From Stappia stellulata (GTDB lineage Bacteria; Pseudomonadota; Alphaproteobacteria; Rhizobiales; Stappiaceae), in contig NZ_JAIVMF010000008.1 in assembly GCF_020176715.1 (NCBI RefSeq), positions 62,001-126,000 on the forward strand: DNA of 64,000 nt, written 5' to 3'. Position 1 is the stretch's first letter. The number at the start of each line of letters is the position of its first letter. The position numbers and the translations under genes are program-made. Of this stretch, positions 1 to 64,000 are shown in pieces. The notes beneath the pieces are model-generated. The model searched no databases, was not told the DNA's origin, and saw nothing but the letters and a program-made list of their open reading frames with translations.

Positions 1-1
1 C

Positions 2-175
2 ATCCCGGTGGCTGTGGGAGCGGTTGCCGTGGTCCTGATGATGGGCTTGTGGAACATGATGCGCGGCGGCTCGTCGTCGCGCTCGCAGACCTTGATGCGC
101 TGGCGGGTCGGGCTGCAGTTCCTGGCCGTGGTCATCGTCATGGCCCTGCTCTATCTGACAACATCCACGCCGTGA
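2..175 (+). CDS. HIG1-type twin-transmembrane protein, C-terminal part
   Basis: Only the last 57 codons are in the window; the 5' end is cut off by the window edge. The visible part has two hydrophobic segments (about residues 1-17 and 35-52 of the fragment) joined by a short basic loop rich in Arg and Ser, and ends in TSTP. This hairpin layout is that of the HIG1/RCF1-type 'twin transmembrane' proteins that in alphaproteobacteria often lie just upstream of a PduO-type adenosyltransferase, as here (42 bp gap). In mitochondria the family assists respiratory supercomplexes; the bacterial role is not established. The family call rests on hydrophobicity pattern and context. Confidence 0.6.
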   Translation: MPVAVGAVAVVLMMGLWNMMRGGSSSRSQTLMRWRVGLQFLAVVIVMALLYLTTSTP

Positions 176-217
176 TCCCCACGGGGTGGCCAACATCCAA
201 CCTGCAAGGGAGCGGCC

Positions 218-793
218 ATGGTTGTCCTCAACAAGATCTACACGAAGACCGGCGACGCCGGGACGACGGCGCTGGCGTCCGGCGAGCGTCGGCCCAAGCA
301 CGATCTCAGGGTGGAGGCCTATGGAACCGTCGACGAGACCAATGCTGTGCTCGGGCTCGTGCGCCAGGTGACGGCAGACGCCCATCCGCAGCTCGATGCC
401 GTGCTCGGACGGATCCAGAACGACCTCTTCGACCTCGGCGCCGACCTTGCAACCCCGGAGACGGAGGAGCCGCCGGCCTATCCGCCGCTCAGGATCACCG
501 AAGCGCAGGTCACCGCCATCGAGACGGAGATTGACCGGCTGAACGCCGATCTCGAGCCCTTGCGCTCCTTCGTGCTGCCAGGCGGATCGGCGGCGGCGGC
601 GCATCTGCACATGGCGCGCACGGTGTCGCGGCGCGCGGAACGGCTGATGACGGCGCTTGCCGAAGCGGAAACGGTCAACCGGAACGCGATGGTGTATATG
701 AATCGCCTGTCGGATTTCTTTTTCGTGGCCTCGCGCTGGGCGAACGACAAGGGCGCGCAGGACGTGTTGTGGGTGCCCGGCAAGAACCGCTAG
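218..793 (+). CDS. pduO: Cob(I)alamin adenosyltransferase, PduO type
   Basis: Transfers the 5'-deoxyadenosyl group of ATP to cob(I)alamin, making adenosylcobalamin in the cytoplasm. The 191-residue length is normal for the family. Seen: the N-terminal ATP-binding motif YTKTGDAGTT (residues 8-17), the SRRAERL helix motif in the C-terminal half, and NRLSDFFFV near residue 162, all PduO/EutT hallmarks. A GGGAG Shine-Dalgarno sequence lies 5 bp before the ATG. The likely consumer within the window is the AdoCbl-dependent ethylmalonyl-CoA mutase at 35640-37667, and cobS-cobT at about 60 kb belong to the aerobic synthesis route. The closely following rhomboid gene (27 bp gap) is probably co-transcribed. 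Confidence 0.93.
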   Translation: MVVLNKIYTKTGDAGTTALASGERRPKHDLRVEAYGTVDETNAVLGLVRQVTADAHPQLDAVLGRIQNDLFDLGADLATPETEEPPAYPPLRITEAQVTAIETEIDRLNADLEPLRSFVLPGGSAAAAHLHMARTVSRRAERLMTALAEAETVNRNAMVYMNRLSDFFFVASRWANDKGAQDVLWVPGKNR

Positions 794-820
794 CCCCCGG
801 CGCGGGCAGGGAGAGACGCG

Positions 821-1513
821 ATGTTCATTCCGCTGCATGACACCAACCCCCTGCGGCACGTGCAGCGGCAATATGTCACATGGGGCCTGATCCTGGCGAA
901 TGTGGCGGTCTTCGTGATCGTGCAGGGTGGCGGGCTTTCCGGTCCGATGGCGCAAGCGGCAAGCCTCTCCTACGGGCTGGTGCCGGCGGTGCTCTTCGAC
1001 ATTCGCGATCTCGCGCCCGAACTGGCCGTGCTGCCCGAGGGCGCTTCGCTGGTCACCTATGCCTTCCTGCACGGCGACTGGATGCATCTCGGCGGCAACA
1101 TGCTGTTCCTCTGGGTGTTCGGCGACAACGTCGAGGATGCGCTGGGGCATTTCCGCTATTTCGTTTTCTATCTCCTGTGCGCGGCCGCAGCCGGTTTGGC
1201 CCATGCGGTGATCGACCCGAACTCGGTCGCGCCGCTGATCGGTGCGTCCGGGGCCGTCGCCGGGGTGATCGGCGCCTATCTGGTGCTGCATCCGAAGGTC
1301 AATGTCTGGGTGCTGGCCTTCGGGCGGGTGCCGCTGCGCCTGCCCGCCGCATGGGTCCTGCTGGCCTGGATCGGATTTCAGCTGATGATGGCTTTCGGCG
1401 GCGGCGACGAGCAGGTCGCCTGGTGGGCGCATGTCGCCGGGGCGGCTGCGGGTGCCGCGCTGATCGTGGTCATGCGGCGTCCCGGCGTCGTGCTTTTCGA
1501 CCGCGGACTGTAG
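821..1513 (+). CDS. Rhomboid-family intramembrane serine protease
   Basis: A membrane protein of 230 residues with about six hydrophobic segments. The catalytic dyad is visible: Ser143 in GASGAVAG and His204 in WAHVAGAAAG. The oxyanion-side motif HLGGN (His89, Asn93) is also intact, so the enzyme should be active rather than an iRhom-like relic. Rhomboids cleave single-pass membrane proteins within the bilayer; the substrate cannot be inferred here. It follows the adenosyltransferase by 27 bp with a GGGAGAG ribosome binding site, which suggests one transcript but not a shared function. Confidence 0.92.
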   Translation: MFIPLHDTNPLRHVQRQYVTWGLILANVAVFVIVQGGGLSGPMAQAASLSYGLVPAVLFDIRDLAPELAVLPEGASLVTYAFLHGDWMHLGGNMLFLWVFGDNVEDALGHFRYFVFYLLCAAAAGLAHAVIDPNSVAPLIGASGAVAGVIGAYLVLHPKVNVWVLAFGRVPLRLPAAWVLLAWIGFQLMMAFGGGDEQVAWWAHVAGAAAGAALIVVMRRPGVVLFDRGL

Positions 1514-1576
1514 GCAGGATTCTGCGGCGCCGCGCCGAGCCGCGGGTTTCGCGACAGCCGGGCGGCCTGCGCAGCG

Positions 1577-1605
1577 TTGACAGTGCGGTGGCGCGTCAGT
1601 ACGGT
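1577..1605 (+). promoter_or_regulatory. Candidate sigma-70 promoter for etfBA
   Basis: TTGACA (1577-1582), a 17-bp spacer, then TACGGT (1600-1605), about 120 bp before the etfB start. The -35 hexamer is a perfect match but the -10 is weak, so this is a plausible rather than firm call. It lies in the 210-bp gap between the rhomboid gene and etfB, which holds no other recognisable feature. Confidence 0.35.
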
Positions 1606-1723
1606 CGCCGCCCGACAGTCCAAATGGCAGAATTCAGCCGATGAAGCTGCCCTAACGGCATCTGACTTCGGCACAAGACCGGCGGCTTGCAGGCAGCCGC
1701 GCTAGCGGGAGGTTGAAAACCCC

Positions 1724-2473
1724 ATGAAGATCCTTGTCCCCGTCAAGCGGGTGATTGACTACAACGTCAAAGTGCGGGTGAAGGCGGACGGGTCGGGCGT
1801 CGACCTGGCCAACGTCAAGATGTCGATGAACCCCTTCGACGAGATCGCCGTCGAAGAGGCGATTCGCCTGCGCGAGGCCGGCAAGGCGGAGGAGATCATC
1901 GTCGTGTCGGTCGGTCCGCAGCAGGCGCAGGAAACCCTGCGCACGGGACTGGCCATGGGCGCAGATCGCGGCATCCTGGTCAAGACCGACCAGACGACCG
2001 AGCCGCTCGCTGTCGCCAAGATCCTCAAGGCCATCGTCGATGAGGAGGCACCCGGCCTCGTCATCCTCGGCAAGCAGGCGATCGACGACGACTGCAATCA
2101 GACGGGTCAGATGCTGGCGGCCCTGCTTGGCTGGTCGCAGGGTACCTTCGCCTCCAACGTCGATCTCGGCGAGGGCACGGTCGATGTGACCCGCGAGGTC
2201 GATGGCGGCCTGCAGACGATCAAGCTGACGATGCCGGCCGTGGTGACCACGGACCTGCGCCTCAACGAGCCGCGCTACGCCTCGCTTCCCAACATCATGA
2301 AGGCGAAGAAGAAGCCGATCGCGGAGAAGACCCCGGAAGACTGCGGCGTCGATATCGCGCCGCGCCTCGAGGTTCTCAAGACCACGGAGCCGCCCGCCCG
2401 CGAGGCAGGCGTCAAGGTCGGCAGCGTCGCCGAACTGGTCGAGAAGCTCAAATCCGAAGCCGGCGTCATCTGA
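1724..2473 (+). CDS. etfB: Electron transfer flavoprotein beta subunit
   Basis: Subunit of the heterodimeric ETF that takes electrons from acyl-CoA and other flavin dehydrogenases and passes them to ETF:ubiquinone oxidoreductase. The protein has 249 residues, the standard length. Seen: the N-terminal [10 protein letters not shown] start, the [12 protein letters not shown] segment, and the beta-subunit signature [20 protein letters not shown] (residues 175-194), the recognition loop that docks onto dehydrogenases. GGGAGG lies upstream of the ATG. It is followed after 26 bp by etfA, the universal partner, and then by a 3-hydroxyacyl-CoA dehydrogenase gene, which places it in fatty acid or acyl-CoA oxidation. 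Confidence 0.97.
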
Positions 2474-2499
2474 GCGCTCACGACAGGGAGAACAGGACC

Positions 2500-3441
2500 A
2501 TGACCACACTTCTTGTTGCCGAGCACAGCAACAGCGCTCTCAACGAAGCCACGCATAAGGCGATGACCGCGGCCCTTGCCCTGGGCGGCGACGTCCATGT
2601 GCTGGTGGCGGGCAAGGATTGCCGCGCCGCCGCGGAAGCGGCCGCGAAGATTTCCGGTGCCGCCAAGGTGCTTGTCGCCGACGGCGACGGCCTGGCCGAA
2701 CAGCTTGCCGAGCCGATGGCCGACCTGGTCATGTCGCTCGCCGGGGATTACGACGCGATCGTCGCGCCGGCGACCGCGAACGGCAAGAACATCCTGCCGC
2801 GCGTCGCAGCGCTGCTCGACGTGATGCAGCTCTCCGACGTGACCGACGTGATCGACGCCTCGACCTTCGAGCGCCCGATCTATGCCGGCAACGCGCTTCA
2901 GACCGTGAAGTCGAACGATGCCAAGAAGGTCGTCACGGTGCGCACCGCGAGCTTCGCGGCCGCCGAGGAAGGCGGATCGGCGCCGATCGAGGACGTGGCC
3001 GCGACGAGCTCGGAGCTGTCCAGCTTCGTCGGCCAGGAGCTGTCGAAGTCCGACCGTCCGGAACTTGCCTCTGCAAAGGTGATCATCTCCGGCGGCCGCG
3101 CGCTCGGCTCCAAGGAGAAGTTCGAGGAGGTCATGCTCCCGGTCGCCGACGCGCTGGGCGCGGCTGTCGGCGCCTCGCGTGCCGCCGTCGATGCCGGCTA
3201 TGCGCCGAACGACTGGCAGGTCGGGCAGACCGGCAAGGTCGTTGCGCCTGATCTCTACATCGCCTGCGGCATTTCCGGCGCCATCCAGCATCTGGCCGGC
3301 ATGAAGGATTCCAAGGTGATCGTGGCGATCAACAAGGACGAGGAAGCGCCGATCTTCCAGGTTGCAGACTACGGTCTGGTCGCCGACCTGTTCGAGGTGC
3401 TGCCGGAGTTCAAGGCCGCCGTGGAAGCCGCCAAGAAGTGA
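2500..3441 (+). CDS. etfA: Electron transfer flavoprotein alpha subunit
   Basis: Partner of EtfB; carries the FAD. The 313-residue length is typical. The FAD-binding domain in the C-terminal half is intact: [11 protein letters not shown], the [10 protein letters not shown] segment, [14 protein letters not shown], then the signature [12 protein letters not shown] and the [12 protein letters not shown] stretch near residues 280-291. It forms a two-gene operon with etfB, closed by a strong intrinsic terminator 45 bp after the stop codon. Confidence 0.97.
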
Positions 3442-3485
3442 GCTTCCCGTTCGGCCAACGGCGTCGGACGGCAGTGAGACACGCA

Positions 3486-3513
3486 AGAGCCCGCCCGTCC
3501 GGCGGGCTCTTTT
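3486..3513 (+). terminator. Intrinsic terminator of etfBA
   Basis: A perfect 10-bp stem (AGAGCCCGCC at 3486-3495 with its complement at 3501-3510), a 5-nt loop, and a run of T that begins in the stem end and continues to 3513. It is a textbook Rho-independent terminator on the plus strand after etfA. Confidence 0.9.
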
Positions 3514-3678
3514 CGTTGAGCCGCCGGACGGACGGGTGTTGCAAGGCCCGATGACCGCCCGCACCATGTGCGAAAAACGGAGGGGGGTTCTTGCGGTCGG
3601 GGCGGGAAGTTGCGATGAATAGCCCCTCAGTTTTCCAAGAGCGCGAACAGTCGCGCTGAACCCAAATCGGAACGAAAA

Positions 3679-4560
3679 ATGGTGGTCGAGATCAAGAAGG
3701 TCGGTGTGATCGGCGCGGGCCAGATGGGCAACGGCATCGCGCATGTCTGCGCCGTGGCCGGGTTCGATGTGTGGCTCAACGATATTTCCGTCGACCGGGT
3801 CCAGTCGGGCCTTGCATCGATCAACGGCAACATGGCGCGCCAGGTCGCCAAGGGCCTGATCACCGAGGACGAACGCACGGCGGCGCTTGACCGGCTGAAA
3901 CCGGCCGAAAGCATGGACGAACTCGCCGATGTCGATCTGGTGATTGAATCGGCCGTCGAGAACGAGCAGATCAAGCGCAAGATCTTCGCGCAGCTCTGTC
4001 CGCTCTTGAAGCCCGAGGCGATCCTCGCCACCAACACCTCGTCGATCTCCATTACCCGGCTGGCCGCAACGACCGACCGCCCCGAGCGCTTCATCGGCAT
4101 TCACTTCATGAATCCGGTCCCGCTGATGGAGCTGGTCGAGCTGGTGCGTGGCATCGCGACCGAAGACGAGACCTTCGAAGCGTCCAAGGTGTTCACCCGG
4201 AAGCTCGGCAAGACCATCGCGGTCGCCGAAGACTTCCCGGCCTTCATGGTCAACCGCATCCTGCTGCCGATGATCAACGAGGCGATCTACACGCTCTATG
4301 AGGGCGTCGGGTCCGTCGAGGCGATCGATACGGCGATGAAGCTTGGCGCGAACCATCCGATGGGGCCGCTGCAGCTCGCCGATTTCATCGGTCTCGACAC
4401 CTGCCTGTCGATCATGCAGGTGCTCTACGAGGGGCTGGCCGACAGCAAGTATCGTCCCTGCCCGCTGCTGGTGAAATACGTCGAGGCCGGATGGCTCGGG
4501 CGCAAGACCCAGCGCGGCTTCTACGACTACCGCGGCGAGACCCCGGTCCCGACGCGCTGA
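3679..4560 (+). CDS. hbd: 3-hydroxybutyryl-CoA dehydrogenase (3-hydroxyacyl-CoA dehydrogenase family)
   Basis: NAD(P)-dependent oxidation of 3-hydroxyacyl-CoA to 3-ketoacyl-CoA, or the reverse. At 293 residues it is the free-standing short form, without an enoyl-CoA hydratase domain. Seen: the N-terminal Rossmann motif GVIGAGQMGNG (residues 9-19), the catalytic-His segment GIHFMNPVPLMELVE, and the C-terminal domain beginning with DFPAFMVNRIL. The GHF/GIHF His and following Asn-Pro match active members. The ribosome binding site is weak (CGGAACG). The downstream CoA ligase gene begins after 28 bp, so the two are probably co-expressed in acyl-CoA or polyhydroxybutyrate-related metabolism. Confidence 0.9.
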   Translation: MVVEIKKVGVIGAGQMGNGIAHVCAVAGFDVWLNDISVDRVQSGLASINGNMARQVAKGLITEDERTAALDRLKPAESMDELADVDLVIESAVENEQIKRKIFAQLCPLLKPEAILATNTSSISITRLAATTDRPERFIGIHFMNPVPLMELVELVRGIATEDETFEASKVFTRKLGKTIAVAEDFPAFMVNRILLPMINEAIYTLYEGVGSVEAIDTAMKLGANHPMGPLQLADFIGLDTCLSIMQVLYEGLADSKYRPCPLLVKYVEAGWLGRKTQRGFYDYRGETPVPTR

Positions 4561-4588
4561 CGCGGACGGGACGGAGCCCGCGTCCGTC

Positions 4589-6097
4589 ATGGCCAATCTC
4601 GCGCAGTATTGCCTCACGCAGGCGGATCCGGATCCCGCGCGCGAGGCGCTTCTGGTTCTCGGCCCCGGGGCCGTCGTGCAGGAGCGCTGGACCTATGGCG
4701 ATCTGAGCGCCGCCGTTCACGCGGTGGCCGGCGGTCTTGGCGCACTCGGTCTTGAGCCCGGTGCGCGCGTTCTGCTGCGGCTCGGCCATTCCAGTGATTT
4801 TCCCTTGATGTTCTTCGGTGCGATCGGCGCCGGCCTCGTGCCGGTGCCGACCTCGGCGATGCTGACCGCCGGCGAGTGCGACGCGCTTCTCGCCGATAGC
4901 GGGGCGGCGCTTGTCCTGCATGACGGCCACACGACGCTGCCGTCCGATCCGGGGCCAGCACGGTTGCTGGGACCGGACGTTCTCCGGGCGCTGAAGCAGG
5001 CCGTGCCGGCTCCGTTTGTCGATCTCGACGAGGATGCGCCGGCTTTTTTGGTCTATACCTCCGGCACCAGCGGACGGGCAAAGGGCGTTTTGCACGCGCA
5101 GCGCTCCGCGCGCGGACGCGCGCCGATGGCCCGCGGCTGGACCGGCCTCGGCCCGCACGACCGGCTGCTGCATGCGGGTGCCTTCAACTGGACCTATACG
5201 CTCGGGGTCGGGCTGATGGACCCCTGGGCCAACGGCGCGACCAGTCTGGTCTATGACGGTCCGCGCGATCCGCAGGTCTGGCCGGAACTGATCGAGGCGA
5301 GCGGAGCGACGTTGTTCGCCGCCGTGCCGAGCCTCTATCGGCGCATCCTGAAATATGGCGAGGTCCGGCCGGACAGCTTTCCGGCGCTGCGCCACGGGCT
5401 GACGGCGGGCGAGGCGCTCGCCCCGGATCTGCATGCCGAGTGGTGCGCGGCGACCGGGCGGCCGCTCTATGAGGCGCTCGGCATGAGCGAGATCTCCACC
5501 TATGTCTCCAGCGGCCCGGAGACGCCGACGCGGCCGGGCAGTCCGGGGCGGGCGCAGCCCGGGCGGCGGATCGCGATCCTCGATCCCGACAGCGCGGACA
5601 CGACCCCGTTGCCGGCCGGGGAAACCGGGCTTTTGGGCGTTCATCGCGGCGATTCGGGGCTGATGCTGCGCTACTGGGAGCGGCCGGAAGACACGGCAGC
5701 GGCGTTTCGCGGGGACTGGTTCCTGACCGGCGACCGCGCCTCCATCGATGAGGAGGGCTACGTCTGGTACGGCGGGCGGACCGACGACGTGATGAATGCC
5801 TTCGGCTACCGGGTGGCGCCGCAGGAAGTGGAACACGCCCTGCTCACCCATCCCGATGTCCAGGATGTCGCTGTGACCGATGTGGAAGCCTCCTCGGGCG
5901 TCAGCCTGATCACTGCCTTCGTCATCCTGAGCGAGGGCGCGCGGGCCGACGAAACGGCCCTCGCCGGTCATGCCGCGCGGCATCTGGCGGAATACAAGCG
6001 ACCGAAGGCTTATCGCTTCGTCGAGAGCCTGCCGCGGACGCCGTCGGGGAAGCTCCGGCGCAAGGACCTGAAGTCCGGCACGCCTTCGCGCGGGTAG
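4589..6097 (+). CDS. AMP-dependent acyl-CoA synthetase/ligase (benzoate-CoA-ligase-like)
   Basis: An ANL-superfamily enzyme of 502 residues that activates a carboxylic acid with ATP and CoA. Seen: the P-loop YTSGTSGRAKG (residues 156-166), the A5-like motif YEALGMSE, the hinge region FLTGDRASIDEEGYVWYGGRTDD, and the catalytic lysine K488 in TPSGKLRRKD. All are intact, so it should be active. The acid substrate cannot be read from sequence; its size and layout resemble benzoate- and short-chain acyl-CoA ligases. Its position after a 3-hydroxyacyl-CoA dehydrogenase and near etfAB suggests a role in acyl-CoA catabolism. Confidence 0.85.
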   Translation: MANLAQYCLTQADPDPAREALLVLGPGAVVQERWTYGDLSAAVHAVAGGLGALGLEPGARVLLRLGHSSDFPLMFFGAIGAGLVPVPTSAMLTAGECDALLADSGAALVLHDGHTTLPSDPGPARLLGPDVLRALKQAVPAPFVDLDEDAPAFLVYTSGTSGRAKGVLHAQRSARGRAPMARGWTGLGPHDRLLHAGAFNWTYTLGVGLMDPWANGATSLVYDGPRDPQVWPELIEASGATLFAAVPSLYRRILKYGEVRPDSFPALRHGLTAGEALAPDLHAEWCAATGRPLYEALGMSEISTYVSSGPETPTRPGSPGRAQPGRRIAILDPDSADTTPLPAGETGLLGVHRGDSGLMLRYWERPEDTAAAFRGDWFLTGDRASIDEEGYVWYGGRTDDVMNAFGYRVAPQEVEHALLTHPDVQDVAVTDVEASSGVSLITAFVILSEGARADETALAGHAARHLAEYKRPKAYRFVESLPRTPSGKLRRKDLKSGTPSRG

Positions 6098-6116
6098 GTG
6101 CGAGAATGCGACAGGC

Positions 6117-6131
6117 TTAACCCAAGCTTAA
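6117..6131 (+). promoter_or_regulatory. Perfect CtrA binding box (TTAA-N7-TTAA)
   Basis: TTAA at 6117-6120, seven bases, TTAA at 6128-6131: an exact match to the CtrA consensus of alphaproteobacteria. It ends 44 bp before the start of the small motility-type gene at 6176, the usual distance for an activated promoter. In DNA of this GC content such a site is rare by chance. Confidence 0.65.
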
Positions 6132-6175
6132 CGCCTGCCGGGCTAGGCATGGGGATCACGCCTCAGGAGTGTTTC

Positions 6176-6376
6176 ATGTCCAGCGTTGCCGGCGCCATGG
6201 TTGCCGCCTCACAGGCCCAGATGCAGACCACGCTTGCCGCCACGTTCCTCAAGCAGAACGCGAGCGCGGAAGCCGGGCTTGTCGCCGTGCTGGAACAAAA
6301 CGCCGAAATGGCCGCCGCCGCCGCCAAGGCCCCGCCTGCGGGCGGCATGGGCGCGCGGCTCGACGTCTCCGTCTGA
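6176..6376 (+). CDS. Small YjfB-like putative motility protein
   Basis: A protein of 66 residues starting MSSVAGAMVAASQAQMQ. The start at 6176 is chosen because CAGGAGTG sits 5 bp upstream; longer readings lack a ribosome binding site and would run through the CtrA box. The N-terminal amphipathic helix with A-x-SQAQ-x-Q, followed by a region rich in Ala, Glu and Gln, matches the short YjfB family annotated as 'putative motility protein'. No enzymatic motif or signal peptide is present. Its function is unknown; the CtrA box directly upstream supports cell-cycle or motility-linked expression, as CtrA controls flagellar genes in this class. Confidence 0.7.
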   Translation: MSSVAGAMVAASQAQMQTTLAATFLKQNASAEAGLVAVLEQNAEMAAAAAKAPPAGGMGARLDVSV

Positions 6377-6383
6377 TCTTCCC

Positions 6384-7046
6384 TCAGGTTCCGCTTTCGC
6401 CAAGGGCTGCCCGGATGAGCGCCTTGGCGTCTTCGCTTGCCCATTCCGCCGGACCCATCAGCGTGCCGATCTCGCATCCGTTCCTGTCGATCAGCATGGT
6501 GGACGGCAGGCCGGGGGCCCGCCCGCGCGAGCGCGCGGTCTGGAAGATCTGCATCGTCGGATCGGCATAAAACGCGAGTCGCGACACGCCGATGTCCTTC
6601 AGGAAGGCCTTCGGCTTTTCATCCGACCCGCGATCCACGCTCACCGTCACCACCTCGAAAGCCTCGCTGCCGAGCTCGGCCTGCAGTTCGTCGAGCGCCG
6701 GCATTTCCTTGCGGCAGGGCGCGCACCATGTCGCCCATAGGTTCAAAAGCACCGTGCGGCCGGCGAAATCGCCGATCGTCAGATCGGCGCCCGTGTCGTC
6801 CTTGAAGGCGAGGTCGGCGAGCGACAGCGGCTTGCTGGCCGGCAGGAACGCGGCGACCTCGCCGGTTGCCTTCGGGGCAACGGCCTCGGCCAGTTGCAGG
6901 GCGCCGGTGCAGGTCCCGGCCTGCTGTCGGTTGCCATCTGGCCCGCCGATCACGTATACCGCCGCCAGTCCCGCCAGAAGAACGAGAGCTGCGACAGCAG
7001 CGAAGACGATCGGGCGGGGTCGTCGGGTCTTAGGTCCGTTGGTCAT
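6384..7046 (-). CDS. tlpA: TlpA-family thiol:disulfide oxidoreductase
   Basis: A membrane-anchored periplasmic thioredoxin-like protein of 220 residues. A basic N-terminus is followed by one transmembrane helix (about residues 13-33). The redox site WCAPC is at residues 107-111 inside the [16 protein letters not shown] motif, and the usual cis-Pro region ([12 protein letters not shown]) is present. TlpA-type proteins act in cytochrome c oxidase copper-site and cytochrome c maturation. The gene is divergent from argH, a pairing often seen in Rhizobiales; the two share the 43-bp gap, so their promoters must overlap the coding ends. Confidence 0.9.
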
Positions 7047-7089
7047 CTATCCATTATCCGTCCGTCAAGGGCGCCAGAAGGGCAAGTTC

Positions 7090-8490
7090 ATGAGCAATCG
7101 CATGTGGGGAGGCCGGTTCGCGGAAGGCCCGGACGCCATCATGGAGGAGATCAACGCCTCCATCGATTACGATCGCAAGCTCTACTCCCAGGATATAGAG
7201 GGTTCGAAGGCTCATGTCCGCATGCTGGCGGCGCGCGAAATTGTCGCCGCCGACGATGCTGAGAAGATCGCTCACGGTCTAGACACGATCCGGTCAGAAA
7301 TCGAGTCCGGCGCCTTCACCTTCCAGCGCTCGCTGGAAGACATTCACATGAACATCGAGGCGCGGCTCGCAGAGCTGATCGGGCCGACGGCCGGACGCCT
7401 GCACACGGCGCGCTCGCGCAACGACCAGGTCGCGACCGATTTCCGCATGTGGGTCCGCGACACGCTGGACACGCTCGACGCCCAGCTGACCGCCCTGATC
7501 CAGGGGCTGGCGGAGCGCGCGCTGGAGCACGCCGGCGACGTTATGCCGGGTTTCACGCATTTGCAGTCGGCCCAGCCGGTGACCTTCGGCCATCATCTTC
7601 TGGCCTATGTCGAGATGTTTTCCCGTGACCGCAGCCGAATGCGCGATGCGCGCGCGCGCATGAACGAATGCCCGCTCGGCTCCGCCGCCCTTGCCGGAAC
7701 CTCCTTTCCGATCGACCGGGAGATGACGGCGAAGAGCCTCGGCTTCGACCGTCCGACGGCGAATTCGCTCGATGCGGTGTCCGACCGCGATTTCATCATC
7801 GAGGCGCTCGGTGCGGCCTCGATCTGCTCGATGCACCTGTCGCGCCTCGCCGAAGAGATCGTGATCTGGTGTTCCGCGCAGTTCGGTTTCGTCACCCTGT
7901 CGGACAAGTTCTCGACCGGGTCCTCGATCATGCCGCAGAAGAAGAACCCGGACGCGGCCGAGCTGGTACGCGCCAAGACGGGCCGGATCTACGGGTCGCT
8001 CACCGCCCTTCTCGTGATGATGAAGGGCCTGCCGCTCGCCTATTCCAAGGACATGCAGGAAGACAAGGAACAGGCTTTCGACGGTCTGCCCAGCCTGTCG
8101 CTGGCGCTTGCCGCGATGACCGGCATGGTCGCCGACCTGCAGCCCAACACCAAGGCGATGAAACAGGCGGCCGGCTCCGGCTATTCGACCGCGACGGATC
8201 TTGCCGACTGGCTCGTGCGCGTCCTCGGCATGCCGTTCCGCGACGCCCATCATGTCACGGGGCGGATCGTGGCGCTTGGCGTGGAGCGCGGCGTGGCGCT
8301 GCACAAGATCCCGCTCGCCGACCTGCAGGCCATCGAACCGCGCATCACCGCCGATCTCTTCTCCGTGCTGACCGTCGACAAGTCGGTGCGCTCGCGCACC
8401 AGCTACGGCGGAACGGCGCCGGCCAACGTGCGCAAGCAGGCGCGGCGCTGGCTGAAGACACTGGAACGCGAGGCGCGCACGCGCGCCTGA
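7090..8490 (+). CDS. argH: Argininosuccinate lyase
   Basis: Last step of arginine synthesis: argininosuccinate to arginine and fumarate, in the cytoplasm. The protein has 466 residues, normal for the family. The start [10 protein letters not shown] at 7090 is the conserved N-terminus; a longer in-frame reading would cross the divergent tlpA gene. Seen: [14 protein letters not shown], the catalytic-His loop [16 protein letters not shown], and the fumarase/lyase superfamily signature [12 protein letters not shown] (about residues 277-288). It is followed by lptM and lysA on the same strand. Confidence 0.97.
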
Positions 8491-8627
8491 CGAACGGGCC
8501 CATGCGTTTCTTCATCGGTGCGGCATCCGGCAACGCGAAAGGGTTGCGGGGCGCCGCGCCGCATGCGAGGAAACGCAGGCAGGACAGCGCGCGAACGCCG
8601 CGCGGCGAGACGGGAGTGCAGCGGATC

Positions 8628-8840
8628 ATGGGCAGGGGTAGGGTCTTCGGCTCGGTGAAGGGCGGCGTGCTGATCGTGGCCGTTCTGGCGCTGACATTGG
8701 CCGGCTGCGGCCGACGCGGCGCGCTCGATACGCCGGCAAGCGCCGACCCGGCGATGCCGGGCGGCGTCATCGGTCAACCGCAAGCCGTCCAGCCGTCCGA
8801 CCGCGACGACCGACGCTTTATACTCGACTCCATCATCTGA
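8628..8840 (+). CDS. lptM: Small lipoprotein, LptM (YifL) family
   Basis: A lipoprotein precursor of 70 residues. A short basic N-terminus and hydrophobic helix end in the lipobox LAGC (Cys at about residue 25), followed by GRRGALDTP; the CG(R/Q)KGxL-type motif after the lipid Cys is the LptM/YifL hallmark, and the gene lies just before lysA as in most proteobacteria. In E. coli LptM helps mature the LptD/LptE outer membrane translocon; an lptE gene is present at 27736. The ATG at 8628 is used because the in-frame GTG at 8616 lies directly on the GGGAG Shine-Dalgarno element. Confidence 0.85.
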   Translation: MGRGRVFGSVKGGVLIVAVLALTLAGCGRRGALDTPASADPAMPGGVIGQPQAVQPSDRDDRRFILDSII

Positions 8841-8961
8841 CGGGGCACCGGGCCGGCGCGCGCCGCGCAGTGCCTCAGGACCGGCATTCCCAACAAGCTG
8901 ACCCGCAGAGCCGGCCAACAAACCGGCCACGGCGCGCAGATCACAGGCAGGACAACGACCC

Positions 8962-10236
8962 GTGCATCACTTCGACTATGTGAATGACCGGCTGCATGCC
9001 GAAGACGTGCCGCTGGAGGAGATCGCGGCCCGGGTGGGAACACCGTTCTATTGCTATTCGACGGCGACGCTGACCCGCCACTATCAGGTTTTCCGGGATG
9101 CCTTCGCCGGCATTCCGACGCTTGTGTGCTACGCGATGAAGGCCAATTCCAACCAGGCGGTGCTGACCACGCTGGCACGGCTGGGGGCCGGCATGGACGT
9201 GGTCTCGGAGGGCGAATTGCGCCGCGCGCGCGCCGCCGGCGTTCCGGCCGACCGCATCATGTTCTCCGGCGTCGGCAAGACCGAGCGGGAACAGGCGCTG
9301 GCGCTGGACGAGGACATCCTGTGCTTCAACGTTGAAAGCGAGCCGGAACTTGTGCAGCTTTCGCGGGTCGCAAGCGAGAAGGGCAAGACCGCTCGCGTGT
9401 CGATGCGGATCAATCCGGATGTCGATGCGCGCACCCATGCCAAGATTGCGACCGGCAAGGCGGAAAACAAGTTCGGCATTCCCTGGGGGCGGGCCGGCGC
9501 GGTCTATGCGCAGGCGGCCGAGCTTCCCGGCATCCAGGTGTCGGGCATCGACATGCACATCGGCTCGCAGATCACCGAACTGGAACCGTTCGATGCCGCC
9601 TTCTCGCGCCTCGGCGGGCTGATCGCGGATCTTCGCGGAGCCGGTCATGTCATCGACCATGTCGACCTGGGCGGCGGGCTTGGCATTCCCTATCACGACA
9701 ACAACGAACCGCCGCCGCATCCCGATGCCTATGCGCAGGTGGTGCGCAAGCATGTGGAACATCTTGATTGCAAGGTGATTTTCGAACCCGGCCGGATGAT
9801 CGCCGGCAATGCCGGCATCCTTGTCACCGAGGTGATCTACGTCAAGGAGGGGGCCAACAAGGCCTTCGTGATCGTCGATGCGGCGATGAACGACCTGATC
9901 CGGCCGACGCTCTATGACGCCTATCACGCCATCAAGCCGGTGGTGCGTCATGATCCCGAACACCCGCGCATGCGCGCCGATATCGTCGGGCCGGTGTGCG
10001 AAACCGGCGACTATCTCGCCCACGACCGGGAGATGGAGCAGGTCGCGGCCGGGGATCTCCTCGCCGTCCTGTCGGCCGGCGCCTATGGCGCGGTGCAGGC
10101 CTGCACCTACAACAGCCGGCTGCTGATCCCCGAGGTTCTGGTCGACGGCGACCGCTTTGCCGTGGTGCGGCCGCGTCCGACCTATGAGGACATGCTGGCG
10201 CTCGACGTGCTGCCGGAGTGGCTGGCAAAGCCCTGA
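8962..10236 (+). CDS. lysA: Diaminopimelate decarboxylase
   Basis: PLP enzyme converting meso-diaminopimelate to lysine. The protein has 424 residues and starts at GTG. Seen: the PLP lysine K60 in YAMKAN, the HIGSQI motif (His199), the glycine-rich GGGLGIPY loop that binds the phosphate, EPGR near residue 275, and the catalytic Cys346 in CETGD. All are intact. It is the last gene of the argH-lptM-lysA group; a 118-bp gap precedes the TIGR02302 gene. Confidence 0.97.
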   Translation: MHHFDYVNDRLHAEDVPLEEIAARVGTPFYCYSTATLTRHYQVFRDAFAGIPTLVCYAMKANSNQAVLTTLARLGAGMDVVSEGELRRARAAGVPADRIMFSGVGKTEREQALALDEDILCFNVESEPELVQLSRVASEKGKTARVSMRINPDVDARTHAKIATGKAENKFGIPWGRAGAVYAQAAELPGIQVSGIDMHIGSQITELEPFDAAFSRLGGLIADLRGAGHVIDHVDLGGGLGIPYHDNNEPPPHPDAYAQVVRKHVEHLDCKVIFEPGRMIAGNAGILVTEVIYVKEGANKAFVIVDAAMNDLIRPTLYDAYHAIKPVVRHDPEHPRMRADIVGPVCETGDYLAHDREMEQVAAGDLLAVLSAGAYGAVQACTYNSRLLIPEVLVDGDRFAVVRPRPTYEDMLALDVLPEWLAKP

Positions 10237-10354
10237 TCTCGCCCCGCGCTCGCGTCGGTCCCTTGCCAAGCGGAGCAAAACGCCCCACCCTTAGGTGTCG
10301 GGCTGAGTTCGGGGGATTTCTGGCCGGGTTGATCGGGCCGTGGAGGCAGGGCAC

Positions 10355-12916
10355 TTGAGCGAAGCTTTACCGCCGGACTTGAACGACGACGTCGCCCCCC
10401 GCGCGGGCCTGCCGGAGACATCCGGGCGGCTGGAGCGTGCGCTGCTGCAGGCCTCCGCCGCGCTGTGGTGGGAGCGCGTCTGGCCGACGCTGCAGGGCGT
10501 CCTCATCGTCTTGGCGCTTTATGTGGGCCTGTCCTGGCTCGGGGTATGGACGCTTCTTCCCGGTTGGCTTTCCGTTCTCGCAGCCCTCGGTTTTCTGGCG
10601 GTCGTCCTTTGGGTCGCGCGGCCGCTGGTTGCCGTCAGGTGGCCCGGGCGGGCGGAGGCGCTGGCGCGCGTCGAGCGCGTTTCCGGCTTTTCCCACCGCC
10701 CCCTCACCGCTCTTGACGACCGGCTGTTTGACGGCGGCGAAACGCCGCAAACCCGCGCGATGTGGGCGCTGCACCAGCGCCGGGCGCGGGCGGCCCTTGC
10801 GGCGCTGAAGGCCGGCGCGCCCCGTCCGGAAGCCTTTCGCCGGGACCCTTACGCGCTGCGCGCGCTGGCGGCGATGCTGCTGGTGGTCGGCTTCTTCACG
10901 GCGAACGGAGCGCATTGGCAGCGGCTGGTGCCGATGGCGCCGCAGGCCGGTGCCGCGCCGGCGGAACCGCTGCGCATCGATGCCTGGGTGACGCCGCCGG
11001 TCTATACGGGACGCGCGCCGGTGTTTCTCACCGGTGCCTCCGCCGATCTGCGCGATGCGGACCAGCCGATCAGCGTGCCGGAGGGCAGTGAGCTGATCGT
11101 GCGGGCGCAAGGCGTCTCCGATCTCGACGTGCGGCTGGTCGGCGCGGAGGGGCCCGCGCCGCTCGAGCCGGCGCCCGAGACCGGGGCCGCGGGTGGGGCC
11201 GCGAGCGCGGTGAACCTGCGTCAGGTGCTGGAGGCCTCCGCCGATCTGGAGATCCGCAATGGCGGCGAGCTGGTGACTGCCTGGCGGATCGCCATCGAGC
11301 CGGATGCCGCGCCGACGATCCGCCTTCTCGACGATCCGCAGGAACAGTTCAGCGGCGCGCTGAAGCTCAGCTATCTCGCCGACGACGATCATGGCCTTGT
11401 CTCGGCCGCCGCCGAAATCCGGCCGGTGCGCGTGCGCGGCCTCGACAGCGGGCGGGAGACCCGGCCGCTGGTGGCAGCACCGGAGTTTCCGCTGTCGCTG
11501 GCCGGCGGCGAGCGCAAGAGCGGCGCGGCCGAGACGATCCGCGACCTGACCAGCCATCCCTGGGCCGGTTCGGAGGTGGACCTTGTCCTCTCTGCCCGCG
11601 ACCACGCCGGACAGGCCGGCTATTCGACGCCGCATCGCTTCACGCTGCCGCAACGCCGGTTTTCCAAGCCGCTGGCGCGGGCAATCGTCGAACAGCGCCG
11701 CGATCTGGCGCTTGACGCGAATGCACAATTGCGTGTCGTCGATGCCTTCGATGCGCTGATGCTCGCGCCGGAGAAATTCATCGACGATGCCAAGACCTAT
11801 CTCGGCATGGATTTCGCCCGCACGCGGCTGATCGCCGCCACGACGGACGAGGAGCTCCGCGAGGTGGTCGACCTGCTCTGGGATCTGGCGCTGACCATCG
11901 AGGACGGCGACCTGTCGCTGGCGGAGCGGGCCCTGCGCGATGCACAGGAAGCCTTGCGCCGCGCGCTGGAAGAAGGCGCCTCCGATGAGGAGATCGCGCG
12001 CCTGACCCAGGAATTGCGCGAGGCGATGAACGAGTATTTCCAGGCGCTCGCCGAACAGATGCGGCAGAATCCGCAGGCGATGCAGCCGATGGATCCGAAC
12101 ATGCAGTCGATGCGTCCGCAGGATCTCGACGAGATGCTGTCGCGCATCGAGGAACTGGCCAGGACCGGTTCCCGAGATGCCGCGCGCGAGCTACTCGCCG
12201 AAATGCAGCGCATGATGGAGAACATGCAGGCCGGGCGTCCGCAAATGATGCAGGACGGCATGACGCAGGAAATGATGGAGGCGCTGAACGAGCTCGGCCA
12301 GATGATCCAGCGCCAGCAGGAACTGATGGATCAGACCCACCGGTTCGACCAGCAGCAGCAAAATGGCGCCGGTGAGCAACGCCCCGGCCAGCAAGGGCAA
12401 CAGGGCCAGCAGGGGCAGATGACGCCCGAACAGCTTGCCGAAGCGCTGCGGCAGCTGCAGCAGGGGCAGGGCGAACTGGGGGAGCGGTTGCAGCAGCTTC
12501 TCGACCAGATGGCCGAGAACGGCATGCCGCAGAACGGCGAACTGGGCCGGGCGGGCGAGGAAATGGGCAATGCCCGCGACAGTTTGGGCGAGGGCGAATC
12601 GGGACAGGCGCTCGGCCAGCAGGGCAATGCGCTGGATGCGCTGCGCCAGGGTGCGCAGGGGCTGGCGGAACAGATGCTCGGCCAGGGTCAGGGACCCGGC
12701 ATGGCGGGGCGGCAGGGCAATCCGCAGGACGAGGACCCGCTCGGGCGTCCGCGCCGCAGCGAAGGCCCGGATTTCGGCGAGCGCGTTCGCGTCCCCGACG
12801 AGATCGACGTGCAGCGCGCCCGGCGCATTCTGGAAGAGCTGCGCAAGCGCTTTTCCGAGCCGGGCCGGCCGATGATCGAGCTCGATTATCTGGAGCGTCT
12901 GCTGCGGCGGTATTGA
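10355..12916 (+). CDS. TIGR02302-family (DUF4175) large membrane protein
   Basis: Predicted 853-residue protein of unknown function, conserved next to lysA in Rhizobiales. Three hydrophobic segments lie in the first 190 residues, followed by a periplasmic-type beta-rich region, a helical region with many charged residues, and a low-complexity tail rich in Gln, Gly, Met and Pro (about residues 560-790) with QQQQ and repeated QGQQ units. The start is taken as TTG at 10355 because GGAGG lies 8 bp upstream; the GTG at 10340 has no ribosome binding site. No catalytic motif is visible. The protein ends in a conserved-looking RRILEELRKR...ELDYLERLL segment. Confidence 0.85.
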   Translation: MSEALPPDLNDDVAPRAGLPETSGRLERALLQASAALWWERVWPTLQGVLIVLALYVGLSWLGVWTLLPGWLSVLAALGFLAVVLWVARPLVAVRWPGRAEALARVERVSGFSHRPLTALDDRLFDGGETPQTRAMWALHQRRARAALAALKAGAPRPEAFRRDPYALRALAAMLLVVGFFTANGAHWQRLVPMAPQAGAAPAEPLRIDAWVTPPVYTGRAPVFLTGASADLRDADQPISVPEGSELIVRAQGVSDLDVRLVGAEGPAPLEPAPETGAAGGAASAVNLRQVLEASADLEIRNGGELVTAWRIAIEPDAAPTIRLLDDPQEQFSGALKLSYLADDDHGLVSAAAEIRPVRVRGLDSGRETRPLVAAPEFPLSLAGGERKSGAAETIRDLTSHPWAGSEVDLVLSARDHAGQAGYSTPHRFTLPQRRFSKPLARAIVEQRRDLALDANAQLRVVDAFDALMLAPEKFIDDAKTYLGMDFARTRLIAATTDEELREVVDLLWDLALTIEDGDLSLAERALRDAQEALRRALEEGASDEEIARLTQELREAMNEYFQALAEQMRQNPQAMQPMDPNMQSMRPQDLDEMLSRIEELARTGSRDAARELLAEMQRMMENMQAGRPQMMQDGMTQEMMEALNELGQMIQRQQELMDQTHRFDQQQQNGAGEQRPGQQGQQGQQGQMTPEQLAEALRQLQQGQGELGERLQQLLDQMAENGMPQNGELGRAGEEMGNARDSLGEGESGQALGQQGNALDALRQGAQGLAEQMLGQGQGPGMAGRQGNPQDEDPLGRPRRSEGPDFGERVRVPDEIDVQRARRILEELRKRFSEPGRPMIELDYLERLLRRY

Positions 12917-13150
12917 TCGGCGGCGCTATCGACCGGCCCCGATCCCTCTGGCGCGCGGCGGTGCGACGCACGCGCCGCGCTTCGCATCCCCACCATGGAG
13001 ACTGTCCCCGTCGAGACCGACGCTGTTGAGACCGGCGCGGAAGCGGGCAGGCCTTGCCATGGAGGCGAGCTCCGCGGCCGGCCGCACAGCCCGCGAGCGG
13101 GTGCGGCGTTCCGGTCTGCTGTCGTCTGGTCTGCTACTGCGAAAGAAGCC

Positions 13151-13552
13151 TTAGGCGTAGCGACGCAGGCTGGTGTCTTCGCGGGAGATGCCATTCAGCG
13201 CGTCGACCACGGCCCTGCGGATATCCGCAAGCGAGAACGGCTTGGTCACCACATCGTGGATCAGGGCGTCCAATCCGTTGGCGCGTTCGCGCTGATCGGC
13301 GAAGCCTGTCATGAGCAGGATCGGGATTTCCGGGTGATCGCGCGCGGCGACCAGCGCGAAGGCGATGCCGTCCATGACCGGCATCTTGATGTCCGACAGG
13401 ATCAGGTCGAACCCGCCCTTTTCGCGGGCGAGCGTCTCGGCTGCGGCCGCGCCATCTTCCTCGGCGACCACGCTATGGCCGTCCAGCTCGAGTGCCCGCT
13501 TGACGAAGCTGCGAACCGCCTCGTCGTCCTCGGCAACTAGAATATGGGCCAT
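13151..13552 (-). CDS. cpdR: Single-domain response regulator, CpdR-like
   Basis: A receiver-only protein of 133 residues: acidic pocket EDD (8-10), phosphoacceptor Asp54 in LSDIKMPVMDG, Thr82 and Lys104 in TKPF. There is no output domain. The N-terminus (ILVAEDDEAVRSFVKRALELDGH) closely follows the CpdR pattern, a receiver that in its unphosphorylated form directs ClpXP to degrade CtrA and other cell-cycle proteins. That would fit a window carrying CtrA boxes, although the CpdR identity is inferred from similarity rather than proven. It lies downstream of hpt on the same strand with a 15-bp gap. Confidence 0.75.
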   Translation of the reverse strand: MAHILVAEDDEAVRSFVKRALELDGHSVVAEEDGAAAAETLAREKGGFDLILSDIKMPVMDGIAFALVAARDHPEIPILLMTGFADQRERANGLDALIHDVVTKPFSLADIRRAVVDALNGISREDTSLRRYA

Positions 13553-13567
13553 GTCCCTCTCCCGTTC

Positions 13568-14122
13568 TCAACCACCCGCGGTTGCCGCACCATCCTGAAC
13601 CACATATCCGATGTACGGGAGCTGGCGCCATTTGTGGCCCATATCCATCCCGTAGCCGACAACGAATCGGTCCGGACACTCGAATCCGACATAATCCGCA
13701 GAAATGGCGGATTTGCGGCGCATCGGTTTGTCGAGCAGCGCGGCGATGTGAACCGATCTTGCTCCCCGCTCGGTGAGTCGGTCCCGGGCGAAGGAGAGGG
13801 TTCGGCCACTTTCCAGTATGTCATCCACGAGAATCACATCCCGACCGGCCACATCGCTCTCCACATCGCGCAAAACGCGGATTTCCCTTGACTCGGTTCC
13901 GGCGCCGTAACTCGACAGATGAATGAACTCCATTTCCGGCTGCAGTCCGGCCTTGTGCATCGCGCGCACAAGGTCGGCGGCGAACATGAAGCTGCCCTTG
14001 AGAACGGCCACAACCAGCAGGTGGGTCGGGCGCGAGGCGGCGATTTCGCCCGCGATCGCATCGACCCGCGCGGCAATCTCGTCGGCGTCGTAAAGCGTGC
14101 GGATGTCGGGAGTGTCGGTCAT
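13568..14122 (-). CDS. hpt: Hypoxanthine phosphoribosyltransferase
   Basis: Purine salvage: hypoxanthine or guanine plus PRPP gives IMP or GMP. The protein has 184 residues. The PRPP-binding motif VILVDDILESGRTL is at residues 96-109, with the flexible-loop SY dipeptide at 71-72 and the VAVLKGSFMFAADL segment near residue 38. The ATG overlaps the stop codon of the upstream zinc-ribbon gene by 4 bp (ATGA), implying translational coupling in an operon that continues into cpdR. Confidence 0.93.
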   Translation of the reverse strand: MTDTPDIRTLYDADEIAARVDAIAGEIAASRPTHLLVVAVLKGSFMFAADLVRAMHKAGLQPEMEFIHLSSYGAGTESREIRVLRDVESDVAGRDVILVDDILESGRTLSFARDRLTERGARSVHIAALLDKPMRRKSAISADYVGFECPDRFVVGYGMDMGHKWRQLPYIGYVVQDGAATAGG

Positions 14123-15138
14123 TGAAGTCTGGCCTGTTGCTGTCCGCGCTCGACGAAGCGTACCTGGATATCCGCGGCCAACTCCGGGGGAGAGGACAGG
14201 CGGGTGCGAAATCGGGTGGCGTTCCCCGCGTCGAGGCGGCGCAGACGGGGCTCCATCACCCAGGCATATATCTCCTGCGCATCCTCGCTTCGCAATGCGA
14301 AACGAACGGCCGGGACAAACGTGGGCTTGCGGTCCACATTCTCGATCGTGCCCTCGATGACGAGCACGATCGTCCCGTTTTCCAGCTCGCGAAAGGTTCT
14401 GAGGTCCCGGAACTCCAGCCCGCGCAGATTGACATCAAAGCCGGCGAGCGAGAAAAGCCCGGCAAGGTCGGGCATGCGCGCCACGATCGGGTTGCGCAGA
14501 CCGACCGCCAGGCCGCAGACCGCGATTGCAGCCAGGAAAACCATGGCGCCGACCACCCGTCTCGGCTTCACCCGCCGGGCGCGCTTGAGGACGGCGCCGG
14601 CAACGCGCCGCACCACCGGTTCGGGCGGCTTCATCTTGACCTGGATCTTCGGTTTTTTCGCCAGGGTCTCGATGTCGACCGGCTGGGCCGGGGGCGGGAG
14701 CTCGCCGTCGGCAGAGGCGACGGGCACCGGCTCGGCGAATGTGTCCGCCTCATCCAGCTCGTCGTCGTCGAATGTGTCCGTGAAGGCGTTGTCGGACTCG
14801 TCCGCCGACCCGTCGCCGTCCGGCTCTCCGGTGGCGTCGTCGTTGCCGGAGATGTCGTCGTCGCCAGACGTTTCGTCCGCGCCGGAAAGGGCCGCGGCCC
14901 AGTCGTCGGCGGGATCCGCGTTCGTGTCGTCGTCCATTTTGCCGGCAGCCGTGTCGGCATCGGCCTGCGCATCGGCATCGGCGGGAAGATCCGTTTCCAC
15001 GGACACCGTGTCGGGGTCCGCGCCATCAGCATGCCAGCGGGTGCCGCAGCGCGCGCATTTCACGCTGCGTCCGCCTGGCCCGAGCGCTGCGGCGCTGACC
15101 TCATAAGATGTCGAACAGTCCGGGCAGGTGATCTTCAT
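14119..15138 (-). CDS. MJ0042-type zinc-ribbon membrane protein (DUF3426)
   Basis: A protein of 339 residues. Starting at the Met of MKITCPDC gives the canonical N-terminal zinc ribbon: Cys5, Cys8, Cys28 and Cys31 (CPDC...KCARC). A long acidic linker of Asp, Ala, Gly and Ser (about 43-145) follows, then a basic stretch, one transmembrane helix (about 196-215) and a C-terminal DUF3426 domain with the W-x-MEP-like motif. This architecture is common near ftsE in alphaproteobacteria; its function is unknown. It is divergent from ftsEX, and hpt follows with a 4-bp overlap. Confidence 0.85.
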   Translation of the reverse strand: MKITCPDCSTSYEVSAAALGPGGRSVKCARCGTRWHADGADPDTVSVETDLPADADAQADADTAAGKMDDDTNADPADDWAAALSGADETSGDDDISGNDDATGEPDGDGSADESDNAFTDTFDDDELDEADTFAEPVPVASADGELPPPAQPVDIETLAKKPKIQVKMKPPEPVVRRVAGAVLKRARRVKPRRVVGAMVFLAAIAVCGLAVGLRNPIVARMPDLAGLFSLAGFDVNLRGLEFRDLRTFRELENGTIVLVIEGTIENVDRKPTFVPAVRFALRSEDAQEIYAWVMEPRLRRLDAGNATRFRTRLSSPPELAADIQVRFVERGQQQARLQ

Positions 15139-15295
15139 TTCCGGAAGAGGCCTCGTCTTGACCGATCGGGTGGCGCCGCGTTCATTCACGGCCTGTCCGA
15201 CGCAGTCTCACCTGCGGAGCGTAAACACCGGGCAAACGCCGGACGCATTGCGACCGATGAACGGCTCGCCGAAAGCCCATCACGCCCCCATATCG

Positions 15296-15310
15296 TTAAT
15301 GAAGCGTTAA
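15296..15310 (+). promoter_or_regulatory. Perfect CtrA binding box (TTAA-N7-TTAA) upstream of ftsEX
   Basis: TTAA at 15296-15299 and at 15307-15310 with exactly seven bases between, lying within a direct repeat of CGTTAATGA with an 11-bp period. It ends 46 bp before the ftsE start and 157 bp before the divergent zinc-ribbon gene. The position fits cell-cycle control of the division genes. Confidence 0.65.
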
Positions 15311-15356
15311 TGAGCGAGGCGTAGGGTCGCCGCAATCGAGCGAAAATGAGGATGCC

Positions 15357-16016
15357 GTGATCCGATTCGAAAATGTTGGGCTGCGCTACGGCATGGGGCC
15401 GGAGGTGCTGCGTGACCTGACCTTTGAGATAAAGCCGCAGTCCTTCCAGTTCCTGACCGGCCCGTCGGGGGCGGGCAAGACTTCTTTGATGCGCCTGCTG
15501 TTCCTGTCGCTCACCCCGACGCGCGGCCTGGTTCGCGCGTTCGGAAAGGACACATCCGCGCTGCAGAAAAGCCAGATCCCGGCCCTGCGCCGGCGCATCG
15601 GCATCGTGTTCCAGGACTTTCGCCTGCTGCAGCATCTGACCACCTACGAGAATGTCGCGTTGCCGTTGCGGGTGGCCGGGCAGGAGGAGGGCCAGTATCG
15701 TTCGGATGTGGTCGAGCTGCTGAAATGGGTGGGCCTTGGCGAGCGCATGCATGTGCTGCCGCCGGTGCTGTCGGGCGGGGAAAAGCAGCGCGCGGCGATT
15801 GCACGCGCGCTGATCACCCGTCCGGAACTGCTCCTGGCCGACGAGCCGACGGGCAACGTCGACCCGCCACTTGCACGGCGTTTGCTGCGGCTGTTCATCG
15901 AGCTGAACCGGCTGGGCACCTCCGTGGTGATCGCCACCCACGATCTCGCGCTGATGGATCAGGTGCATGCGCGGCGGATGGAACTGGCCGACGGACGGTT
16001 GCAAATCCATGACTGA
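15357..16016 (+). CDS. ftsE: Cell division ATP-binding protein FtsE
   Basis: ATPase of the FtsEX complex, which senses divisome state and activates peptidoglycan hydrolases at the septum. The protein has 219 residues and starts at GTG. Seen: Walker A GPSGAGKTS (35-43), the ABC signature LSGGEKQR (near 138), and Walker B LLLADEPTGNVD (about 157-168). It overlaps ftsX by 8 bp, so the pair is translationally coupled. A CtrA box lies upstream. Confidence 0.96.
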   Translation: MIRFENVGLRYGMGPEVLRDLTFEIKPQSFQFLTGPSGAGKTSLMRLLFLSLTPTRGLVRAFGKDTSALQKSQIPALRRRIGIVFQDFRLLQHLTTYENVALPLRVAGQEEGQYRSDVVELLKWVGLGERMHVLPPVLSGGEKQRAAIARALITRPELLLADEPTGNVDPPLARRLLRLFIELNRLGTSVVIATHDLALMDQVHARRMELADGRLQIHD

Positions 16017-17094
16017 CGATCCGAACACGCCCGACACGCCGTCCGCGGGACAGGCAGAGCGACGCCCGGGTGCGGCTCCGCGTCCCGGTCAACGTCCTGC
16101 GTCCGCCGGAAAATCGATGGCGCCGCGGCTGCCGCGCCTCAAGCGTCCCGCCAAGAAACCCCCCAAGCCGCGCCGGGCGGATCCGGACGCGCAGTTGCGC
16201 CCCTCCGCGCCCATCGTGCCGCCGCAGGCGGTTGCCGGGCGGGCGCTGACGCTGGTCGTCGCCATCATGAGCTTTCTCGCCTGCCTGACGATCGGCATGG
16301 TCACGGTCATTCACGATGCGGCCAATGCCTGGTCGAACGACCTCTTGCGCGAGGTGACGATCCAGATCCGCCCGGCCCAGGGGGTGGACATGCTGCGCGA
16401 GATCGAAAAGGCGATTTCCATCGCCGAGGCACGGCCGGGCGTTGGCGCGGTGCGGGCGCTTTCCGACGCGCAGACGCGCGAGTTGCTGCAGCCGTGGCTC
16501 GGAACCGGGCTCGATCTGGACACGCTGCCCGTTCCCCGGCTCATCCAGGTGGAAATCGAGGACGGCACGCGCTTCGACCTGACCGGCCTGCGGGTCGGCA
16601 TCTCCGACGGGGTGAACGGCGCGAGCGTCGACGATCATTCGCTGTGGACCGGGCGTCTCGCCTCCATGGCCAATGCCGTCGTGCTCGCCGGACTGGCGAT
16701 CCTCGCGCTGGTGCTCGCCTCCATGGTGCTGTCGGTGGTCTTTGCCACGCGCGCGGCCATGGCGGGCAACAAGGATGTGGTCGAAGTGCTGCATTTCGTC
16801 GGCGCGGAGGACAGTTTCGTCGCCCGCGAGTTCCAGCGGCATTTTCTCCTGCTCGGGCTCAAGGGCGGACTGGCCGGGGGCCTGAGCGCGTCGGCGGTGT
16901 TTGTCGTGCTCGGTTTGTTTGCGGACGGGAACACGGGCTTTGCCGCGATGGAACAGGCGATGGTTCTCTTCGGCGGCGTGTCGGTGGGTGCGGCCGGCTA
17001 TCTCGGCGTGCTGGCCATCATCTTCCTGGTGACGATCCTGACGGCGGCGACCTCGCGGGTGGCGGTGCGGGCGCATCTGCGCCGCATCGACTGA
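16009..17094 (+). CDS. ftsX: Cell division protein FtsX
   Basis: Membrane partner of FtsE. The protein has 361 residues. A cytoplasmic N-terminal tail of about 78 residues rich in Pro, Arg and Lys is longer than in E. coli but usual for alphaproteobacteria. TM1 is at about 80-100, followed by a periplasmic domain (about 101-215) that would contact a hydrolase regulator, then three further helices (from about 222, 285 and 335). The start overlaps the end of ftsE. The transcript probably ends at the hairpin at 17376-17397. Confidence 0.92.
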   Translation: MTDDPNTPDTPSAGQAERRPGAAPRPGQRPASAGKSMAPRLPRLKRPAKKPPKPRRADPDAQLRPSAPIVPPQAVAGRALTLVVAIMSFLACLTIGMVTVIHDAANAWSNDLLREVTIQIRPAQGVDMLREIEKAISIAEARPGVGAVRALSDAQTRELLQPWLGTGLDLDTLPVPRLIQVEIEDGTRFDLTGLRVGISDGVNGASVDDHSLWTGRLASMANAVVLAGLAILALVLASMVLSVVFATRAAMAGNKDVVEVLHFVGAEDSFVAREFQRHFLLLGLKGGLAGGLSASAVFVVLGLFADGNTGFAAMEQAMVLFGGVSVGAAGYLGVLAIIFLVTILTAATSRVAVRAHLRRID

Positions 17095-17157
17095 CCGTCG
17101 GCGCGACCGTGGAGCTGGCGAAACGGGTTTTCGAACCGGACATCCAGATCCGGCTAC

Positions 17158-17182
17158 AAAAAAAGCGGCCCGGGGGCCGCTT
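17158..17182 (-). terminator. Intrinsic terminator, minus strand (rplS side)
   Basis: An 8-bp stem with a CGGG-type loop, followed on the minus strand by seven U (A-run at 17158-17164). It lies about 255 bp beyond the rplS stop codon. The same 20-bp palindrome recurs at 17376-17395. Confidence 0.65.
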
Positions 17183-17375
17183 GAGGATGATGACAAAGCC
17201 TCGAGTAGGCGTCCTCCCGGACGCGGCGTTCGCTGCGATCCGGGATCGGAGAGGCAGGGCCTTGCGGCTGGCAACTCCATAAAACGGACAGGTTTTTGGC
17301 TCTCCGATACCGGGTCGCGCTTCCGCTTGCCCGGTATGACGTTGGAGAGCAGTCACACCCTTTGTCAGCGGTCTG

Positions 17376-17397
17376 AAGCGGCCCGGGGGCCGCTTTT
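17376..17397 (+). terminator. Intrinsic terminator, plus strand (ftsX side)
   Basis: Second exact copy of the palindrome at 17163-17182, here followed on the plus strand by TTTT and, after three bases, another TTTT. It is about 280 bp past the ftsX stop codon. Confidence 0.6.
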
Positions 17398-17437
17398 CGT
17401 GTTTTAGCAGGGTGTCTTGCGCCGGGGCGCCAGCGCC

Positions 17438-17923
17438 TTATTCCGAGGCGGTCTCGGCGGCTGCTGCGGCTGCGGCTGCCTGGGCCGCGGCGCGCTCGGC
17501 TTCCTTCGCCGACTTCACGGCGGCCAGCTCTGCCTTGGTCTCGTCGTTCAGGCGACGGGCACGGGTGTTGGTCGCCTCGACGATACGGGCCGACTTGCCG
17601 CGCAGGCCGCGCAGGTAATAGAGCTTGGCGCGACGCACCTTGCCGCGACGGATGACTTCGACACCCTCGAGCATCGGCGAGAACACCGGGAACACACGCT
17701 CCACGCCTTCACCGTAGGAAATCTTGCGCACCGTGAAGTTCTCGTTGATGCCGCCGCCGGAGCGGGCGATGCACACGCCTTCATAGGCCTGGGTACGGGT
17801 GCGGGTTCCTTCCGTCACGCGCACGTTGACGCGGATGGTGTCGCCTGCGGAGAAGGTCGGAAGCGTGCGGACGGCTTCGATCCTTGTCATTTCCTCGGCG
17901 TTGATTTCCTCGATGATGTTCAT
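17438..17923 (-). CDS. rplS: 50S ribosomal protein L19
   Basis: Large-subunit protein at the 30S-50S interface. The protein has 161 residues; the conserved L19 core (MNIIEEI start, [54 protein letters not shown]) covers about residues 1-125, and a C-terminal tail rich in Ala, Glu and Lys makes it longer than the roughly 115-residue E. coli protein, as is common in alphaproteobacteria. The start at 17923 is the conserved one. It is the last gene of the ffh-rpsP-rimM-trmD-rplS series, separated from trmD by 234 bp that may carry its own promoter. Confidence 0.97.
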
Positions 17924-18157
17924 GGCACTGCCTTTTGGGTCTTGCTCGGTCAGAGCGTCCTCAAGCGTTCCAGACGCCGGGGCGAATTCACCGCGTTTTG
18001 GCCAAACCGGACGCTGTGTCCGGCGATGGAATGGATTTGGGTTGATCGTTGCCCGGTCACCGATGCGCAGAGATGGCAATCATGCACGCCAAAATCCGCA
18101 CGCGGCACCGAAACGACACCCGAGTGGGCCGGTTCCTAGCGCATGAGGGCCGGTTTG

Positions 18158-18880
18158 TCATGTGTTTTTTGCCGCATTCGCGCTGTTTGCGGCGCAATGG
18201 GCCTCCCAGAGATCGGGCCGGCGGTCGCGGGTCAGCCGCTCCGCCTCGGCCTGACGCCAGGCCTCGATGCGGGCGTGGTCGCCGGAAGTGAGGACCTCGG
18301 GGATCGGCAGGCCCTCGAACTCGCGCGGTCGCGTGTAATGCGGGTGTTCCAGCAGGCCGGTCTCGAAACTCTCCGTCGCGCCGCTTTCCGCGTTTCCCAT
18401 GACGCCGGGAAGGAGGCGCACCACGGCGTCGAGCAGGACCATGGCGGCAATTTCGCCGCCGGACAGGATGTAGTCGCCGATGGAGACCTCCTGAAGGCCG
18501 CGGCTGTCGATCACGCGCTGGTCGACGCCCTCGAAGCGGCCGCAGACGATGACCGCACCCGGTCCGGCGGCAAGGTCGCGCACCCGGGCCTGGTCGAGCG
18601 GGCGACCGCGCGGGCTCATCAGCAGGCGCGGGCGCGGGTCGTCCGCCGGGGAGGCGGCATCGATGGCCTGCGCCAGAATGTCGGGCCGCAACACCATTCC
18701 CGCGCCGCCGCCGGCCGGCGTGTCGTCGACGGAGCGATGCTTGTCGGTCGCATGGTCGCGGATCTGGCGGGCGTTCAGGCTCCAGTCGCCGCGCGACAGC
18801 GCCTTGCCGGCGAGCGAGGCGCCGAGCGGGCCGGGAAACATCTCCGGATAGAGTGTCAGGACGGTTGCGTTGAAGCTCAT
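18158..18880 (-). CDS. trmD: tRNA (guanine37-N1)-methyltransferase
   Basis: SPOUT-class methyltransferase that makes m1G37 in tRNAs and prevents +1 frameshifting. The protein has 240 residues. Seen: the N-terminal F[16 protein letters not shown], the [16 protein letters not shown] loop, and the knot region with [11 protein letters not shown] and [17 protein letters not shown], which binds SAM. The gene order with rimM and rpsP is the standard bacterial one, but here a plus-strand VanZ-like gene is inserted between trmD and rimM. Confidence 0.96.
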
Positions 18881-18981
18881 CCGCTCGCCGGCTCCGGGTT
18901 TGCGTTCCCCTGCCCTTTCGGGCGGGAACGCTTGGTTAAAGATTGGCGGTCTAGACTCGCGTCAATTCTCGCGAGGTCTGC

Positions 18982-19491
18982 ATGCCAAGTATCAGCATTC
19001 TCCTGCCGCGCTGGGTCCGGCGTCATGCCGAGCGCGACTATATCGACCTTTCGCTCGGACGGGTGCTGCCCCTGTGCGTGTTGATCGCCTATGGCGTGAT
19101 CGTCGGCCTGGTGTTCAACACCGGTCTCGACCATCCCTGGGACAAGGTCCAGCATCTCGTCTTCTTCGCCCTGCTCACGCTGTCGATCCACGCATTTTTC
19201 TGCTGCCGGCTGCGGCTTTCGGCCGGCGCGGCGATGCTGATGGGGATCGCCGGCGAGGGCGTTCAGGCCATGACCCCGCATCATCATGCCTCGCTGCTCG
19301 ATATTGCCGCCAACAGCGTCGGCGTCGCGCTCGTTGTCGCGATTGTTGTCCTGATCCGCTCCGAAACCAGGGCGGCTCTCGCGGACCGGACAAGGGACCC
19401 CGTCCTGGAGGTCGATCTGCCCGAGACGGCGGCGTTGCCGGTTCAGGCGTCTTCGCCGTCCTCGCCCCGGTCTCCGTCCTCGTCCTCGTAA
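18982..19491 (+). CDS. VanZ-like small membrane protein
   Basis: A protein of 169 residues with about four transmembrane helices. The VanZ-family pattern is present: DKVQHLVFFALL (Asp, His), then GEGVQAMTPHHHASLLDIAANSVG, where the Glu-Gln and Asp-Asn pairs are conserved. Function is unknown in general; VanZ itself gives low-level teicoplanin resistance. The gene lies between trmD and rimM on the opposite strand, and its last 49 bp overlap the 3' end of rimM tail to tail. Its Ser/Pro-rich C-terminus is simply the antisense of the acidic tail of RimM. Confidence 0.75.
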   Translation: MPSISILLPRWVRRHAERDYIDLSLGRVLPLCVLIAYGVIVGLVFNTGLDHPWDKVQHLVFFALLTLSIHAFFCCRLRLSAGAAMLMGIAGEGVQAMTPHHHASLLDIAANSVGVALVVAIVVLIRSETRAALADRTRDPVLEVDLPETAALPVQASSPSSPRSPSSSS

Positions 19492-19988
19492 TCGGGCGGA
19501 CGCACGATCGTTACCCGCCCTTCGGCCAGGTCGACCTCCGGGACGGCATCGCGGGTGAAGGGAACGAAGAAGGACGCCCCGATGTCCGGGCGGATTTCAA
19601 GCAATGTGCCGGCGCCGAAATCCGGCACGGCGACCACTTTTCCAAGCGCTTCGCCATCCGCAGACAGGGCGCGCAGGCCGAGAAGGTCGGCGTGATAGAA
19701 GTCGTCGTCCTCGTCCAACTCCGGCAGGGCATCTCTCGGGATGTAGAGGTCGAGCCCGTTGAGGGCTTCGGCGGCGTTGCGGTCGTCGATCCCCTCGAAG
19801 CGGGTGATCACCATGTTCTTTTGCACGCGCGCGGCGGAGACCGTCAGCCGGCGTTTTCCGTCCGCCGTCTCCAGCGGTCCGTAGTCGGTGAAGGACAGCG
19901 GGTCGTCGCCGAAGGGCTTGACCCGGACCTCGCCGCGAATGCCATGGGCGGCACCGATGCGGGCCATCAAGATACGTTCCTCGGCCAA
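19443..19988 (-). CDS. rimM: Ribosome maturation factor RimM
   Basis: 16S rRNA processing and 30S maturation factor that binds S19. The protein has 181 residues: N-terminal RimM beta-barrel (ARIGAAHGIRGEVRVKPF, KNMVITRFEGIDDRNAAEAL) and C-terminal PRC-barrel domain (DLLGLRALSADGEALGKVVAV). The last 15 or so residues are an acidic Asp/Glu/Gly tail whose coding sequence overlaps the convergent VanZ-like gene. It is preceded by a hairpin terminator/attenuator that separates it from rpsP. Confidence 0.95.
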   Translation of the reverse strand: MAEERILMARIGAAHGIRGEVRVKPFGDDPLSFTDYGPLETADGKRRLTVSAARVQKNMVITRFEGIDDRNAAEALNGLDLYIPRDALPELDEDDDFYHADLLGLRALSADGEALGKVVAVPDFGAGTLLEIRPDIGASFFVPFTRDAVPEVDLAEGRVTIVRPPDYEDEDGDRGEDGEDA

Positions 19989-20022
19989 GACCGTGCGGCT
20001 CCTTCAAACGGCTGGGGCAAAC

Positions 20023-20061
20023 AAAAAGGCCCGCGCGGCGCCGCCGGGCGCGGCGCGGGCC
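20023..20061 (-). terminator. Terminator or attenuator between rpsP and rimM
   Basis: A GC-rich stem (GGCCCGCGC at 20028-20036 pairing with 20053-20061) followed on the minus strand by five U. It lies 17 bp past the rpsP stop codon and just before rimM, so it should lower rimM expression relative to the ribosomal protein gene. Confidence 0.75.
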
Positions 20062-20077
20062 TTCGACGTCCCGTCGA

Positions 20078-20464
20078 TTACTCGGCGGCGGCTTCTTCGG
20101 TCTCGGCGGCAGCCGCAGCGGCTGCATCCTCGGCGGCCTGCTTGCGCGCCTCGACGCGCTCCTTGGCCTTCTGGCCCGGCTCGGCCTTCTTCGGGTTGTT
20201 GCGCGCATCGCGCTTCAGCAGGCCGGCGGCATCCAGGAAGCGGTGCACGCGGTCGGTCGGCTTCGCGCCGTGGCTCAGCCAATGCTGGATGCGCTCGGCG
20301 TCGAGGGTGACGCGGTTCTCATTGTCCTTCGGCAGCATCGGATCGTAGCTGCCGACCTTCTCCAGGAAGCGGCCGTCGCGCGGCGAACGCACGTCGGCGA
20401 TCACGATGCGGTAGAACGGACGCTTCTTGGCGCCGCCACGGGCGAGACGAATTTTCAAAGCCAT
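20078..20464 (-). CDS. rpsP: 30S ribosomal protein S16
   Basis: Small-subunit protein needed for 30S assembly. The protein has 128 residues: the S16 core ([37 protein letters not shown]) covers the first 80 or so residues, followed by an alphaproteobacterial extension rich in Lys, Ala and Glu that ends AETEEAAAE. It lies 34 bp after the chorismate mutase gene and is followed by an intrinsic terminator. Confidence 0.97.
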
Positions 20465-20498
20465 CGGGGTATCTCCTGTTTGATTGGTGTTCGCGGCA

Positions 20499-20816
20499 TC
20501 AGCCGCGAATGGCTTCGTGGTGGCGGATGACTTCCTTGACGATGAAGTTCAGGAAGGTTTCCGCGAAATCGGGATCGAGATTGGCGTCCCTGGCAAGGGA
20601 TCGCAGCCGCGCGATCTGCCGGTCCTCGCGCGCCGGATCGGCGGGCGGAAGATTGTGTGTCGCTTTCAAAACGCCGACCTTCTGGGTGCATTTGAAGCGT
20701 TCCGCGAGCATGTGGATCAGTGCCGCGTCGATGTTGTCGATGGAGCCGCGCAGCCGCGCCAGCTCTTCCATCGTCTCCGAGGACGGGCCCAGAATGTCTT
20801 CTGCGCTGTTCGTCAT
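20499..20816 (-). CDS. Chorismate mutase, AroQ class
   Basis: Converts chorismate to prephenate for Phe and Tyr synthesis. The protein has 105 residues, a single all-helical AroQ domain with the expected pattern: [50 protein letters not shown], then the C-terminal helix [19 protein letters not shown]. The Arg and Lys residues that bind the substrate carboxylates are present. Its ATG overlaps the ffh stop codon by 4 bp, so an aromatic amino acid enzyme is translationally coupled to SRP and ribosomal genes, an arrangement I recall from other alphaproteobacteria. Confidence 0.92.
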
Positions 20817-22360
20817 TTCTTCTTTCCCCGCCCCATGCCGGGCATGCCGCCGAGACCCGGCAGCTTCGGTCCGCCCAGGCCCCCGAGACCGCCCATGCCG
20901 CCGGGAAGACCCGGCATGCCGGGCGGAAGGCCGCCACCGGGCATCTGTCCCGGCATCTGGCCGGACTTGGCGAGCTTTTCCAGCTCCTTGGGGTCCATCG
21001 ACGGCATGCCGCCGCCGGGCAGCCCCATGCCGCCCATCATCTTGGAGAACAGGCCGCCCTTGCCCTTGCCCATCTGCTTCATCATGTCCGCCATCTGGCG
21101 GTGCATCTTCAAAAGCTTGTTGACGGCGGCGACATCGACACCCGAACCGGCGGCAATGCGCTTCTTGCGGCTGGCCTTGAGCAGGTCGGGCTTGCGCCGT
21201 TCCTGCGGCGTCATCGACTGGATGATGGCGACCTGGCGCTTGATCACCTTGTCGTCGAGATTGGCTTCGCCGATCTGCTTCTTCAGCTTTCCGACACCGG
21301 GCATCATGCCCATGATGCCGGACATGCCGCCGAGCTTTTCCATCTGCTTGAGCTGTTCGCCGAGGTCTTCCAGGTCGAAGGTGCCCTTTTGCATCTTCGC
21401 GGCCATCTTGGCCGTCTGTTCCTGGTCGAGTTCGCGCGAGGCCTTCTCGACGAGCGAGACGATGTCGCCCATGCCGAGGATCCGGTCGGCGATGCGCGAG
21501 GGGTGGAACTCCTCCAGCGCGTCGGCCTTCTCGCCCGTGCCGATCAGCTTGACCGGCTTGCCCGTCACCGCGCGCATGGAAAGCGCCGCGCCGCCGCGGC
21601 CGTCGCCGTCCATGCGGGTCAGCACGATGCCGGTGATGCCGACGCGTTCGTTGAAGGACTGGCCGAGGTTGACCGCGTCCTGACCGGTCAGCGAGTCGGC
21701 GACAAGCAGGATCTCGTGCGGATCGGTCGCCGCCTTGATCTCGGCCATCTCCGCCATCAGCGGTTCGTCGATATGGGTGCGGCCGGCGGTGTCGAGCAGC
21801 ACCACGTCGTAGCCGCCGAGCTTTGCCGCGGTTGCGGCGCGCGAGGCGATCTGCACCGGCGACTGGCCGGCGATGATCGGCAGCGTGTCGATGCCGTTCT
21901 GTTCGCCGAGAACCTTGAGCTGTTCCTGCGCGGCCGGACGGCGGGTGTCGAGCGAGGCCATCAGGACCTTGCGCTTGTCGTCGCGGGTCAGGCGCAGGGC
22001 GATCTTGGCGGTGGAGGTCGTCTTGCCCGAGCCCTGCAGGCCGACCATCATGATCGCGACCGGCGCCGGCGCGTTGAGGTCGATCGGCTCGGCCTGGGAG
22101 CCCAGCATCTCGACGAGCTGGTCATGGACGATCTTGACGACCTGCTGGCCGGGCGTCACCGACTTGAGGACTTCCTGGCCGACGGCGCGGTTGCGCACCT
22201 TGTCGGTGAAGGACTTCACCACCGGAAGCGCCACGTCGGCCTCGATCAGCGCGCGGCGGACCTCGCGCAGCGCCTCGCCGACGTCAGCCTCCGACAGCGC
22301 GCCGCGTCGCGTCAGCTTGTCGAGGATGCCACTCAGGCGATCGGACAGACTTTCGAACAT
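20813..22360 (-). CDS. ffh: Signal recognition particle protein Ffh
   Basis: GTPase that binds signal sequences and 4.5S RNA for co-translational membrane targeting. The protein has 515 residues. The NG domain starts MFESLSDRLSGILDKLTRRG; G1 is GLQGSGKTT, G3 is DTAGRTHID, and a TRMDGDGRGG motif follows. The C-terminal M domain is Met-rich, and the last 60 residues are almost only Gly, Met, Pro and Leu. The start at 22360 is the conserved Ffh N-terminus. It leads the ffh / chorismate mutase / rpsP operon. Confidence 0.97.
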   Translation of the reverse strand: MFESLSDRLSGILDKLTRRGALSEADVGEALREVRRALIEADVALPVVKSFTDKVRNRAVGQEVLKSVTPGQQVVKIVHDQLVEMLGSQAEPIDLNAPAPVAIMMVGLQGSGKTTSTAKIALRLTRDDKRKVLMASLDTRRPAAQEQLKVLGEQNGIDTLPIIAGQSPVQIASRAATAAKLGGYDVVLLDTAGRTHIDEPLMAEMAEIKAATDPHEILLVADSLTGQDAVNLGQSFNERVGITGIVLTRMDGDGRGGAALSMRAVTGKPVKLIGTGEKADALEEFHPSRIADRILGMGDIVSLVEKASRELDQEQTAKMAAKMQKGTFDLEDLGEQLKQMEKLGGMSGIMGMMPGVGKLKKQIGEANLDDKVIKRQVAIIQSMTPQERRKPDLLKASRKKRIAAGSGVDVAAVNKLLKMHRQMADMMKQMGKGKGGLFSKMMGGMGLPGGGMPSMDPKELEKLAKSGQMPGQMPGGGLPPGMPGLPGGMGGLGGLGGPKLPGLGGMPGMGRGKKK

Positions 22361-22781
22361 GCTTCGGCCCTTCCGGGGTTGCCGTTTTCGCCGGATGCGG
22401 GACCTGTCGGTGTCCCGGATGCCGGCGTCGAGATCCACAAGGCGACAAACTCAAAGGCCGATGCGCGCCATGCAAAGCGTCGCGCCACCCGAGGGCGCAT
22501 CGCGCTGTCGGGTGTTGACCTCCGGGATCTCTTTAGACCTTCGCGGGTCCCGGTCGGTTGCCTGAAATTTCGTCACTCTTGCGGAGTTGGCAAGCTGGTG
22601 CCCGATAACGCCCGAAGAGTCAAGAAAAAGGGTTCATTTTGCGCTCCGCGACCCGCTCGTCTTGCGCAATCTTTCGATTGCGGGACCCGGTCGAATGGGA
22701 GTAGGGGTCTCGCGACGCGGCCGTGCGAACCGGGCCAGAACGCCTCGTGGCGCGCATCCGAAATGTCGAGGGTCCTCTTGT
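22361..22781. other. Divergent intergenic region between ffh and trkH
   Basis: 421 bp with no convincing gene. It must hold the ffh promoter (minus) and the trkH promoter (plus). A minus-strand TTGACT (complement at 22618-22623) is a possible -35 but lacks a good -10. A small perfect hairpin (CGCAATC-TTTC-GATTGCG, 22665-22682) lies about 100 bp before trkH. Nothing else stands out. Confidence 0.5.
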
Positions 22782-24224
22782 ATGGATTACCGTGCGGTTG
22801 CGCTGCCTGTCGGGCGGCTGATGGTTCTCCTCTCGCTTTTCATGCTGGTGCCGGCCGCCGCCGATCTCATGGTCGGCAATCCGGACTGGGTCGGGTTCGC
22901 CGTGTCGGCCCTGATCGTCGGCTGTTTTGGCAGTGTCGCGACCCTCGCCTTCCTTGAGAAGGATCACCGGCTCGGCATTCGCGAAACGCTGGTGCTGGTC
23001 AATGGCGCATGGCTGGCCTTCAGCCTTGCCGGGGCGCTCCCGCTCTACCTCAGCGGCCTCGACCTCTCGCTCACCGATGCCGTGTTCGAGGCCGCCTCCG
23101 GGCTGACCACGACGGGCGCCACCGTGCTCACCGGTCTCGATCACCTGCCGCCCGGGATCCTGCTCTGGCGCTCTCTGCTGCAATGGGTCGGCGGGATCGG
23201 CATCGTCGTGCTCGGGATCTGGCTGTTGCCGGGCCTGCGGGTCGGTGGCTCGCAGCTGTTCGCGATCGAATCGTCGGAAACCTCCTCCAAGCCCTATGGC
23301 CGCATCGAGCCGTTCCTGATCCGCCTGCTGCTGCTTTACGGTGGGCTGACGGTCACCTGCATGGTGCTCTACCGCATCGCCGGAATGACCGGGTTCCAGG
23401 CGCTCAACCACGCGCTGACCACGGTTTCATCCGGCGGATTTTCCACCTCCGACCAGTCGATGGGGCAATTCGACAACCTGGCGATCTTCTGGATCGCGAT
23501 CGTCTTCATGCTTTTGTCCGGCTTTCCCTTCCTGTTCATGATCCGGGTGGTGGAGTGGCGCGATTTCCGCGACCACGAGCAGGTGGTGTTTTTCGTCGGA
23601 CTGGCGGCGGCGGCGAGCCTGGCCGCCTTTGTCGTCCTGCATCTGGGCGCGACCGACACGCCGTTTCGCGAGTTGACCCTCTCCGTCTTCCACGTGGTGT
23701 CGATCATCACCACGACCGGATATGCGGCCAGCGACTATCTGCAATGGGGCGCCTTCGCCACGGCGCTGTTCTTCCTGGTGACGTTTCTGGGCGGCTGCAG
23801 CGGCTCGACCTCCGGCGGGTTCAAGGCATTCCGCATGCTGGTTCTGATCCATCTGATCCGCTCGCTGGTGAGCGGCATGTGCCGTCCGCACCGGATCGCC
23901 GAGCCCTATTTCGCCGGCAAGCGCCTCAGCCCGAACGTGATCGAGGGCGTGCTGATCTTCGCCCTGCTCTATGTGGTGACCTTCGCGCTCTTCGCGCTTT
24001 TTTATGCCGCGGCCGGTCTCGATGTGGAAACCGCGCTCAGCGCCTCGATCACGGCGCTGGCGAATGTGGGGCCGGGCGTCGGATCGACCATCGGCCCGTC
24101 GGGCACATTCCAGTCTCTGCCGGATGTGGTGAAATGGCTGCTCGCCTTCCAGATGATCCTCGGTCGGCTGGAGATCGTGTCCGGCATCATCATCCTGACC
24201 CCGGACTTCTGGCAGGAGCGCTGA
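22782..24224 (+). CDS. trkH: Trk-type potassium transporter membrane subunit
   Basis: A K+ uptake channel subunit of 480 residues, working with TrkA. There are about ten hydrophobic segments with four P-loop repeats; the filter-like sequences TTTGATVL, TVSSGGFST, ITTTGYA and ANVGPGVG are recognisable, and GGCSGSTSGGFKAFR, typical of the TrkH core, is intact. The start at 22782 (MDYRAVALPVGR) avoids an unsupported N-terminal extension and has GAGGG upstream. No trkA lies nearby. Confidence 0.93.
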   Translation: MDYRAVALPVGRLMVLLSLFMLVPAAADLMVGNPDWVGFAVSALIVGCFGSVATLAFLEKDHRLGIRETLVLVNGAWLAFSLAGALPLYLSGLDLSLTDAVFEAASGLTTTGATVLTGLDHLPPGILLWRSLLQWVGGIGIVVLGIWLLPGLRVGGSQLFAIESSETSSKPYGRIEPFLIRLLLLYGGLTVTCMVLYRIAGMTGFQALNHALTTVSSGGFSTSDQSMGQFDNLAIFWIAIVFMLLSGFPFLFMIRVVEWRDFRDHEQVVFFVGLAAAASLAAFVVLHLGATDTPFRELTLSVFHVVSIITTTGYAASDYLQWGAFATALFFLVTFLGGCSGSTSGGFKAFRMLVLIHLIRSLVSGMCRPHRIAEPYFAGKRLSPNVIEGVLIFALLYVVTFALFALFYAAAGLDVETALSASITALANVGPGVGSTIGPSGTFQSLPDVVKWLLAFQMILGRLEIVSGIIILTPDFWQER

Positions 24225-24239
24225 CTGCGCCAGCGCTCC
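24215..24239. terminator. Hairpin at the trkH / YggS convergent junction
   Basis: A perfect 9-bp stem (GGAGCGCTG with CAGCGCTCC) and 7-nt loop that begins inside the trkH stop region and ends 10 bp before the stop codon of the convergent gene. There is no U-tract on either strand, so its role as a bidirectional terminator is inferred from position. Confidence 0.5.
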
Positions 24240-24248
24240 GTCGCGGCG

Positions 24249-24935
24249 TCAGTGGGTGTCGCGGGTGCCGAAAATCGCCGAGCCGACCCGCACATAGGTC
24301 GCGCCGAAGCGGATGGCCGTCTCGAAATCCGCCGACATGCCCATCGAAAGCTCCGACAGGCCGTTGCGGGCGGCGATCTTCTGCAGCAGCGCGAAATGCG
24401 GTCCGGGCATGTCCTCCACCGGGGGAATGCACATCAGGCCGGCGACATCGAGCTTGAGGTCGTCGCGGCACAACGCGATGAAGGCATCGGCCTCCTGCGG
24501 CGCGATCCCGGCCTTTTGCGGTTCCTCGCCGGTGTTGACCTGAATGAAGAAGCGCAAGGCCCGCCCCTGGGCCTCGCATTCCGCCTTCAGGGCACGGGCG
24601 ATCTTCTCGCGGTCCACCGTGTGGATGACGTCGAAGAGCGCGACCGCATCGCGCGCCTTGTTTGACTGCAGCGGGCCGATCAGATGCAGCTCGACGTCAT
24701 CATAGTCGGCGCGCAGCTCCGGCCATTTGCCCTGGGCTTCCTGGACGCGGTTTTCGCCGAAGATGCGCTGGCCGCTTTCCAGGACAGGGCGGATCGCATC
24801 GGCGTCGAAGGTCTTGGACACAGCGATGAGGCGGCAGCCGTTGTCGGTGCGTCCGGCCTCGCGCTCGGCGGTGGCGATCGCGGCCCGCACCTCTGCCAGC
24901 CGCGCGGTTGCATCCTTGTTGGAAGAGGCGGACAT
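24249..24935 (-). CDS. YggS-family pyridoxal phosphate homeostasis protein
   Basis: A single-domain fold-III PLP-binding protein of 228 residues that buffers PLP and affects amino and keto acid pools. The PLP lysine is K41 in LIAVSKTF; FGENRVQEAQGKW, HLIGPLQSNKA, GLMCIPPVED and the phosphate-binding SMGMSADFETAI with RVGSAIFG are all typical of the family. It converges on trkH. Confidence 0.93.
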   Translation of the reverse strand: MSASSNKDATARLAEVRAAIATAEREAGRTDNGCRLIAVSKTFDADAIRPVLESGQRIFGENRVQEAQGKWPELRADYDDVELHLIGPLQSNKARDAVALFDVIHTVDREKIARALKAECEAQGRALRFFIQVNTGEEPQKAGIAPQEADAFIALCRDDLKLDVAGLMCIPPVEDMPGPHFALLQKIAARNGLSELSMGMSADFETAIRFGATYVRVGSAIFGTRDTH

Positions 24936-25139
24936 GATCGCTCCCGTCGTTGGTTGATCCGGTCATGGTTTCGCTGCGGCAGGCGCAGCAGAGCGCCGTC
25001 CCGCCGGAGGGACATGCCGTCTTGCGGCGGCGATTGCAAGGGCGGCGGGCGGTGCGATGCAGGTTGACCCCACGCCCGATTTCTGGTGACTGTCGCGCCA
25101 AGCGATTTCATCACAGCCACGGGATACACATTCAAGATC

Positions 25140-27749
25140 ATGGCGACCGAGCGCTATAACGCCCGCGATGCGGAAAGCCGCTGGCAAAGGGTCTGGGACG
25201 AGACGCAGGTGTTCGCGACGGTGAACGACGACCCGCGTCCCAAGTATTATGTCCTTGAGATGTTCCCCTATCCGTCAGGCCGCATCCACATGGGCCATGT
25301 GCGCAACTACGCCATGGGCGACGTTGTGGCGCGCTACAAGCGGGCGAAGGGGTTCAACGTCCTGCATCCGATGGGCTGGGACGCCTTCGGCATGCCTGCC
25401 GAAAACGCGGCGATGCAGAACAAGGTGCATCCGCGCGACTGGACCTACCAGAACATCGAGACGATGCGGGGCCAGCTCCAGATCATGGGTCTGTCGCTCG
25501 ACTGGGCGCGCGAGTTCGCAACCTGCGATGTGGAGTATTACACCCAGCAGCAGCGCCTATTCCTGGATTTCCTGAAGGCGGGCCTCGCCTACCGCAAGAA
25601 TTCCAAGGTCAACTGGGATCCGGTCGACATGACCGTGCTCGCCAACGAGCAGGTGATCGACGGACGCGGCTGGCGCTCCGGTGCGCTGGTCGAACAGCGC
25701 GAGCTGACCCAGTGGTTCTTCAAGATCTCCGACTGGTCGGAAGACCTGCTGACGTCGATCGAGACGCTCGACCGCTGGCCGGAAAAGGTCCGGCTGATGC
25801 AGAAGAACTGGATCGGCCGCTCGGAAGGCCTGCGCGTGCGCTTCGAATTCACCGAGCCGGCGCCGACGGGCGATACGACGCTGGAGATCTTCACCACCCG
25901 TCCCGATACGCTTTACGGCGCATCGTTCATGGGCCTGTCGCCCGATCATCCGATTTCGCAGACGCTGGCCGCTGACAATCCCAAGATCGCGGAATTCATC
26001 GACGAGTGCCATCACATCGGCACCTCGGCGGAAGCGATCGAGACGGCGGAAAAGATCGGCATCGACACGGGCCTCAGCGTGAAGCATCCGCTCGATCCGG
26101 ATGTGACGCTGCCGGTCTATATCGCCAACTTCATCCTGATGGACTACGGCACGGGGGCGATCTTCGCCTGTCCCGCGCACGACCAGCGCGACCTCGATTT
26201 CGCGCGCAAGTACCGCCTTCCGGTCAAGCCGGTGGTGTTGCCGTTCGGTGCCGACCCGGAGACCTTCGAGATCACCACGGAAGCCTTCACCGACGAGGGC
26301 ACGATCTACAATTCCGATTTCCTCAACGGTCTGGGCATCGACGAGGCCAAGCACGCGGTTTCGGTGAAGCTGGAACTGCAGACCGTCGGCGGCATTTCGC
26401 AGGCCGAACGTCAGGTGAACTATCGCCTGCGCGACTGGGGCATCTCGCGCCAGCGCTACTGGGGCTGCCCGATCCCGGTCATCCATTGCGACGATTGCGG
26501 CGTGGTGCCGGTTCCGGTCAAGGACCTGCCGGTCGAGCTGCCCGAGGACATCGACTTCGACAAGCCGGGCAATCCGCTCGACCGCCACCCGACCTGGCGG
26601 CATGTGGAGTGCCCGTCCTGCGCGGGGCCGGCGCGGCGCGAGACCGACACGATGGACACCTTCGTGGACTCGTCCTGGTATTTCGCCCGTTTCGCCGATC
26701 CGAAGGCGGAGACGCCGACGGACCCGGACGCGGCCAACGCCTGGCTGCCGGTCGACCAGTATATCGGCGGCATCGAGCATGCGATCCTGCATCTTCTCTA
26801 TTCGCGCTTCTTTGCCCGGGCGATGTGCGAGACCGGCCACCTGAACGTCAAGGAGCCGTTCAAGGGCCTCTTCACGCAGGGCATGGTCACGCATGAGACC
26901 TATCGCACCGCCGACGGCGCCTGGGTTGCGCCTGGCGACGTGCGCATCGAGGGCGAAGGCGACGCGCGGCGCGCCGTCCTGATCGACGGCGGCGGCGCGG
27001 TCACCATCGGCTCGATTGAGAAGATGTCGAAGTCGAAGAAGAACACCGTCGACCCGACCGACATCATCGAGACCTACGGCGCGGATACCGCGCGCTGGTT
27101 CATGCTGTCGGACAGCCCGCCCGAGCGCGACGTCCAGTGGACGGAAGCCGGCGTGCAAGGCTCCTGGCGCTTCATGCAGCGCGTCTGGCGTCTGGTGAAC
27201 GACATCGTCGAGAATGTGCCCGCCCGGGTGCGTCCGGCCGAGGTCGGCGAGGCGGCGACCGCGCTGCGCCGCGCCACGCACAAGACCTGCGCGGCGGTGT
27301 CCGCCGACATCGAGGCGCTGTCCTTCAACCGGGCCGTCGCCCGGCTCTACGAGCTCGTCAACACGCTGAGCAAGGCCTATCAGGCGGGCTATGAGACCAA
27401 TGACATGCGCTTCGCGATCCGCGAGGCGGCCAGCTATCTGGTGCAGATGATGGCGCCGATGGCGCCGCATCTGGCGGAGGAATGCTGGAGCGTCTTCGGC
27501 CACGCCGAACTGCTGGCAACCACGCCGTGGCCGGACATCGAGGAAGAGCTGCTCGTCGAGGCGACGGTGACGCTTCCCGTGCAGGTCAACGGCAAGAAGC
27601 GTGCGGATCTCACGATCTCAAGAGAGGCTTCCAAAGAGGAGGTCGAAGCGGCTACGCTGCAGCTCGAGGCGGTGCTGAAGGCGCTTGACGGCAAGCCGGC
27701 GCGCAAGATCATCGTCGTGCCGCAGAGGATCGTGAATGTCGTCGTCTGA
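25140..27749 (+). CDS. leuS: Leucine--tRNA ligase
   Basis: A class I synthetase of 869 residues. HMGH (the HIGH motif) is at residues 50-53 and KMSKS at 628-632. The CP1 editing domain (about 225-420) contains the [15 protein letters not shown] segment that hydrolyses misactivated amino acids. The start [16 protein letters not shown] is the conserved one; an in-frame GTG at 25086 is possible but less likely. The gene overlaps lptE by 14 bp and heads a leuS-lptE-holA operon, the order common in alpha- and gammaproteobacteria. Confidence 0.97.
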
Positions 27750-28308
27750 TCGCTTGAGGGGCGCAAGCCCGACCCGCCGCGCCGCGCTTGCGCTGGCCCT
27801 TGGCGCCACCCTGTTCGCGGCCGGGTGCCAGGTGCGTCCGCTCTACGGCACGGTGGGTATGCCGGGCGGGTCTCCCGCCCTCAGCGAGGAGCTGGCCCGC
27901 ATCGATATCGATCCCGTGCAGACGGCGTCGAGCCGCGATCTCGACCGGGTCGGCCAGGTGCTGCGCAACGAGTTGATCTTCGGCTTCCGCCGCGGCCGCG
28001 AGGCTCCTGAATCGAGCTATCGGCTGAAGATCCTGATCGACCGGCCGCTCAACGAGGTCGGTGTCGAGCGGCTCGCCGACGTTCCGTCCGCCTATACGGT
28101 GACGGTGAATGCGACCTATGTGCTCAGCGACATTGCGACCGGCCGCACGCTCGAGACCGGGCGTGCCTTCGGCACGGCGTCCTTCGACTTCTCCAGCCAG
28201 CGGTTCGCCAACCTGCGCGCCGAGCGCGACGCGGAAGACCGTGCGGCAAAGACCGTTGCGCGGGATATCCAGACGCGGCTTGCCAGCTTCTTCGCAACGC
28301 GCGGCTGA
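27736..28308 (+). CDS. lptE: LPS assembly lipoprotein LptE
   Basis: Outer membrane lipoprotein that plugs the LptD barrel for lipopolysaccharide export. The protein has 190 residues: Arg-containing signal peptide, lipobox AAGC with lipid Cys31, then QVRPLYG, a motif typical of alphaproteobacterial LptE (F/Y-R-P-L-Y). The fold cannot be read further. Its position between leuS and holA is diagnostic. It overlaps leuS by 14 bp; holA begins 6 bp after its stop codon. Confidence 0.9.
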
Positions 28309-28314
28309 CCGGCG

Positions 28315-29355
28315 ATGGTCGCGCTCAAGGCCGGCGACATCGACCGCTTCATCGCAAGGCCGCCGGACACCGTGCCGCTGGTTCTGGTCTTCGGCCCGGA
28401 TGTCGGGCTGGTGTCGGAACGCGCGCAGGCGCTGGTCACGCATGCCTCCGGCGGCGTCGACGATCCCTTTTCCCTCGTCAAGCTCGATGCCGCCGATATT
28501 GTCTCCGATCCCGCGCGCCTGATCGACGAGGCGATGACGATTTCCATGTTCGGCGGACGCCGCGTCGTCTGGGTGCGCGACGGGGCGGGCAAGAACATTG
28601 CCGCCGCCGTCGAACCGTTGCTCGGGCAGATCGACCCGGCCAACGCCTTCGTGGTGATCGAGGCGGGTGATCTGAAAAAGGGCGTCGGTCTCCGGCGCAA
28701 GATCGAAAGCGACAAGACCGCCGTCGCCATCGCCTGCTATGCGGATGCGGAACGCGATCTCGAACGGGTGATCGATACGGAACTGCGCGAGGCGGCGCTG
28801 ACGATCTCCCGCGAGGCCCGTCAGGCATTGATGAGCTTGCTTGGCGCCGATCGTCTGGCAAGCCGCGGCGAGGTACGCAAATTGTGCCTCTATGCCCATG
28901 GACGCGGCCGGGTGGAGACCGCCGACGTGGAGGCGGTGATCGGCGATGCCTCGGCCTTTGCCGTCGACGTGCTGATCGACGCGGCAGCGCTCGGCGATCT
29001 CGCCACGCTCGACCATGGTCTGGAGCGTCTGGAGGCGACCGGCCAGCGCGCCGATGTGATCGCCGGGATGGCGCTCCGCCATTTCCAGACCCTGTCGCGC
29101 GCGCGTGCCGATGTCGACCGCGGGTTGCCGGCGGCGCGCGCGGTGGACCAGATCCGGCCGCCCGTCTTTTTCAAGCGCAAGTCCGCTGTCCAGCGGCAGA
29201 TTTCGATCTGGTCGCAGGCGGATCTCGGCAAGGCGGGCGAACGGCTCGCCCGCGCCGTGGCGGATGCGCGCAAGTCGCAAACGCTCGCGACCGCCCTCGT
29301 CAGCGACGTCCTGCTGACCCTGGCGCGCGTTGCAAGGGTCCGGGCGCGGCGCTGA
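28315..29355 (+). CDS. holA: DNA polymerase III delta subunit
   Basis: Clamp-loader subunit that opens the beta clamp. The protein has 346 residues, normal length. The N-terminal nucleotide-fold-like domain begins VLVFGPDVGLVSERA; a central segment with RVVWVRDGAGKN and the helical C-terminal collar domain follow. As in other delta subunits there is no functional P-loop. It lies in the leuS-lptE-holA operon. Confidence 0.93.
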   Translation: MVALKAGDIDRFIARPPDTVPLVLVFGPDVGLVSERAQALVTHASGGVDDPFSLVKLDAADIVSDPARLIDEAMTISMFGGRRVVWVRDGAGKNIAAAVEPLLGQIDPANAFVVIEAGDLKKGVGLRRKIESDKTAVAIACYADAERDLERVIDTELREAALTISREARQALMSLLGADRLASRGEVRKLCLYAHGRGRVETADVEAVIGDASAFAVDVLIDAAALGDLATLDHGLERLEATGQRADVIAGMALRHFQTLSRARADVDRGLPAARAVDQIRPPVFFKRKSAVQRQISIWSQADLGKAGERLARAVADARKSQTLATALVSDVLLTLARVARVRARR

Positions 29356-29364
29356 ACGGCGCCC

Positions 29365-29913
29365 TTACTCCCAGCCCGGAACCTTCCGGTCGGTGCGCAT
29401 GATCGGGCCGCCATGCTTGTGGGCGGCGCGGGGCGTCTTCGGGCCGCCGGCGGTCAGCGGCCGGTCGGCATAGTGGCCGTGGACGCGGTGGCGGTCGTAG
29501 AGAACGATGGCACCGGCGACCGCGATGTTCAGGCAGAATTTCGTCGGGATCTTGATCAGGTGCGAACAGCGCGCCTGCATCTCGGGCGATAGCGAGCCGC
29601 GTTCCGGGCCCAGGATGTAGGCGGCCTGGAGCGGATGCATGAAGCTTGGCAGGTCGATGGACTCGTCGGTGAGCTCGACGCCGACAAGCTGACACCCCTG
29701 CGGCAGGTCGATATCGTCCATGCTGTCCCAGTGAAACAGCGGCAGGTGGCCCGTGCTCTTTGACGTGTCGGAGGGAGGTGCCTTGCGAATCTTCTTGTCT
29801 GCGTCGACGGTGAAGAAGAAATTCGCGCCGAAGGCATGCGCCGAGCGCATGAGATTGCCAAGGTTCATCGGCTTGGAAATGCCTTCCGCGCCGACGGCGA
29901 AGTAACCGCGCAT
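29365..29913 (-). CDS. RNA methyltransferase, SpoU/TrmH (SPOUT) family
   Basis: A protein of 182 residues. The three SpoU motifs are present: motif 1 NLGNLMRSAHAFGA, motif 2 ILGPERGSLSPEM, motif 3 IPTKFCLNIAVAGAIVLYDR, which build the SAM-binding knot. It likely 2'-O-methylates a tRNA or rRNA ribose; the target is unknown. The last 30 residues are polar and basic. It converges on holA with a 9-bp gap. Confidence 0.85.
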   Translation of the reverse strand: MRGYFAVGAEGISKPMNLGNLMRSAHAFGANFFFTVDADKKIRKAPPSDTSKSTGHLPLFHWDSMDDIDLPQGCQLVGVELTDESIDLPSFMHPLQAAYILGPERGSLSPEMQARCSHLIKIPTKFCLNIAVAGAIVLYDRHRVHGHYADRPLTAGGPKTPRAAHKHGGPIMRTDRKVPGWE

Positions 29914-30080
29914 GTGACCTGCCTGTGGATTGAAACCGGTGCCCGGGCATACCTGCCGGAACCCGCGAAGGCAAGCATCCGGGGTCTTGTATCTTTTAAC
30001 GAGAGTGCGCCCATGCTAGGCGACTTTCGGGGACTGCAGATGCGCGAGACGCATCCTTTGCGCAGAAGTGGGGAGAGAAC

Positions 30081-31055
30081 ATGAAGGCTGTTGTGTGCGA
30101 GCGGCTCGGACCGCCTGAGGATCTGGTGCTCGCGGAGATCGCGGAACCGGTGCCCGGACCGGGCGAGGTTCTGGTGCAGGTTGCCGCCGCCGCGCTCAAT
30201 TTCTTCGACACGCTGATCATCGAGGGCAAATACCAGTTTCGCCCCGAACCCCCGTTTTCGCCGGGCGCGGAGTTCGCGGGAACTGTCAAGGCGGTCGGCG
30301 AGGGCGTCGAGCTGTTCGAACCGGGCGACCGGGTGATGGGTTACGTCAAATGGGGCGCCGTGCGCGAGGCGGTCATTGCGACCGAGGACGATCTCGTGGC
30401 GCTGCCCGACGCGGTTGGCGAAGAGGATGCGGCCGGCCTGACCGTCACCTATGGCACGACGCTGCATGCCTTTCGCGATCGCGCGAACCTGCAGGCGGGC
30501 GAGACGGTGGCCGTTCTGGGTGCGTCGGGCGGTGTCGGGCTCGCTGCCGTCGAGATCGCCAAGGCGATGGGCGCGCGGGTGATCGCCTGCGCCTCGAGCG
30601 CGGACAAGCTGGAGCTCGCCCGCGCCCATGGTGCCGACGAATTCATCAATTATGCTGAGGAAGACCTCAAGACGCGGCTGAAGGCGCTGACCGACGGTTG
30701 CGGCGTCGACGTGGTCTACGATCCGGTCGGCGGCGCCTATACGGAAGCCGCACTGCGCGCGACGGGCTGGCGCGGGCGCTATCTGGTGATCGGCTTTGCC
30801 GCCGGCGAGATCCCGAAACTGCCGCTCAATCTCGTGCTTCTCAAGGGCTGCGACGTGCTCGGCGTGTTCTGGGGCGAGGCGATCGTGCGCGAACCCGACG
30901 CGCATCGCGACAATATGGCGCAATTGCTCGCCTGGATCGGCGAGGGCCGCATCCGCCCGCATATTCACGGGGTGTTTCCGCTTGCCGAGACGGTCTCCGC
31001 GCTCCGGCAACTGGCCGATCGCAAGGTTCAGGGCAAGGTGATCATCCGCCCGTGA
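30081..31055 (+). CDS. NADPH:quinone oxidoreductase-like MDR enzyme
   Basis: A zinc-independent medium-chain dehydrogenase/reductase of 324 residues. GroES-like N-terminal domain with ALNFFDTLIIEGKY and PGAEFAG; Rossmann motif AVLGASGGVGLAAVEIAKAMGA near residues 149-170; ATGWRGRYLVIGFAAGEIP follows. It lacks zinc ligands, as quinone oxidoreductases do. The substrate is unknown: quinones, enones or short enoyl-CoA esters are all possible. It has a GGGAGAG ribosome binding site and stands alone. Confidence 0.85.
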   Translation: MKAVVCERLGPPEDLVLAEIAEPVPGPGEVLVQVAAAALNFFDTLIIEGKYQFRPEPPFSPGAEFAGTVKAVGEGVELFEPGDRVMGYVKWGAVREAVIATEDDLVALPDAVGEEDAAGLTVTYGTTLHAFRDRANLQAGETVAVLGASGGVGLAAVEIAKAMGARVIACASSADKLELARAHGADEFINYAEEDLKTRLKALTDGCGVDVVYDPVGGAYTEAALRATGWRGRYLVIGFAAGEIPKLPLNLVLLKGCDVLGVFWGEAIVREPDAHRDNMAQLLAWIGEGRIRPHIHGVFPLAETVSALRQLADRKVQGKVIIRP

Positions 31056-31068
31056 GAGCGGATGCGGC

Positions 31069-31872
31069 TCAGGCCTGAAGCCGGGTCAGCACGGGGGCGT
31101 GATCGGAGGGTTTGTCCCAGCCGCGTGCGTCGCGCAGCACCTCCATGTGCGTCGCCGTGCCGGCGACGTCGGGCGACGTCCACACGTGGTCGAGACGGCG
31201 GCCCTTGTCGGCGGCCGACCAGTCCTTCGCGCGGTAGCTCCACCAGGTGTAGAGCTTTTCCTCCATCGGCACGAAATTGCGCATGACGTCGGTGAGGCCG
31301 CCAGCTGCGCGCACCGCTTCCAGCAGATCGCATTCCTGCGGGGTGTGGCTGACCACCTTCAAGAGCTTCTTGTGCGACCAGACATCGTGCTCATAGGGCG
31401 CGATGTTGAGATCGCCGACGACCATCTGCGCGCCCTGGAGCGACGCGAAGCGTTCGCCCATCTCGTCGAGGAAGGCGAGTTTGTGCGCGAATTTGTCGTT
31501 GATCTCCGGATCCGGCTCGTCGCCGCCGGCGGGGACGTAGAAATTGTGCAGCGAGACCCGCGAGCCGGCAAACTCGACATCGACGCGGACATGGCGGCTG
31601 TCGCCCTTGGCGCAATAGTCGATCTTTTCTTCCGCAAGGAACGGCCGGCGCGAGATCGTGGCGACGCCGTGGTAGCCCTTCTGCCCGTTGATGGCGATGT
31701 GCTCGTAGCCGAGCTTGCGCAGCGGGGCGAAGGGAAAATTGCCGTCCGGACACTTGGTTTCCTGCAGGCAGATGATGTCCGGCCCGTGGTCCAGGATCAG
31801 CTTCTCCACGATCGGCATGCGCAGGCGCACCGAGTTGATGTTCCAGGTGGCGACGGTCAGGTGATCGGTCAT
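31069..31872 (-). CDS. xth: Exodeoxyribonuclease III
   Basis: AP endonuclease and 3'-5' exonuclease of base excision repair. The protein has 267 residues. Seen: TWNINSVR, the metal-binding Glu in QETKCPD, DLNIAPYEHDVWS (Asp and Asn of the active site), RRLDHVWTS and the terminal catalytic SDHAPV. The start at 31872 is set by the conserved MTDHLTVATWN. It converges on the oxidoreductase gene. Confidence 0.95.
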   Translation of the reverse strand: MTDHLTVATWNINSVRLRMPIVEKLILDHGPDIICLQETKCPDGNFPFAPLRKLGYEHIAINGQKGYHGVATISRRPFLAEEKIDYCAKGDSRHVRVDVEFAGSRVSLHNFYVPAGGDEPDPEINDKFAHKLAFLDEMGERFASLQGAQMVVGDLNIAPYEHDVWSHKKLLKVVSHTPQECDLLEAVRAAGGLTDVMRNFVPMEEKLYTWWSYRAKDWSAADKGRRLDHVWTSPDVAGTATHMEVLRDARGWDKPSDHAPVLTRLQA

Positions 31873-32107
31873 GAGGAAGACGCTCGCGCGCGGGTCGTGG
31901 AGACGAAGGGTTCCCCGCCGACATGCCAGTCCGGGCGCGGCTATGCAAGCGCGAAGCGGGCGGCGGCGTGGCCGTATCGCGGCGGTGCTATTGACTTGCC
32001 GGCACCGGCGCGTGCCGCGATAAAGGACTGCTTGCGTGTCTGTCGTGCGCGGCGCGACGCGAGGATAGTCCGGCGGATGACCCGCCGGCTGCGGAAGGGG
32101 AACTGAA

Positions 32108-32545
32108 ATGGGCTTTTTCGATTTTGTGAAGGACGCTGGAAAGTCGCTGTTCGGCAGCGACGAGCCGGAGGCAACGGCCGCCGAGGCGATCGAGAAGGAA
32201 GTGGCGGCCCTTGGTCTCGACGGCGACGTCAAGGTCGAGGTGTCGGGCGACACGGTGAAGATTGCCGGCGCTGCCCCCACCCAGGAAGCGCGCGAGAAGC
32301 TCATTCTGGCGGCCGGAAACGTGCTCGGCGTGGCCAAGGTGGAAGAGGAAATCTCGGTGGCGGACGATGCCGCTCCGGCGACGTTCCACACGGTCGCCAA
32401 GGGCGACACGCTCTGGGCGGTGGCAAGCAAGGCCTATGGCGACGGCTCGAAGTACATGGCGATCTTCGAGGCCAACAAGCCGATGCTGTCCGACCCGGAC
32501 AAGATCTATCCCGGCCAGGTGCTGCGCATTCCGGCGAAGGGATAA
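32108..32545 (+). CDS. lysM: BON-LysM protein (YgaU/Kbp-like)
   Basis: A protein of 145 residues: MGFFDFVKDAGKSLFG at the N-terminus, a BON domain (about 20-85), then one LysM domain (about 92-143) with HTVAKGDTLWAVASKAYGDGSKY and YPGQVLRIP. This is the layout of E. coli YgaU, reported to be a K+-binding protein (Kbp). There is no signal peptide, which agrees with a cytoplasmic location. A 235-bp region upstream carries its promoter; a hairpin follows. Confidence 0.92.
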   Translation: MGFFDFVKDAGKSLFGSDEPEATAAEAIEKEVAALGLDGDVKVEVSGDTVKIAGAAPTQEAREKLILAAGNVLGVAKVEEEISVADDAAPATFHTVAKGDTLWAVASKAYGDGSKYMAIFEANKPMLSDPDKIYPGQVLRIPAKG

Positions 32546-32583
32546 GGCGGTCCGTCGCGAGGGTTTCGCAATCACAATCGCGT

Positions 32584-32610
32584 GAGGACACGCGCGAAAG
32601 CGCGGTCCTC
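32584..32610 (+). terminator. Hairpin after the BON-LysM gene
   Basis: A stem of 6 + 5 bp with a one-base bulge and a GAAA tetraloop (GAGGAC...GTCCTC enclosing CGCGC-GAAA-GCGCG). It is stable but has no U-tract, so termination is inferred. Confidence 0.5.
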
Positions 32611-32732
32611 CGCAATTTCGCTCCTGCCGGCTGGTAAGCCGTTCCTTAACGGTTTCACCATACGGTCGCCCCTGGTTGGAGGGGAAGAGCCGGTGCCCGT
32701 ATGCCCGGCTCTCGTGGACCGAAGAGAGAGCG

Positions 32733-33455
32733 ATGCTTGCGCGCGTGATTTCCCTGATTTGTGCCCTGTCCCTCGCCGCCTGCGCGGCGTTCGATTTTCC
32801 GGACCCGACGCCGGAGGATTTCGCGATCCACGGCATCGATGTCGCCCGCTATCAGGGCGATATCGACTGGAACCGGGTCAAGCGGGCCGGCACCGAATTC
32901 GCCTTCATCAAGGCGACCGAGGGCGGCGATTATCTCGACCCGAAGTTCTTGGAAAACTGGTATGCGGCCAAGGCCGCCGGCGTGCCGCGCGGCGCTTACC
33001 ACTTCTATTACTTTTGCCGCCCGGTCGAGGACCAGATCGCCTGGTTCATCGAGAATGTGCCGAACGAGCCGGACGCACTTCCGCCCGTGCTCGACATGGA
33101 GTGGAACGCCTACTCCAAGACCTGTCGCGACCGTCCGCCGCGCGATGTCGTCATTCGCGACATGCGCAAGTTCCTGGAAGCGGTCGAGGCGCATTACGGC
33201 AAGCGCCCGGTGATCTATTCCTCCGTCGACTTCCATCGCGACCGCCTGGTCGACGCCAAGCACAAATACGATTTCTGGCTGCGCTCGGTCGCAAGCCATC
33301 CCGACCGCAAATACGAGAACCGCGAGGACTGGGTGTTCTGGCAGTATACGGCGACCGGCAGGGTCGACGGCGTCGAGGGCAATGTCGACCGCAACGTCTT
33401 CTTCGGAACGCGCTCGCAGTGGCGCAAGTGGCTGAAGGGCGAGTTGGAAGACTGA
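32733..33455 (+). CDS. GH25-family lysozyme-like lipoprotein
   Basis: A protein of 240 residues. The start at 32733 (MLARVISLICALSLAAC) has GAAGAGAGAG upstream and gives a lipoprotein signal with lipobox LAAC (Cys at about residue 17). The GH25 (Chalaropsis-type muramidase) domain covers the rest: HGIDVARYQGDIDW with the first Asp, IKATEGGDYLDP, GAYHFYYF, PVLDMEWN with the paired acidic residues, and FWQYTATGRVDGVEGNVDRN at the end. The catalytic acids are present, so muramidase activity is likely, probably anchored to a membrane facing the periplasm. Confidence 0.9.
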   Translation: MLARVISLICALSLAACAAFDFPDPTPEDFAIHGIDVARYQGDIDWNRVKRAGTEFAFIKATEGGDYLDPKFLENWYAAKAAGVPRGAYHFYYFCRPVEDQIAWFIENVPNEPDALPPVLDMEWNAYSKTCRDRPPRDVVIRDMRKFLEAVEAHYGKRPVIYSSVDFHRDRLVDAKHKYDFWLRSVASHPDRKYENREDWVFWQYTATGRVDGVEGNVDRNVFFGTRSQWRKWLKGELED

Positions 33456-33499
33456 GGCGCGATCCGCTTCGCCGGCGTTGGACTGCCCCGGCATGAAGG

Positions 33500-33526
33500 C
33501 GGCGGGCCCGAGGGTCCGCCGTTTTT
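33500..33526 (+). terminator. Intrinsic terminator after the GH25 gene
   Basis: A 9-bp stem (one G-T pair) from CGGCGGGCC with a CGAG loop, followed by TTTTTGTTTT. It lies about 45 bp past the stop codon. Confidence 0.85.
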
Positions 33527-33548
33527 GTTTTCGGGGCCGAACCGGTCT

Positions 33549-34301
33549 CTACTTCAGCCGTCCCGGCAGGCTGAGATCGCCGGAGGCGACGTCGAAGACA
33601 TCCTCCACGCACAACAGCGGCGCATGCACGCTGGCATTGACCCTGAGGGCCGCGGTGACGCCGTCGTAAGCGGTTTCCGGCAGGCCGGTTTCATCGGCAA
33701 AGCCGACGCTCACCGAGATTTCCGGCCCGTCGAACAACGGCGTGAAGCCGGGGCTGTCGATATAGAGCGGCAGGCCGGGCCAGGTCGCCGGCAACCTGGG
33801 CGTTGCGCCCTCGGGAATGTTGCGCACGCCGAGCGCGCCTTCCGGGCAGCCTTCATCGGCCGTCAGGACGACCCAGTGACTGTGCCAGTCGCCGCCGTCG
33901 TTGGCGGGATCGCCATCGCGGTTTTCATCGAACAGCGGCGTGTCGTCGAAGTCCGGATGGCTGGTCGCCGCCAGCGCCAGAATGCCGCTTTTCGCCTCGA
34001 AGCCGACGACGGCCGGATCGAGCGATGTCGGCCAGACATAGCTCAGCACCGGCGCACCGCCAAGCGCGCCCGCCGGCTCGGGCGTGACCGAGCCGGCGGC
34101 TCCGGCCGTGGTCATGTGGAAGGTGACGATGCGGCCGCTGCGATGCGCATGTGCTGCCAGAATGTCGAAGGCCGCGACCGGGGTCGCACCTTCGCGCGCC
34201 TGGATAGCGTCCTTCCTGTCGGCCGCATGCAGTGTGTCGGCCAGCGACGGGGTGGCGGGAAGCAGGGCCGCGAGTGCCGCGATGAATGCAGGTCTGATCA
34301 T
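33549..34301 (-). CDS. Secreted protein of unknown function
   Basis: A protein of 250 residues that I do not recognise. The start at 34301 has GAGGA 7 bp upstream and gives a clean Sec signal peptide (MIRPAFIAALAALLPATPSLADT, cleavage after SLA, about residue 21). The mature part is rich in Asp, Pro, Gly and Thr, with only two Cys (in DEGCPEG and PLLCVED), which could form a disulfide. A segment near residues 121-141, DENRDGDPANDGGDWHSHW, looks like a calcium- or metal-binding loop with His and Trp. It is divergent from the MarR regulator, and both promoters lie in a 91-bp region holding the two operator palindromes, so it is the likely target of that regulator. Confidence 0.7.
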   Translation of the reverse strand: MIRPAFIAALAALLPATPSLADTLHAADRKDAIQAREGATPVAAFDILAAHAHRSGRIVTFHMTTAGAAGSVTPEPAGALGGAPVLSYVWPTSLDPAVVGFEAKSGILALAATSHPDFDDTPLFDENRDGDPANDGGDWHSHWVVLTADEGCPEGALGVRNIPEGATPRLPATWPGLPLYIDSPGFTPLFDGPEISVSVGFADETGLPETAYDGVTAALRVNASVHAPLLCVEDVFDVASGDLSLPGRLK

Positions 34302-34341
34302 GGGTCTGTCCTCGGAGAGTGTTTCGACCCTCCGTGAATAG

Positions 34342-34386
34342 TATCGAGTCGATATTATTGCAAATATAATTTCGACTCGATATAAA
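34342..34386. promoter_or_regulatory. Divergent promoter with two palindromic MarR operators
   Basis: Two TCGA-S-TCGA palindromes: 34342-34354 (a perfect 13-bp palindrome about a central G) and 34370-34382 (one mismatched pair). Together they also form an 11-bp perfect inverted repeat. Between them TTGCAA (34358-34363) is followed after exactly 17 bp by TATAAA (34381-34386), a good plus-strand promoter; the second operator overlaps its spacer and -10. TTGCAA is self-complementary, so it could also serve as -35 for the minus-strand gene (weak -10 TATTCA at 34340-34335). The stretch is strikingly AT-rich. Confidence 0.7.
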
Positions 34387-34392
34387 AGCCCT

Positions 34393-34932
34393 ATGACCAC
34401 CGACCGGATCCGCAGCCTCATCAACCGCCTGTCGCGCCTCGATGCCGGTGCCGACTGGGAGGCCGACCTCAATCCGGCCCAACGCGCGGCCCTCGACTAT
34501 CTCGTTCGGGCGAACCGCTTCTCGCGCTCGCCCTCCGTCGTGGCGGACTACCTCGGCAGCACGAGAGGAACGGTCTCCCAGACGCTCAAGAGCCTGGCCC
34601 GCAAGGGCTATCTCGTCGAAGAACGCTCAAGCGCCGACAAGCGGTCGATTTCCTATCGTGTCACCGAGGCGGGCCTGCGCGAGGCCGCCCGGACCGGCCC
34701 GCTTGCCGAGGCCTTGGCCGGGATCGGCGAGCCGGATCTTCTGGCGCTCGCCAACGACCTTGAAGGCCTGCTTCGCCGCGCGGTGCGGGCCGGCGGCAAC
34801 AAGCCGTTCGGCATCTGCCGCAATTGCCTGCACTTCCGGCCCAGGGAGGAGGGGGGCTTTTGTGCGCTGCTGTCCGTGGCGCTGGAACCAGACGAAACCC
34901 ATCGCATCTGTCACGAGCAGGAGCCCGCATGA
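34393..34932 (+). CDS. MarR-family regulator with C-terminal four-cysteine cluster
   Basis: A protein of 179 residues. Winged helix-turn-helix at about 28-100, with SPSVVADYLGSTRGTVSQTLKSLARKGYLVE as helix-turn-helix and SADKRSISYRVTEAG as the wing. After the dimerisation helices the C-terminus carries Cys142, Cys145, Cys157 and Cys173 (C-x2-C-x11-C-x15-C) with nearby His147 and His170. Such a cluster suggests a metal or Fe-S cofactor or a thiol redox switch; typical MarR proteins lack it. There is no Shine-Dalgarno sequence before the ATG and the predicted transcript start falls on or next to it, so translation may be leaderless. The stop codon overlaps the MOSC gene start. Confidence 0.85.
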   Translation: MTTDRIRSLINRLSRLDAGADWEADLNPAQRAALDYLVRANRFSRSPSVVADYLGSTRGTVSQTLKSLARKGYLVEERSSADKRSISYRVTEAGLREAARTGPLAEALAGIGEPDLLALANDLEGLLRRAVRAGGNKPFGICRNCLHFRPREEGGFCALLSVALEPDETHRICHEQEPA

Positions 34933-35630
34933 GCACCGACACTTTCAAAACAACAGTCGATGGCCTGTTCGCCGGCGCCGTTGCCGACCGCTGGGAAGGG
35001 CGTCCCGCGTCGGCCATCGCCAAGACGCCGGTCGCGGGGCCTGTCGAGATTGGCTTCGAGGGGCTTCTCGTGGATGCGCAGGCCGACCGCACGGTGCATG
35101 GCGGGGCGGAGAAGGCGCTGCACCACTATGCGGCCGATCACTATGCGGCCTGGATTGCGGAGGGGTATCTGCCCGGCGGAACGCGTCCTGCCGCCTTTGG
35201 CGAGAACCTCTCGACCCTGCGCGTCACGGAGGAGCAGATCTGCATCGGCGACGTGTTTCGCCTCGGGACCGCTCGGGTGCAGGTGTCCCAGGGGCGCCAG
35301 CCCTGCTGGAAGCTGAATGCCCATCGCGGGCGCGACGACATGGCGGCGGCGTTCCAGAAGACGGGGCGCACCGGCTGGTATTACCGGGTGCTCGAGCCCG
35401 GTCTTGTCTCGCTTGGGGATCCGTTCGAGTTGCTCGAGCGGCCTTGCCCGCAATGGACGGTGCTTGAGGTTACGCGCGCGCGGCTCACCAGGCGGATCGA
35501 TCCGGCACGGGCGGCGCAATTGTCGGCCCTGCCGGAACTCGCGGACGGCTGGCGCCAGGCATTCGCGAAGATTTCCGCGAATGCGCCGGCCGAGGACACT
35601 TCGGCGCGGCTTCTCGGCACCGCCGACTGA
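34929..35630 (+). CDS. MOSC-domain protein (YiiM-like)
   Basis: A protein of 233 residues. The MOSC core includes TVHGGAEKALHHY, FGENLSTLRVTEEQ, the invariant Cys126 in GRQPCWKLN (the probable molybdenum ligand) and GWYYRVLEPG. The length and motifs resemble E. coli YiiM, a molybdenum-cofactor enzyme that reduces N-hydroxylated bases such as 6-hydroxylaminopurine. The ATG overlaps the marR stop codon (ATGA), so the two are translationally coupled; the regulator probably controls this enzyme as well as itself. The substrate is not known. Confidence 0.85.
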   Translation: MSTDTFKTTVDGLFAGAVADRWEGRPASAIAKTPVAGPVEIGFEGLLVDAQADRTVHGGAEKALHHYAADHYAAWIAEGYLPGGTRPAAFGENLSTLRVTEEQICIGDVFRLGTARVQVSQGRQPCWKLNAHRGRDDMAAAFQKTGRTGWYYRVLEPGLVSLGDPFELLERPCPQWTVLEVTRARLTRRIDPARAAQLSALPELADGWRQAFAKISANAPAEDTSARLLGTAD

Positions 35631-35639
35631 CGGGCCGGA

Positions 35640-37667
35640 TTACGCGGCCGCCTCCGCCCGCGTTCCGACGATCTCCACCAGTTCCCGCATGATGTCGGTG
35701 AGCTGGAAGTTTTTCGGCGTGTAGACGGCGGCGACGCCCATGGCTTTCAGCTGGGCCGCGTCCTCGTCCGGAATGATGCCGCCGACGATGAGCGGAATGT
35801 CGTCGATGCCTTCGCTGCGCAGCCGCTCCATCACGTCGCGCACCAGCGCCAGATGCGAGCCGGAGAGGATCGACAGACCGATGACGTGGACGTCTTCTTC
35901 CAGGGCGGCGTTGACGATCTGGGCCGGCGTCAGGCGAATGCCCTCGTAGACGACCTCCATGCCGCAGTCACGGGCGCGCACGGCGATCTGTTCCGCACCG
36001 TTGGAATGTCCGTCGAGACCGGGTTTGCCGACCAGGAACTTGAGCCGGCGCCCGAGTTTCGCGGACACCGTGTCGACGGCGGAGCGCACGTCGGCGAGAT
36101 CGTCGGCATCGGCCCGCGCCGCCTTGCCGACGCCGGTGGGCGCGCGGTACTCGCCGAAGACCTCGCGCAGCGCCGCCCCCCATTCGCCGGTGGTGACGCC
36201 GGCCTTGGCCGCGGCAATCGACGGTTCCATGATGTTGCCGCCCTCGCTTGCGGCCTGTTTCAGGGCTGCGATGGCCTGTGCGACGGCGGCATCGTCGCGC
36301 GCCTCGCGCCACGCCGTCAGCGCCTCGATGGCTTCGGCTTCCACATGTTCCGGCACGGTGAGAATGCCGCCGTCCTCCCCGCTCGCCAGCGGCGAGGGCT
36401 CGCTTTCGGTGAACTTGTTGACGCCGACGACGACCTGATCGCCGGATTCAATCGCCGCGAGCCGCTCCGCGTTGGAGGCGACGAGCGCCTGTTTCATGTA
36501 GCTCGATTCCACCGCCGCGATGGCGCCGCCCATCTCGTCGATCCGGGCAAGCTCCGCGCGGGCCTCCTGTTTGAGCGCCTCGACCTTCTCGGTGATCACC
36601 TCCGAGCCGTCGAAGATGTCGGCATGTTCCAGGAGGTCGGTTTCATAGGCGAGGATCTGCTGGATCCTGAGCGACCACTGCTGGTCGAAGGGGCGCGGCA
36701 GGCCGAGCGCCTCGTTCCAGGCGGGAAGCTGCACGGCGCGGGCGCGGGCGTTCTTCGACAGCACCACGGCGAGTGCCTCGATCAGGATGCGGTAGACGTT
36801 GTTCTCCGGCTGCTGCTCGGTCAGACCGAGCGAGTTGACCTGCACGCCGTAGCGGAAGCGGCGGTAGCGCTCGTCCTCCACGCCGTAGCGGCTGCGGCAG
36901 ATCTCGTCCCACAGTTCGGCGAAGGCGCGCATCTTGCAGATCTCGGTGATGAAGCGCATGCCGGCGTTGACGAAGAAGGAAATGCGCCCGACCGCCTTGG
37001 GAAAATCCGCCGGCGGGATCGCGCCGCTGTCCCTGACCTCGTCGAGGATGGCGATGGCGGTGGCGAGTGCGAAGGAGAGCTCCTGCACCGGCGTCGCGCC
37101 GGCTTCCTGCAGGTGATAGGAGCAGACGTTCATCGGGTTCCACTTCGGCATCGCCTCATAGGTCCAGGCAATGACGTCGCGGGTCAGCCGCAGCGAGGGC
37201 GCGGGCGGAAACACATAGGTTCCGCGCGACAGATACTCCTTGACGATGTCGTTCTGCGTCGTGCCGGTCAGAAGCGCGCGGTCGGCGCCCTGCTCATCGG
37301 CGGCGGCGACATAAAGCGCCAGAAGCCAGGGCGCCGTCGCGTTGATCGTCATGGAGGTGTTCATCTTCTCCAGCGGGATCTCGTCGAAGAGCGCCCGCAT
37401 GTCGCCGAGATGGGCGACCGGCACGCCGACCTTGCCGACCTCGCCGCGCGACAGCGCGTGGTCCGGGTCGTAGCCGGTCTGCGTGGGAAGATCGAAGGCG
37501 ACCGACAGGCCGGTCTGCCCCTTGGCGAGGTTGCTGCGATAGAGCCTGTTGGACTCCCGCGCCGTGGAATGCCCGGCGTAGGTGCGAAAGATCCATGGCC
37601 GGTCCCGGACGGCTTGCCTGCGCTCCGCGTTGCTGGTGGTCGGCTGGCTCTGTGTCGGCTCGCTCAT
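35640..37667 (-). CDS. ecm: Ethylmalonyl-CoA mutase
   Basis: AdoCbl-dependent conversion of (2R)-ethylmalonyl-CoA to methylsuccinyl-CoA in the ethylmalonyl-CoA pathway. The protein has 675 residues. The N-terminal substrate-binding barrel (FDLPTQTGYDPDH, TGTTQNDIVKEYLSRGTY, CSYHLQEAGATP) is fused to a C-terminal B12-binding domain with GLDGHSNGAEQIA, where His554 is the lower cobalt ligand. DGHSNG rather than DGHDRG separates Ecm from methylmalonyl-CoA mutase. The Met at 37667 is preferred as start because GAGGAG lies 6 bp before it; the Met at 37673 abuts this element. It is divergent from ccr, its pathway partner. Confidence 0.93.
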   Translation of the reverse strand: MSEPTQSQPTTSNAERRQAVRDRPWIFRTYAGHSTARESNRLYRSNLAKGQTGLSVAFDLPTQTGYDPDHALSRGEVGKVGVPVAHLGDMRALFDEIPLEKMNTSMTINATAPWLLALYVAAADEQGADRALLTGTTQNDIVKEYLSRGTYVFPPAPSLRLTRDVIAWTYEAMPKWNPMNVCSYHLQEAGATPVQELSFALATAIAILDEVRDSGAIPPADFPKAVGRISFFVNAGMRFITEICKMRAFAELWDEICRSRYGVEDERYRRFRYGVQVNSLGLTEQQPENNVYRILIEALAVVLSKNARARAVQLPAWNEALGLPRPFDQQWSLRIQQILAYETDLLEHADIFDGSEVITEKVEALKQEARAELARIDEMGGAIAAVESSYMKQALVASNAERLAAIESGDQVVVGVNKFTESEPSPLASGEDGGILTVPEHVEAEAIEALTAWREARDDAAVAQAIAALKQAASEGGNIMEPSIAAAKAGVTTGEWGAALREVFGEYRAPTGVGKAARADADDLADVRSAVDTVSAKLGRRLKFLVGKPGLDGHSNGAEQIAVRARDCGMEVVYEGIRLTPAQIVNAALEEDVHVIGLSILSGSHLALVRDVMERLRSEGIDDIPLIVGGIIPDEDAAQLKAMGVAAVYTPKNFQLTDIMRELVEIVGTRAEAAA

Positions 37668-38052
37668 GGACATCTCCTCGCAATCGCGCCGGTGGCCGCT
37701 CGCACCGGCCCGGCATCTTCCTGTTTTATCTCCGATACGTCCGTCGCAATGCGTCCGTATGGCCTGCCTCACGCGCGTGGAACACTGCGCGCGCGCAGAA
37801 ATTCTATGTGCAATGCAAAAACAGTCTTGGGCAAACGGGTAAATTAAGCAATAGTCCAATAGCGTGACGCCCCTTTTTCGCACGATAGTTTCGTGATAGG
37901 GCACGCGGGACGGGTTTTTGAATGACGCGCCGCAGCAAAAGGCGCCTTTGGCGGGGGCTCTCCGGGGTCGCCGGAAGTGTGTCGGGACACGCGGTGGCGC
38001 GGCGGTGGCCGTGCTTCGGCAAAAATGCATAATACGGGAGGACACGACAACC
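37668..38052. other. Shared ecm / ccr divergent control region
   Basis: 385 bp with no convincing gene. The middle part (37800-37900) is clearly more AT-rich than the surroundings. Four GCAA motifs occur at 37810, 37815, 37831 and 37848, and a TTGCGCAA palindrome lies in the first codons of ccr (38063-38070). Such TTGC/GCAA elements could be sites for a short-chain acyl-CoA regulator (RamB/ScfR type), but I cannot show this. No clear -35/-10 pair was found. Confidence 0.4.
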
Positions 38053-39351
38053 ATGAGCACCGTTGCGCAAGCAAACGACAACCTCGAGGCTGAGGAGAGC
38101 CGGCCGGTGAAGGACCTTTACGAGATTGGCGAGATCCCGCCGCTCGGGCATGTTCCCAAGAACATGTACGCCTGGACGATCCGCGCCGAACGGCACGGTC
38201 CCCCGGAAGAGGCGATGAAGCTCGAGGTCGTGCCGACCTGGGAACTGGACAGCAACGAGGTTCTCGTTCTCGTGATGGCGGCCGGCGTCAACTACAACGG
38301 GATCTGGGCCGCCCTCGGCGAGCCGATCTCGGTGTTCAAGGTGCATGACGAACCCTTCCATATCGCGGGCTCCGACGCCTCCGGCATTGTCTGGGCGGTC
38401 GGATCGAAGGTGAAGCGCTGGAAGGTCGGCGACGAGGTCGTCATCCATTGCAATCAGGACGACGGCGACGACGAGGAGTGCAACGGCGGCGACCCGATGT
38501 TCTCGCCGACGCAGCGGATCTGGGGCTATGAGACCCCGGACGGGTCGTTCTCGCAGTTCTGCCGGGTGCAGTCGCAGCAGCTGATGCCGCGGCCGAAGCA
38601 TCTGACCTGGGAGGAAAGCGCCTGCTACACGCTGACGCTCGCCACCGCCTACCGCATGCTGTTCGGCCATGCGCCGCACCAGTTGCGTCCGGGCCAGAAC
38701 GTTCTCGTGTGGGGCGCGTCGGGCGGTCTCGGCGTCTTCGGCATCCAGCTCGCGGCCGCCGCCGGCGCAAATGCGATCGGCATCATCTCGGATGAAGACA
38801 AGCGCGACTACGTGCTGTCGCTTGGCGCCAAGGGCGTGATCAACCGCAAGGATTTCGATTGCTGGGGCCAGATGCCGACCGTCAACTCGCCCGAGTACAA
38901 CACCTGGCTCAAGGAAGCGCGGCGCTTCGGCAAGGCGATCTGGGAGATCACCGGCAAGGGCAACGATGTCGACATGGTGTTCGAGCATCCGGGCGAATCG
39001 ACGTTTCCGGTCTCCTGTCTGGTGGCCAAGCGCGGCGGCATGGTGGTTTTCTGTGCCGGTACGACCGGCTTCAACCTGACCTTCGACGCGCGCTATGTCT
39101 GGATGCGTCAGAAGCGCATCCAGGGATCGCATTTCGCGCATCTCAAGCAGGCGTCGGAAGCCAACAAGGCGGTGATGGATCGCCGCATCGATCCGTGCAT
39201 GAGCGAGGTCTTCCCCTGGGAGGAGATCCCGAACGCCCACACCAAGATGTGGAAGAACCAGCATGCGCCCGGCAATATGGCGGTTCTGGTCAACGCGCCG
39301 ACGACGGGCCTGCGCACTCTGGATGACGTGCTGGCTGCCGGCTCGGACTGA
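38053..39351 (+). CDS. ccr: Crotonyl-CoA carboxylase/reductase
   Basis: Key enzyme of the ethylmalonyl-CoA pathway: reductive carboxylation of crotonyl-CoA to ethylmalonyl-CoA with NADPH and CO2. An MDR-superfamily protein of 432 residues. Seen: the NYNGIWAALGEP segment (residues 80-91) with the Asn that helps hold CO2, HCNQDDGDD and RIWGYETPDGSF, typical of Ccr, the nucleotide loop WGASGGLGVFGIQLA, the FEHPGE motif, and His360 in RIQGSHFAH, part of the CO2 site. GGAGG lies upstream of the ATG. Its stop is followed by a perfect 12-bp hairpin. Confidence 0.96.
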   Translation: MSTVAQANDNLEAEESRPVKDLYEIGEIPPLGHVPKNMYAWTIRAERHGPPEEAMKLEVVPTWELDSNEVLVLVMAAGVNYNGIWAALGEPISVFKVHDEPFHIAGSDASGIVWAVGSKVKRWKVGDEVVIHCNQDDGDDEECNGGDPMFSPTQRIWGYETPDGSFSQFCRVQSQQLMPRPKHLTWEESACYTLTLATAYRMLFGHAPHQLRPGQNVLVWGASGGLGVFGIQLAAAAGANAIGIISDEDKRDYVLSLGAKGVINRKDFDCWGQMPTVNSPEYNTWLKEARRFGKAIWEITGKGNDVDMVFEHPGESTFPVSCLVAKRGGMVVFCAGTTGFNLTFDARYVWMRQKRIQGSHFAHLKQASEANKAVMDRRIDPCMSEVFPWEEIPNAHTKMWKNQHAPGNMAVLVNAPTTGLRTLDDVLAAGSD

Positions 39352-39370
39352 GCCTGCGCAAAAAACGATT

Positions 39371-39400
39371 GCCGGTGGCGCCCCGCGTGGCGCCACCGGC
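39371..39400. terminator. Perfect 12-bp hairpin after ccr
   Basis: GCCGGTGGCGCC pairs completely with GGCGCCACCGGC around a 6-nt loop. It is preceded by a run of A on the plus strand, so a U-tract exists only on the minus strand; on the plus strand it is followed by GAATTCG. It may block or process the ccr transcript's 3' end. Confidence 0.6.
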
Positions 39401-39446
39401 GAATTCGCTCGCCTCGGTCGTGCCGGCGCGGTATGAGGGCGACATG

Positions 39447-39956
39447 ATGACATTCAGCCGGCTCCTCGTCGTTTTCGTTGCGTCCCTCATTGTTGCCGGC
39501 TGCCTGCCGGCAGGTGAGTCCGTGCCGCCCTATTACAAGGATCTGGCCCGGGTCGATGCGGTCGTCGACGCCGCCTCGGCGCAGCAGATGATCTCCAGCT
39601 ACCGCCAGAACAACGGGCTTGGCGGGCTCACAATCGATCCGGAGTTGATGCGCGCGGCGCGCCAGCAGGCGGACGCCATGGCGCAGGCCAACAACGTGCG
39701 TGCCTCCCTCGATCCGCAAAACAGGCTGGCGGCGCGCCTGTCGGCTGCCGGCGAGACCCAGACCTATGCGGTGGAAAACGCGAGCGCCGGTTATCGCACG
39801 CTGGCGGAGGCGTTTTCGGGCTGGCGCGATTCGCCGAAGCACAATGCGGTCATGCTGGACGGTCGCGCGACGCGCATGGGCATCGCCACGGCGTATTCGC
39901 CCGGCTCCAAGTACCGGGTGTTCTGGTCTCTGGTGCTGGCCGCGCCGCCGCAGTGA
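39447..39956 (+). CDS. CAP-domain (SCP/PR1-like) lipoprotein
   Basis: A protein of 169 residues. The start at 39447 puts GAGGG at 7 bp; the adjacent ATG at 39444 is possible. Signal peptide with lipobox VAGC (Cys at about residue 18). The CAP domain covers about 45-165, with SSYRQNNGLGGLTIDPELMRAARQQADAMA, AVENASAGYRTLAEAFSGWRDSPKHNAVML and the MGIATAY segment; the conserved His/Glu positions are partly present (PKHNAVML, VEN). The function of bacterial CAP proteins is largely unknown. It sits between ccr and an acyl-CoA synthetase with no evident link. Confidence 0.85.
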   Translation: MTFSRLLVVFVASLIVAGCLPAGESVPPYYKDLARVDAVVDAASAQQMISSYRQNNGLGGLTIDPELMRAARQQADAMAQANNVRASLDPQNRLAARLSAAGETQTYAVENASAGYRTLAEAFSGWRDSPKHNAVMLDGRATRMGIATAYSPGSKYRVFWSLVLAAPPQ

Positions 39957-39978
39957 TGCGCGCGAGGGCGGCGGATTG

Positions 39979-39994
39979 TTGCGCTGCAGCGCAA
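39979..39994. promoter_or_regulatory. 16-bp perfect palindrome upstream of acyl-CoA synthetase gene
   Basis: TTGCGCTGCAGCGCAA, a perfect inverted repeat ending 44 bp before the start of the gene at 40039. Its size, symmetry and position fit a repressor or activator operator. The TTGC...GCAA ends recall elements near ccr, which would suit shared control by an acyl-CoA-responsive regulator, but this is inference. Confidence 0.5.
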
Positions 39995-40038
39995 TGAGGA
40001 CTAGTGTCCCGCTTCCCTGACCGACGAAGGTCGCTTCG

Positions 40039-41679
40039 ATGCTGCAACCCGCATCTTCCTATGACGATCTGCTGCGGCGGTTCCGCTGGCGGATCCCGGA
40101 CCGCTACAACATCGCGGTGGAAACCTGCGATGCCTGGGCGGTGCGCGCAGCCGACCGGCTGGCCCTCATCCATCTCGACGAGGACGGTGCCGAAACGCGC
40201 TGGAGCTACGGCCGGCTCGCGGCCCTGTCCAACCGGCTGGCGAATGCGCTTGCGGAAAAAGGGGTCTCACGCGGCGCCCGCGTTGCGCTGCTGCTGCCGC
40301 AGTCGCCGCAGACGCTGGTCTCCCATCTCGCCCTCTACAAGCTTGGCGCCATCGTCGTGCCGCTTGCCAATCTCTTCGGTGTCGATGCGCTTCAGTACCG
40401 GCTGGCGAACTCCGGTGCCTCGGCGGCAATCACCGATGCGTCCGGCATCGCAAAGCTCTCCGAGATCCGCGAGGCCCTTCCGGATCTGAGGCTTGTGGTC
40501 TCCACCCAGGATACGCCCGGCGACGTGCTGTCCTTCGAGGCGCTGCTGGCCGGCGGGCGCGACGTCTTCGTGCCTGTGGCAACCGGCCCCGACGATCCGG
40601 CGATGATGATCTACACTTCCGGCACCACCGGCCCGCCCAAGGGGGCGTTGCATGGCCACAGGGTGCTGGCCGGGCATCTGCCGGGCATCCAGATGGCGCA
40701 TGAGTTTCTGCCGCAGCCGGGCGACCTGTTCTGGACGCCGGCGGACTGGGCCTGGGCGGGTGGCCTGCTGAACGCGCTGCTGCCCGCGCTCGCGCTGGGC
40801 GTTCCGGTGGTGTCGCATCGTTTCGAGAAATTCGATCCCGAACGGGCGTTCCAGCTTCTGGCCGATCAGCGCGTGCGCAACGCCTTCATTCCGCCGACGG
40901 CTTTGAAGATGCTGCGCACCGTTTCCCGCCCGCGTGCGCGCTACGACCTGGCGCTGCGCAGCATCGGATCGGCCGGCGAGGCGCTCGGGCGCGAGACCTA
41001 CGACTGGGCCCGCCAGGACCTCCGTCTCACCGTCAACGAGTTCTACGGACAGACCGAATGCAACGCCGTGCTCGCCTCCTGCGGTGCGCTCGGCGTGTCG
41101 CGCGCCGGCGCCATTGGCAAGCCGGTGCCGGGCCATGACGTTGCGGTGGTCGACGACGATGGCGAGGTCTGCGCACTCGGCACGCAGGGGCAGATCGCGA
41201 TCCGCAGGCCGGATCCGGTGATGTTCCTGCGCTACTGGGGCGAGGACGCCGCGACGGAGGCCAAATTCGTCGGCGACTGGATGCTGACGGGCGACCGTGG
41301 CGAGCGCGACGCTGACGGCTATGTGCATTTCGTCGGGCGGACGGACGATATCATCACCTCCTCGGGGTACCGGATCGGTCCGGGCGAGATCGAGGACTGC
41401 CTGCTGTCGCATCCGGCGGTGGCGCTGGCGGCGGCGGTTGGAAAGCCCGACCCGGTGCGCACGGAAATCGTCAAGGCCTTCGTGGTGTTGAGCCCCAACG
41501 TGAAACCGAGCGCGGAGCTGGAAGAGAGTATCCGCGCCCATGTCCGCACCCGGTTGTCCGCGCATGAATATCCGCGGGAAATCGCCTTTGTCGATGCCTT
41601 GCCGATGACGACGACGGGCAAGGTCGTGCGCCGGCTGTTGCGTGCCGATGCCGGAGCGGCCGTCGTGCTTGAGGAATAG
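40039..41679 (+). CDS. AMP-dependent acyl-CoA synthetase (acetate/medium-chain type)
   Basis: An ANL-family ligase of 546 residues. P-loop YTSGTTGPPKG (residues 192-202), aromatic-rich WTPADWAWAGGLLNALLPAL as in acetyl- and medium-chain acyl-CoA synthetases, EFYGQTECN, the TGDRGERDADGYVHFVGRTDDII hinge region with SSGYRIGP, and catalytic Lys528 in TTGKVVRR. All are intact. It likely activates a short or medium fatty acid; adjacency to ccr suggests feeding acyl-CoA into the ethylmalonyl-CoA pathway, but the substrate is not proven. Confidence 0.87.
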   Translation: MLQPASSYDDLLRRFRWRIPDRYNIAVETCDAWAVRAADRLALIHLDEDGAETRWSYGRLAALSNRLANALAEKGVSRGARVALLLPQSPQTLVSHLALYKLGAIVVPLANLFGVDALQYRLANSGASAAITDASGIAKLSEIREALPDLRLVVSTQDTPGDVLSFEALLAGGRDVFVPVATGPDDPAMMIYTSGTTGPPKGALHGHRVLAGHLPGIQMAHEFLPQPGDLFWTPADWAWAGGLLNALLPALALGVPVVSHRFEKFDPERAFQLLADQRVRNAFIPPTALKMLRTVSRPRARYDLALRSIGSAGEALGRETYDWARQDLRLTVNEFYGQTECNAVLASCGALGVSRAGAIGKPVPGHDVAVVDDDGEVCALGTQGQIAIRRPDPVMFLRYWGEDAATEAKFVGDWMLTGDRGERDADGYVHFVGRTDDIITSSGYRIGPGEIEDCLLSHPAVALAAAVGKPDPVRTEIVKAFVVLSPNVKPSAELEESIRAHVRTRLSAHEYPREIAFVDALPMTTTGKVVRRLLRADAGAAVVLEE

Positions 41680-41740
41680 GCGGCGGCAGGGACGGACGGT
41701 CGCGTTGAAGACGATCGCGTTGAAAATGTCTGGCGCCGCT

Positions 41741-42883
41741 TCAGGCCGGGTCTTCCCGGTTGGCGCGTGCCCGACGCAAGGCGGATTTCGCGAGCATGCG
41801 AAGCCCGCGTGTCACCGCGTGATCGGCCTGTGCCAATGACAGCCGCGCGCCGGCGAAACCTCCGCGCGTCAGCACGACGGTGGTATAGGGCACCTGGCCG
41901 CGCCACAGCGGCGTGATCATCGGATGATCGGGAACGGCCAGGGAATCGGCCTCCGCAAGCTCGGGTTCCTCCAAGTCCTGACGCATTGTGTAGCGCGTGA
42001 CCTGGGCGCCCGGCGAGAAACGGGACAGTTTTTCGTCATAGGCGATCTTCCAGGACCAAGCGCGGTGGCCGTCGCGCAGCATGATCATCATGGCGACCGG
42101 GATCTCGTCGACGGTGAGCTGGTCGATCCTGACGCGTCCGGTCTCCGCCATGTCCCGGATAAAGGCGCGGGCGAAGGCCTGACGCCCTGGATCGCAGGTA
42201 AGCGCGGTGCCGCGTCGTCCCTTCCAGCCCTGCGCCTCCAGCGTCAGAAAGCTCTCGAAGGCCGCACAGACGTCGTCCGCTGCGTTCAGGCTATCGAATG
42301 CCGTGGTGCCGGTTTCGGAAAGCCGGCGCAGTTGCCGGCCGATTTCTTTTCGCCGACGGGTGCCCAAAAGCCCGTATTGCTCCTGTCCCGTCTGCCCGGT
42401 CGCATGGCCGGCGCGCAGGCTGATCGTTTCGCGGGCCACCCGCCAGGACCCGGTCGCGCCGATATCGAGCAGCATGTCGTAGACCGGTCCGTCGGTGCGC
42501 TGATAGGGCAGGGCGACAAGACCGGTGCCGGCGTGTGCAACCGCTGTGTCGAGCAGGAGCGCGAGCGTGTGTGAATCGGCGCCCGGGGCGATCAGCGGGG
42601 TTCCGAGCGGGCCGTATTCGCCGGCGTGCACGGTCGCGCCGGGCACCAGCAGGCCGAGCCGCCGGCGCGCCACGGGCGCGAGGGCCACGAAGGTGCCGTC
42701 CCGATTGTTCCTGACGGCGCAGATCGCGACCTTGCGGCGTTCCATGTGCTGCAGATAGGGCAACAGGAAATCGGGGCGGAAGAACGGGTTCGGCTCGACC
42801 GCCGCATCCGCCAGCGCCTCCCAGGCTGCCCGGTGCTCGCCGGCCTGCTCTGCGCTGAAGGTGACTGCCGTCATGCCGCTCAC
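41741..42883 (-). CDS. GNAT/BioF2-like acyltransferase (CelD family)
   Basis: About 380 residues. The first half (FFRPDFLLPYLQHMERRKVAICAVRN, VALAPVARRR) and the second (RRRKEIGRQLRRL, AFIRDMAETGRVRIDQLTVDEIPVAMMIMLRDG, WSWKIAYDEKLSRFSPGAQVTRYTM) match the tandem GNAT fold of BioF2/CelD-type enzymes, often linked to exopolysaccharide or cellulose modification. A flippase gene lies just upstream on the same strand, which supports an envelope polysaccharide role. The start is uncertain: GTG at 42883 has GGGAG at 7 bp, whereas the ATG at 42874 is 16 bp from it. The Shine-Dalgarno element lies within a perfect hairpin. Confidence 0.7.
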   Translation of the reverse strand: MSGMTAVTFSAEQAGEHRAAWEALADAAVEPNPFFRPDFLLPYLQHMERRKVAICAVRNNRDGTFVALAPVARRRLGLLVPGATVHAGEYGPLGTPLIAPGADSHTLALLLDTAVAHAGTGLVALPYQRTDGPVYDMLLDIGATGSWRVARETISLRAGHATGQTGQEQYGLLGTRRRKEIGRQLRRLSETGTTAFDSLNAADDVCAAFESFLTLEAQGWKGRRGTALTCDPGRQAFARAFIRDMAETGRVRIDQLTVDEIPVAMMIMLRDGHRAWSWKIAYDEKLSRFSPGAQVTRYTMRQDLEEPELAEADSLAVPDHPMITPLWRGQVPYTTVVLTRGGFAGARLSLAQADHAVTRGLRMLAKSALRRARANREDPA

Positions 42884-42890
42884 ACATGGT

Positions 42891-42906
42891 CTCCCGTGAT
42901 CGGGAG
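42891..42906 (-). promoter_or_regulatory. Hairpin sequestering the ribosome binding site of the GNAT gene
   Basis: On the minus strand CTCCCG pairs with CGGGAG around a 4-nt loop; the right arm contains the GGGAG Shine-Dalgarno element that precedes the GTG at 42883. Folded, it would block initiation. Confidence 0.4.
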
Positions 42907-43111
42907 CCGTTCGCTGTTTGCCTGCGCCGTTTGTGCGATGCGGCTCCCGTGATGCCGGGACCGACAATGCAGGGGGTAACTGTTCTCTCGCAAGCGCCAT
43001 TGCAGGGTCTCTTTCCAGCGCGCGGGCACGGGCTCCGGTTCCTGCGGATCCGCTCGCGCGACATCATCCCTGTAAAATTTGCCACAACCTGCGTTTGAGC
43101 GGGGAACTTCC

Positions 43112-43126
43112 TTAAGCGGTGGTTAA
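43112..43126 (-). promoter_or_regulatory. Perfect CtrA binding box (TTAA-N7-TTAA)
   Basis: TTAA at 43112-43115 and 43123-43126 with exactly seven bases between, in the 283-bp gap between the flippase gene stop and the GNAT gene start. The nearest gene downstream in orientation is the GNAT gene, about 230 bp away, so a long leader would be needed. Confidence 0.5.
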
Positions 43127-43166
43127 TTTCGGGTCGTGCATTCTATGATTCGGGCGTGCCCAAGCC

Positions 43167-44564
43167 TCATGTCTTGGCCAGAACGAACGGATTGAGGCCC
43201 AGTCGGGTGCGGGCCTGGTGACACAGGGCGGTGGCCTCGAACATCATCGCGATGGCGGTTGCGATCGCGGCGCCCAGAATGCCGAAGATCGGGATCAGCG
43301 TGACGTTCAAGGCGATGTTCAGCGCGAATGTCAGGGCATAGACGAGGGCGCAGCGGTTTTGCTGGTCGGCCATCGTGAGAAGCGCGTCGACGGGACCGAC
43401 GGAGGCCCTGGCAAGTACGCCGAACAGCAGGATCAGCATCACCGGATAGCCGCTTTCGAACCCGGGGCCGAACAGGGAAAGCAGGAATGGGCCGACCAGC
43501 ACGAGGACCAGCGACAGCGCCAGGGTGGGCCAGAAGGTCCAGCGCGCGGTGTCGCCGACGAGGGCCGCCAGTTCGGCATGGGCACCGCTGTGGAACAGCC
43601 GCGAATAGCGGTGCGCGGTGGCGGAGCGCACGGCGAAATAGACGAAATGGGCCAGCGCCGGGGTCTTGGAGGCGGCGAAATAGATCGCGACCTCGTCGGG
43701 CGGGCGCCAGAAGCTGACGAGGATGACGTCGGCGCTGGTGATGAGCTGGAAGAAGCCCTCGACCAGCAGGATCGGCAGCGAGATTTTGAGCCAGATCGAG
43801 AAGGTCCAGTTTTCGCGCGGCGGCAGGCGCGGGGGGTCGGCCTTCAGCGAACGCGAAAGCACCAGCATCTGTGCGAGCGTGACCGACCAGGTTGCGACAA
43901 TGGCGACGGTACAGGCGGTTGCCGCGGTTGCCGGCGCGCCAAGGCGAATGGCAAGCACGAGCCCGCCGAGAAGCACGATCGGGCGCCAGATGAAGGGCGG
44001 AAGCATCGCCAGCAACGGCCAGTCGTAGGCGCGGGCGATCCCGTCCTGGATGCTGCCGATCGTGTAGAGCGGCAGACAGACGGCGGCCAGGAACAGCGGG
44101 AGGATGTAGTAGGAGGTAATCCAGTCCTGAAACAGCCACACCGCAAGAATGCCGATGAGCGCGATTGCTGTGGCCGAGAGCCCGCCGGCCAGTCGGCTGC
44201 CCAGCAGCAAGGCGTTCAGCCGGTCCGGCCGGGCGAGGGTCCGGTATTCCGGAATGAGCCTCAGAACGGAGGACGAGAAGCCGAGGGGGGCGAAAATGCC
44301 AAGCACCACGACGAGCGTCCACACCACGACATAGATGCCGTATTCGTGGCTTCCCATCATGCGGGCGAGAATCACCTGGGAGACATAGGCAAGGGCTGCG
44401 CCGAGAACGCGCACGAGAAACACGACCATCGCCATGCGTTGTGCCTGGGAGGTGTCCGGTTCGCCGTTGAAAAACGCATCCAGCCGCACCAGCGCAGGTT
44501 CAACGCGCAGGAAGGCGGAAGTCGGCAGAATGCGTTCGGCCCATTTGGATGGGGAGAGGCGCAA
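43167..44564 (-). CDS. Polysaccharide (Wzx/MATE-like) flippase family membrane protein
   Basis: A protein of 465 residues with about 12-14 hydrophobic segments. The pattern of the oligosaccharide flippase family is visible: VSQVILARMMGSHEYGIYVVVWTLVVVLGIFAPLGFSSSVLRLIPEYR near the N-terminus and a second similar half. It probably moves a lipid-linked saccharide across the inner membrane. There are no glycosyltransferase genes nearby; a GNAT acyltransferase gene lies downstream. The upstream region has an imperfect CtrA-like TTAA-N7-TACA at 44615. Confidence 0.85.
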   Translation of the reverse strand: MRLSPSKWAERILPTSAFLRVEPALVRLDAFFNGEPDTSQAQRMAMVVFLVRVLGAALAYVSQVILARMMGSHEYGIYVVVWTLVVVLGIFAPLGFSSSVLRLIPEYRTLARPDRLNALLLGSRLAGGLSATAIALIGILAVWLFQDWITSYYILPLFLAAVCLPLYTIGSIQDGIARAYDWPLLAMLPPFIWRPIVLLGGLVLAIRLGAPATAATACTVAIVATWSVTLAQMLVLSRSLKADPPRLPPRENWTFSIWLKISLPILLVEGFFQLITSADVILVSFWRPPDEVAIYFAASKTPALAHFVYFAVRSATAHRYSRLFHSGAHAELAALVGDTARWTFWPTLALSLVLVLVGPFLLSLFGPGFESGYPVMLILLFGVLARASVGPVDALLTMADQQNRCALVYALTFALNIALNVTLIPIFGILGAAIATAIAMMFEATALCHQARTRLGLNPFVLAKT

Positions 44565-44754
44565 CGAAACAGGCTCCTTCGCGATCGGTTGGCGCCAGCA
44601 TAGGACCTTGAGGCTTAATTTTCCTTACACGCGACAACTTGTGGCGGCATTGCCCGGCGATCACGCGAATGTGATTGCTGCGAGGTCATGGCGTCTTCGG
44701 CCGTATGCCGATGACGAGGCGCTTGACTCTGACCGCGTGTTTCGGAATCTATCA

Positions 44755-44769
44755 GAACATAACAGGAAC
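44755..44769 (+). promoter_or_regulatory. LexA/SOS box of the imuA operon
   Basis: GAAC at 44755-44758 and GAAC at 44766-44769 with exactly seven bases between: the alphaproteobacterial LexA consensus GAAC-N7-GAAC. It overlaps the Shine-Dalgarno element (AGGA) of imuA, 5 bp before the GTG start. Confidence 0.85.
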
Positions 44770-44773
44770 AAAA

Positions 44774-45646
44774 GTGGTTGCCGTGCCCCGACCCGATCCG
44801 GACCGAACGCGCCTCGTCGAGCTGCGCAGCCGCATTGCGGCACTCGAGGGACGCCTCTCCAGCGAGGCGCAGCTCCAGCCGGACCCTGCCTCCGCCGCAA
44901 ACGGGCAGGGTCCGGCCCGCCTTCTCACCGGCGTTGCCGGTTTCGACGGGCTGTTCGCCGCCGCCGGCATGCCTTGCGGCACGCTGCATGAGGCGACAAG
45001 CGCGGAAAGCCGGTCCGGCGGCGCGTTGACCGGGTTTGCCGCCGCGCTGCTGTCCTGTCTCGCAGCCCGGCGCACTGGGGCGGTGCTCTGGGTCATGGAA
45101 CCCGATGGCGGACGGGAGACCGGGTCTCCCAATGCGGAAGGGCTGGCGCGCTTCGGGCTCGATCCCGCGCGGGTTGTTCTAGTGCGCGCGCGCTGTGTCG
45201 CGGAGATGCTGTGGGCGGTGGAGGAGGGGGTTCAGGCGAAGGGGGTCTGCGCGGTCGTCGCGGAGATGCGGGGCGCGCCCCGGGCGCTCGATCTTACCGC
45301 ATCGCGGCGGCTTTTGCTGCGCGCGGAAGCGGGCGGCGCGACTGCCTTTTTGCTGCGGCATGCCGGCGGCGCGGCGCCGACGGCCGCGGTCACGCGGTTT
45401 CGCATCGCCGCGCGACCGAGTGGAGGACGGGAGGACCGTCGACTTGCCCCCCTTGGCCGGCCCGGCTGGCGGGTGGAGCTGCAACGCAATCGGGACGGGC
45501 GTCCCGGCACCGTGGAGCTGGAGTGGGATCATGCGATGCGAAGTTTCGCCGCGCCAGCGGATCGTGAGCCTGTGGTTCCCCGAACTGGCGACGGACCGGC
45601 TGGAGCGCCTGGAACGGGGCGCGTCGTGGCGTTCGCGCGGCGCTGA
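44774..45646 (+). CDS. imuA: ImuA, mutasome accessory protein
   Basis: A RecA-like protein of 290 residues, part of the SOS-induced translesion mutasome with ImuB and DnaE2. The GTG at 44774 is taken as start because AGGA lies 6 bp upstream and the LexA box just before it would otherwise be coding. Features of the family: LLTGVAGFDGLFAAAGMPCGTLHEA and GAVLWVMEPDG; the P-loop is degenerate. The C-terminus overlaps imuB by 116 bp in another frame. It is induced after DNA damage if the LexA box is functional. Confidence 0.88.
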   Translation: MVAVPRPDPDRTRLVELRSRIAALEGRLSSEAQLQPDPASAANGQGPARLLTGVAGFDGLFAAAGMPCGTLHEATSAESRSGGALTGFAAALLSCLAARRTGAVLWVMEPDGGRETGSPNAEGLARFGLDPARVVLVRARCVAEMLWAVEEGVQAKGVCAVVAEMRGAPRALDLTASRRLLLRAEAGGATAFLLRHAGGAAPTAAVTRFRIAARPSGGREDRRLAPLGRPGWRVELQRNRDGRPGTVELEWDHAMRSFAAPADREPVVPRTGDGPAGAPGTGRVVAFARR

Positions 45647-47195
45647 GGCCCTCCCGCGCGCGGTGATCGCCACCCGCAAGGGAACGGAGCGCATCGTGGC
45701 GCTGAACGCGGCGGCCCGCGCGCTCGGGATCCTGGCGGGCGAACCGCTGGCCGATGCCCGCGCCCGGCATCCGGGTCTGGCGAGCGATGCGCAGGCGCCC
45801 GCCGAGGAAGCGGCCTTGCTGGCCGCGCTTGCCGACTGGTGCGACCGCTATACGCCGCTGGTTGCGCTGGATAGCGACGACGGCCTGTTGCTCGACATCA
45901 CCGGCTGTGCCCATCTCTTCGCCCGCGACGGCGCCGGCGCGACCCAGGACGACGGGCTTCCGGCCGGCGAGCGCGCGCTGATGGACGATTGCCTGCGCCG
46001 GCTGGGCGATCAGGGTTTTGCGGCGCGCGCGGCCGTTGCCGATACGCCAGCGGCGGCCTGGGCACTGGCGCGGCATGCGCCCGAGCCGGACGGCCTGGCC
46101 GGCGCGGCGGCGGGCGCAGGCATTGCACCCGGCGCCTGGCGTGACGCGCTTGTCGCCCTGCCGATCGCCGCCCTGCGGCTGGAGGAGGCCACGGTCGATG
46201 CGCTTGCCCGTGTCGGGCTGACGCGGATCGCCGATGTGGTCGACCGGCCGCGGGGACCGCTCGCCTCCCGGTTCGGACGGGAGCTGGTGCGCCGCATCGA
46301 CCGGCTGCGGGGCGACGAGGCGGAGCCGATCTCGCCGCGTCTGGCCGTGCCGCTTTTGGCCGCGGACCGGCGGTTCTTCGAGCCGATCTCCCGCGAGGAG
46401 GATGTGCGCGGCGTGATCCTGGCGTTGGCCGAGCGGTTGTCGCGCGATCTGGAGCGACGCGGCGAGGGCGGGCGGGCCTTCGAACTGGCGCTGTTCCGGG
46501 TCGACGGCGTGGTCAACCGCGTGACGGTGGGGACCAGCCGTGCCTTGCGCGAGCCGGCAAGGGTGCTCGGCCTGTTCGCGGAAAGGCTCGCCGCCCTTGG
46601 CGACGATTTCGACGCGGGCTTCGGCTTCGATCTGGTGCGCCTGTGCGTGCTGGAAGCGCAGCGTTTCGAGGCGGTTCAGTCCGATTTCACGCAAGCGGGC
46701 GAGCAGACGGAAGCGCTTGATGCGTTGATCGACCGTCTCGGCGCACGCCTCGGCATCGCCCGCGTCGCGCGGTTCCTGCCGTGCGACAGCCATCTGCCGG
46801 AGGCGCGCCAGAAACTGGTGCCGGCAGCACTCGTCGACACGACCGCGCTTGTCTGGTGCTCCGAGACGCCGGTTGCGCCCGACACGCCGCAGCTACGTCC
46901 CTTGCGGCTGATCGATCCGCCCGAACCGGTCGAGGCGGTGGCGATGGTGCCCGAGGGGCCGCCGCTTCGCTTCCGCTGGCGGCGGGCGCTTTATGAGGTG
47001 CGCGCCTGCGAGGGGCCGGAACGGCTGGTGCCGCCCTGGTGGCAGAGCCCGCAACCGCCGCAGGCGCGCGACTATTACCGGGTGGAGGATGGCGAGGGAC
47101 GGCGTTTCTGGCTCTATCGGGAAGGTTTTTATGAGGCGGATGCGGGTGTTGAACTGCGCGCGCCGCGCTGGTTCCTGCAGGGGCTATATGCATGA
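45531..47195 (+). CDS. imuB: ImuB, catalytically inactive Y-family polymerase
   Basis: A protein of 554 residues that bridges DnaE2, ImuA and the beta clamp. The N-terminal segment RIVSLWFPELATDRLERL replaces the catalytic DxD motif of Y-family polymerases, as expected for ImuB. The finger/palm remnants (VALDSDDGLLLDITGCAHLF), helix-hairpin-helix (LARVGLTRIADVVDRPRGPLASRFG) and a C-terminal ImuB-specific region ending YREGFYEADAGVELRAPRWFLQGLYA are present. The ATG at 45531 has GGAG upstream. It overlaps imuA by 116 bp and dnaE2 by 4 bp. Confidence 0.9.
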   Translation: MRCEVSPRQRIVSLWFPELATDRLERLERGASWRSRGAEALPRAVIATRKGTERIVALNAAARALGILAGEPLADARARHPGLASDAQAPAEEAALLAALADWCDRYTPLVALDSDDGLLLDITGCAHLFARDGAGATQDDGLPAGERALMDDCLRRLGDQGFAARAAVADTPAAAWALARHAPEPDGLAGAAAGAGIAPGAWRDALVALPIAALRLEEATVDALARVGLTRIADVVDRPRGPLASRFGRELVRRIDRLRGDEAEPISPRLAVPLLAADRRFFEPISREEDVRGVILALAERLSRDLERRGEGGRAFELALFRVDGVVNRVTVGTSRALREPARVLGLFAERLAALGDDFDAGFGFDLVRLCVLEAQRFEAVQSDFTQAGEQTEALDALIDRLGARLGIARVARFLPCDSHLPEARQKLVPAALVDTTALVWCSETPVAPDTPQLRPLRLIDPPEPVEAVAMVPEGPPLRFRWRRALYEVRACEGPERLVPPWWQSPQPPQARDYYRVEDGEGRRFWLYREGFYEADAGVELRAPRWFLQGLYA

Positions 47196-50100
47196 GCGGA
47201 CCTGCTCCGACATATGCCGAACTCTGCGCGGCGACGAATTTCTCCTTCCTGCGCGGCGCGTCGCATCCGGAGGAACTGGTGCGCCGTGCCGGCGAACTGG
47301 GGCTGGCGGCTCTGGGGATCTGCGACCGCAACTCGCTCGCCGGCGTGGTGCGCGCTCATATGGCGGCGAAGGAGGTCGGCCTGCGGCTCGCGGTCGGCTG
47401 CCGGCTGGCGTTTTGCGACGGCACGCCGGATATCCTGGCCTGGCCGCGCGACCGGCAGGCCTACGGCCGGCTGACGCGGCTTTTGACCATCGGCAACCGG
47501 CGCGCGCCGAAGGGAGAGTGCCACCTCACCGTGGAGGATCTCGTCGCCTGGGGCGAGGGGCTGGTGCTTGCCCCGATCCCGGCTCCCGAGGAAGAGGCCG
47601 GCCTGAAAGCGCTGCTTGTCCGTTTGCGCGAGGTCTTTGCGGACCGCCCCCGCCTGGCGGTGGCGCTGGGCTATGGCGCGGACGACCGTCGCCGGCTGGA
47701 GCGACTCGCCGAGATCGCGCGCAAGGCCGGCGTTTTGCTGCTTGCCACCAACGACGTGCTCTATCACGTCGCCGAACGCCGGCCCTTGCAGGACGTTTTG
47801 AGCTGCATTCGCCTGCATGAGACGCTGGAGAGTGCGGGGCGCCGGCTGCAAGCCAATGCGGAGCGCCACCTGAAAGGCGCGGAAGCGATGGCGCATGTCT
47901 TTCGCGCGGCCCCCGAGGCGCTGGCCGAGACCGTCGCCGTGCTGGAGAGCCTGACGTTTTCGCTCGACGATCTCGCCTATGAGTATCCGGAGGAGGCGAC
48001 CGGCCTGAGCGCCACGCCGCAGCAGGAGCTGGAGCGGCTGACCTGGCTGGGAGCGGAGCGCCGCTATCCGCAGGGCGTTCCGCCCAGGGTCGAGACGACG
48101 ATCCGGGGCGAGCTCGCGCTGATCGAGGAGCTCGCCTATGCGCCCTATTTTCTCACCGTGCAGGACATCGTCCGCTTCGCGCGTGCGCGCGGGATCCTGG
48201 CGCAGGGGCGCGGCTCGGCAGCCAATTCGGCCGTGTGTTTCTGCCTCGGCATCACCGAGGTGGATCCGGCGCGCGGGGATTTGCTGTTCGAGCGGTTCAT
48301 CTCGCCCGAGCGGCGCGAACCGCCGGATATCGACGTCGACTTCGAGCACGAGCGGCGCGAGGAGGTGATCCAGTATATCTACGAGAAATACGGCCGTGAG
48401 CGCGCGGGGCTGGCCGCCACCGTGATCACCTATCGCACCCGCTCGGCCGTGCGCGAGGTGGGCAAGGTTTTCGGGCTGTCGCAGGACACGCTCAACCGTC
48501 TTGCCGGCACCATCTGGGGCTGGTCGTCCAAGGGGATCGACCAGCGCATGCTGCGCGAGGCGGGGCTCGATCCCGCCGACCCGCGTCTCGCGCTGGTGGC
48601 GCGGCTGTCGCGCGAGATCATCGGCTTTCCGCGTCATCTCTCCCAGCATGTCGGCGGGTTCGTCATCACCCGGGGGCGGCTCGATTCGGTGGTGCCGATC
48701 CAGAACGCCGCCATGGAGGGGCGCACCGTCATCGAATGGGACAAGGACGATCTGGAATCGCTCGGCATGCTGAAGATCGACATCCTGGCGCTCGGCATGC
48801 TGACGGCGATCCGCAAGAGCCTCGACCTGCTGCGCGAGGACTACGGCCGGTCGGAAACGCTGGCCTCCATTCCCCCCGAGGAACCGGAGGTCTACGACAT
48901 GCTCTGCCGGGCGGATTCGCTCGGGGTGTTCCAGGTGGAAAGCCGGGCGCAGATGACGATGCTGCCGCGTTTGAAGCCGCGCAATTTCTACGACCTGGTG
49001 ATCGAGGTGGCGATCGTGCGCCCCGGGCCGATCCAGGGCGACATGGTGCATCCCTATCTGCGCCGCCGGCAGCGGCTGGAGAAGGTGGTCTATCCGAAAA
49101 AGGAACTGGAGGAGGTGCTCGGCAAGACGCTCGGCGTGCCGCTGTTCCAGGAACAGGCGATGCGGATCGCCATCGTCGCTGCCGGGTTCTCGCCGGGCGA
49201 GGCCGACCGGCTGCGGCGGGCGATGGCGACCTTTCGCCGGGTCGGCACCATCGGCACCTTCCAGCGCAAGATGATCGACGGCATGGTGGCGCGCGGCTAT
49301 GAGGCGGAGTTCGCCGAACGCTGTTTCCGCCAGATCGAGGGTTTTGGCGAATACGGCTTTCCCGAAAGCCATGCGGCGAGTTTCGCGCTTCTTGTCTATG
49401 CCTCCGCCTGGCTCAAGGCGCGCTATCCGGACGTGTTCCTGGCCGGCATGCTAAATGCGCAGCCGCTCGGCTTCTACGCGCCGGCGCAGTTGGTGCGCGA
49501 CGCGCGCGAACACGGCGTGGAGGTGCGCGATGTCGACATCAACCTCTCCGACTGGGACGCGACGCTGGAGGCGGGAGCGCCGGCGGCTGGTCGGCTGCAT
49601 CCGCGCCACGCCGAGATGCGCGGCACGGTCCTGAGCCGGCGGGCGGTGCGGCTCGGGCTGCGCAGTGCCAAGGGTTTGCGGGAGGAGGACATGAAGACGC
49701 TGATCGCGCGGCGGGGGGAGGGCTACGATTCCGTGCGCGATCTCTGGCTGCGCTCCGGCCTGTCGAAACGCGCCATCGCCCGGCTTGCGGAGGCCGACGC
49801 CTTTCGCTCCATCGGGCTCGACCGGCGGGCGGCGCTCTGGGTGGCGCAGGGGCTGGACGCGGGCGGCGAGCCGACGCGGTTGCCGCTGTTCGACACGGCG
49901 GCCCTTGGCGAGTTGCGCCTTGAACCGGATGCGGATCTGCCGCCGATGCCGCCGGGCGCTCATGTCGTGGCGGACTACCGCGCCCTGTCGCTGTCCCTCA
50001 AGGCGCATCCGGTCGTCTTCCTGCGCAAGCGCCTCGACCGGCTGTCGATCGTGCCCTGCGATGCGCTGTCACGCACGCGCAACGGGGTGCGCCGCGAGGT

Positions 50101-50563
50101 GGCCGGCCTCGTTCTGGTGCGGCAGCGGCCCGGCACGGCAAGCGGGGTGATCTTCATGACGCTGGAAGACGAGACGGGTGTTGCCAACATCGTGGTCTGG
50201 CCCAAGGTGTTCGAGCGCCATCGCGCCATCGTTCTCGGCGCGCGGCTTTTGCGGGTGCGCGGCAAGGTGCAGTCGGACCAGGGCGTGGTGCATCTGATCG
50301 CCGACACGCTGGAGGATGCGACGCCGATGCTGGCCGATCTCTCCGACGACAGTATCGCGGATGCCGGCCTTGCCCGTGCCGACGAGGTCAGGCGGCCGGT
50401 GCCGGACCAGCGGCACAAGCTGCAGCCGGGCAGCGGGCTTGCCGAGCTTGTGCGCGAGGTGCCGGAACTGTCCCGGACCCGCGACGTGCACACGCGCTCG
50501 CGTCAGGATCGGGCCGGAGACAAGGTCAGGGCCGCGATGCCCAGGGGGCGGAATTTTCACTGA
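47192..50563 (+). CDS. dnaE2: Error-prone DNA polymerase DnaE2 (ImuC)
   Basis: A C-family polymerase of 1123 residues that carries out translesion synthesis with ImuA/ImuB. An N-terminal PHP domain begins YAELCAATNFSFLRGASHPEELV; the catalytic Asp pair is in PDIDVDF (378-384), GRGSAANS precedes it, and FQVESRAQM, RPGPIQGDMVHPYLRRR and GFPESHAASFALLVYASAWLK are typical of DnaE2. The C-terminal OB-fold region (VIFMTLEDETGVANIVVWP) is present. The ATG overlaps the imuB stop codon. It is SOS-controlled through the operon's LexA box. Confidence 0.96.
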   Translation: MSGPAPTYAELCAATNFSFLRGASHPEELVRRAGELGLAALGICDRNSLAGVVRAHMAAKEVGLRLAVGCRLAFCDGTPDILAWPRDRQAYGRLTRLLTIGNRRAPKGECHLTVEDLVAWGEGLVLAPIPAPEEEAGLKALLVRLREVFADRPRLAVALGYGADDRRRLERLAEIARKAGVLLLATNDVLYHVAERRPLQDVLSCIRLHETLESAGRRLQANAERHLKGAEAMAHVFRAAPEALAETVAVLESLTFSLDDLAYEYPEEATGLSATPQQELERLTWLGAERRYPQGVPPRVETTIRGELALIEELAYAPYFLTVQDIVRFARARGILAQGRGSAANSAVCFCLGITEVDPARGDLLFERFISPERREPPDIDVDFEHERREEVIQYIYEKYGRERAGLAATVITYRTRSAVREVGKVFGLSQDTLNRLAGTIWGWSSKGIDQRMLREAGLDPADPRLALVARLSREIIGFPRHLSQHVGGFVITRGRLDSVVPIQNAAMEGRTVIEWDKDDLESLGMLKIDILALGMLTAIRKSLDLLREDYGRSETLASIPPEEPEVYDMLCRADSLGVFQVESRAQMTMLPRLKPRNFYDLVIEVAIVRPGPIQGDMVHPYLRRRQRLEKVVYPKKELEEVLGKTLGVPLFQEQAMRIAIVAAGFSPGEADRLRRAMATFRRVGTIGTFQRKMIDGMVARGYEAEFAERCFRQIEGFGEYGFPESHAASFALLVYASAWLKARYPDVFLAGMLNAQPLGFYAPAQLVRDAREHGVEVRDVDINLSDWDATLEAGAPAAGRLHPRHAEMRGTVLSRRAVRLGLRSAKGLREEDMKTLIARRGEGYDSVRDLWLRSGLSKRAIARLAEADAFRSIGLDRRAALWVAQGLDAGGEPTRLPLFDTAALGELRLEPDADLPPMPPGAHVVADYRALSLSLKAHPVVFLRKRLDRLSIVPCDALSRTRNGVRREVAGLVLVRQRPGTASGVIFMTLEDETGVANIVVWPKVFERHRAIVLGARLLRVRGKVQSDQGVVHLIADTLEDATPMLADLSDDSIADAGLARADEVRRPVPDQRHKLQPGSGLAELVREVPELSRTRDVHTRSRQDRAGDKVRAAMPRGRNFH

Positions 50564-50592
50564 ACCGCGACGGAGGGATCGAGGGCTGCGCC

Positions 50593-50904
50593 TCAGAAGT
50601 GTTCCGGGCGCACCACCTGCACGTCGCAGATGGAGACGATGCCGGTGCGGCGCGAGACCATCGAAAACACGGCTTCCAGAACGCTGTCGACGCGCTCGGC
50701 ATCGAGCAGGCAGACGATGACGATCATGCGCCCCGCACCGCCGACGAGACCCTCCCGGCTCCATTCGCCGCTGTGTCCGCGTCCGGCCAATGCCGGCAGC
50801 ACCGTGTAGCCGGTGACCGCGAGGCGGTCGAGCAGGGCCGTCAGGCGCTCTTGGATCGGCGCCTCGACGATGATCTCGAGCCGTTTCTTCGCATAGGTCT
50901 GCAT
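50593..50904 (-). CDS. sbtB: P-II-like regulator of SbtA (SbtB-like)
   Basis: A P-II-fold protein of 103 residues: beta strand KRLEIIVEAP, helix, then the T-loop region GYTVLPALAGRGHSGEW...GGAGRMIVIVCL and the C-terminal TGIVSICDVQVV strand. It lacks the tyrosine-bearing T-loop of GlnB and the Cys-containing C-terminal extension of cyanobacterial SbtB. It lies 13 bp after the SbtA gene, the classical SbtA-SbtB pairing in which the P-II-like protein binds adenine nucleotides and closes the transporter; which nucleotide it binds is unknown. Confidence 0.8.
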   Translation of the reverse strand: MQTYAKKRLEIIVEAPIQERLTALLDRLAVTGYTVLPALAGRGHSGEWSREGLVGGAGRMIVIVCLLDAERVDSVLEAVFSMVSRRTGIVSICDVQVVRPEHF

Positions 50905-50917
50905 CGCGCCGCCCTCC

Positions 50918-51904
50918 TCAGCCGGTCAGATACTGTCCGATCGCCGCGTAAAGCGGAATGCCGACGGTCAGGTTAAACGGAAAGGTCACGCCGAGCGACA
51001 GGGTCAGATAGATCGCCGGGCGCGCCTCCGGCAGGGCGACACGCATCGCCGCCGGTACGGCGATGTAGGAGGCGGAGGCCGCCAGCGTCAACAGCAGTGC
51101 CGCGCCGCCAGCCGACAGGCCGATGGCCCAGGCGGCAGGAGCGGCGATTACCGCGCCGATCAGCGGCATGGTCAGCCCGAAGACGATCACCGCAGGCGTC
51201 AGGCTGCGGTATCCGGCGCGCAAGCCGCGGCCGGCGATCACGCCCATGTCGAGCAGGAACAGGCAGAGGATGCCCTTGAACGGATCGACGATGAAGGGGG
51301 CGATGTCGGCAAGCCCCTTCTCGCCGGTGATCAGGCCGATGGCGAAGGCGCCGACCAGAACGACGATCGAGCCGTTGAGGGCGATTTCGCGAAACAGCGA
51401 GCCGTTTTCTTCCTCCTGGGCGGCATCGCGCTTTCGCCCGCGCGCGGCCAGCCACAGCGCGGTCAGGATCGCCGGCGTTTCCATCACCGCGGCAACCGCC
51501 ACCAGATAGCCTTCGTAGTCGAGGCCGAGCGATTTCATGGTCTCGGTGGCAGCGACCAGCGTGACGATGGAGATGGAGCCATAGTGGCCCGCGACCGCCG
51601 CCCGGTCGGCGCGCGGCAGATCCGAGACGAGCGAAAGAATGCCGAAGGCTACGAGCGGGATCAGCGCGGAGAGCACCGCACCGGCGGCAAGCGCGGCGAT
51701 CAGCTTGGCGTCGACGCCATGTGCCGCCACGCCGACGCCGCCCTTGAAGCCGATCGCAAGCATGAGATAGAGCGCCAGCGCCTTGGCGACCGCCTCGGGC
51801 AGGGCCAGGTCGGAACGCGCGAGTGCGGCGGCAAGCCCCAGTGCGAAGAACAGCACCATCGGCGACGTCAGATTGGTCAAGGCAATGGCCAGCGTGTCGC
51901 CCAT
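50918..51904 (-). CDS. sbtA: Sodium-dependent bicarbonate permease SbtA (DUF897)
   Basis: An inner-membrane protein of 328 residues with about ten transmembrane helices in two repeats. Family marks: N-terminal NLTSPMVLFFALGLAAALARSDL, YLMLAIGFKGGVG, GHYGSISIVTLVAATE, and KGILCLFLLDMGVIAGR with ASASYIAVPAAMR near the end. In cyanobacteria SbtA is a high-affinity Na+/HCO3- symporter. Next to a P-II-like gene (downstream) and a carbonic anhydrase gene (upstream, same strand) it forms an inorganic-carbon module. Confidence 0.9.
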   Translation of the reverse strand: MGDTLAIALTNLTSPMVLFFALGLAAALARSDLALPEAVAKALALYLMLAIGFKGGVGVAAHGVDAKLIAALAAGAVLSALIPLVAFGILSLVSDLPRADRAAVAGHYGSISIVTLVAATETMKSLGLDYEGYLVAVAAVMETPAILTALWLAARGRKRDAAQEEENGSLFREIALNGSIVVLVGAFAIGLITGEKGLADIAPFIVDPFKGILCLFLLDMGVIAGRGLRAGYRSLTPAVIVFGLTMPLIGAVIAAPAAWAIGLSAGGAALLLTLAASASYIAVPAAMRVALPEARPAIYLTLSLGVTFPFNLTVGIPLYAAIGQYLTG

Positions 51905-52014
51905 AAGCGCCCCCGAGCGTCCGCGAACGAAAATGCCCGCATTCCTACGTATCGGCAGGCGGTTTAGTCGAGTGACGCGCCTTGCGCAACATTATTGCGT
52001 CCGGGAGGCGACCT

Positions 52015-52743
52015 TCACGGATTGGCCGGGATGCCCGGGCGGTGGGTGCACAACTCGAACCGGCCGGTGGCGGCGTCCAGCACCCGCAACTCGCCGGAGC
52101 CGATATCGAACCAGGCGCCGTGAAGCGACAGGCGGCCGCGCTCCTCGAGCAGGCGCACGCAGGGGAAGGTCCGCAGATTGGCGAGCGACTGGCGCACGCC
52201 GGCGTATTCGAGCGCGAGCTGGGGGTCCTCGGCCCGTTCCGCGGGCAGGCAGCGGAACTCGGCTGCCGGTTCCAGCAGGCTCATCCACTTGCCGATGAAA
52301 TCGCCCGGCGAAAGCGGGCCTGCATCGCCGTTGAGAAAGGCTTTCACGCCGCCGCAGCGGCAATGGCCGAGCACCACGATGTGGCGCACCTTGAGCGCCT
52401 GAACGGCGAATTCAAGCGCCGCGCTGGTCGAATGGTAGTCGCCGTCGGGGCCGTGCGGCGGCACGAGATTGGCGACATTGCGCACCACGAACAGCTCGCC
52501 CGGCCCGGCGCCGAAGATTCCTTCCGGCGTGACCCGGCTGTCGCAGCAGGAGATCACCATCACCTGCGGCTCCTGGCCGTAGACGGCAAGCCGCTCGTAA
52601 TCGGGGCGATGCGGTGTGTGGGAGCGTTCGCGGTATTTCCGGTAGCCGTCGAGGAGGCTCGGCGGGAAAGCCGCCGTGTCGTCGCCTTTCGGACGCAGAT
52701 CCGAGAACGGCTTGGGGTCGGAAGCAGTGCGTCTCCAGGGCAT
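52015..52743 (-). CDS. Beta-class carbonic anhydrase
   Basis: Zinc enzyme interconverting CO2 and HCO3-. The protein has 242 residues with a start at 52743 (MPWRRTASDPKPF). Zinc ligands and active site: Cys66, Asp68 and Arg70 in SCCDSRV, His127 and Cys130 in GHCRCGG; RNVANLVPP and STSAALEFAV are typical. There is no signal peptide, so it is cytoplasmic. It leads the carbonic anhydrase-sbtA-sbtB set (110 bp before sbtA) and is divergent from mch. Confidence 0.93.
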   Translation of the reverse strand: MPWRRTASDPKPFSDLRPKGDDTAAFPPSLLDGYRKYRERSHTPHRPDYERLAVYGQEPQVMVISCCDSRVTPEGIFGAGPGELFVVRNVANLVPPHGPDGDYHSTSAALEFAVQALKVRHIVVLGHCRCGGVKAFLNGDAGPLSPGDFIGKWMSLLEPAAEFRCLPAERAEDPQLALEYAGVRQSLANLRTFPCVRLLEERGRLSLHGAWFDIGSGELRVLDAATGRFELCTHRPGIPANP

Positions 52744-52946
52744 GGCAGATCCTCGCGCTCGCGCGAAACGGCCCGCGCGCAGCAAATAACCCTAGGGCAT
52801 TGCCCCGCGACAGGGCCAGTACGCGAAATTGCGTATGAGGTCGCTGCGGCGGGCGCTCCGTCATAGGTCCGACTTGCAAGCGGCCCGCCCGCGCTGTCAT
52901 ATGCCCCGGCCGGCCGAACACGTGCGACATGCAGAAGGGATGAACC

Positions 52947-53999
52947 GTGAGCAAGACCAATCCGGGCAATTTTTTCGAGGATTTTCGCGTCGGTCAGGTG
53001 ATGCGCCATGCAACGCCGCGCACGGTCACCAGCGGTGACGTGGCGCTCTATACCGCCCTTTACGGATCGCGCTTCGCCGTGCAGTCCTCCGACGCCTTCG
53101 CACGCGCGATCCACTATCCCCATGCGCCGGTCGACGATTTGCTCGTGTTTCACATCGTCTTCGGCAAGACGGTTCCGGATATTTCCCTCAACGCGGTGGC
53201 GAACCTCGGCTATGCGGGCGGGCGCTTTCTGGCGCCGGTCTATCCGGGCGACACGTTGTCGGCGGTGTCCGAAGTCATTGGCGTCAAGGAAAACTCCAAC
53301 GGCAAGACCGGCGTCGTCTATGTCCGTTCCACCGGCTACAAGCAGGACGGCACGGAAGTGCTCGACTATGTGCGCTGGGTAATGGTGCGCAAGCGCGACG
53401 CCGCCTCGCCCGCGCCGGAGCCGGTGGTGCCCGAGCTTCCCGAGGCGATCGCGCCGGAAGGGCTGGGCGATGCCTGTCCGATGATCAACGTCGGCGCCTG
53501 GGATTTCGATCTCTCCGGCGCGCCGTTCCGCTTCGACGACTATGCGGTCGGCGAGCGCATCGACCATGTCGACGGCATGACGGTGGAGGAAGCGGAGCAC
53601 CAGATCGCCACCCGACTTTACCAGAACACCGCCAAGGTGCATTTCAACCAGCATTCGGAAGGCCAGGGTAGGTTCGGCCGGCGGCTGATCTATGGCGGGC
53701 ACGTGATTTCGCTCGCCCGCTCGCTGTCGTTCAACGGGCTGGGCAACGCCTTCCATATCGCCGGCATCAATGCCGGCCGGCACGTGGCGCCGCTGTTTGC
53801 GGGCGACACGGTCCATGCCTGGTCGGAGGTGATCGAAAAGGCGACGCTGGAGGGACGCGAGGATGTCGGCGCGCTGCGGCTTCGCATGATCGCGACCAAG
53901 GACCGGGCCTGCGCCGATTTCCCGCTGGTCGATGCCGAGGGGCGATACGACCCGTCCGTCATTCTCGACTTCGATTGCTGGGTGCTGATTCCGCGTTAG
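52947..53999 (+). CDS. mch: Mesaconyl-CoA hydratase (MaoC-like)
   Basis: Third dedicated enzyme of the ethylmalonyl-CoA pathway in this window: hydrates mesaconyl-C1-CoA to beta-methylmalyl-CoA. A double hot-dog protein of 350 residues; the N-terminal half starts GNFFEDFRVGQVMRHATPRTVT and the second half contains DDYAVGERIDHVDGMTVEEAEHQIATRLYQNTAKVHFNQH and GRRLIYGGHVISLARSL. The length and the duplicated fold separate it from single-domain MaoC dehydratases. The gene lies 13.6 kb from ccr and directly divergent from the bicarbonate/carbonic anhydrase module. Confidence 0.9.
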   Translation: MSKTNPGNFFEDFRVGQVMRHATPRTVTSGDVALYTALYGSRFAVQSSDAFARAIHYPHAPVDDLLVFHIVFGKTVPDISLNAVANLGYAGGRFLAPVYPGDTLSAVSEVIGVKENSNGKTGVVYVRSTGYKQDGTEVLDYVRWVMVRKRDAASPAPEPVVPELPEAIAPEGLGDACPMINVGAWDFDLSGAPFRFDDYAVGERIDHVDGMTVEEAEHQIATRLYQNTAKVHFNQHSEGQGRFGRRLIYGGHVISLARSLSFNGLGNAFHIAGINAGRHVAPLFAGDTVHAWSEVIEKATLEGREDVGALRLRMIATKDRACADFPLVDAEGRYDPSVILDFDCWVLIPR

Positions 54000-54009
54000 A
54001 CCTCATGAC

Positions 54010-54942
54010 TCAGGATCCGGCGAGCGGATGATGCGCCTCGACAAGCGCCTTCAGGCGGGCGTCGAGCACATGGGTGTAGATCTGCGTCGTCGAAATGTCG
54101 GCATGGCCGAGCAGCTGCTGGACCACGCGCAGGTCCGCGCCGTTCTGCAGCAGGTGCGAGGCGAAGGCATGGCGCAGGACGTGCGGCGAAAGCGCCTGCG
54201 TGTCCAGCCCGGCCCGCACGGCCAGCGCCTTGAGGTCGCGAGCGAAGGCCTGGCGGGTCAGATGGCCGCTTTCGCCGTGGGAGGGGAATAGCCATCTGGA
54301 TCCGGCGTCCGCTCCGGCAGCCTTTCGCGCCTCCACATGGCGGCGCATGGCGTCGCGGGCGGCATCGTTCAACGGGACGGCGCGCTCCTTGTTGCCCTTG
54401 CCGCGCACCGAGATCAGCCGCTCGTCGCGCAGTGCGGCGGTGAGCGGAAGCGACACCAGTTCCGACACGCGCAGGCCGGTGGCGTAGAGCACCTCCAGCA
54501 ACGCATGCAGGCGCAAGGCGCGCAATCTCGCCGCCTGGCTTGTCTCGCCGACAAGCGCTTCGTCGCGCGCTGTGCCAAGCAGCCGGTCGACGTCCTCGAT
54601 GCTGAGGACCCGGGGCAGGGACGGGCGGGTCTTGGGGGAGGACACGCTGCGGGTCGGATCGTCGCCGCGCAGGCCGTCGGAAAACAGGTGCCGGTAGAAC
54701 TGGCGCAATGCCGACAGGTGGCGGGCCTGGGTGCTCGCCGCGAAGCCGCGGGTGGCGAGGTCGCGGAGATAGCCGGTCACGGCGTCCTTGTCCGCCGTCT
54801 GCAGGGTTCCGCCCATGGCGGCGACGAAGTCGCTGAAGCCTTCCAGGTCGCGGCGGTAGTTTTCAAGCGTGTTGAGCGCTGCGCCGCGTTCCGCGGAGAG
54901 CATCTCGAGAAAGCCCTCGATCAGGATGCCGTCGGAGGCCAT
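54010..54942 (-). CDS. xerD: Site-specific tyrosine recombinase XerD
   Basis: Resolves chromosome dimers at dif with XerC. The protein has 310 residues. Catalytic set intact: Arg158 ([12 protein letters not shown]), Lys182 ([13 protein letters not shown]), His254 and Arg257 ([14 protein letters not shown]), His280 ([16 protein letters not shown]) and Tyr289. The N-terminal SAM-like core-binding domain begins [23 protein letters not shown]. It is a housekeeping recombinase, not part of a mobile element: no att repeats or cargo lie nearby. It converges on mch. Confidence 0.93.
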
Positions 54943-54979
54943 CACGGGTCCGCCTTTTTCGTCTTTCCGGTCTCGTGGT

Positions 54980-55123
54980 CTAGCGTCCGAATCCGTCGAC
55001 CCTGAGGCGGACCGTGATCTCGCGCGGCGACGGCTCCACGAAGGTGCCGAGCGAATAGACAGCCGCCGCGCCCAGCCCGGCAAGGACCACGAGCGCGACC
55101 AGAAGACGGGTCAAAGTGGGCAT
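54980..55123 (-). CDS. 47-residue single-pass membrane peptide
   Basis: A short gene between xerD and aro[21 protein letters not shown] forms one transmembrane helix; the rest reads [27 protein letters not shown]. The ending FVEP-x-PRE-(I/M)TV-R recurs, as I remember it, in small Rhizobiales proteins at this locus, often mislabelled as histidine kinases. Its function is unknown. Codon use and the GGAGTTGGA ribosome binding site support translation. It is on the minus strand upstream of xerD, 37 bp away, probably one transcript. Confidence 0.65.
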
Positions 55124-55319
55124 TCCAACTCCGCGAACTCGTCAAAACGACGGAGAGATCTTTCCTGTTTTGACCAATCCGGTGCCTGCTTGCAAGAAAA
55201 ACGGCGGGTTTTGCGCATCGCCCGCGCCGGGAAAGGGCAAGCCTCTTCGCGGGAAGGCTTGACGACCCGGGGGCGGGAAGGGCAAAGCGAAGGAAACGCG
55301 AGGGAGGGTGGGTCTTAAC

Positions 55320-55943
55320 ATGTCCGCGATGCAAAAGCTTGTCGAAGCGGATCGAGCCCGCCGTCTGGTGGCCGCCCTCGACGGACGGCCCCTGGTGCTG
55401 GTCGGCATCATGGGATGCGGCAAGTCCAGCGTCGGACGCCGGCTGGCCCATGCGCTGGGGTTGCCCTTCGTGGATGCCGACACCGAAATCGAGGCGGCGG
55501 CCAATCTGACGATCGCCGAGATCTTCGCCCAGCATGGCGAGCCGTATTTTCGTGCCGGCGAGCAACGGGTGATCTCGCGGCTTCTCAAGAACGGCGCCCA
55601 GGTGCTGGCGACCGGCGGCGGTGCCTTCATGAATGCCGAGACGCGCTCGGAGATCGCGGCCTCGGGCCTGTCGGTCTGGCTGAAGGCGGATCTGCCCGTC
55701 GTGATGAGCCGGGTTCGCCGCAAGCCGACGCGACCGCTTCTCAACGATCCCGATCCGGAAGGCGTGATGCGCCGGCTCATGGACGAGCGGTATCCGGTCT
55801 ATGCACAATCCGATGTAACGGTGTGGTCTCGCGACGTCTCGCATGAGACTGTCGTGCTCGATGTGGTATCGGCGCTCGAGACCTATCTGGGACTGGAAGC
55901 GGCGCCGGAAACGACCGTTCGCCCGTCCGAACAAGGAGCCTGA
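55320..55943 (+). CDS. aroK: Shikimate kinase
   Basis: Phosphorylates shikimate at the 3-OH in aromatic amino acid synthesis. 207 residues from the ATG at 55320 (an in-frame GTG at 55308 would add four residues but touches the ribosome binding site). P-loop GIMGCGKS (29-36), FVDADTEIE with the shikimate Asp, FRAGEQRV, and ATGGGAFM. It lies 5 bp before aroB, the standard aroKB pair. The N-terminus is about 20 residues longer than in E. coli. Confidence 0.93.
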   Translation: MSAMQKLVEADRARRLVAALDGRPLVLVGIMGCGKSSVGRRLAHALGLPFVDADTEIEAAANLTIAEIFAQHGEPYFRAGEQRVISRLLKNGAQVLATGGGAFMNAETRSEIAASGLSVWLKADLPVVMSRVRRKPTRPLLNDPDPEGVMRRLMDERYPVYAQSDVTVWSRDVSHETVVLDVVSALETYLGLEAAPETTVRPSEQGA

Positions 55944-55948
55944 CAGGA

Positions 55949-57133
55949 ATGTCCGATTCGCCAAGAGCGCCATCGCCCGAGCGGTCCGACCCGCCCAGCG
56001 AGCGGCAGAACGCCCGTGTCGGCGTCGATCTCGGATCCCGCAGCTACGACATCCTGATCGGCGGCGGATTGATCGCCGATGCCGGCCGGCACATCGGTGC
56101 GGTTCTTCCAGGCGCACGGGTCGCCATCGTCAGCGACGAAAACGTGGCGGAGCTGCATCTGTCGGCCTTGCAGGCCTCGCTGGATGCGGCCGGCATCGGA
56201 CATTCCGCGATCCTGCTGCCGCCCGGCGAGGCGAGCAAGCGGTTCGACGTGTTCGAGACCGTCTGCGACCGGGTGCTGGAAGCACGGCTCGAGCGCGGCG
56301 ACGCCATTGTCGCGCTGGGCGGCGGCGTCGTCGGGGACCTTGCCGGCTACGTCGCGGCCAGCGTGCGCCGGGGCATGCCCTTCGTGCAGGTCCCGACAAG
56401 CCTGCTGGCCCAGGTGGACAGCTCCGTCGGCGGCAAGACCGGCATCAACGTGCGCCAGGGCAAGAACCTGATCGGCGCCTTTCATCAGCCTGCACTCGTC
56501 CTCGCCGATACGGATGTGCTCGACACGCTGCCGGCGCGCGAGTTTCGCGCAGGCTATGCCGAAGTCGTCAAATACGGCCTTCTGGGCGATGCGGCCTTCT
56601 TCGACTGGCTGGAGGCCAATCACGCCGCGATCTTCGCCGGCGGGCCGGAACGGGCTGAGGCGATTGCCGCGTCCTGCCGGGCCAAGGCCGCGATCGTTGC
56701 CGCGGACGAACGCGAGGGCGGCGCGCGCGCGCTCCTCAACCTCGGCCATACCTTCGGCCATGCGCTGGAGGCGGTTGTGGCCTATGACGGCACCCGGCTG
56801 GTGCATGGCGAGGGCGTTGCCATCGGCATGCGGCTCGCCTTCGATTTCTCCGTCCGGCTTGGCCTGTGCCCGCCCGAGGACGCCAGGCGTGCGGCGCGCC
56901 ATCTTGCCGATGTCGGCCTGCCCACCCATATCCGGCAGGTGCCCGGTCAGATGCCGCCGGCCGGGACATTTCTCGATATCATGGCGCAGGACAAGAAGGT
57001 GAGCCGTGGTGCGCTGACCTTCATCCTGACGCGCGGCATCGGTCGGGCCTTCGTCGAGCGCGGCGTCGATCCGGCTGTCCTGCGCGCGTTTCTGGAAGCC
57101 GAACTCAACACGGACGAGGTTATGCATGGGTGA
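55949..57133 (+). CDS. aroB: 3-dehydroquinate synthase
   Basis: Second step of the shikimate pathway; needs NAD+ and a divalent metal. The protein has 394 residues, with an N-terminal polar extension of about 30. NAD-binding GGGVVGDLAGYVAAS, substrate loop QVPTSLLAQVDSSVGGKTGIN, metal ligands in YAEVVKYG and in LNLGHTFGHALE, all intact. It overlaps the next gene by 8 bp. Confidence 0.96.
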   Translation: MSDSPRAPSPERSDPPSERQNARVGVDLGSRSYDILIGGGLIADAGRHIGAVLPGARVAIVSDENVAELHLSALQASLDAAGIGHSAILLPPGEASKRFDVFETVCDRVLEARLERGDAIVALGGGVVGDLAGYVAASVRRGMPFVQVPTSLLAQVDSSVGGKTGINVRQGKNLIGAFHQPALVLADTDVLDTLPAREFRAGYAEVVKYGLLGDAAFFDWLEANHAAIFAGGPERAEAIAASCRAKAAIVAADEREGGARALLNLGHTFGHALEAVVAYDGTRLVHGEGVAIGMRLAFDFSVRLGLCPPEDARRAARHLADVGLPTHIRQVPGQMPPAGTFLDIMAQDKKVSRGALTFILTRGIGRAFVERGVDPAVLRAFLEAELNTDEVMHG

Positions 57134-58466
57134 CGCAAGTCTCTGGCTGTCTGTGATCGCAATCGTTGTGCTGCTTGCCCTGTCCGGGTTCTTCTCCGGC
57201 TCGGAGACGGCGCTGACGGCGGCGTCGCGCGCGCGCATGCTGCAGATGGAGCGCAACGGCGAGAAACGCGCGGCCGTGGTCAGCCGGCTGATCTCCGCGC
57301 GCGAGCGCCTGATCGGCGCGCTGCTTCTGGGCAACAATCTCGTCAACATTCTTGCCTCCGCGCTTGCCACCAACGTGCTGCTCGGCTTCTTCGGCGATGC
57401 CGGTGTCGTCTATGCGACCCTGGTGATGACCATGCTGGTGCTGATCTTCTCCGAGGTCCTGCCAAAGACATGGGCGATCTCCAACCCGGACCGCTTCGCC
57501 GTTGCCGTGTCGCCGGTCGTGCGGCCGGTGGTCATCCTGTTCGCGCCGGTGGTGATGGGCGTCGAGGTGATCGTGCGGGCGATACTCAAGACCTTCGGCG
57601 TCGATGTCTCCGAAAACCGCAACGTGCTGTCGGCGCATGAGGAGTTGCGCGGCACCGTCGACCTGCAGCACCTGGAAGGTGGGCTTGTAAAGGCCGAGCG
57701 CGACCGCATTGGCGGTCTGCTCGATCTGGCCGACCTGGAAGTCTCCGACGTGATGGTTCATCGCACCAAGATGAATGCGCTGAACGCCGATGACGATCCG
57801 CAGACCCTGATTACCGCCGCGCTCGACAGCCCCCACACGCGCCTGCCGCTGTGGCGCGGCGAGACCGACAATTACATCGGCGTGCTGCATGCCAAGGATC
57901 TGCTTCGCGCGCTGGCGAAGGCCGGGGGCGATGTGGGTCAGATCGACGTCGAGCAACTGGTGTCGCCGCCCTGGTTCGTGCCTGACACGACCAGCCTGCA
58001 GGACCAGCTCAACGCCTTCCTCAAGCGCAAGGCGCATTTCGCGCTCGTCATCGACGAATACGGCGAGGTCATGGGGCTGGTGACGCTGGAGGATATTCTG
58101 GAGGAGATCGTCGGCGAGATTTCCGACGAGCACGATATCGAACTGCCCGGCGTGCGTCCGCAGCCGGACGGCTCGATCATCGTCGACGGCGGCGTGCCGA
58201 TCCGCGATCTCAATCGGGCGTTCGACTGGCGCCTGCCGGACGACGAGGCGACGACGATCGCGGGTCTGGTCATCCACGAGGCGCGGATGATCCCGGAGGA
58301 GCGCCAGGCCTTCACGTTCCACGACTACCGGTTCACCGTGCTGCGACGGGAGAAGAACCGGATCACCCGCCTGCGCATGACGCCGCTTTCGAAGGTGGCG
58401 GCTGGAACGGTGAAGACCGCCGCGGTCGGGCCGGTTCCGCATGCGCCGACCGTGCAGCCGGGATAA
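57126..58466 (+). CDS. CNNM/CorC-HlyC family transporter (DUF21-CBS-CorC)
   Basis: A protein of 446 residues. DUF21 membrane domain with about four helices (LSGFFSGSETALTAASRARM and LLGNNLVNILASALAT are family signatures; LIFSEVLPKTWAI follows), then a CBS pair (about 205-340), then the CorC/HlyC C-terminal domain (HDIELPGVRPQPDGSIIVDGGVPI). The family handles Mg2+ or Co2+ export or cell-envelope ion homeostasis. It overlaps aroB by 8 bp, so it is expressed with the shikimate genes, without a known functional link. Confidence 0.9.
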   Translation: MGDASLWLSVIAIVVLLALSGFFSGSETALTAASRARMLQMERNGEKRAAVVSRLISARERLIGALLLGNNLVNILASALATNVLLGFFGDAGVVYATLVMTMLVLIFSEVLPKTWAISNPDRFAVAVSPVVRPVVILFAPVVMGVEVIVRAILKTFGVDVSENRNVLSAHEELRGTVDLQHLEGGLVKAERDRIGGLLDLADLEVSDVMVHRTKMNALNADDDPQTLITAALDSPHTRLPLWRGETDNYIGVLHAKDLLRALAKAGGDVGQIDVEQLVSPPWFVPDTTSLQDQLNAFLKRKAHFALVIDEYGEVMGLVTLEDILEEIVGEISDEHDIELPGVRPQPDGSIIVDGGVPIRDLNRAFDWRLPDDEATTIAGLVIHEARMIPEERQAFTFHDYRFTVLRREKNRITRLRMTPLSKVAAGTVKTAAVGPVPHAPTVQPG

Positions 58467-58508
58467 GGCGGCACGACAGGCTCGGTCCGGCGTTGAATGC
58501 GTCGCGCG

Positions 58509-58823
58509 TCAGGCGGGCGCGGTGGCCCGGCCGCCGCCGCGCGGGTCCGCCTCGCCGGGGGCGCGCGCCTCGATGGCGAGCGCATGCACGCCCTGCTCAA
58601 GCGCATCCTTCAGGCAGCCGTTGACCGCGCGGTGCCGCGCGACCCGGTTCATACCCTCGAATGTGGCGGATACGATCCGGACGCGGAAGTGGGTTTCCCC
58701 GCCTTCCCGCCAGCCGCCGTGGCCGCGGTGCTTCTCGGATTCGTCGATCACCTCGAGGATCTCGGGGGCGAAGTTGTCGCTCAAACGCTGTTCGATATGG
58801 GATTTGATGGTCATGCGACTCAT
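58509..58823 (-). CDS. BolA-family protein
   Basis: A protein of 104 residues. BolA fold marks: EILEVIDESEKHRGH with the conserved His, GGETHFRVRIVSATFEGMNRVARHRAVNGCLKDAL and VHALAIEARAPGE. It works with monothiol glutaredoxins in Fe-S cluster handling. The first Met (58823) or the second (58814, MTIKSHIEQRL, closer to the family consensus) may be the start. It is divergent from the J-domain gene. Confidence 0.9.
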   Translation of the reverse strand: MSRMTIKSHIEQRLSDNFAPEILEVIDESEKHRGHGGWREGGETHFRVRIVSATFEGMNRVARHRAVNGCLKDALEQGVHALAIEARAPGEADPRGGGRATAPA

Positions 58824-59007
58824 GTGACAGGATTTTCGCCCGCGTCAAGATCTTGCCGAACAGGTGCGGCTCCCCCTATTTATGCAGATCGCCGCGTCGC
58901 CGGTATCTGCGACACGTCGTTTCGACGGATGCGATACCGTGCTGTCGCGCCGTTGCGCCGCCTGCTGTGACCATGCTGCGGTCGCTCGACTGTGATCTCG
59001 ACGGAGA

Positions 59008-59646
59008 ATGGACAAGCAACCCGTGACCTCGGATATCTTCGACCGCATACGCATCAGTCCGAACCGCCCGCGCGCTCGCGCAAGGGCCGAGGAGTTCGTG
59101 GCCGATCGCGCCTGCGAGTGGGAGGGATGCGATCAGGCCGGCACCCACCGTGCGCCGAAGGGCCGCAACAACGACGGGCAGTATCATCATTTCTGCCTCG
59201 ACCACGTGCGGCTCTACAACAAGTCCTACAATTATTTTTCCGGGATGGACGACAACGAGACCCGCGCCTATCAGCGCGACGCGCTGACCGGTCACCGGCC
59301 GACCTGGAAGATGGGCGTCAATGCCAAGGCGGCGCCGGAGGGAACCGCCTGGTCGGATATTGACCCACGGCAGGCGGCGCGCGCACGCGCCGAAGCCCGG
59401 ATGCGCGGACGTGGTCGCGGCGGGGAAGCGCGTGCGCGCGCGCCGAAGCTGAAGCAGCTCGAGGCGCGCGCCTTCGACACGCTGGGGCTTCCGCACAGCG
59501 CCCGTGGAGCAGAGGTCAAGACCCGCTACAAGAACCTGGTCAAGCGCCACCATCCCGACGCCAATGGCGGAGACCGCTCGTCGGAGGAGCGGTTGCGCGA
59601 GATCATCAACGCCTATTCCCTGCTCAAGAAGGCAGGTTTCTGCTAG
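59008..59646 (+). CDS. J-domain protein with N-terminal zinc-finger-like motif
   Basis: A protein of 212 residues. The C-terminal J domain (about 152-212) has HPD at 182-184 in KRHHPDANGGD and ends NAYSLLKKAGF, so it should stimulate a DnaK-type ATPase. The N-terminal part has Cys36, Cys41, His47, Cys63 and His66 (CEWEGC...THRAP...HHFCLDH), which look like metal ligands, followed by NKSYNYFSGM. A basic stretch rich in Arg and Ala links them. It is often annotated as DnaJ-family or molecular chaperone in Rhizobiales; the client is unknown. It is divergent from bolA and two genes before cobS. Confidence 0.85.
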   Translation: MDKQPVTSDIFDRIRISPNRPRARARAEEFVADRACEWEGCDQAGTHRAPKGRNNDGQYHHFCLDHVRLYNKSYNYFSGMDDNETRAYQRDALTGHRPTWKMGVNAKAAPEGTAWSDIDPRQAARARAEARMRGRGRGGEARARAPKLKQLEARAFDTLGLPHSARGAEVKTRYKNLVKRHHPDANGGDRSSEERLREIINAYSLLKKAGFC

Positions 59647-59959
59647 ACAGGCATCCCGGCACGTTGGCGGGGGAGCAAATCGGCCCGGGTCGCTCCCTTG
59701 CAGGATCGCGCCAGTGCGCTATGACCGTGAGGACTTCGCCTCCGGCCCTTGCCGCAAGCTTTGGGCCGCTCGCGACGCTCTGTCCCGCCCGTACCGTCTT
59801 GCGGGACATCGGGTCGCGGGGCACGTCGCCCGCCAGGGCGACAAACCGATTTCACTCGGTTGGACTTTGTTCTAGGGTCCAGACCGCCTTTCGTCCGCAC
59901 CCTCGCGGATCCGCATCGACATGCCCTCACCCGTGATTGCGCGGGCCAGCGGAGGATAT
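59647..59959 (+). other. Intergenic region upstream of cobS
   Basis: 313 bp without a convincing gene. I looked for a cobalamin riboswitch and saw no B12-box-like sequence. A strong ribosome binding site (GGAGGA, 59951-59956) ends the region. The cobST promoter should lie here but no clear hexamer pair stands out. Confidence 0.4.
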
Positions 59960-60946
59960 ATGACTGACATGACGCAGCCCGTCGAAAACCTGCCCGACAC
60001 GACCGTTTCCGTGCGCGACGTGTTCGGCATCGACAGCGACCTGACGGTTCCCGCCTACAGCAAGCCGAATGAATACACGCCGGATCTCGATCCGGACTAT
60101 CTGTTCGACCGCCCGACGACGTTGGCGATCCTCGCCGGTTTCGCCCACAACCGTCGTGTGATGGTGACGGGCTACCACGGCACTGGCAAGTCGACCCATA
60201 TCGAGCAGGTCGCCGCCCGCCTCAACTGGCCCTGCGTGCGCGTCAACCTCGACAGCCACATCTCGCGCATCGATCTGGTCGGCAAGGACGCCATCGTCCT
60301 GCGCGACGGCCAGCAGATCACCGAGTTTCGGGACGGTATCCTGCCCTGGGCGCTGCAGAACAATGTCGCGCTGGTGTTCGACGAATATGACGCCGGGCGT
60401 CCGGACGTGATGTTCGTCATCCAGCGCGTGCTCGAGGTCTCCGGCCGCCTGACGCTGCTCGACCAGAACCGCGTCATTCGCCCGCACCCCGCCTTCCGCC
60501 TGTTCGCCACGGCCAACACCGTCGGCCTCGGCGACACCTCCGGCCTCTATCACGGCACGCAGCAGATCAACCAGGGCCAGATGGACCGCTGGTCGATCGT
60601 CACGACGCTGAACTATCTGCCGCACGACAACGAGGTGGAAATCGTGCTCGCCAAGGCGAAGCACTACCAGACCGAGGAGGGGCGCAAGATCGTCTCGCGG
60701 ATGGTGCGGCTCGCCGACATGACGCGCAACGCCTTCATCAACGGCGATCTTTCCACGGTGATGAGCCCGCGTACGGTGATCACCTGGGCGGAAAACGCGC
60801 AGATCTTCGACGATGTCGGCTTTGCCTTCCGCGTCACCTTCCTGAACAAGTGCGACGAGATGGAACAGACGCTCGTCGCCGAGTTCTATCAGCGCTGTTT
60901 CGGCGAGGAATTGTCCGAATCCGCCGCCAATGTGGTGATGAGCTAA
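59960..60946 (+). CDS. cobS: Cobaltochelatase subunit CobS
   Basis: AAA+ ATPase of the aerobic (late cobalt insertion) pathway of vitamin B12 synthesis; with CobT and CobN it inserts Co2+ into hydrogenobyrinate a,c-diamide. The protein has 328 residues. Walker [10 protein letters not shown] (71-79), Walker [11 protein letters not shown], sensor-like LFATANTVG and [14 protein letters not shown]. The start at 59960 has a perfect GGAGGA 3 bp upstream and the conserved [10 protein letters not shown]-type N-terminus. cobT follows after 13 bp; cobN is not in the window. Confidence 0.96.
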
Positions 60947-60959
60947 CCCGGGTCGTTTC

Positions 60960-62855
60960 ATGCGCAATCCGCCGTCAGAACAGAAACAGCCGGACACCGG
61001 ACCGCTGAAGCGCGCGATCGGCGACACCATGCGCGCGATCGCCGCCGATCCGGAGCTTGAGGTGCTGTTTTCCTCCGACCGCCCGTCGCTCTCCGGCCAT
61101 ACGGCGCGTCTTCCCGAGCCGTCGCGCCGGCCGAGCGAGGCGGAAATCGCGATTGCGCGCGGCATCGGCGATGCGATGGCGCTCAAGCTCGCCTGTCACG
61201 ATCCGGCGCTGCATCGCAAGTTCGGGCCGCAAAGCGAGACCGCGCGCGCGATCTACGACGCGGTCGAGCAGGCCCGCTGCGAGGCGGTGGGCGCCAACCG
61301 GATGCCCGGCGTCGCCGACAACCTGGAGGCGATGCTGGAGGACAAGTGCCGCAAGGCGTCCTATGCCGATGTCGGCAGCCGCGACGACGCGCCGCTGGAA
61401 GAGGCGATCGCCTATATGGTGCGCGAACGGCTGACGGGACGGGCGGCGCCGAAGAGCGCCGAGCCGATGATCTCGCAGTGGCGGGACTGGGTCGAGGACA
61501 AGGCGGGCGCGGCGCTCGACGAGCTTGCAGAGCGGCTGGAGAGCCAGCAGGATTTCGCCAAACACGTCCGCAAGCTGCTGTCCTCGCTGGAGATGGAGGA
61601 AGACCTCGGCCAGGAGGGCGATGACGACGACGGCGGCGAGGAAGACGACGCCCAGGGACGCGACGAGCGCGGCGAGACCTCCTCCGATGGCGAGGAAAAC
61701 GCCGGCGAGGAAGAGGGCGCCCCCCAGGAGATGGAGCTCTCCGGCGAGGAAACCGAAACCGGCGAGACCGAGGGCCTCGACGGCGAACTCGACGACATGA
61801 TCGAGGAAGACGGCGCGGATCAGGCGGAAGAGCCCGGCGAAAGCCCGCGGCGCGAGCAGCCGTTTTCCAACCAGCCGCCGGCCTCCGACTACAAGGTGTT
61901 CACCGAGAAGTTCGACGAGACGATCCCGGCCGAGGAACTCTGCGACACGGCGGAGCTCGACCGGCTGCGCGGTCACCTCGACAAGCAGCTCGTCAACCTG
62001 CAGGGCGCGGTTGCCCGGCTCGCCAACCGGCTGCAGCGCAAGCTGCTCGCCCAGCAGAACCGGTCGTGGAGCTTCGATCTGGAGGAGGGGCTGCTCGACA
62101 CCGCGCGGCTGATGCGCGTCGTCATCGATCCGATGCAGCCGCTCGCGTTCAAGCAGGAAAGCGACACCAATTTCCGCGACACGGTCGTCACGCTGCTGCT
62201 CGACAATTCCGGTTCCATGCGCGGCCGCCCGATCACGGTCGCGGCGACCTGCGCCGATATTCTGGCGCGCACGCTGGAGCGCTGCGGCGTCAAGGTCGAG
62301 ATCCTCGGCTTCACGACGCGCGCCTGGAAGGGCGGGCAGTCGCGCGAAGCCTGGCTCGCCGCCGGAAAGCCGGCCCAGCCCGGCCGGCTCAATGACCTGC
62401 GCCACATCATCTACAAGTCGGCCGATGCCCCCTGGCGGCGCGCGCGCCGCAATCTCGGCCTGATGATGCGCGAAGGCCTCTTGAAGGAAAACATCGACGG
62501 CGAGGCGCTCGACTGGGCGCACAAGCGCCTGCTCGGGCGTCCCGAACAGCGCAAGATCCTGATGATGATTTCCGATGGCGCGCCGGTCGACGACTGCACG
62601 CTGTCGGTCAATCCGGGCAATTATCTGGAGCGCCACCTGCGCCATGTCATCGCGGAGATCGAGAACCGGTCTCCGGTCGAACTGATCGCCATCGGCATTG
62701 GCCACGATGTCACCCGCTACTACAGCCGCGCGGTCACCATCGTCGATGCCGAGGAACTTGCCGGCGCGATGACCGACCAGCTCGCCGACCTCTTCGACGA
62801 TCAGACGCAAGCGGTGCGCTCGCGTCGCGACCGCCGCCGCCGCAGGGTGCGTTAG
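60960..62855 (+). CDS. cobT: Cobaltochelatase subunit CobT
   Basis: MIDAS-domain partner of CobS. The protein has 631 residues: a helical N-terminal region, a long acidic linker of Asp, Glu and Gly (about 216-297), and a C-terminal VWA domain with the MIDAS motif DNSGS (Asp415 to Ser419) in [22 protein letters not shown] near residue 540 and the [15 protein letters not shown] segment. The layout and length are typical. It forms an operon with cobS and the phytase-like esterase gene (3 bp gap). Confidence 0.96.
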
Positions 62856-62858
62856 GCG

Positions 62859-63902
62859 ATGGCGCCGGCGGGACGCTGCCTGCTGCGGTGCCTTGCTCCG
62901 CTGTTCTTTCTGCTCGCCTCCGGCCTGGCGCTGCCTGATGCGGATGCGGCTTCCGCCCGCCCGCAGGCCGGCGTCACGCCGGTCACGGTTCAAAGCAAGC
63001 GGATCGAGCGGTTCCGCATCGGTGCTGGCGATGAAACCGCCGGGGACCGGCTGACCTTTCTCGGCGGACTGGAGCTCCTGTCGGGCAATCGCGACATGGG
63101 TGGGCTGTCCGGTCTTGTCGTGACGGGCGACGGCGGGGATCTTCTCGCGGTGGCCGACAACGGCCTGTGGTTCCAGGCGCGCATCGTCAGCGATCCGTCG
63201 GGGCGTCCGATTGCGGTCGAGGAGGCGCGGGTCGCGCCGATGCGCGGGCCGGACGGCCGCCCGCTCGCCGATACGGGGCGCGGCGACAGCGAGGGGCTGA
63301 CCCTGCGCCGGACCGCGGACGGCGCGGAGCTGCTCGTTTCGACGGAACGCACCCCGCATATCTATGCCTATCCCTTTCCCCCAGACCTTGGTACCTCCGG
63401 GCGCGATATTCCCTTGCCTGCCGGTATCCGCAAGCTGCGGCACAACAAGGGGATGGAAGCGATCGCGGCGGCGAATTCGGGACCGCTCGCCGGAACCCTC
63501 GTGGTTGTCGGCGAACGCGGGGCGACCTTTGCCGACGATCTTCCGGGCTTTCTGATTGGCGGTCCGACGCCGGGCGAGTTCACCGTCGCGCGTCAGGACG
63601 CCTATGACGCGACCGACGCCGCCTTTCTTCCCGATGGCAACCTGCTGCTGCTGGAACGCCGCTTCACGCTGCGCCACGGTCTCGGCATGCGGCTGCGGCT
63701 GTTTTCCGCGGACGAGCTCCGGCCCGGCCGGCGCGCGGTCGGAGAGGTGCTGCTTGAGGCCGGATACACGGACCAGATCGACAATATGGAAGGTCTGGCG
63801 GTGCATGAGGCGGTCGACGGCGCGACGATCCTGACCGTGATATCGGACGACAACCGCTCCATCCTTCAGCGCACATTGCTGCTGCGGTTTCGTCTCGACT
63901 GA
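62859..63902 (+). CDS. Esterase-like activity of phytase family protein
   Basis: A protein of 347 residues with a signal peptide (hydrophobic core LAPLFFLLASGLALP, cleavage near residue 31). The mature part resembles the beta-propeller 'esterase-like activity of phytase' family: FLGGLELLSGNRDMGGLSGLVVTGDGGDLLAVADNGLWFQARI, GRGDSEGLTLRR, HNKGMEAIA and the ending NMEGLAVHE...ISDDNRSILQRTLLLRF. It is secreted or periplasmic; the substrate is unknown. The gene starts 3 bp after cobT, a neighbourhood common in Rhizobiales. Confidence 0.88.
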   Translation: MAPAGRCLLRCLAPLFFLLASGLALPDADAASARPQAGVTPVTVQSKRIERFRIGAGDETAGDRLTFLGGLELLSGNRDMGGLSGLVVTGDGGDLLAVADNGLWFQARIVSDPSGRPIAVEEARVAPMRGPDGRPLADTGRGDSEGLTLRRTADGAELLVSTERTPHIYAYPFPPDLGTSGRDIPLPAGIRKLRHNKGMEAIAAANSGPLAGTLVVVGERGATFADDLPGFLIGGPTPGEFTVARQDAYDATDAAFLPDGNLLLLERRFTLRHGLGMRLRLFSADELRPGRRAVGEVLLEAGYTDQIDNMEGLAVHEAVDGATILTVISDDNRSILQRTLLLRFRLD

Positions 63903-63934
63903 GGCGCCGCGGCCTCCGGGATTTGCGCGTCAGC

Positions 63935-63963
63935 TTGACATTTCGGGGCGGGAACGTCATGTA
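63935..63963 (+). promoter_or_regulatory. Candidate promoter at the window's right end
   Basis: TTGACA (63935-63940), a 17-bp spacer, then CATGTA (63958-63963). The -35 is perfect, the -10 poor. It would drive a gene beyond the window; rpmB often follows here in related genomes, but that gene is not visible. Confidence 0.35.
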
Positions 63964-64000
63964 AAAGCCACTTCGCGCAACCGCTCAATGCCGGGATCCG

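Follow-up and report, generated by a model that had tools for sequence, protein, structure and literature searches.

The window analysed here is a stretch of 64,000 nucleotides from Stappia stellulata. Its positions 33549-35630 carry the three genes that a first-pass annotation had described there, a secreted protein, a MarR regulator with four cysteines, and a YiiM-like MOSC protein. The gene of the secreted protein, here termed SEC, lies on the minus strand (33549..34301) and encodes a predicted exported protein of 250 residues without a known family. Its best start is the ATG at 34301, with an AGGA-type ribosome site upstream (a putative Shine-Dalgarno-like GAGGA, 34309..34313, minus strand), and a 307-residue TTG open reading frame reaching 34472 was set aside in favour of this start. 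On the plus strand follow the MarR-family regulator (34393..34932, 179 residues, AF2 model with a mean pLDDT of 95) and the MOSC protein (34929..35630, 233 residues). The MOSC gene start overlaps the regulator's stop by 4 nt, in line with the coupling claimed for the two genes.

The MOSC protein matched both the MOSC domain (119.1 bits, E 1e-34) and the YiiM_3-alpha domain (29.6 bits, E 6e-7), each with a cut-off of 22.7. In E. coli YiiM, a 6-hydroxylaminopurine reductase, the invariant cysteine and the phosphate-site residues are C120, Q115, S118, S200, and W201 (PMC5818509). A pairwise alignment placed C126 of the window protein opposite the invariant C120; counted along this one alignment, C120, Q115, and W201 are kept, and S118 and S200 are changed. 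The window protein thus resembles E. coli YiiM in its two domains and the aligned cysteine, but it scores below the cut-off of the YiiM/6-hydroxyaminopurine reductase equivalog NF008577 (157.5 versus 294 bits) and differs in being coupled to a MarR protein with four C-terminal cysteines (Cys4-MarR). It may reduce N-hydroxylated compounds as its substrates.

The regulator contains a MarR_2 domain (44.2 bits, E 2e-11, cut-off 27), and its AF2 model aligned to MarR structures with Z scores of 12.1-13.7 among the 50 matches listed, the alignment spanning model residues 1-145 at most and the cysteine tail occupying residues 142-173. This Cys4 region (codons 142-173, 34816..34911, plus strand) holds C142, C145, C157, and C173 in the motif C-x2-C-x11-C-x15-C. 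All four residues were retained in 91 of 91 aligned rows (L013 and L015 being one gene), and the motif was present in 111 of 112 MarR partners, a set with a few duplicates that includes the window's own copy. Conservation of the Cys4 cluster, which had been proposed from the window alone, extends from Alphaproteobacteria to Deinococcus and Bacteroidota. The four C-terminal cysteines of the MarR dimer most likely hold a metal, either an Fe-S cluster or zinc. The standard MarR fold, with Z scores up to 13.7, would also suit an ordinary ligand-responsive regulator in which the cysteines form a purely structural zinc knuckle, a small organic molecule is the ligand, and the redox genes nearby are there by coincidence; small ligands are what most MarR proteins bind. 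We consider this unlikely, given that orphan Cys4-MarRs repeatedly have similar redox genes as neighbours and that the four cysteines belong to the few invariant columns of the regulator alignment. A role in anti-phage defence was rejected, as neither SEC nor MOSC had a PADLOC match, and the regulator's matches to CARF/Csa3 models there were weak (best E 1e-5) and were taken as shared winged-helix sequence. No record in the phage collection matched the regulator at E 1e-5.

ArnR of Corynebacterium offers a precedent. This winged-helix repressor resembles MarR/ArsR proteins, has C-terminal cysteines, keeps narKGHJI and hmp repressed, and no longer binds DNA when NO acts on its [4Fe-4S] cluster (PMC12343034). 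Its likeness to Cys4-MarR is one of description, and the same source gives ArnR three conserved cysteines and an almost exclusive occurrence in Actinobacteria, whereas the window MarR has four cysteines in the spacing given above. NsrR, an Fe-S repressor relieved by NO (PMC12343034), would work alike but belongs to another family; the window's MarR gave no match to the Rrf2 domain up to E 1. CioR of Chromobacterium violaceum, a repressor of the MarR type, controls genes that give protection against NO, sulfide, cyanide, and peroxide, but it is of the GbsR type, and its description names one cysteine (C52), with metal inactivation assigned to other residues (PMC11837568).

The lack of a recognisable family for SEC, noted at first reading, holds for Pfam, NCBIfam, and the PDB sequences. 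The window's SEC had no curated match in Pfam or NCBIfam, 68 SEC members gave only weak matches to Pfam (best E 0.012), and the search of PDB sequences yielded no credible solved relative, the matches to glutamate 5-kinase and FtsH (E 0.13 to 2.1) being judged chance. SEC is, however, no orphan, given at least 573 relatives in the stretches scanned of the genome collection. An alignment of 105 sequences, which left out L109 (the window's own copy), L112, L121, and L124 (broken or duplicate copies) as well as all loci below L016 except L004, revealed the invariant residues H115-P-D, D120, and W139-H-x-H-W143. A lax signal-peptide pattern matched all 105 sequences, which supports but does not prove the predicted export of SEC. 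A Foldseek search against the PDB and viral models gave nothing at E 0.001. Fold leads from VIA-align were weak, with 2ivf_C scoring best (Z 6.7, 154 residues aligned, rmsd 4.3), followed by 1i82_A (CBM9, Z 6.3) and 7b04_O (Nxr, Z 5.8), the last score also being reached by antibody chains; the fold candidate compared with SEC was ethylbenzene dehydrogenase gamma/CBM9-like. SEC would be a periplasmic protein in which conserved histidines form a site, probably for a metal, and it may be active in the stress response proposed below.

A 17-nt inverted repeat, 94% complementary, spans 34342-34382 between SEC and MarR, in agreement with the single operator region suggested earlier. Operator-like site 1 (TATCGAGTCGATA, 34342..34354) lies inside the putative promoter spacer of SEC, and operator-like site 2 (TTTCGACTCGATA, 34370..34382) inside that of MarR. 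The self-complementary hexamer TTGCAA (34358..34363) is proposed as a -35 element common to both divergent promoters; it was found in 73 of 78 intergenic regions, and its distance to site 2 is fixed in 68 of 73 loci. At 17 nt from TTGCAA stand a -10-like hexamer for SEC (TATTCA, 34335..34340, minus strand), with TA at this place in 64-65 of 73 loci, and a putative -10-like hexamer for MarR (TATAAA, 34381..34386, plus strand). With the latter, transcription would begin at the ATG or right beside it, giving a leaderless transcript. A scan for consensus promoters gave no hit in 34250-34450, nor did it report the SEC -10-like hexamer.

In the promoter regions of 77 homologous MarR/SEC pairs, 7,867 bp in all, the near-palindromic operator 13-mer was counted 96 times, but only once in the 926,527 bp of the same loci outside them. 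Exact operator sites in the window's own genome were confined to the MarR/SEC locus, and a larger regulon in this genome was therefore rejected. With one mismatch allowed, 14 matches appeared there, 10 of them elsewhere, and the reversed control pattern gave 47. Among 61 relatives, the exact palindrome TAKCGASTCGMTA was present in eight genomes, in six between MarR and SEC and in two elsewhere (G033, G038), and its reversed control matched in 12 genomes; five of the 11 SEC-matching relatives lack it (G006, G010, G011, G036, G056). Outside the 80 homologous loci (L016-L095) to which the partner counts are restricted, the exact 13-mer was absent from L110-L114, L116-L118, L120, L121, and L123-L132, the Ruegeria pomeroyi locus (L131) among them. 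The shared and retained operator-like sequences suggest that SEC depends on the regulator.

Co-conservation of the three genes had been set in advance as the test of the proposed unit, and it held for MarR and SEC. Cys4-MarR was divergent to SEC in 77 of the 80 loci. Among 398 phylum genomes, it was present in 13 of 15 SEC carriers versus 14 of 383 others (Fisher p 2e-15, own genome included; p 9e-15 without the own genome and the weak Cys4-MarR matches G037 and G073), and all 11 of the 61 relatives with a SEC match possessed it. The SEC copy is a remnant in G011, is interrupted by a stop in G044, and covers residues 36-246 only in G010. SEC had no adjacent MarR in three of the 80 loci, and a search of five genomes with SEC of this kind found no Cys4-MarR in G180, G339, and the genome of L076. 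In one genome, Leisingera aquaemixtae, SEC-redoxin and MarR-MOSC are about 44 kb apart, and both halves retain operator-like sites. A chance neighbourhood of three unrelated genes would fit the absence of MOSC from 38 of the 80 loci and the persistence of MarR-MOSC beside the decayed SEC of G011. For MarR and SEC, however, it is rejected as extremely improbable because of their co-occurrence and the operator enrichment. MarR and SEC form a real, widely shared bacterial gene unit. The third gene proved optional (MOSC in 42 of the 80 loci), and the "three-gene cassette" is thus one version of a larger plug-in module rather than a fixed unit; genes for redoxin, HTHP, a thioredoxin-like protein, or DUF2024 can be members too.

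Four families recur in a constant position next to SEC, namely MarR, MOSC, redoxin (32 of 80 loci), and HTHP (19 of 80). Clusters of an ABC ATPase (seven loci) and a TRAP-like permease (five loci) occur only at scattered places, a GST-like protein recurs in six of 82 loci, and a small ArsR-like protein, assigned by reading its sequence, in five of 82. Beside orphan Cys4-MarRs stand thioredoxin-like, Old Yellow Enzyme, and class I glutamine amidotransferase genes, and a cytochrome P460 gene is divergent from one Cys4-MarR. Electrophile or oxidant stress would account equally well for the redoxin, GST, thioredoxin-like, and Old Yellow Enzyme partners. Together with the glutamine amidotransferase they speak for a module in which the Cys4 holds a structural-regulatory zinc, HOCl, quinones, disulfide stress, or organic peroxides attack its thiolates by oxidation or alkylation, the partners repair thiols and remove electrophiles, and SEC acts in the envelope. 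We regard this as somewhat unlikely, since the neighbours include HTHP, protoglobin, Hmp, and cytochrome P460, heme proteins with a closer link to NO or peroxide, and MOSC proteins are not known to act in the response to electrophiles. Direct sensing of Zn, Cu, or a similar ion by Cys4-MarR, with SEC as a periplasmic metal-binding protein, would draw on the invariant His site, the Cys4, and the ArsR-like protein; such metal-ion homeostasis is very unlikely in view of the four fixed-place families and the scattered ABC ATPase and TRAP-like permease clusters.

Genes for hmpA, protoglobin, catalase, and HTHP lie near SEC in Hymenobacter, and an NsrR-like Rrf2 gene near the Deinococcus SEC scored 115 bits, below the cut-off of 182. 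The 80 close loci gave no match to hmp, and Rrf2-type matches occurred in three of them, catalase in two, and ccoN in two, so that the case for a nitrosative role comes from a few distant loci. Copper nitrite reductase was present in 11 of 29 genomes with SEC or Cys4-MarR versus 44 of 369 (p 0.0006), a weak association with taxonomy uncontrolled, and in five of 15 SEC carriers alone (p 0.04); in the own genome it was not above cut-off. Redox, metal, or nitrosative sensing by Cys4-MarR is plausible and consistent with its neighbours, and the unit of Cys4 regulator and secreted protein most likely serves to detect reactive nitrogen or oxidant stress and to respond to it.

As a mechanism, to which we give somewhat less than an even chance, a self-regulated stress module is proposed in which Cys4-MarR is a metal-thiolate repressor sensing NO or related thiol- or metal-reactive stress. 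Its dimer would bind two TA[GT]CGA[GC]TCG[CA]TA-like sites in the spacers of the back-to-back promoters with their common TTGCAA, and would repress SEC and also its own gene, together with MOSC. Damage to the metal-thiolate centre by the presumed signal would release the DNA. SEC would then be made as a periplasmic protein with a His-based, probably metal, site, along with locus-dependent detoxification enzymes, here MOSC and elsewhere redoxin, HTHP, a thioredoxin-like protein, or cytochrome P460, and the module would be derepressed as a whole. More tentatively, Cys4-MarRs, which range from Proteobacteria to Deinococcus and Bacteroidota, could be MarR repressors of a new class, whose C-terminal metal centre is a direct NO/redox switch controlling plug-in heme, thiol, and molybdenum enzymes and a new periplasmic metalloprotein family, SEC, that handles the stressor itself. 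Should Cys4-MarR prove to be a redox/NO switch built on Fe-S or Zn, it would extend the list of sensor types by one that many marine bacteria use and would open the role of YiiM-like MOSC proteins to direct tests. Through the unit, an uncharacterised, predicted exported family with invariant His, Trp, and Asp residues at its core is tied to a single type of regulator, and SEC gains an operator that can be put to the test, along with its recurrent partners. A literature search, thin in its coverage of subscription journals, recognised no publication on the MarR/SEC unit.

HTHP, a heme protein with peroxide chemistry whose physiological role is to our knowledge not settled, belongs to the MarR/SEC unit in the 19 loci counted above. 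On the megaplasmid of R. pomeroyi DSS-3, MOSC and MarR are divergent from SEC, HTHP, and redoxin, which corresponds to the MarR/SEC unit with more partners; the window's genome differs in having no match to HTHP or to the redoxin query, the latter search being without a positive control. Among the phylum genomes, three of the eight with HTHP also hold SEC, a modest association (p 0.002), and the two matches adjoin each other only in G360.

The unit occupies window positions 33549-35630, on contig 8 of the 4.5-Mb genome G000, and consists of three genes. The gene of a predicted exported protein of 250 residues with a signal-peptide-like N terminus (SEC; 33549-34301, minus strand) is divergent to that of a MarR-type regulator (34393-34932, plus strand; 179 residues), and the regulator gene is followed by a MOSC gene (34929-35630, plus strand; 233 residues) whose ATG overlaps the regulator stop by 4 nt. 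The first-pass annotation, which had described this arrangement as a three-gene cassette, was right about the unit in the window. In Pfam, the regulator matched MarR_2 and the MOSC protein matched MOSC and YiiM 3-alpha; SEC had no Pfam match. Against the NCBIfam 6-hydroxyaminopurine reductase equivalog the MOSC protein scored 157.5 bits, below the cut-off of 294. A profile search found MoaA above its cut-off in the same genome, so Moco can probably be made there. Two additional MOSC-domain matches lie at G000:C13:7374-7721 and G000:C33:9627-9947. A GH25 gene and a LysM/BON gene (Pfam) are located upstream of the unit. Downstream, at 35640-39351, translations resemble what we take to be ethylmalonyl-CoA mutase and crotonyl-CoA carboxylase/reductase, and these look like ethylmalonyl-CoA pathway genes. 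Neither flank was counted within the unit.

Co-conservation of the three genes had been named beforehand as a check, and it was borne out for the regulator with SEC but not for MOSC. One genome per species was scanned for SEC relatives, of which at least 573 were found and the best 80 kept. Of these 80 loci, which as nearest relatives are not independent of one another, 77 have SEC in divergent orientation to a MarR with the C-terminal cysteine motif (Cys4-MarR). MOSC is present in 42 of the 80, directly behind MarR in 41 and behind SEC in one; a redoxin is present in 32, the heme protein HTHP in 19, and 18 contain MarR and SEC without any of the three. The unit has several optional effectors, of which MOSC is one. 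To reduce the bias of this sample, a SEC profile and a Cys4-tail profile were run against one common set of 398 phylum genomes; they matched in 15 and 27 genomes, respectively, and both matched in 13 (Fisher p 2e-15). Among 61 relatives, all 11 SEC-matching genomes also hold Cys4-MarR, and in two others Cys4-MarR is matched but SEC is not. The 11 include a match spanning residues 36-246 only (G010), a copy broken by a stop (G044) and a gene decayed to a C-terminal remnant (G011). Beside this remnant, the MarR and MOSC matches are full length, with 80-82% identity. Five genomes were searched because their SEC has no adjacent MarR, and three of them (G180, G339 and that of locus L076) gave no Cys4-MarR match.

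The cysteines C142, C145, C157 and C173 of the regulator (C-x2-C-x11-C-x15-C) are invariant in two alignments, one of 72 and one of 65 sequences; the larger extends to Bacteroidota and Deinococcus. The motif was found in 111 of 112 SEC-linked MarR partners, the sole exception being a truncated frame on a plasmid of Lelliottia sp. JS-SCA-14 (L126). The AlphaFold2 model has a mean pLDDT of 95, with residues 141-179 at 95-97; a comparison with PDB structures covers the MarR part only. Because four invariant cysteines lie in a confidently folded tail, binding of a metal, either zinc or Fe-S, is suggested. In its mode of action the unit would resemble known metal-cluster repressors, ArnR (PMC12343034) being one example, without necessarily belonging to the ArnR family. 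In L126 (5062-5415, minus strand), the frame stops just past the first two tail cysteines, truncating the sensor tail.

The start codons of SEC and MarR are separated by 91 bp containing a 17-nt inverted repeat. In 77 homologous loci taken together, the MarR/SEC intergenic regions contain 96 occurrences of the pattern TAKCGASTCGMWA and the other 926,527 bp contain one; 65 of the 77 loci carry one or more exact copies. Exact operator-like sites in the genome holding the window are confined to this locus. The self-complementary hexamer TTGCAA is present in 73 of 78 MarR/SEC intergenic regions; its distance to the MarR-side site is fixed in 68 of 73 loci, and the SEC-side site keeps one distance in 48 and is farther off in another 22. 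In the window, TTGCAA is followed on the MarR side by a 17-nt spacer and TATAAA, six bases before the MarR ATG, and on the SEC side by a 17-nt spacer and TATTCA. From this spacing we infer two promoters with TTGCAA as one common -35 element and a putative operator in each spacer; the MarR transcript would be leaderless. A consensus promoter scan reported no promoter in the MarR/SEC region of the window. The exact palindrome TAKCGASTCGMTA was detected in 8 of 61 relatives, lying between MarR and SEC in 6. It was not found in 5 of the 11 SEC-matching relatives, and its reversed control matched in 12 of the 61 genomes, so lone exact matches away from the MarR/SEC region mean little. The exact 13-mer was not found in many loci beyond the best 80, and the operator therefore seems confined to a clade.

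In 105 aligned SEC sequences, H115, P116, D117, D120, W139, H140, H142 and W143 are unchanging, and C152, H226 and C231 are conserved in 103. A putative metal site would be formed by the HPDFxD and WHxHW motifs, and C152 and C231 could possibly form a disulfide; both are absent from two Bacteroidota rows among the printed aligned segments. The SEC model has a pLDDT of 78.6; its structural matches were only weak, led by the gamma subunit of ethylbenzene dehydrogenase, which is heme-binding, and by a CBM9 domain.

In Ruegeria pomeroyi, MOSC and MarR are divergent from a group made up of SEC, HTHP, redoxin and an additional MOSC. SEC neighbours comprise hmpA, an Rrf2 gene, catalase, HTHP, protoglobin, DUF2024, Cys4-MarR and MOSC in Hymenobacter; an NsrR-like Rrf2 gene, Cys4-MarR and a peroxidase-related enzyme in Deinococcus; and Cys4-MarR, redoxin, MOSC, a RirA/NsrR-like gene and ccoNOP in Shinella. 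Cys4-MarR also occurs without SEC, beside cytochrome P460 and redoxin (L167), a thioredoxin-like protein and MOSC (L162), an SPW-like protein (L170), or Old Yellow Enzyme and a class I glutamine amidotransferase (L169, L172 and L173, with MOSC in L173 only); the partners in L162, L169 and part of L173 were assigned by resemblance rather than by Pfam search. In L163 it is divergent from a thioredoxin-like gene, which is followed by a Rof-like (Rho-binding) gene. L164 and L165, of the same genus, appear to have a similar frame. A small Bacteroidota protein adjoining Cys4-MarR (L127, 6508-6795; L132, 6724-6990) looks Rof-like; its L127 copy had no Pfam match at E 0.001.

Of the 29 genomes with SEC or Cys4-MarR, 11 had copper nitrite reductase above its cut-off, compared with 44 of the 369 others, taxonomy being uncontrolled; in the genome holding the window it did not exceed the cut-off. 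Among the best 80 SEC loci, hmp was not matched, and there were only 3 matches for Rrf2, 2 for catalase and 2 for ccoN. Neighbours and genome survey favour nitrosative or thiol-oxidant stress, either alike, as the signal. MOSC relatives are described as reducing N-hydroxylated bases (PMC3831636), an activity that would fit either stress.

The unit can also be split. The two halves in Leisingera aquaemixtae CECT 8399, SEC with redoxin and MarR with MOSC, are some 44 kb apart, with the contig taken as one (101,738 bases), and two operator-like sites are kept at SEC and one at MarR. In a metagenome bin (L026 and L201), SEC and MarR are similarly separated, on two contigs; the region upstream of SEC contains one 13-mer, and that upstream of MarR just the 7-bp core.
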